From: an uncultured Archangium sp.
GTDB lineage: Bacteria > Myxococcota > Myxococcia > Myxococcales > Myxococcaceae
Length of the DNA: 16,455 bases
Assembly (NCBI GenBank): GCA_946479335.1
Contig: CAMLFP010000084.1
Span: 1-16,455 of the forward strand
Direction: 5' to 3'
Positions 1-16,455 of this stretch are shown here, in pieces. Position 1 is the first letter of the stretch. Every line of letters starts with the position of its first letter. Under the pieces are notes generated by a model that worked only from the letters and a program-made list of their open reading frames with translations, was not told the origin of the DNA and did no database searches. Position numbers and translations under genes: made by a program.

Positions 1-437
1 GCCTCTGCGGCCACCGCGATGTTGTTGAACAGACAGAAGCCCATCGCCTGCGCGCGCTCCGCGTGGTGCCCGGGCGGGCGCACCAGCGCGAAGCCGTTGG
101 TCACCTCGCCGCGCAACACGGAGGTGGTGAGCTCGCACGCGGCGCCGGCGGCGAGCAGCGCGGCATCGGCGCTCCCGGGGCTCATCGCGGTGTCACCATC
201 GAGCTGCGCTGACTTTCCCGCGAGCGAGACGACATGCTCGACGTGCGCGGCGTCATGCACGCGCAGCAACTCCTCTCGCGTCGCAGGTCTCGCGCGCTCA
301 CGGTGCACCCCGGCGATGGGCGCCGCCTCGAGCACCTCCCAGATGGCGCGGAGCCGGCCCGGCGACTCGGGGTGCATCGGCCCGGCCAGATGCTGGAGGT
401 ACGCCTCATCGGTCACCACGCGCGTCATGCCGCGCAT
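1..437 (-). CDS. Histone deacetylase / acetoin utilisation (AcuC)-like deacetylase, partial (N-terminal 145 codons)
   Basis: The reverse strand is open from the left edge to a start codon at 437, and an in-frame TGA lies just upstream (446-444). The protein reads [20 protein letters not shown], then HPESPGRL, and near the window edge RPPGHHAE followed by [11 protein letters not shown]. These are hallmarks of the zinc-dependent arginase/deacetylase fold: HPE near the N-terminus, the catalytic His-His pair in PPGHH, and the conserved F-N-N segment. The family removes acetyl groups from lysines, polyamines or small molecules in the cytoplasm, and the real substrate cannot be told. The C-terminal half, with the Asp/His zinc ligands, lies outside the window. 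An alternative start is the second ATG at 428. The gene is divergent from the chemotaxis gene, with 53 bp between the two starts. Confidence 0.9.
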
Positions 438-490
438 GTTGCCTCACGTTCCTTGAAGCCGCCGCTCCGCGCTGCCACATTCACCGGCTC

Positions 491-2566
491 GTGGCTACGC
501 GTTCAACGAAACCAGGGCTCACCGGCGTCATCATCCTCGCGCTGCTGGGCATCATGACGCTGCTGGTGGTGGCGCTGTTCATCATCGTGCCCATGCAGGC
601 CGACAGCTACCTCAACGACACGCTGTGGGAGCGCGGCCGCGCGGTGGCCAAGGAGATTGAGCGCAAGGTGCCGCTGACGCTCCGTGAAGGCACCGACGCC
701 ACGGCGACCGCGGCCATCGACACCATCGTGCGCGGTGAGCGCGACATCGTGAATGTGTGGGTGCTGGCGTGCCCGAGCACGTGTGAGCCGCGCAACGTCG
801 TCGCGCAGAGCGCCGACACCGACCTGGAGCGCACGCGCACCGTGCTGGAGCAATTCAACAAGGACGCGCGGCGCGCGCAGCTGCAGCTCGACTCCGGGGA
901 GCTCCTCGTGGCGCACCCGGTGCCGGTGCAGGGCGGCTCGGGTTACGTGCTGGTGGCGATGGACCGCGGCCGCATCGACGAGGCGCGCGGCTCGATGCGG
1001 CGCACGCTGTTGCTGGTGGCCATCACCGCCGTCTTCATCATCGTCGCGGTGTTCATCATCTTCTCGCGGCTGCTGCTCATCAGCCCGCTCTCCACCATGC
1101 GGCGCATGGCGATGCGGCTGGCCGAGGCCGACCTCTCGGGCCGCGTGGAGGGCGCGCCGACGCGTGAGTTGGACGAACTCGCCGATTCGCTCAACAACAT
1201 CGGGCAGGGCCTGCGCGACACGCTCGGCCGGGTGCGCGGCGTGGCCGAGAGCGTGGCGCAGGTGATTGATCAGATCTCCCGCACCGCCTCGACCACCACC
1301 AGCGGCTCGTCGACGGTGTTGACGCGCGTCGAAGAGACCTCCAGCGCGATGGTGGAGATGCTCAGCAGCCTCAAGGGCATCGCCGAGAACGTCGAGGTGC
1401 TGTGGCAGTCGGCGGAGGAGTCGAGCTCCTCCATCATGGAGATGTCGACCACCAACGACGAGGTGGCGGCGAACGTGACGAAGATGGCGGCGTCGGTCGA
1501 GGAGACCACCAGCGCCATCGAGCAGACGACGTACTCCATCAAGGAGGTCGCGCGGAACGTCGAGGACCTGCTCAAGAGCACCGAGGCCACGTCGTCGTCG
1601 ATTCGCGAGATGGACATCGCCATCGGCCAGGTCGAGACCAACGCCTACGAGACGGCGCGCCTCTCGGAGCAGGTCTCGAAGGACGCCGAGACCGGCATGG
1701 AGTCCATCCAGAAGACCATCGTGGGCATCGACCGCATCCGCGACTCGTCGCAGACCGCCGCCGACGTCATCGAGCAGCTCGCGCGCCGCATCGGTGAAAT
1801 CGGCAACATCGTCGACGTCATCGACGACGTCGCGGAGCAGACCAACCTGCTGGCGCTCAACGCCGCGATCATCGCCGCGCAGGCCGGCGAGCACGGCAAG
1901 GGCTTCGCGGTGGTGGCCGATGAGATCAAGGACCTCTCCGAGCGCACCGCGGCGTCGACGAAGGAGATCGCCGACCTGATCCGCGCGGTGCAGGCGGAGT
2001 CGCGCAACGCGGCGTCGGCGATGACCACCGGCGTGCGCAGCGTCGAAGAGGGCGTGCTGCTCGGCCGTGAGGCTGAGACCGCGCTCAAGAAGATTCAAGA
2101 GTCGGCGAAGAACTCCACGCAGATGGTGAAGGCCATCGCGCGCGCCACCGTCGAGCAGGCGCGCGGCAGCAAGGACGTCACCACCGCCGTGGAGCGCGTG
2201 CGCGAGACCATCGAGCAGATCAACAAGGCCACCAACGAGCAGGCGCGCGGCGGCGAGCAGGTGATGAAGGCCGCGGAGCAGATGAAGCTGCTCACCGCGC
2301 ACGTGAAGCGCTCGGTCGACGAGCAGAGCCACGGCGGCAAGCAGATCTCCCGCAGCATCGAGAACATCAACGAGATGGTCGGCCACCTGAACCGCGCGCA
2401 GAAAGAGCAGACGCGCGGCTCCGAGCAGGTGCTCAAGGCCATCGAGACCATCCGCAGCGTGGCCGACACGCAGAACCGCTCGGTGAAGCAGCTCGAAGAG
2501 GCCATCGAGACGCTGCGCAACCAGGCCGACGTGCTGCGCGGAGAAGTGCGCCGCTTCCGCGTCTGA
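491..2566 (+). CDS. Methyl-accepting chemotaxis protein, long cytoplasmic hairpin
   Basis: This is a 691-residue transmembrane chemoreceptor with a GTG start. TM1 is about residues 11-33. A periplasmic sensor of about 138 residues follows, cache-like in size and carrying a C94/C98 pair. TM2 is about 171-192, then a HAMP domain (about 193-250, conserved Pro199) and a coiled-coil signalling hairpin. The tip is clear: [12 protein letters not shown] at 449-460, then [15 protein letters not shown]. Glu/Gln-Thr/Ser-rich stretches at 280-370 (for example [10 protein letters not shown]) resemble methylation sites. The arms are built of 28-residue repeats on both sides of the tip. Each arm runs about 200-220 residues, much longer than in E. 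coli Tsr. There is no C-terminal NWETF-type CheR tether. Such receptors pass ligand binding to CheA/CheW. No che genes are in the window, so its array partner and ligand are unknown. Confidence 0.95.
1328..1663 (+). repeat. Four tandem 28-residue repeats, N-terminal arm of the chemoreceptor hairpin
   Basis: Residues 280-307, 308-335, 336-363 and 364-391 align without gaps. Each unit opens with a V/A/T-E-E/A-T/S-S/T-S pattern ([32 protein letters not shown]), and the first three share an N-V near position 21. Twenty-eight residues equal four heptads, so each unit adds a whole number of coiled-coil turns. The repeated E-E-T/S-S/T positions are candidate methylation sites. Confidence 0.75.
2153..2488 (+). 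repeat. Four tandem 28-residue repeats, C-terminal arm of the chemoreceptor hairpin
   Basis: Residues 555-582, 583-610, 611-638 and 639-666 each begin with the same motif: [27 protein letters not shown] and EQTRGSEQV. The spacing is exactly 28 residues each time. The set mirrors the repeats on the descending arm, with the hairpin tip near residue 467 roughly midway between the two sets. This fits paired insertion or duplication of four-heptad blocks in both arms. Confidence 0.8.
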
Positions 2567-3298
2567 CTACTCGATGCCGCTCAGCCCGAGCTCCTGGTGC
2601 ATGCGCAGCGCGAACTGCGTGACGGCGTCGGTGTAGCGGGTCGCGCGCTGCGGGTCGGCCCACTTCTCTTCGGTCTTGCGGCGCACCTCCTTGCCGGTGC
2701 GCTTGTTCTTCCAGATGGTGGTCCACGCTTCGATGTGCGCGGCCTCGGCGCTCGGGTCGGCGCTCGGCGTGAACGTGCCCTCGCAGATGACGGTGGGCTG
2801 CGCGGCCGTCAGGTCGACGAGGAAGTACTCCAGCGCCGCGCCGTACTCGCGCACCAGCACGAGGTGCTTCACGTGGAGCCCCCGCTTCGTCATGGCCTTG
2901 AAGGCCTCGTCGGCGGTGCCGGTGAGCATGTAGTCGGCGTAGAGGCTGTTGGTGCTGGTGCCGCGCAGCACGCGCGGCAGCGGGTTCGTCGGGAAGTACA
3001 GATTCAGGTCTTCGTCGCGCAGCTGATCGTCGGCCTTCGCGCCTCCGCGCAGCGCTTCGTTGAGCATCAGGTAGTCGGTGTCGTGCGCGTCGCTCGACGG
3101 GTCGAAGGTGAGCGGCTCCGGCGCGCGGCACGTGCTGTCCACCGAGACCGGCGGGCGCTTCTCGACGACCTTCGCCGCCGCGACGACCTTCGCGCGCAAC
3201 GCGCCGGCGGCCGGCCGCAGCTCCTCGAAGACCTGCTTCTGGGTCTTCGAGTCACACGCGGAGAACGCGAGGAGCACGACGAGGAGACGTGAGCGCAT
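2567..3298 (-). CDS. Hypothetical lipoprotein
   Basis: A 243-residue protein with an N-terminal lipoprotein signal: MRSRLLVVLLAFSAC, with a lipobox-like F-S-A-C ending at Cys15. Asp follows at +2. By the E. coli rule this suggests inner-membrane retention, but the rule is not reliable in myxobacteria. The mature part is soluble and mixed alpha/beta in composition, with a Lys/Ala-rich helix at about 35-48 and Cys57 and Cys170 as possible disulfide partners. No domain family is recognised. The stop codon directly abuts the stop of the convergent chemoreceptor gene, with no intergenic bases. The metalloprotease gene upstream on the same strand ends 57 bp before this start, so the two may be co-transcribed. 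Confidence 0.8.
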   Translation of the reverse strand: MRSRLLVVLLAFSACDSKTQKQVFEELRPAAGALRAKVVAAAKVVEKRPPVSVDSTCRAPEPLTFDPSSDAHDTDYLMLNEALRGGAKADDQLRDEDLNLYFPTNPLPRVLRGTSTNSLYADYMLTGTADEAFKAMTKRGLHVKHLVLVREYGAALEYFLVDLTAAQPTVICEGTFTPSADPSAEAAHIEAWTTIWKNKRTGKEVRRKTEEKWADPQRATRYTDAVTQFALRMHQELGLSGIE

Positions 3299-3355
3299 GC
3301 GCTGAACGCTACCGCCGCACGCGGGCGCGGGCCGTGAGCATTCTGGCGACGGGCG

Positions 3356-4396
3356 TCACGACGCCAGGCGCTGCAGCACCCACTCGTTGCCGGCGAGCGC
3401 GAAGACCTTGCCCGGCAGCGGCGCCACCGCGGCGTGCCAGCGCGCGAGCGGCGTCTCCCAGTCTTCACCGCGCGCCTTCGCGATGCAGGCGGTGAGCAGC
3501 TCGCAGTACCAGGGCGCCGACGCGGTCTCCTTCACCTGCGCGAGGCAGGCCTGCGCGTAGATGACGTCGCCCTCGAAGGCCGCGAGGCAGCCCAGCTGGT
3601 TCATGGTGTCGGTGCGCAGCCACGCGGGCGACTCCTCGGTGAGCCGGCTCGCCATGTTCCGCAGTCGTTCCCGGCCGCGCGCCACGTCGCCCGCGTCGAG
3701 GCACGCGAGGCTCCAGCCCAGCTCGATGCCCTCCACCTCACCGTCGACCGGCAGGAGCGCTTCGACCTGCTTCAGGTCCACCGCGGTCGAGAGCCGCGCG
3801 CCGTGCAGCACCGCCTGGAGCGCCGCCGCGTTGAACCAGTGCGCCAGCACGCGCCGGGGCTGCAGCAGCTGCTCGAGGTCGGTGCCGCTGGCGGGCGGCG
3901 CAGGCAGCAGCGCGCCGGGGATGAGCGCGGTGAACAGCGTGAAGGCGCCCATCACCACCACGACGCCCAGCGGAGAGGCGAGCGACTCCGCGCGCGCGCG
4001 CCACAGACACCACAGCGCGCCCGTCACCGCGGCGGTCATCAGCGGGCCCGCGGCCGCCACCCAGCGCAGCCGGGAGGCCAACCGTTCAGCCCCGCGCGGC
4101 AGCGCGTTGACTCCGCCCGACAGGTCGAACCCGACGCCGATTTTCAGCCGCGGCCCGGTGAAGTCGAGCTTGAGCGGGCCGAAGCGCAGCGCGCGCAATT
4201 CGAAGTTCGCGAAGCGCGCCGCCACGAAGTGCGCCAGCTCGTGCAGCGTCAGGTGGAAGAGCCACGCGCTCAGCGCCAGCGTGGTCATCACCACCGTCGA
4301 GCGCAGCACCAGCTCCGCGCCGCGATCTCTCGCGAGCAGCGCCAACCGCGCCGCCACCGCCGCGAAGATGAGGAGGGTCACCAGCCGCCGCTTCAC
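3356..4396 (-). CDS. Membrane zinc metalloprotease, M50 / site-2-protease-like, with C-terminal helical-repeat-like domain
   Basis: A 346-residue protein with a GTG start. TM segments at about 4-22 and 30-50 are followed at once by the zinc motif HELAH (H52, E53, H56), the M50-family HExxH that activates water for intramembrane proteolysis. A second family landmark, AAAGP at 114-118, heads another hydrophobic segment. A further membrane stretch at about 142-164 precedes SGTDLEQLL (170-178), whose Asp173 is the best candidate for the third zinc ligand, usually found in a DG motif. Residues about 185-346 are soluble and Ala/Leu-rich with TPR-like character, possibly a substrate-binding or regulatory domain. 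No PDZ domain is visible. S2P-family enzymes cleave anti-sigma factors or membrane-bound regulators, but no such partner lies beside it. The substrate is unknown, and the atypical third-ligand motif leaves activity open. Confidence 0.8.
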   Translation of the reverse strand: MKRRLVTLLIFAAVAARLALLARDRGAELVLRSTVVMTTLALSAWLFHLTLHELAHFVAARFANFELRALRFGPLKLDFTGPRLKIGVGFDLSGGVNALPRGAERLASRLRWVAAAGPLMTAAVTGALWCLWRARAESLASPLGVVVVMGAFTLFTALIPGALLPAPPASGTDLEQLLQPRRVLAHWFNAAALQAVLHGARLSTAVDLKQVEALLPVDGEVEGIELGWSLACLDAGDVARGRERLRNMASRLTEESPAWLRTDTMNQLGCLAAFEGDVIYAQACLAQVKETASAPWYCELLTACIAKARGEDWETPLARWHAAVAPLPGKVFALAGNEWVLQRLAS

Positions 4397-4457
4397 CCGC
4401 CTGTTCGTCGCACAAGTTTCCTGTCACCGCGCGGGTCTTTCTCGTATCTGCCGCCGC
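4397..4457. promoter_or_regulatory. Divergent promoter region between metalloprotease and MFS transporter genes
   Basis: Sixty-one bases separate two divergent starts, GTG at 4396 on the reverse strand and ATG at 4458 on the forward strand. Promoters for both genes should lie here or inside the opposite gene. The sequence is less G/C-biased than the flanking coding DNA, but no confident -35/-10 pair was recognised. Confidence 0.4.
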
Positions 4458-5702
4458 ATGCCTGACGGCGCGCCGCACGAGTCGTTGACCCGCAAGCAGT
4501 GGGGCATCGTCTTCCTCATCGCCGCCGTGCAGTTCATCAACATCCTCGACTTCGTGATGGTGATGCCGCTGGGCCCCGACTTCGCCCACGCCCTGGGGAT
4601 GGACGAGTCGCGCCTCGGCTACGTGGGCGGCGCGTACACCGGCGCGGCGTGTCTCTCCGGGCTCATCGGCGGGCTGTTCCTCGACCGCTTCGACCGCCGC
4701 AAGGCGCTGGCCTTCGCGATGGGCGGGCTGGTCATCGGCACCGCGGTCGGCGGCCTGGCCTTCGACCTGCCGTCGTTGCTCTTCGCGCGCGTCATCGCCG
4801 GGGCGTTCGGCGGGCCGGCGACCTCGCTCTCGTTCTCCATCATCGCCGACACCATTCCGCCCGCGCACCGCGGCCGCGCGATGGGCACGGTGATGGGCGC
4901 CTTCTCGGTGGCCTCGGTGCTGGGCGTGCCGGTCGGCCTGTGGTTCGCGGAGCAGTTCAACTGGCGCGCGCCGTTCCTCGGCGTGGCGGCGCTCGGGCTG
5001 GTGGTGTGCGGCGCGGCCATCTTCATGCTGCCGCCGCTGACCGCGCACCTCGCGCGCGCGCAGCTGAAGGTGCGCGCCGCGGAGCTCTTCGGGCGGCCGC
5101 TGGTGCAGCTCTCGTACGTGATGACGGCGGTGGTGATGGTGGCGGGGTTCGTGGTCATCCCCAACATCGCGTCGTACCTGCAGCTGAACCTCGGCTTCCC
5201 GCGCGAGTCGCTCAAGTACGCGTACGGCGTCGGCGGGCTGGGCAGCCTCCTCGCCACGCAGCTCGGCGGCCGCGCGGTCGACCGCTACGGCAGCTTCCGC
5301 GTGGGGCTGAGCGGCGCGGTGCTGGTGGTGGGCATCGTGTACGGCATCTTCTACGTGCCTCGTCACGACGTGCCGGTGTGGGTGGTGCTGGTCACCTTCG
5401 TGTTCTTCATGATGGCCAACGGGCTGCGCAACGTGGCCTACAACACGCTCGCGACCAAGGTGCCGCCGCCGGCGCTGCGCGCGCGCTTCCAGTCGCTCCA
5501 GTCGGCCGTGCAGCACGGCGCGTCGGCGTTCGCGGCCATCCTCTCGTCGCAGCTGCTGACCACGGTGAAGGAGCCGGACGGCGCGAGGCACCTCGCGGGC
5601 ATGCCCTCGGTGGCGCTGGTGAGCATGGGGCTGACGGTGCTGGTGCCGGTGTTGATCCGCGCGGTGGAGGTCGGCGTCGCCCGCGAGGGCAAGTCCCATT
5701 GA
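4458..5702 (+). CDS. Major facilitator superfamily transporter (DHA1/AraJ-like efflux permease)
   Basis: A 414-residue, 12-TM transporter. The start MPDGAPHESLTRKQWGIVF was chosen because it puts a short cytoplasmic tail before TM1. The frame is open far upstream, but that part overlaps the divergent protease gene and looks random. MFS signature motif A is seen as GLFLDRFDRRKAL (residues 72-84), with a second-half counterpart at GGRAVDRYGSFR (270-281). A cytoplasmic IPPAHRGRAMG segment (133-143) and D34 in TM1 (ILDFVMVMPLG) fit proton-coupled drug or sugar efflux permeases of the DHA1 type. It probably exports small molecules from the cytoplasm, and the substrate cannot be predicted. The next gene starts 75 bp downstream and need not be in the same operon. 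Confidence 0.92.
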   Translation: MPDGAPHESLTRKQWGIVFLIAAVQFINILDFVMVMPLGPDFAHALGMDESRLGYVGGAYTGAACLSGLIGGLFLDRFDRRKALAFAMGGLVIGTAVGGLAFDLPSLLFARVIAGAFGGPATSLSFSIIADTIPPAHRGRAMGTVMGAFSVASVLGVPVGLWFAEQFNWRAPFLGVAALGLVVCGAAIFMLPPLTAHLARAQLKVRAAELFGRPLVQLSYVMTAVVMVAGFVVIPNIASYLQLNLGFPRESLKYAYGVGGLGSLLATQLGGRAVDRYGSFRVGLSGAVLVVGIVYGIFYVPRHDVPVWVVLVTFVFFMMANGLRNVAYNTLATKVPPPALRARFQSLQSAVQHGASAFAAILSSQLLTTVKEPDGARHLAGMPSVALVSMGLTVLVPVLIRAVEVGVAREGKSH

Positions 5703-5777
5703 GTGAGACGGAACCGGGTGGGCTCGACTCGACGTTGATCCGGTGCGCACCCGTGCGCTAACAGCCCCTCGCCCGTT

Positions 5778-7349
5778 ATGAAGACCCGCCTCCTTTCACT
5801 CCTCGTCGTCGCTTCGCTCACCGCCCGCAGCACCTTCGCGCAGGAGGAGGTGGAGATCGCCGCGCCGAAGTCGACGCTCGATTCCTCGCCGCCGCCCAAG
5901 CGCCGTGCCCTGACCGCGCAAGACCGCGAGCAGGCCCTGAGGGCCGAAGAGGAGCGCAAGAAGCGCGAGGAGGAGGAGAAGAAGCGCGCCGAGGCCGAGC
6001 AGCGCGCCGCCGAGGCCGAGGCCCGCGCCAAGGCCGCTGAAGAAGCCGCCGCCAAGCGCACCGCGGAAGCCGAGGCCAAGGCGAAGGCCGACGAAGAGGC
6101 CCGCAAGGCCGCCGAGGCGAAGGCCGCCGAAGAGAAGAAGAAGGCCCAGGAGGCCGAGGCCAAGCGGCTCGTCGAAGACGAGAAGCGCCGGAAGGAAGAC
6201 GAGAAGCGCCTCGCCGCCGAGCAGAAGAAGATGGACGCCGAGGAGAAGAAGCGCCTCGCGGAAGAAGAGAAGCAGCGCAAGGCCGACGAGGCGAAGGCCG
6301 CCGCCGAGAAGAAGAAGGAAGAGGAGCTCGAGCGCCAGCGCCTCGCCACCGAGGCCCGCCAGGCCGCGCTGGAGAAGGCCCGCGCCGACCTCGAGGCCAA
6401 GAAGCTGGAGCTCGAGGCCAAGAAGCTGGCCGCCGAAGAGGAGCGCAAGCGCAAGGCCGACGAGGCCGCCGCCGCCGCCGCGGAGCGCAAGCAGAAGGCC
6501 GACGAGGCGCGCCTCGCGAAGGAAGAGGAGAAGCGCAAGCAGGCCGAAGAGCGCCAGGCGAAGCTCGACGCCGCGAAGGCCGAGGCCGAAGAGAAGAAGC
6601 GCGCCGCGGAAGAGGAGCGCCAGCGCAAGGCCGACGACGCGAAGTTCATCGCCGAGCAGCGCAAGAAGGAGGCCGATGAAGCGGCCGCCGCGAAGCGCGC
6701 CGCCGACGAGGAGAAGAAGCGCGCCGCCGAAGAGGAGCGCCAGCGCAAGGCCGACGAGGCGAAGCTCGCCGCGGAGCAGCGCAAGCAGAAGGCCGATGAG
6801 GCCGCTGCCGCGAAGCGCCAGGCCGACGAAGACAAGCGCCGCGCCGCCGAAGACGAGAAGCGCCGCAAGGAAGACGAGCGCCGCCAGGAGCAGGAGAACA
6901 AGCGCCGCGTCATCAGCGGTGGCTCCTCGACCTCCAGCCCCTCCACGACCGCAGCGGCGTCTCCCGCCCCCGCCCCCGCGCCGGCCGCGAGCAGCCGCAT
7001 GCCGGCCAACAGCATGGCCGACGCCCAGCGCGACCCGCGCTTCGTGCCCTCCGCCATGGCCGATGACGCGCGCGTGAAGGTCTCGTCGCTGGCCGACAAG
7101 TTCCCGTACTACGGCATCACCAACAACGGCTGCAGCGCGGGGAAGAACTTCGTCAACGCCGAGCTCCTCTCGCCCTTCGACGGCATGCCCGCGGGCACCA
7201 CGCTCGTGCTGCGCATCGAAGACGTGACGCTCGGGCCTGCGCGCCCCGGCGCCAGCCTCGCGTTCTCCGGCCTCCGCCGCGCCGGCAAGGCGCCCGATGG
7301 CACGTTCGTGTACTGCGGCCGGGGCACTGCCTTTCCGGTTCGCCGCTGA
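5778..7349 (+). CDS. Exported protein with about 330-residue charged (E/K/R/A) helix and small C-terminal domain
   Basis: A 523-residue protein. A Sec-type signal peptide ends at about A-F-A21. Residues about 46-377 are almost only Glu, Lys, Arg, Ala, Asp and Gln in patterns such as EEERQRKADEAK, with nearly no Gly or Pro. This is the composition of TolA-like rods and of stable single alpha helices. A Ser/Thr/Pro/Ala linker (about 380-410) leads to a C-terminal domain (about 420-523) with Cys452 and Cys513, which could form a disulfide after export. The domain begins VKVSSLADKFPYYGI and is not recognised. It may span or organise the envelope. Adjacent tatB and tatC, 30 bp downstream, suggest shared expression. 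The signal peptide lacks a twin-arginine motif (MKTRLL), so it is probably not itself a Tat substrate. Confidence 0.85.
   Translation: MKTRLLSLLVVASLTARSTFAQEEVEIAAPKSTLDSSPPPKRRALTAQDREQALRAEEERKKREEEEKKRAEAEQRAAEAEARAKAAEEAAAKRTAEAEAKAKADEEARKAAEAKAAEEKKKAQEAEAKRLVEDEKRRKEDEKRLAAEQKKMDAEEKKRLAEEEKQRKADEAKAAAEKKKEEELERQRLATEARQAALEKARADLEAKKLELEAKKLAAEEERKRKADEAAAAAAERKQKADEARLAKEEEKRKQAEERQAKLDAAKAEAEEKKRAAEEERQRKADDAKFIAEQRKKEADEAAAAKRAADEEKKRAAEEERQRKADEAKLAAEQRKQKADEAAAAKRQADEDKRRAAEDEKRRKEDERRQEQENKRRVISGGSSTSSPSTTAAASPAPAPAPAASSRMPANSMADAQRDPRFVPSAMADDARVKVSSLADKFPYYGITNNGCSAGKNFVNAELLSPFDGMPAGTTLVLRIEDVTLGPARPGASLAFSGLRRAGKAPDGTFVYCGRGTAFPVRR
6591..6830 (+). repeat. Two tandem 120-bp (40-codon) repeats within the charged helix
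   Basis: Unit 1 (6591-6710) and unit 2 (6711-6830) are in phase and nearly identical in both protein and DNA. Both read EKKRAAEEERQRKAD at the start and ADEAAAAKR near the end. A degenerate third copy begins DKRRAAEDEKRRK at about 6831. Close identity at the DNA level suggests a recent duplication, and such repeats can change copy number between strains. Confidence 0.85.
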
Positions 7350-7379
7350 GCCACGCGTTTGGGGTAAAGCGGTCGGCGC

Positions 7380-7736
7380 GTGTTCAACATCGGCTCCGGT
7401 GAAATCGCGTTCATCGCCGTCTTCGCCCTGCTGGTGCTGGGGCCGAAGCGGCTGCCGGAGCTGGCGCGCGGCCTCGGCAAGTTCGTGCGCGAGTTCCGCC
7501 GCCAGACCGACGAGGTGCGCGGCGTGGTCGAGCGCGAGTTCTACAAGCTCGACGAGGAGGGCCCGAACCAGGAGCCGCCGTTGACCGTGCGCGCCGCGCC
7601 CGACGCCGTGCACAGCGGCGAGGTCCCCGAGCTCCCGCCCGCCGTTCCTGCCACGCCGGCCGTGGAGCCGGTCGCCGCGCCCGACGCGCCGGTGGCCGTG
7701 GCGCCGCCCGCTGACTCCTCGAAGCCCTCCGCCTGA
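7380..7736 (+). CDS. tatB: Sec-independent protein translocase TatB (TatA/B family)
   Basis: A 118-residue protein with a GTG start. It has the Tat A/B signature: a short N-terminal TM helix (about 3-20), the GP hinge (Gly21-Pro22), then an amphipathic helix RLPELARGLGKFVREFRRQ. The N-terminus MFNIGSGE has Glu at position 8, as in TatB (TatA usually has Gln8). The C-terminal half (about 62-118) is Pro/Ala/Val-rich and probably disordered. TatB binds twin-arginine signal peptides with TatC at the inner membrane before TatA assembles the pore. The tatC gene begins 2 bp after this stop, so the two are co-translated. No separate tatA is nearby. It could lie elsewhere, or this protein could serve both roles. 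Confidence 0.93.
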   Translation: MFNIGSGEIAFIAVFALLVLGPKRLPELARGLGKFVREFRRQTDEVRGVVEREFYKLDEEGPNQEPPLTVRAAPDAVHSGEVPELPPAVPATPAVEPVAAPDAPVAVAPPADSSKPSA

Positions 7737-7738
7737 CG

Positions 7739-8995
7739 ATGGCTGCCTCGCAAGCGCACACGCCCGACGAGTTCCGCATGAGCTTGATGGAGCACCTCAC
7801 GGAGCTCCGCTCGCGGCTGCTGCGCGTCACCGTCGCCGTGCTGGGGCTGGGCGCGTTCTCGCTCCTCTTCGCGCGCGAGCTGTACGGGCTGCTGATGCGC
7901 CCGGTGTTGCTCTCGCTCCCGCCCGAGGCGAGCTCGCTCGTCTACACCTCGGCCATCGAAGAGATAAACGTGCTGATGAAGATCGGCCTCTACGCCGGCA
8001 TCTTCCTCGCGACGCCGGTGCTGCTCTGGCAGGTCTGGGGCTTCGTCGCGCCGGGCCTCTACGAGAACGAGCGCAAGCTGGCCGGGCCCTTCATCGTCTT
8101 CGGCACGCTGGCCTTCATCGTCGGCGCGCTGTTCTGCTACTTCGTGCTGCTGCCGCAGATGTTCACCTTCCTCCTGCAGAAGGAGGACACCGCCGCCGCC
8201 AACCATCGCCTCGCCGTCGCGCGGCTGCATGAAGACGACGCGGTGCGCGCGCTGCGGCTGGCCGACTTCGAGAAGGCCTCCGCGTGGGCCAACCTCGCGC
8301 TGGGTGAATTGAAGGCGCCGGGCGTAGGGCAGACCTCCGAGGGGCTGTTCGGCCTGCAGCTCACGCTGGTGCCCAAGCGCGACGTCGACCTCCGCGCGCG
8401 CCTCGAGGGCCTGGGCCGCCTCATCGACGCGCTCCACGCCGCGCAGGGCCCGGAGCTCAACGCGCAGCTGCGCCCCGTCAGCGAGGCCCGCGCCCGCGCG
8501 GTGCAAGCCTGGGGAGAGAAGGACTGGGACCGGGTCTCCGACCTCCTCGACGAGGCCGCGAAGCAGCTGGCGGCGACGGTGCCGTCGCGGAGCGCCGAGC
8601 TCACCGGGCTGTGGGAGCTGGAGCGCCTGCTGGGCAGCGCGCACGCGCAGGCCGAGTCGCTCAACTGGACGCGCCCGATGCTCACCATGAACGAGCAGCT
8701 GACGCTGGTGCTGGTGCTGGAGCTCGCCTTCGGCGTCATCTTCGAGCTCCCGCTGGTGATGGCGGTGCTGGGCCTGGTGGGGCTCGTCTCGTCGAGCTTC
8801 CTCTTCAAGTACCAGCGCCACGCCTTCGTGGTGTGCCTCATCGTCGCCGCGGTCATCACGCCCACCGGCGACGCGGTGAACCTGGCGCTGATGGCCGGCC
8901 CCATGCTGCTTTGTTACGAGTTGGGCGTGGTGCTGGTGTGGCTCGTCGAGAAGCGCCGCGCGCGCGCCGCCGCGCAAACGCCGCCCGCGCCATGA
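7739..8995 (+). CDS. tatC: Sec-independent protein translocase TatC with large insertion in periplasmic loop 2
   Basis: A 418-residue TatC; the family is usually about 240-270. Family landmarks are intact: MEHLTELRSRLL (17-28, Glu22), FVAPGLYENER (102-112, Glu111) and FGVIFELP in TM4 (331-338, Glu336). These match E. coli Glu15, Glu103 and Glu170, the first two of which lie in the signal-peptide binding site. TM1-TM3 (to about 147) and TM4-TM6 (from about 317) look normal. Between them, residues about 148-311 replace a loop of about 18 residues with a soluble, Ala/Leu/Glu-rich, probably all-helical domain (for example ADFEKASAWANLALGELK, with TPR-like character). By topology this domain faces the periplasm. 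The reading frame is continuous and codon use is uniform, so it is not an assembly error. The downstream RCK gene overlaps the last 4 bases. Confidence 0.95.
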   Translation: MAASQAHTPDEFRMSLMEHLTELRSRLLRVTVAVLGLGAFSLLFARELYGLLMRPVLLSLPPEASSLVYTSAIEEINVLMKIGLYAGIFLATPVLLWQVWGFVAPGLYENERKLAGPFIVFGTLAFIVGALFCYFVLLPQMFTFLLQKEDTAAANHRLAVARLHEDDAVRALRLADFEKASAWANLALGELKAPGVGQTSEGLFGLQLTLVPKRDVDLRARLEGLGRLIDALHAAQGPELNAQLRPVSEARARAVQAWGEKDWDRVSDLLDEAAKQLAATVPSRSAELTGLWELERLLGSAHAQAESLNWTRPMLTMNEQLTLVLVLELAFGVIFELPLVMAVLGLVGLVSSSFLFKYQRHAFVVCLIVAAVITPTGDAVNLALMAGPMLLCYELGVVLVWLVEKRRARAAAQTPPAP

Positions 8996-10026
8996 GCCTC
9001 GACCGCCTCGCCAGAGCCGCGCGGTACGCGTGGGCCGTGGCGTGGCGCTTTCGCCTGACGATTCTGCTGGGCGCCATCTGGTTCGGCGTGCTGCCGTGGT
9101 TCTACGTGCTGCGCTACCCGACGCACCCCACCTTCGGGCGCGCGCTGCACCACGTGTACTTCCTGCTCTTCGGGCAGCCGTCGCTCGACTACGTCGAAGA
9201 CTGGTTCCTCGAGGTGGTGACGCTGTCGATACCCCCGCTGGGGCTGGCCACGGTGGTCGACGGCGTGGTGCGGTTCTCGTACCTCTTCAACGCCCGCCGC
9301 CGGGCCGACAAGGAGTGGATCGAAGTGCTCGCAGAAAGCTTGAGAGGCCACGTGGTGGTGTGCGGCGCGGGGCGCGTGGGGCTTCGCGTGACGCGCGAGC
9401 TGCGCAAGCTGGGCCACGAGGTGGTGGTGGTGGAGAAGCGCGCCGACGCGCCCTTCGCCCAGACGCTGCGCGACGAGGGCGTGGCGGTGCTCATCGACGA
9501 CATCCGCGCGCCGGGCAGCCTCGCGCGCGTCAACATCGCCCACGCCTCGGCCATCGTGTGCGCGACCGACGATGACCTCTCGAACATCAACGCCGGGCTC
9601 GACGCGCGCAAGCAGAACCCCGGCGTGCGCGTGGTGATGCGGCTCTTCGACGACGACCTCGTCTCGCGGGTGCGCGACAACTTCGACGCCGAAGCGCACT
9701 CCACGTCGGCGCTGGCGGCGCCCGCCTTCGCGCTGGCCGCCCTCGACCCGCGCATCGAGCACAGCTTCCACGTCGGCTCCCAGTTGCTGGTGGTGAGCCG
9801 CTTCGTCGCCGGCGCGGCGCTCGCCCAGTTGGACCTCTCGGCCCTGCGCGACCGCTTCGGCGGGCTGACGCTGGCGATGAAGCGCGGCGCCGAGGGCGAG
9901 GTGCTGCACCCGCGCGGCAACACCCACGTGCAGGTGGGCGACGAGCTCCTCGTGCAGTGCAACTACGCCGAGTACCGCGAGCTGCGGCGCTTCACCGGCG
10001 AAGAGCAGGCGCCGCTGACCGCGTGA
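8992..10026 (+). CDS. Two-TM RCK (TrkA-N/TrkA-C) protein, potassium-channel-like without a canonical selectivity filter
   Basis: A 344-residue protein. The start at 8992 overlaps the tatC stop (ATGA), and the open frame upstream is a shadow of tatC. Hydrophobic segments at about 20-40 and 70-90 flank a short region rich in aromatic residues (about 52-75). This is the layout of a 2-TM channel, but no TVGYGD-type filter is present; the equivalent place reads EVVTLSIPPLGLATVVDG. Residues about 118-240 are a Rossmann RCK domain: HVVVCGAGRVGLR (nucleotide loop G124-x-G126-xx-G129), acidic Glu148 at the end of beta-2, then ATDDDLSNINAGL. A TrkA-C-like domain closes the protein (about 265-335). RCK domains gate or regulate K+ transport on binding nucleotide or ions. 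This could be a divergent channel, a regulator, or a membrane-anchored NAD sensor. Confidence 0.85.
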   Translation: MSLDRLARAARYAWAVAWRFRLTILLGAIWFGVLPWFYVLRYPTHPTFGRALHHVYFLLFGQPSLDYVEDWFLEVVTLSIPPLGLATVVDGVVRFSYLFNARRRADKEWIEVLAESLRGHVVVCGAGRVGLRVTRELRKLGHEVVVVEKRADAPFAQTLRDEGVAVLIDDIRAPGSLARVNIAHASAIVCATDDDLSNINAGLDARKQNPGVRVVMRLFDDDLVSRVRDNFDAEAHSTSALAAPAFALAALDPRIEHSFHVGSQLLVVSRFVAGAALAQLDLSALRDRFGGLTLAMKRGAEGEVLHPRGNTHVQVGDELLVQCNYAEYRELRRFTGEEQAPLTA

Positions 10027-10036
10027 CGCTTCGCGC

Positions 10037-10618
10037 TCACCACACGATGAGGTAGCGGCACTCGCTCTGGCTGACCGGCGTGGGCTTCACGTGCTGGGCC
10101 GTGGCGCCGACCGAGCGCATCGCCGCCTCCAGCGCGCCGACGTTGAAGGGCACGGGCAGCAGGTCTTCGACGTGGGTGAGCTCCATCTCGCGCGGGCCGA
10201 GCCGGCGGAAGGAGCGCTTCCCGAAGCTGAAGGAGGTCGCGTAGGCGGTGGGCGCGTTGGCCATCAGGCGCGCGGGGTCTCCGCGGCCGACGATGCCCAG
10301 CAGCATCTTGCCCATCGGTGACGAGAAGAAGCCGTCGGCGCTGGCGTAGCCGAGCGCGCGCAGCGCTTCATCGAGGCCCGCCGGCTCCTCGAGGGCTTCG
10401 GCGCACGCGCGCAGCAGCCTGAAGAAGTCGCTCGCCGGGTACGACAGGAGATCGGCCGCGCGTTTGCGCAGCGTCTTGTCGAGCACCGCCGTCGCCACCG
10501 CCGAGCCCCTCTTCGCCGCGACGTGCTCGAGCATCGCGTTGAAGACAAAACCACGAACCGTCGCGCCATCTGGCGTGCGATTCAGGAGCTCCACCAACCC
10601 ATTGTTATCCAAAGGCAT
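10037..10618 (-). CDS. DUF2378 (TIGR02265) family protein
   Basis: A 193-residue soluble protein whose pattern matches the myxobacterial DUF2378/TIGR02265 paralogous family: TVRGFVFNAML near the N-terminus (20-30), YPASDFFRLL (60-69), EALRALGYASADGFFSSPMG (84-103), then a GxxDPARLM segment (113-119) and a C-terminal end in Y-L-I-V-W. The family is expanded in Myxococcus-like genomes and has no assigned biochemical role. One early structural feature is a leading segment of about 15 residues before the conserved core. The gene is convergent with the RCK gene (10 bp between stops) and divergent from the small membrane-peptide gene (148 bp between starts). A GGGGA sequence about 9 bases upstream of the ATG is a plausible ribosome binding site. 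Confidence 0.87.
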   Translation of the reverse strand: MPLDNNGLVELLNRTPDGATVRGFVFNAMLEHVAAKRGSAVATAVLDKTLRKRAADLLSYPASDFFRLLRACAEALEEPAGLDEALRALGYASADGFFSSPMGKMLLGIVGRGDPARLMANAPTAYATSFSFGKRSFRRLGPREMELTHVEDLLPVPFNVGALEAAMRSVGATAQHVKPTPVSQSECRYLIVW

Positions 10619-10766
10619 GTGCCGAAATCCCCGTGCTGCGGGTCAAAAGACGAAATGAAGATGTGACGCAATCGACGGAAGGGCGCCTCGTAAGAACGGC
10701 ATCAACGGCGCCGGGTTTTGGAGTCGCGGGGCGCCGCCGGAATCTTTCAGGAGAGAGGAGAATCGT
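10619..10766. promoter_or_regulatory. Divergent promoter region between DUF2378 gene and small membrane-peptide gene
   Basis: These 148 bp carry the control regions of two divergent genes. Two copies of the self-complementary GGCGCC (10709-10714 and 10733-10738) could pair into a hairpin in the leader of the forward transcript. No confident sigma-factor consensus was identified by eye. Confidence 0.4.
10749..10760 (+). promoter_or_regulatory. Strong Shine-Dalgarno for the 59-codon ORF
   Basis: AGGAGAGAGGAG ends 6 bases before ATG at 10767. It is one of the best purine-rich ribosome binding sites in the window, and it argues that the short frame is translated. Confidence 0.7.
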
Positions 10767-10946
10767 ATGTTCGCGTCTGCGCGAAACAGCAGAGGTGTTG
10801 TCTCATTGAGTGTGGTGGCGATGGCGTTGGCCGCCTGGGTCGTCGGAATGGGCGCGATGGTAAAGTCGTGGCGCGACGGCGCACAGGTCACGCACGCAAC
10901 CGGTTGTCAGGTCGTGTGCAGCGCCCAGGCCGTCTCGGTCCGCTGA
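10767..10946 (+). CDS. Small single-pass membrane or exported peptide (59 aa), unknown
   Basis: The 59-codon frame begins MFASARNSRGVVSLSVVAMA and ends in TGA at 10944. Residues about 10-33 form one hydrophobic helix (VVSLSVVAMALAAWVVGMGA) after a basic N-terminus, so the peptide is either a single-pass inner-membrane protein or carries an uncleaved signal anchor. The tail has Cys47 and Cys51 (C-x3-C), able to form a disulfide or bind metal if outside the cytoplasm. The start is supported by the AGGAGAGAGGAG site 6 bases upstream. No homologous family is recognised. The gene stands alone between the divergent DUF2378 gene and the end of the aldolase operon. Codon use is less GC-rich than in the neighbours, so the call rests mainly on the ribosome binding site and the hydrophobic pattern. 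Confidence 0.6.
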   Translation: MFASARNSRGVVSLSVVAMALAAWVVGMGAMVKSWRDGAQVTHATGCQVVCSAQAVSVR

Positions 10947-11215
10947 GCAGCACACCCCGTCACGACCTCACGCGCGCACCGCGCCGGAGGTCATGTCGGA
11001 AAGGAAAAGAAATCAGGCCGGAAATAGTGCCCCGTCTGGAGCGTTACCGGTTCGAAGTGCGGCCCTGACGGGCGGAGAAAACGAACTCCCAGGAACTTCT
11101 GGTTTTTCGTGCGAGGGTGGTCCTCGCCGCCGGAAGAGATGAATTGCACCCCTCGTTTTCTTCGCCCGTTCAGGGCAGCTGTTTTTTTCTAAACCCCACC
11201 GCGCTGAAAGGCCAG
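10947..11215. other. Non-coding stretch between small-peptide gene and aldolase operon end
   Basis: These 269 bp lack convincing genes and are visibly richer in A/T runs than their surroundings. They hold a perfect 6-bp inverted repeat GCGAGG/CCTCGC (11111-11116 and 11122-11127, 5-base loop) and, further on, a short GCCC/GGGC hairpin followed by seven T. It may contain the 3' ends of two convergent transcripts, or an unannotated small RNA. Confidence 0.45.
11164..11188 (+). terminator. Possible weak rho-independent terminator, forward strand
   Basis: GCCC (11164-11167) and GGGC (11173-11176) can pair around a 5-base loop, and a run of seven T follows at 11182-11188. The stem is only 4 bp and lies 5 bases from the T-run, so this is a weak candidate. 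It would end transcripts coming from the 59-codon gene. Confidence 0.3.
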
Positions 11216-11887
11216 TCACGGAGCCGGGGTTTGTGGCCCCAGCCCGGCCTTCTTGCGCGCCTCGAGCAGCTTCGCGACGTCGCCCGGCGGCAGCGGCTGC
11301 ACGGCGCCCAGAGAGCGGCTCGCCAGCAGGATTTTCGCGTAGTGCTCGACCAGCTCCATGCGCAGCAGCGCGAGGTTCAAGTCGGGCCCCAGCGTCAGCG
11401 CGCCGTTGCCGGCCAGCAGCATGGCGTCGACCTTCTTCGCGGCGGCCTCGACGCCTTTGACGGCCTCCGGCGTCTTCGGCATCGCGCGCGGCACCGTGGG
11501 GATGGAGTCGCCCAGCGACACCACGATTTCCGGCATGGCGATGGGCGCGAGCTCCTGGCCGGTGAGGCCGAAGGCGGTGGCGGTGGGCGGGTGCGCGTGC
11601 AGCACCACGTCGACCTCCGGGCGCGCGCGGTAGGCCGCGAGGTGCAGCTCCAGCTCTGAGAACGGCTTCCTGCGGCCCTCCAGCACCTTGCCGTGGAGGT
11701 CGGTGATGATCAGCGACGCGTCGTCGACGTCGGCCTTGGAGAAGGCGGTGGGCGTCATCAACAGCCGGTCGCCGCGCAGGCGCACCGAGATGTTGCCGTC
11801 GTGGTTGGCGACCCAGCCGTTGGCGTGCAGGCGCCGTGACAGCGCGACCAGCTCTGCGCGGAGCTTTGGCAGGGGCGCGAAGGGCAT
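11216..11887 (-). CDS. Class II aldolase (fuculose-phosphate-aldolase-like), microcompartment-linked
   Basis: A 223-residue class II aldolase/adducin-domain protein. It aligns by eye with E. coli FucA: GNISVR (31-36), SELELHLAAY with catalytic-type Glu78, and VVLHAHP with zinc ligands His97 and His99. The third zinc histidine, normally in a [N/H]-H-G motif, is replaced: the sequence is LLAGNGALTLG with Asn161 before Gly162. The family cleaves sugar-phosphate substrates to dihydroxyacetone phosphate plus an aldehyde, or acts as an epimerase or dehydratase. The C-terminus (PLPPGDVAKLLEARKKAGL) is a Pro linker plus amphipathic helix. It could be an encapsulation peptide, but the FucA C-terminus is similar. 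The start ATG at 11887 lies 2 bp after the upstream pentamer gene. Aldolases of this class occur in Planctomycete fucose/rhamnose microcompartments. Confidence 0.85.
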   Translation of the reverse strand: MPFAPLPKLRAELVALSRRLHANGWVANHDGNISVRLRGDRLLMTPTAFSKADVDDASLIITDLHGKVLEGRRKPFSELELHLAAYRARPEVDVVLHAHPPTATAFGLTGQELAPIAMPEIVVSLGDSIPTVPRAMPKTPEAVKGVEAAAKKVDAMLLAGNGALTLGPDLNLALLRMELVEHYAKILLASRSLGAVQPLPPGDVAKLLEARKKAGLGPQTPAP

Positions 11888-11889
11888 CT

Positions 11890-12162
11890 TCAGGCGACGT
11901 CGACCTGGTCGACGACTCCGACGATGAGCGCGCGGATGGGCGCGTTCGGGTCTTTGAGCGTCATGCGCACGCCGCCGCCCTCGTTCATCACCAGCACCAC
12001 GTCGCCCTTGCCGGCCGAGGAGGTGTGGTCGATGGCCAGGTACGACTTGCCCAGCGGCTTCTGCGTCTCGTCGAGCGGCTGCACCACGAGGATCTTCCGG
12101 CCCTCGAAGACCGGCAGCTTCTCGGTGGCGACCACCGTGCCCAGCACGCGGCAGAGGTTCAT
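11890..12162 (-). CDS. EutN/CcmL-family microcompartment vertex (pentamer) protein, copy 2
   Basis: A 90-residue protein beginning MNLCRVLGTVVATEK, then GRKILVVQPLD, AIDHTSSAGKGDVVLV and, near the end, APIRALIVGVVDQVD. This is the full EutN/CcmL (Pfam EutN_CcmL) pattern at the usual length of about 85-100. These proteins form pentamers that cap the vertices of polyhedral bacterial microcompartments. The start overlaps the preceding pentamer gene's stop (ATGA at 12162-12159), and the aldolase starts 2 bp after its stop, so all three are translationally coupled. It differs clearly from copy 1 (EGGGVRMTL versus EGSREAALA after the core), so the two are diverged paralogues that may make distinct or mixed pentamers. 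Confidence 0.92.
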   Translation of the reverse strand: MNLCRVLGTVVATEKLPVFEGRKILVVQPLDETQKPLGKSYLAIDHTSSAGKGDVVLVMNEGGGVRMTLKDPNAPIRALIVGVVDQVDVA

Positions 12163-12422
12163 GCGTCGACCTCATCGACGAGGCCCACGATGGCGGAGTC
12201 GACCGGCACGAAGGTCGGGTCGCACGCCAGCGCCGCTTCGCGGGACCCTTCGAGCATCACCAGCGAGCCCGGAGACGCCGACGCGCGGTCGACCGCCACC
12301 TCGACGGGGCCGGTCGGCTGGTTCGCGTGGTCGACCGGCTGCACCAGCAGGAAGCGCGCGCCCTCGAGCCCGGGGACGCGGTTGGTGGCGACGACGGTTC
12401 CGAGGACTTTGCCCAGGTACAT
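12159..12422 (-). CDS. EutN/CcmL-family microcompartment vertex (pentamer) protein, copy 1
   Basis: An 87-residue protein: MYLGKVLGTVVATNRVPGLE, then FLLVQPVD, VAVDRASASPGSLVMLEGS and the family's closing pattern VDSAIVGLVDEVD. ATG at 12422 was chosen because family members typically start M-x-L-G-x-V. A GTG at 12434 would add MPRA and lies 4 bp after the upstream stop. The expected role is closing the vertices of a protein shell around an aldehyde-producing pathway. It is the first of two adjacent pentamer genes. No hexameric BMC-H or trimeric BMC-T shell gene is in the window, so shell facets, if any, must be encoded elsewhere. Confidence 0.92.
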   Translation of the reverse strand: MYLGKVLGTVVATNRVPGLEGARFLLVQPVDHANQPTGPVEVAVDRASASPGSLVMLEGSREAALACDPTFVPVDSAIVGLVDEVDA

Positions 12423-12438
12423 GGCGCGCGGCACCCTA

Positions 12439-13737
12439 TTACGGCGCGACGGCGACGCCCACCTTGAACGGCAGCTCCAGCTGCGTCTCGGCGTCGGAGC
12501 CGGGGAAGACGATGCGCTTGCCGGCCGACATCATGCACTGGCCCCAGTCGCTGATTTCGTGCTTCTTGGGGTCGATGCCCGCGGCCTTCACCGCGCCCGA
12601 GGGGCCCACGGTCAGCACCACCGTCACGTTGCCCACCGCGAGGTTCGGGTTGCGGCGGAGCGCGTTGTCGATGCACGTCTGGAAGGCCTTCTGCTTGTCG
12701 GCCACCACCTTCGAGACGGCCTCCTGCGAGAGGCCCGCGCTGTTGACCTGGGTGCCGGAGCCGGTGTCTTCGCCGGTCTTCCGCACCTTGGGGCCGGTGG
12801 TCTTGAGGCCGGTATCTCCGTAGAAGGCGGCGAGGTTGGGGTCTTGCTTCTTCGGCACCACCACCTCGGGCTCGGCGGCCTTCCGGGCGAGGAGGGCCTT
12901 CTTCTTCGCGGCCTCCTCGGCGGCGCGGCGCTCGGCCTCGGCCTTCTTCTTCGCGCCGTCGCCGGTCAGCAGGTCCTTGAGGCCCTCGGCGCCGCCCGCG
13001 GAGAAGAAGCTCTCCTGCACCTCTTCGCCCTGCTCGTTGGTGCGCGTCACCGTCGGCAGCTTCACGATTTCGAACGTGTTGAGGATGTAGACGAGCAGCA
13101 ACGGCCCGCCGACGAAGGCCACCGCGAAGAGGGCGATCTTCCACGGCGGGTTGCGCTTGTCGGCGCCCGACGCGATGAGGAACGAGCGCGTGGTCTCGCC
13201 CATCGGCGCGTCACCGTCGGTGGCGCCGAGCGCCGCGAAGGGGTCGAAGGCGGGCTCCTGGGTGGAGGCGGAGGCGGGGGCCGGCGCGGCGTCGTCACCG
13301 AACAGCCCGTCGAGCGGGCGCTCGGGCGGGGCGGGCTTCGCAGGCGCGGGCGGCGGCGGCTCCATCACCGCCGACACGGTGGGCACCAGCGGCGCCAGCT
13401 CGGGCACGTCCTGCACGCGGCTCCACGACGCCATGCCGGCGCGCCACACGTGCGTGCGCGGCGTGATTTCTCGCGCGCTCGCCCGCTGGAAGAGCTGCTC
13501 GAAGTCGAAGGGGCCCTGCTGCTGACCGGCGACCATCGCGAACCACTGCGGCTCGTCGGTGGGCGCGGCGACGGCGGCGGGTGGGGCCTGCGGCGCGGGC
13601 GTCGGCGACGACACGTGCAGGTTCACCGAGATGAGGTGCTGGCACTGCTTGCACCGCACCTTGAACACGGTCTTCCCTCCGAGCTTTTCGTCGGAGATGA
13701 CGTACTTCTTGCCGCACTGGTCGCAGGTGACGTTCAC
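12439..13737 (-). CDS. AgmX/GltJ-like membrane protein: zinc ribbon, GYF domain, TM, AgmX/PglI C-terminal domain
   Basis: A 432-residue protein. An MJ0042-type zinc ribbon at the N-terminus has C5-x2-C8 and C29-x2-C32. After a Pro/Ala linker comes a GYF_2-like domain (about 64-117: QWFAMVAGQQQGPFDFEQL, then WRAGMASW). A long Pro/Ala/Asp linker leads to one TM helix (about 199-221), a charged coiled segment (about 262-288) and a C-terminal domain (about 335-428) with Cys355 and Cys401, matching the AgmX/PglI C-terminal type and resembling TonB C-termini. This order matches M. xanthus GltJ/AgmX, whose cytoplasmic zinc ribbon and GYF domain bind motility regulators, but this protein is shorter. 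By topology the N-terminus is cytoplasmic and the C-terminus periplasmic. It probably heads the operon with the pentamer and aldolase genes, 4-16 bp away. Confidence 0.85.
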   Translation of the reverse strand: MNVTCDQCGKKYVISDEKLGGKTVFKVRCKQCQHLISVNLHVSSPTPAPQAPPAAVAAPTDEPQWFAMVAGQQQGPFDFEQLFQRASAREITPRTHVWRAGMASWSRVQDVPELAPLVPTVSAVMEPPPPAPAKPAPPERPLDGLFGDDAAPAPASASTQEPAFDPFAALGATDGDAPMGETTRSFLIASGADKRNPPWKIALFAVAFVGGPLLLVYILNTFEIVKLPTVTRTNEQGEEVQESFFSAGGAEGLKDLLTGDGAKKKAEAERRAAEEAAKKKALLARKAAEPEVVVPKKQDPNLAAFYGDTGLKTTGPKVRKTGEDTGSGTQVNSAGLSQEAVSKVVADKQKAFQTCIDNALRRNPNLAVGNVTVVLTVGPSGAVKAAGIDPKKHEISDWGQCMMSAGKRIVFPGSDAETQLELPFKVGVAVAP

Positions 13738-13813
13738 TTCTGGAGGGCCCTGGCGGCAACCTAGCTTGCGATTCGTTGACTTGGAATCTTGGCGCCACTA
13801 AGTCGCGCGCCCC
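13738..13813. promoter_or_regulatory. Divergent promoter region between AgmX/GltJ-like and FYDLN genes
   Basis: Seventy-six bp separate divergent starts. TTGACT at 13776-13781 is a fair -35-like hexamer for the forward gene. The base 17 nt downstream is TAAGTC, a poor -10 match, so the promoter is only suggested. No strong Shine-Dalgarno precedes the FYDLN gene. Confidence 0.35.
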
Positions 13814-14068
13814 ATGGCAGCCAAGGACCTCGGAACCAAGCACGTCTGCTTCAAGTGTGGCGCGAAGTTCTATGACCTGAAGAAGCCGAACGCGGTGTGC
13901 CCGAAGTGCGGCGCTGACCAGAAAGACGCGACCGCCAAGCCTGAGGGGCGCCGCAGCCGCCTGTCGGCCGTGCCGAAGATCGTCGAGCCCGTCGAGCCCG
14001 TTGAGAAAGAGGCGGGCGACGAGATCGAAGAAGTCGAAGAAGAGGAAGCTGAAGAAGAAGAGGCGTGA
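13814..14068 (+). CDS. TIGR02300 / FYDLN-type zinc-ribbon protein with acidic tail
   Basis: An 84-residue protein beginning [24 protein letters not shown]. It has C12-x2-C15 and C29-x2-C32 zinc-ribbon pairs around the FYDL signature (FYDLK here; FYDLN in the family name). The tail from about residue 60 is extremely acidic (residues 65-84 mostly Glu). TIGR02300 'FYDLN acid domain' proteins of proteobacteria have this layout; their function is unknown. The protein is probably cytoplasmic, with the acidic tail perhaps acting as a protein or nucleic-acid mimic contact. It is divergent from the AgmX/GltJ-like gene, and strong hairpins follow its stop codon. Confidence 0.88.
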
Positions 14069-14073
14069 CACCC

Positions 14074-14101
14074 GGCGCCGTGGCGCGTTCGCGCCGGTGC
14101 C
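14074..14101. terminator. Strong GC hairpin after the FYDLN gene
   Basis: GGCGCC (14074-14079) pairs with GGTGCC (14096-14101), and GGCGC (14082-14086) pairs with GCGCC (14091-14095) around loop GTTC, with a 2-base bulge. The hairpin starts 5 bases after the stop. There is no T-run, so it would be a non-canonical terminator or an mRNA 3'-end stabiliser. Confidence 0.5.
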
Positions 14102-14120
14102 GTGGCCGTTCGCCCGCGGG

Positions 14121-14153
14121 AGCCGAAGCCACCGGTTGGTGGCGCTTCAGGCT
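14121..14153. terminator. Second hairpin at the convergent end of FYDLN and the 35-codon gene
   Basis: AGCC-GAAGC-CACC (14121-14133) pairs with GGTG-GCTTC-GGCT (14138-14153, small bulges) around loop GGTT. It sits between two convergent coding regions and ends exactly at the stop of the reverse 35-codon frame, as expected for a bidirectional terminator. No T-run is present on either strand. Confidence 0.45.
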
Positions 14154-14260
14154 CACGCCGCCAACTGGCGGATGACTTTGACGATCTGCTCCCAGCCGGG
14201 CTCTCCGAGCGCCTGCTCTCCCGACGGCTTCGGCGTGGGTTTCGTTTTGCTGCGTCCCAT
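14153..14260 (-). CDS. Small basic peptide (35 aa), unknown
   Basis: The 35-codon reverse-strand frame starts at ATG 14260, directly after AAGGGAGGAACC, a near-ideal Shine-Dalgarno with its GGAGG 4 bases from the start. The peptide reads MGRSKTKPTPKPSGEQALGE, then PGWEQIVKVIRQLAA. The first half is basic and Pro-rich (probably disordered), and the second is a short amphipathic helix. A longer in-frame opening from 14404 exists, but its N-terminal part has no ribosome site and random composition. No family is recognised, and no toxin or signal peptide pattern is seen. It lies convergent to the FYDLN gene, and its stop falls in a hairpin. The call rests on the ribosome binding site and the terminator-like context. 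Confidence 0.6.
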   Translation of the reverse strand: MGRSKTKPTPKPSGEQALGEPGWEQIVKVIRQLAA

Positions 14261-14377
14261 GGTTCCTCCCTTCGTGCGGGCGGTACAGCAAGCCGCTTGC
14301 CAGCCTGAAACGGCCGTGCAGGGCGTTTGATTTCTTCGCGGTTTTTGCGCGCGGCTTCTGGCTGCGATGAGCGCTCG

Positions 14378-14397
14378 CCCTGACATCGGCGTCAGGG
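14378..14397. repeat. Inverted repeat upstream of the zinc-ribbon operon
   Basis: CCCTGAC (14378-14384) and GTCAGGG (14391-14397) form a perfect 7-bp inverted repeat with a 6-base spacer, about 77 bases before the next gene. It could be an operator or a leader hairpin. Confidence 0.45.
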
Positions 14398-14460
14398 GGC
14401 CCACGTTAAGTCATGGACTCGCCAGCAAACTTTCGGCTATTGGCGCATTCGTCTTTCACC

Positions 14461-14466
14461 GGAGGA
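14461..14466 (+). promoter_or_regulatory. Shine-Dalgarno deciding a TTG start
   Basis: GGAGGA ends 7 bases before TTG at 14474. No ATG or GTG is suitably placed, so this site fixes the TTG start of the zinc-ribbon coiled-coil gene. Confidence 0.8.
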
Positions 14467-14473
14467 ATACTGC

Positions 14474-15202
14474 TTGCGGGACAAACTGTTGGCCCTCGCA
14501 GCGCTGCAGAAAGTCGATCTCGACATCGCGGCGCTGAAGAAAAATGCCGAGGGGTACCCTCGCGAGATGGCCGAGCTTGAGAAACAGCTCGGCGCAGCAA
14601 AAGCAGCAGTCGACGCAGAACGTTCCAAGCTGGAGCAGCTCGAATCCCAGAAGCGCTCGCTGGAAGAAACCATCGCCGAAGACAAGGACAAGGTTCGCAA
14701 GTGGGAGGCCCGGCTCGCCGAGCAGCGCTCCACCCGCGAGTACTCCGCGTTGGCGCGTGAAATCGACATCGCCAAGAAGGGCCAGCAGACGGCGTCGGAA
14801 GACGCGCAGGAGCTGGGCCGCCAGGCCACCGTGCAGCGCGAGTTGCTGCGAGGCAGGGAGAACGAGTTCACGACGCAGACCAAGTCGCTCATCGAGAAGA
14901 TCGACGTCCTCAAGGGCAAGCTGGCGGAGGTCGAGGCGCAGGTGAAGGCCATCGACGCGAAGCGCAGCGAGGCCGCGAAGACGGTCGATGAGCGCCTGCT
15001 GCGTCAGTACGACGTCATCCGCAAGAAGCGCCTCCCCGCGCTGGTGCCGGTGAACGCGCCGGGCACGTGCAGCGGTTGCCGCATGAACATCCCCGCGCAG
15101 CGCTTCAACACGCTGGTCGCCTCGCGCGGCATCGACACCTGCCCCGCGTGCTCGCGCATGATCTACGCGGCGGAGGTGCTGGAAGCGCCACCGGCGAAGT
15201 AA
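14474..15202 (+). CDS. C4-type zinc-ribbon coiled-coil protein (zf-RING_7 / CT398-like family)
   Basis: A 242-residue protein with a TTG start backed by GGAGGA 7 bases upstream. Residues about 1-180 are a long coiled coil (LLALAALQKVDLDIAALK, then Glu/Lys/Leu heptads). The C-terminal zinc ribbon is CSGCRMNIP (C199, C202) and CPACSRMIY (C223, C226). The family is widespread, soluble and of uncertain role; the structure suggests a hairpin-shaped nucleic-acid or protein-binding rod. The gene is followed 15 bp later by an RNase HI-type gene. The same pairing (zinc-ribbon protein next to RNase H) is known in mycobacteria (Rv2229c and Rv2228c), hinting at a shared RNA/DNA-hybrid function. Confidence 0.92.
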   Translation: MRDKLLALAALQKVDLDIAALKKNAEGYPREMAELEKQLGAAKAAVDAERSKLEQLESQKRSLEETIAEDKDKVRKWEARLAEQRSTREYSALAREIDIAKKGQQTASEDAQELGRQATVQRELLRGRENEFTTQTKSLIEKIDVLKGKLAEVEAQVKAIDAKRSEAAKTVDERLLRQYDVIRKKRLPALVPVNAPGTCSGCRMNIPAQRFNTLVASRGIDTCPACSRMIYAAEVLEAPPAK

Positions 15203-15217
15203 CGTCTCTCCGGCTGC

Positions 15218-15823
15218 ATGGTGACGAAGAGTTCCAAAGCGCTGACGGGGAAGGCGTTGCAGTTGGCGGTGCTGCGCTTCATCGCGCGCGAAGAGCCGCT
15301 CGGCGCGACGTTGTCGGCCTTCCCGCAGCTCGACCGCGTGAAGCTGCAGCGCGCCCTGGAGCGCGCCGCCTCCGCGCTCGAAGGCAACGGCATCGACCTG
15401 GAGCCCGCGGGCCCGGCGTACCTGCGGTTGCGCCTCTATTCAGACGGCGCGGCGCGCGGCAACCCGGGGCTGGCCGGCGCGGGCGCGGTGCTGGTGGAGC
15501 CCTCGGGGCAGGTGGTCGACAAGCTCGGCAAGTTCCTCGGGCGGCAGACCAACAACTACGCCGAGTACATGGGCCTGTTGATGGGCCTCAAGCGCGCGCG
15601 TGAGTTGGGCGTGCGCGAGGTCGAGGTGTTCGCCGACTCCGAGTTGATGATTCGCCAGCTCGGCGGGCGCTACCAGGTGAAGTCGCCGTCGCTGCGGCCG
15701 CTGTACCTCGAGACGTTGCAGGTGCTGAACGACTTCGAGCGCGTGAAGCTGGTGCACGTGCCGCGCGAGATGAACCGCGCCGCCGATGAGATGAGCAACC
15801 GCGCCATCGACGAGCGCATGTGA
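15218..15823 (+). CDS. RNase HI-family ribonuclease with N-terminal extension
   Basis: A 201-residue protein. The RNase H fold occupies about 68-201, with its four acidic catalytic positions: Asp76 in YSDGAARGNPG, Glu116 in NNYAEY, Asp140 in FADSELMI and Asp190 in NRAADEMSN. This is the short RNase HI subtype that cleaves RNA in RNA/DNA hybrids in the cytoplasm. Residues 1-66 form an extra helical region (ALQLAVLRFIAREEP) of unknown use, different from the typical hybrid-binding HBD domain. No C-terminal phosphatase domain is present, unlike the mycobacterial relative. The gene follows the zinc-ribbon gene by 15 bp, and its stop overlaps the next start (GTGA), so it sits in the middle of an operon. 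The symbol is left blank because another rnhA may exist. Confidence 0.92.
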   Translation: MVTKSSKALTGKALQLAVLRFIAREEPLGATLSAFPQLDRVKLQRALERAASALEGNGIDLEPAGPAYLRLRLYSDGAARGNPGLAGAGAVLVEPSGQVVDKLGKFLGRQTNNYAEYMGLLMGLKRARELGVREVEVFADSELMIRQLGGRYQVKSPSLRPLYLETLQVLNDFERVKLVHVPREMNRAADEMSNRAIDERM

Positions 15824-16434
15824 AGCCCACCGCGCCGACGCTGGAGCTTTCGAGCGTGCAGGCGTGGGCCGCGTGGCTCCGTGAGCATCACGCGAGCTCT
15901 GCCGCGGTCTTCCTGCGCATCGAGAAGCAGAACGCCAGCACGCTGACCTACGCGAGCGCGTTGGAGGTGGCGCTCGTCTGGGGGTGGATCGACGGGCAGA
16001 AGGCGGCGCTCGATGACACCGCGTGGCTGCAGCGCTTCTCGCGGAGGACCGCGAAGAGCCCGTGGTCGAAGGTGAACCGCGCGAAGGCCGAGGCACTGAT
16101 GGCGAGCGGCCAGATGCAGCCGGCGGGCCTGGCGGAGGTGCAGCGCGCGAAGGCCGATGGCCGGTGGGAGCGCGCGTACGACGGCGCGAAGACCGCGACC
16201 GTGCCGGATGACCTCGCGGCGGCGCTGGCGAAGAAGCCGCGCGCGCGGGCGTTCTTCGACGCGCTCGACTCGGCGAACCGCTTCGCGATTCTCTACCGGG
16301 TCACCACCGCGAAGCGCGCCGAGACGCGCACCGAGCGCATCGAGAAGTTCGTCGCGATGTGCGCCGCGGGGCAGACGCTGTTCCCGCCGAAGAAGGCGAG
16401 GAAGAAGCCCGCAGTTCGCTCAACAGGGCGGTGA
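15820..16434 (+). CDS. YdeI/OmpD-associated (OmdA) family protein
   Basis: A 204-residue protein with a GTG start overlapping the RNase H stop by 4 bases. The N-terminal part has the YdeI-family pattern: VQAWAAWLREHHASS, then TLTYASALEVALVWGWIDGQ (41-60), followed by RFSRRTAKSPWSKVNRAKAE (72-91). The C-terminal region (about 128-180, PDDLAAALAKKPRARAFFDAL and the R-IEKFV segment) matches the OmdA domain. Members have been linked to bacteriocin or antimicrobial-peptide resistance in enterics, but the biochemical activity is unknown. The Lys/Arg/Pro-rich last 15 residues may be a flexible tail. It is probably co-transcribed with the two upstream genes. Confidence 0.88.
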   Translation: MKPTAPTLELSSVQAWAAWLREHHASSAAVFLRIEKQNASTLTYASALEVALVWGWIDGQKAALDDTAWLQRFSRRTAKSPWSKVNRAKAEALMASGQMQPAGLAEVQRAKADGRWERAYDGAKTATVPDDLAAALAKKPRARAFFDALDSANRFAILYRVTTAKRAETRTERIEKFVAMCAAGQTLFPPKKARKKPAVRSTGR

Positions 16435-16455
16435 CGGCGATGGCAGGCGAGCGCT

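What the first reader, a model, noticed from the sequence alone, without database searches (positions are those of the whole stretch)
11216..12422. Minimal microcompartment cassette: two vertex-protein genes plus an aldolase, with no shell hexamer in view
Two adjacent, diverged EutN/CcmL genes and a class II aldolase are translationally coupled (ATGA overlap, then a 2-bp gap). Known metabolosome loci carry BMC-H hexamers beside their pentamers and usually an aldehyde dehydrogenase, and none is seen here. It is either a satellite locus of a shell encoded elsewhere, or a use of pentamers without a shell. Planctomycete-type loci pair class II aldolase with pentamers, so a sugar-phosphate (fucose/rhamnose-like) pathway is the first guess.
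Basis: partly seen in the sequence, partly recalled or inferred. Interest (0 to 1): 0.8.

Follow-up and report, generated by a model that had tools for sequence, protein, structure and literature searches.

The report
Satellite genes of a bacterial microcompartment
These three genes look like a detached part of a known kind of bacterial protein-shelled organelle whose other shell proteins lie elsewhere in relatives' genomes; the surprise is that the enzyme among them has asparagine where its family carries a metal-binding histidine, a change shared by a whole branch of relatives.

Summary
In detail: 12159-12422(-) and 11890-12162(-) encode EutN/CcmL pentamers and 11216-11887(-) a class II aldolase, coupled as described. 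It is a satellite of an HO-type (Haliangium ochraceum) microcompartment; [quoted passage not shown] The window's own genome is not held. Of 145 genomes in a relative's order, 41 carry the satellite and all 41 carry PF00936 genes on other contigs; none has the satellite alone. 'Pentamers without a shell' is not supported; a fucose/rhamnose pathway is neither supported nor excluded.

What looks new: the aldolase has Asn161 where class II aldolases carry the third metal-binding His. Of 94 satellite-type aldolases, 49 have Asn and 45 His; the tree needs one change (100/98). Glu78, His97, His99 and Glu120 are the same in 94 of 94; 17 of 17 paralogues read have His. Four Asn-type copies have tails that look like encapsulation peptides. 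I read it as an active cargo enzyme with an altered metal site, untested. A conserved upstream zinc-ribbon/GYF gene is a resident neighbour, not a component.

The parts
12159..12422 (-). BMC-P vertex protein 1 (P0003, 87 aa, EutN/CcmL)
   Evidence: PF03319 E 1.5e-23; PDB sequence matches 4jw0, 4i7a, 5v74
11890..12162 (-). BMC-P vertex protein 2 (P0002, 90 aa, EutN/CcmL)
   Evidence: PF03319 E 1.5e-22; model pLDDT 93.0 matching EutN/CcmL folds
11216..11887 (-). class II aldolase-family protein (P0001, 223 aa), Asn variant, no C-terminal encapsulation-peptide-like tail in this copy
   Evidence: PF00596 E 3.6e-42; model pLDDT 95.8, best fold matches FucA (4c25, 1e4c) and DrdA (6btd)
11405..11407 (-). 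codon AAC for Asn161, at the place of the third metal-binding histidine
   Evidence: aligned with the His of NHG in 6btd and 4c24; AAC in 34 and AAT in 5 of 39 Asn-type copies
12439..13737 (-). co-directional upstream gene (P0004; zinc ribbon, GYF_2, AgmX/PglI-type C-terminal domain); resident neighbour, judged NOT a component
   Evidence: domains; a relative stands next to FYDLN/CdsZ/RNase H genes in 7 of 7 BMC-free genomes read

Best explanation
The three genes are the satellite locus of an HO-type (type I) bacterial microcompartment. The two pentamers would be two of the BMC-P triplet that caps the shell's vertices (shown: family, fold of one of them, co-occurrence; inferred: assembly). The shell hexamers, trimers, third pentamer and an aldehyde dehydrogenase (CoA-acylating by family, inferred) are encoded at a separate main locus (shown in relatives, inferred for the window's own organism). 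The aldolase-family enzyme most likely makes the aldehyde that the dehydrogenase consumes inside the shell (inferred). In this lineage its metal site differs from the family's: two His plus Asn in place of three His, with Glu78, His97, His99 and Glu120 kept. The most likely meaning is an active enzyme with a different metal preference or reaction rather than a dead one (inferred, untested).
For: Families and coupling. [quoted passage not shown] In the order, 41 of 145 genomes hold the satellite and 41 of 41 hold PF00936, on other contigs in each; 39 of 41 include a hexamer-grade match (E below 1e-28), G010 and G147 only trimer-grade ones; 0 satellite-only, 5 PF00936-only, 99 neither (Fisher p 5.9e-31, not corrected for kinship). 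A satellite-type aldolase is in 40 of the 41. Main locus in L064: BMC-T, BMC-H, BMC-P, AldDh, BMC-T; AldDh is nearest to 5jfl; its catalytic Cys is kept in 29 of 29 copies that reach it, from 25 genomes. Presence and absence changed at least twice among 19 loci (CdsZ+RNase H tree). Asn161: 49 Asn, 45 His, one change, 100/98; Glu78, His97, His99, Glu120, Lys51 in 94 of 94. Tails like encapsulation peptides, judged by eye, on Asn-type L100, L192, L195, L196.
Against: The window's own genome is not held, so its main locus was not seen. The window's aldolase has no encapsulation-peptide-like tail, so encapsulation is unproven. G027 has the pentamer pair but no satellite-type aldolase (best hit 39%). 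G039, G042 and G142 have a main locus without a complete satellite; G039's is cut by a contig end. No assay shows activity or metal, and loss of a metal ligand is also what a decaying enzyme would show.
Confidence: 0.9

Rival explanations
1. Pentamers used without a shell: a free-standing two-pentamer plus enzyme assembly.
For: No PF00936 match in the 15 window proteins scanned; the window's genome is not held.
Against: 0 of 145 genomes of the order have the satellite without PF00936; 41 have both. 37 of 37 genomes behind relatives' loci have PF00936, 21 of them being among the 41.
Confidence: 0.03
2. The Asn-type aldolase is a pseudoenzyme kept as a scaffold or regulator of the shell.
For: The third metal-binding His is Asn in 49 of 49 sequences of one clade. 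In human MtnB (APIP), replacing all three His by Ala abolished activity (PMC3532061, passages). No new His, Cys or Asp is among the 8 positions that set 39 Asn-type apart from 25 His-type sequences.
Against: The other two metal His, the base Glu78 and Glu120 are unchanged in 49 of 49, which is unlike drift in a dead site. Asn can ligate metals (recalled, not from a call). Tails like encapsulation peptides persist on four copies (by eye).
Confidence: 0.25
3. Planctomycete-type (PVM) fucose/rhamnose organelle.
For: PVM organelles also have a PF00596 aldolase (Sutter 2021); the fold matches FucA best.
Against: The split pentamer pair with an aldolase is what Sutter 2021 describes for HO. The aldolase scores 97.5 bits against a cut-off of 251 for its best NCBIfam model and 69.9 against 400 for fucA. 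No sugar kinase or isomerase among the 15 window proteins scanned.
Confidence: 0.08
4. The true unit is a four-gene operon in which the zinc-ribbon/GYF protein P0004 anchors or positions the organelle.
For: A relative lies directly upstream on the same strand in many satellite loci: 35 of 53 upstream proteins extracted match a profile built from 13 of them at E 8e-37 or better.
Against: In 7 of 7 BMC-free genomes read (L104-L110) a relative sits at the same FYDLN/CdsZ/RNase H site with no satellite in the 11 kb, and in G156 it lies on another contig than the satellite. Four satellites of another order (L018, L024, L030, L039) lack it.
Confidence: 0.06

Closest known systems
Satellite locus of type I HO BMCs (Sutter et al. 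2021, PMC8217296)
   Same: Two BMC-P genes plus an aldolase, apart from a main locus; HO loci carry an AldDh and a BMC-P triplet and occur in myxobacteria.
   Different: The aldolase carries Asn in place of the third metal His; the passages read do not mention this, and 'zinc' and 'active site' do not occur in the main text (supplements not read).
Class II aldolase family PF00596 (FucA, DrdA, AraD, MtnB, POD)
   Same: Fold (TM 0.84-0.86 to FucA and DrdA), Glu base, first two metal His.
   Different: Third metal His is Asn; no NCBIfam model listed reaches its cut-off (25 of 30 shown).
ACI BMC of Acidobacteria (Sutter 2021)
   Same: PF00596 aldolase with a BMC-P triplet, and an AldDh encoded apart.
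   Different: There the aldolase has a C-terminal encapsulation peptide; the window's copy shows none.

Membership tests
HO type I BMC satellite | two BMC-P genes plus an aldolase, no BMC-H, at the locus | tested here: met
   (15 window proteins scanned)
HO type I BMC satellite | main locus with BMC-H, BMC-T, BMC-P and AldDh elsewhere in the same genome | tested here: inconclusive
   Own genome not held. In relatives: PF00936 in 41 of 41 satellite genomes of the order; layout read in L064.
HO type I BMC satellite | lies apart from the main locus | tested here: met
   For relatives: on different contigs in 41 of 41 satellite genomes of the order, draft assemblies. Not so in all 37 genomes: in G033 and G037 pentamers and PF00936 lie within about 10 kb.
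HO type I BMC satellite | BMC-P triplet per genome | tested here: inconclusive
   Exactly 3 PF03319 matches in 28 of 37 relatives' genomes, 2 to 7 in the rest; window genome not testable
EutN/CcmL (PF03319) | sequence family and pentamer subunit fold | tested here: met
   fold for P0002 only
EutN/CcmL (PF03319) | forms pentamers that cap a shell | not testable with these tools
   needs electron microscopy or a structure
Class II aldolase PF00596 | fold and catalytic Glu | tested here: met
Class II aldolase PF00596 | His triad binding the metal | tested here: not met
   His97 and His99 present, third position is Asn161
PVM (planctomycete) BMC | fucose/rhamnose pathway genes with the shell | tested here: not met
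   none among the 15 window proteins scanned; main-locus flanks of relatives only partly scanned
BMC cargo | encapsulation peptide on the enzyme | tested here: not met
   absent in the window's copy; EP-like tails by eye in Asn-type L100, L192, L195, L196

The most novel reading that the evidence does not exclude
The HO organelle of this lineage runs on a class II aldolase-fold enzyme with a two-His, one-Asn (plus Glu) metal site, a new active-site type in this superfamily that brought a different metal or a different reaction into the compartment and has been fixed since a single change.
Probability: 0.4. Interest if true: 0.62.

Novelty: new variant of a known kind. Interest (0 to 1): 0.4.

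Why it matters
[quoted passage not shown] A clade-wide, fully conserved difference at the metal site of its likely signature enzyme gives a concrete handle: compare the Asn-type and His-type enzymes for metal and substrate. The co-occurrence data also answer the question of shell-less pentamers for this kind of locus in relatives.

Tried and rejected
Shell-less pentamers: rejected on co-occurrence.

P0004 (zinc ribbon/GYF) as a fourth component: first looked strong (35 of 53 upstream proteins extracted matched its profile, 13 of them used to build it; that script seems to have read L004 and L027 in a wrong frame, L004 by comparison, L027 by eye), then rejected because a relative stands at the same site in 7 of 7 BMC-free genomes read, L104-L110.

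PduL as a missing partner: PF06130 is in 17 of 145 genomes, four of them without PF00936 (G112, G127, G132, G138); 14 of the 17 best hits lie in open frames of 596-649 aa; none is within 70 kb of a shell gene listed.

Replacement ligand for the lost His: 8 positions separate Asn-type (39) from His-type (25) satellites, and none is a new His, Cys or Asp; position 70 is a Gln-to-Glu change whose distance to the metal I could not measure.

Promoter and terminator scan: no promoter-like site; 6 terminator-like sites against a shuffle mean of 3.7, sd 1.8; uninformative. Literature searches for EutN, CcmL and Myxococc, fuculose, aldolase and His155, and GltJ, GYF and zinc listed no paper.

Rows dropped before the 49/45 count: L103 (ends at residue 161, where it reads Asn), L030/L145 (same genome, end before residue 161), L033 (weak hit, reads His), L124, L129, L142 and L150 (repeats of L018, L024, L039, L032), and paralogues L112-L123, L146-L149, L204 (all 17 His at 161; L112 reads Leu at 99 in a local alignment). 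Kept although no pentamer gene was found in the 4 kb read: L198, L199, L201 (all His). Kept although moved away from the pentamers: L202, L203 (both Asn).

Full report
What is there. Three genes on the minus strand are packed head to tail: BMC-P (12159-12422), BMC-P (11890-12162) and a class II aldolase-family protein (11216-11887), with a 4-nt ATGA overlap and a 2-bp gap. Pfam places the first two in PF03319 and the third in PF00596, all far above cut-off. AlphaFold models are confident (pLDDT 93.0 for P0002, 95.8 for the aldolase), and Foldseek returns EutN/CcmL/GrpN pentamer subunits and FucA/DrdA aldolases. P0003 was not modelled.

Is there a shell? The window's genome is not held, so I used relatives. 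A profile scan of genome contigs gave 53 loci. I gave the genomes behind 37 of the 53 to a PF00936 search; 37 of 37 have BMC-domain genes. For a less selected sample I asked for the order of G001, a close relative, and 145 genomes were searched. P0002 matches 45 of them and PF00936 matches 46. By my reading of these lists 41 carry the satellite: both pentamers side by side in 40, and in G155 one pentamer plus the aldolase at a contig end. All 41 have PF00936, on other contigs; 39 include a hexamer-grade match (best E below 1e-28), while G010 and G147 show only trimer-grade ones. Five have PF00936 without a complete satellite: G039 (satellite cut by a contig end), G042, G142, and G105 and G107 with one weak hit each. 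G045 has only a marginal P0002 hit (5e-4) and no PF00936. No genome has the satellite alone. A satellite-type aldolase (56% identity or more) is in 40 of the 41, but not in G027, where the best hit is 39%; it has moved away from the pentamers in G016 and G154. Fisher p for satellite against PF00936 is 5.9e-31, but the genomes are related. A tree of CdsZ+RNase H from 19 loci (13 with the satellite, the window counted, and 6 without) needs at least two changes of presence.

The main locus. In L064 (G001) five neighbouring genes read BMC-T, BMC-H, BMC-P, aldehyde dehydrogenase, BMC-T. The dehydrogenase is nearest to 5jfl. Its catalytic Cys is present in 29 of 29 main-locus copies that reach the position, from 25 genomes; L055 is cut short, and L050, a 30% hit in a Chloroflexota locus, is left out. 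Its first 20 or so residues look like an encapsulation peptide, by eye.

Known or not. Sutter et al. 2021 (PMC8217296; passages; [quoted passage not shown] Axen et al. 2014 (PMC4207490; passages) define satellite loci. So the arrangement is known. The guess of a planctomycete-type sugar pathway has no direct support: the aldolase's best NCBIfam score is 97.5 bits against a cut-off of 251.

What looks new. In FucA, MtnB and even the Fe(II) dioxygenase POD the metal is held by three His. The POD paper reports the triad completely conserved in 452 PODs and equivalent to FucA's zinc motif (PMC11841055, passages). The MtnB paper reports loss of activity when the three are changed to Ala (PMC3532061, passages). 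The DrdA paper shows that the metal in this family can differ, with Mn preferred (PMC6079011, passages). In P0001 the third His is Asn161, codon 11405-11407, aligned with the His of NHG in 6btd and 4c24. Among 94 satellite-type aldolases and close relatives, 49 have Asn and 45 His, and the best tree needs one change, support 100/98, in 100% of 200 bootstrap trees; L196 (Asn) and L193 (His) sit on long branches, and one origin is not excluded rather than proved. A smaller set of 53 gave 39 Asn and 14 His, 97/91; its Asn codons are AAC in 34 and AAT in 5. Glu78, His97, His99, Glu120, Asn32, Lys51 and Gly162 are the same in 94 of 94. In another order, that of G018, 22 of 22 genomes have such an aldolase and 21 of 21 readable copies have His; in the order of G032 6 of 16 genomes have one and 6 of 6 have Asn. 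Paralogues away from satellites have His in 17 of 17 read. Papers on this Asn were sought and I saw none in the listings; the library is open-access only.

Reading of the change. Drift in a dead enzyme should also touch the other metal residues, and it does not. Four Asn-type copies (L100, L192, L195, L196) end in short amphipathic tails like encapsulation peptides (judged by eye), so the Asn-type enzyme is probably cargo. The window's copy lacks such a tail, so how it would enter the shell is open. I favour an active enzyme with an altered metal site, at about 0.6 against 0.25 for a pseudoenzyme; no assay bears on it. The reaction is not assigned: aldol cleavage, epimerisation, decarboxylation and dehydration all occur in this fold.

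A corrected lead. The gene P0004 directly upstream (zinc ribbon, GYF_2, AgmX/PglI-type end) has relatives directly upstream of many satellites of the order and looked like a fourth component. But in 7 of 7 BMC-free genomes read (L104-L110) a relative stands beside the same FYDLN, CdsZ and RNase H genes with no satellite. I take it for a resident gene behind which the cassette sits.

Noticed in passing
window 12439-13737 (-) and 13814-14068 (+): A zinc-ribbon/GYF/AgmX-type gene and a divergent FYDLN_acid gene form a block with CdsZ and RNase H that is kept in 7 of 7 BMC-free relatives read.
   Followed up: yes
window 7739-8995 (+): TatC whose Pfam match is split in two stretches in a 418-aa protein, suggesting a long insertion; relatives in nine satellite loci.
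   Followed up: partly
L018, L024, L030, L039, upstream of the satellite: In another order the gene directly upstream of the pentamers encodes a TPR-like lipoprotein instead (judged by eye).
   Followed up: no
G105 and G107: Single weak PF00936 matches in genomes without a P0002 match, perhaps relics of a lost shell.
   Followed up: no
G016 contig C2 and G154 contig C6: The Asn-type aldolase lies about 22 kb and 6 kb from the pentamer pair but is kept, and still has Asn.
   Followed up: partly
G027 contig C83 / L027: Pentamer pair present but no satellite-type aldolase in this draft genome, the one exception among 41.
   Followed up: partly
window 15820-16434 (+): OmdA (YdeI/OmpD-associated) domain protein at the window end, with no relative in the satellite loci compared.
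   Followed up: no
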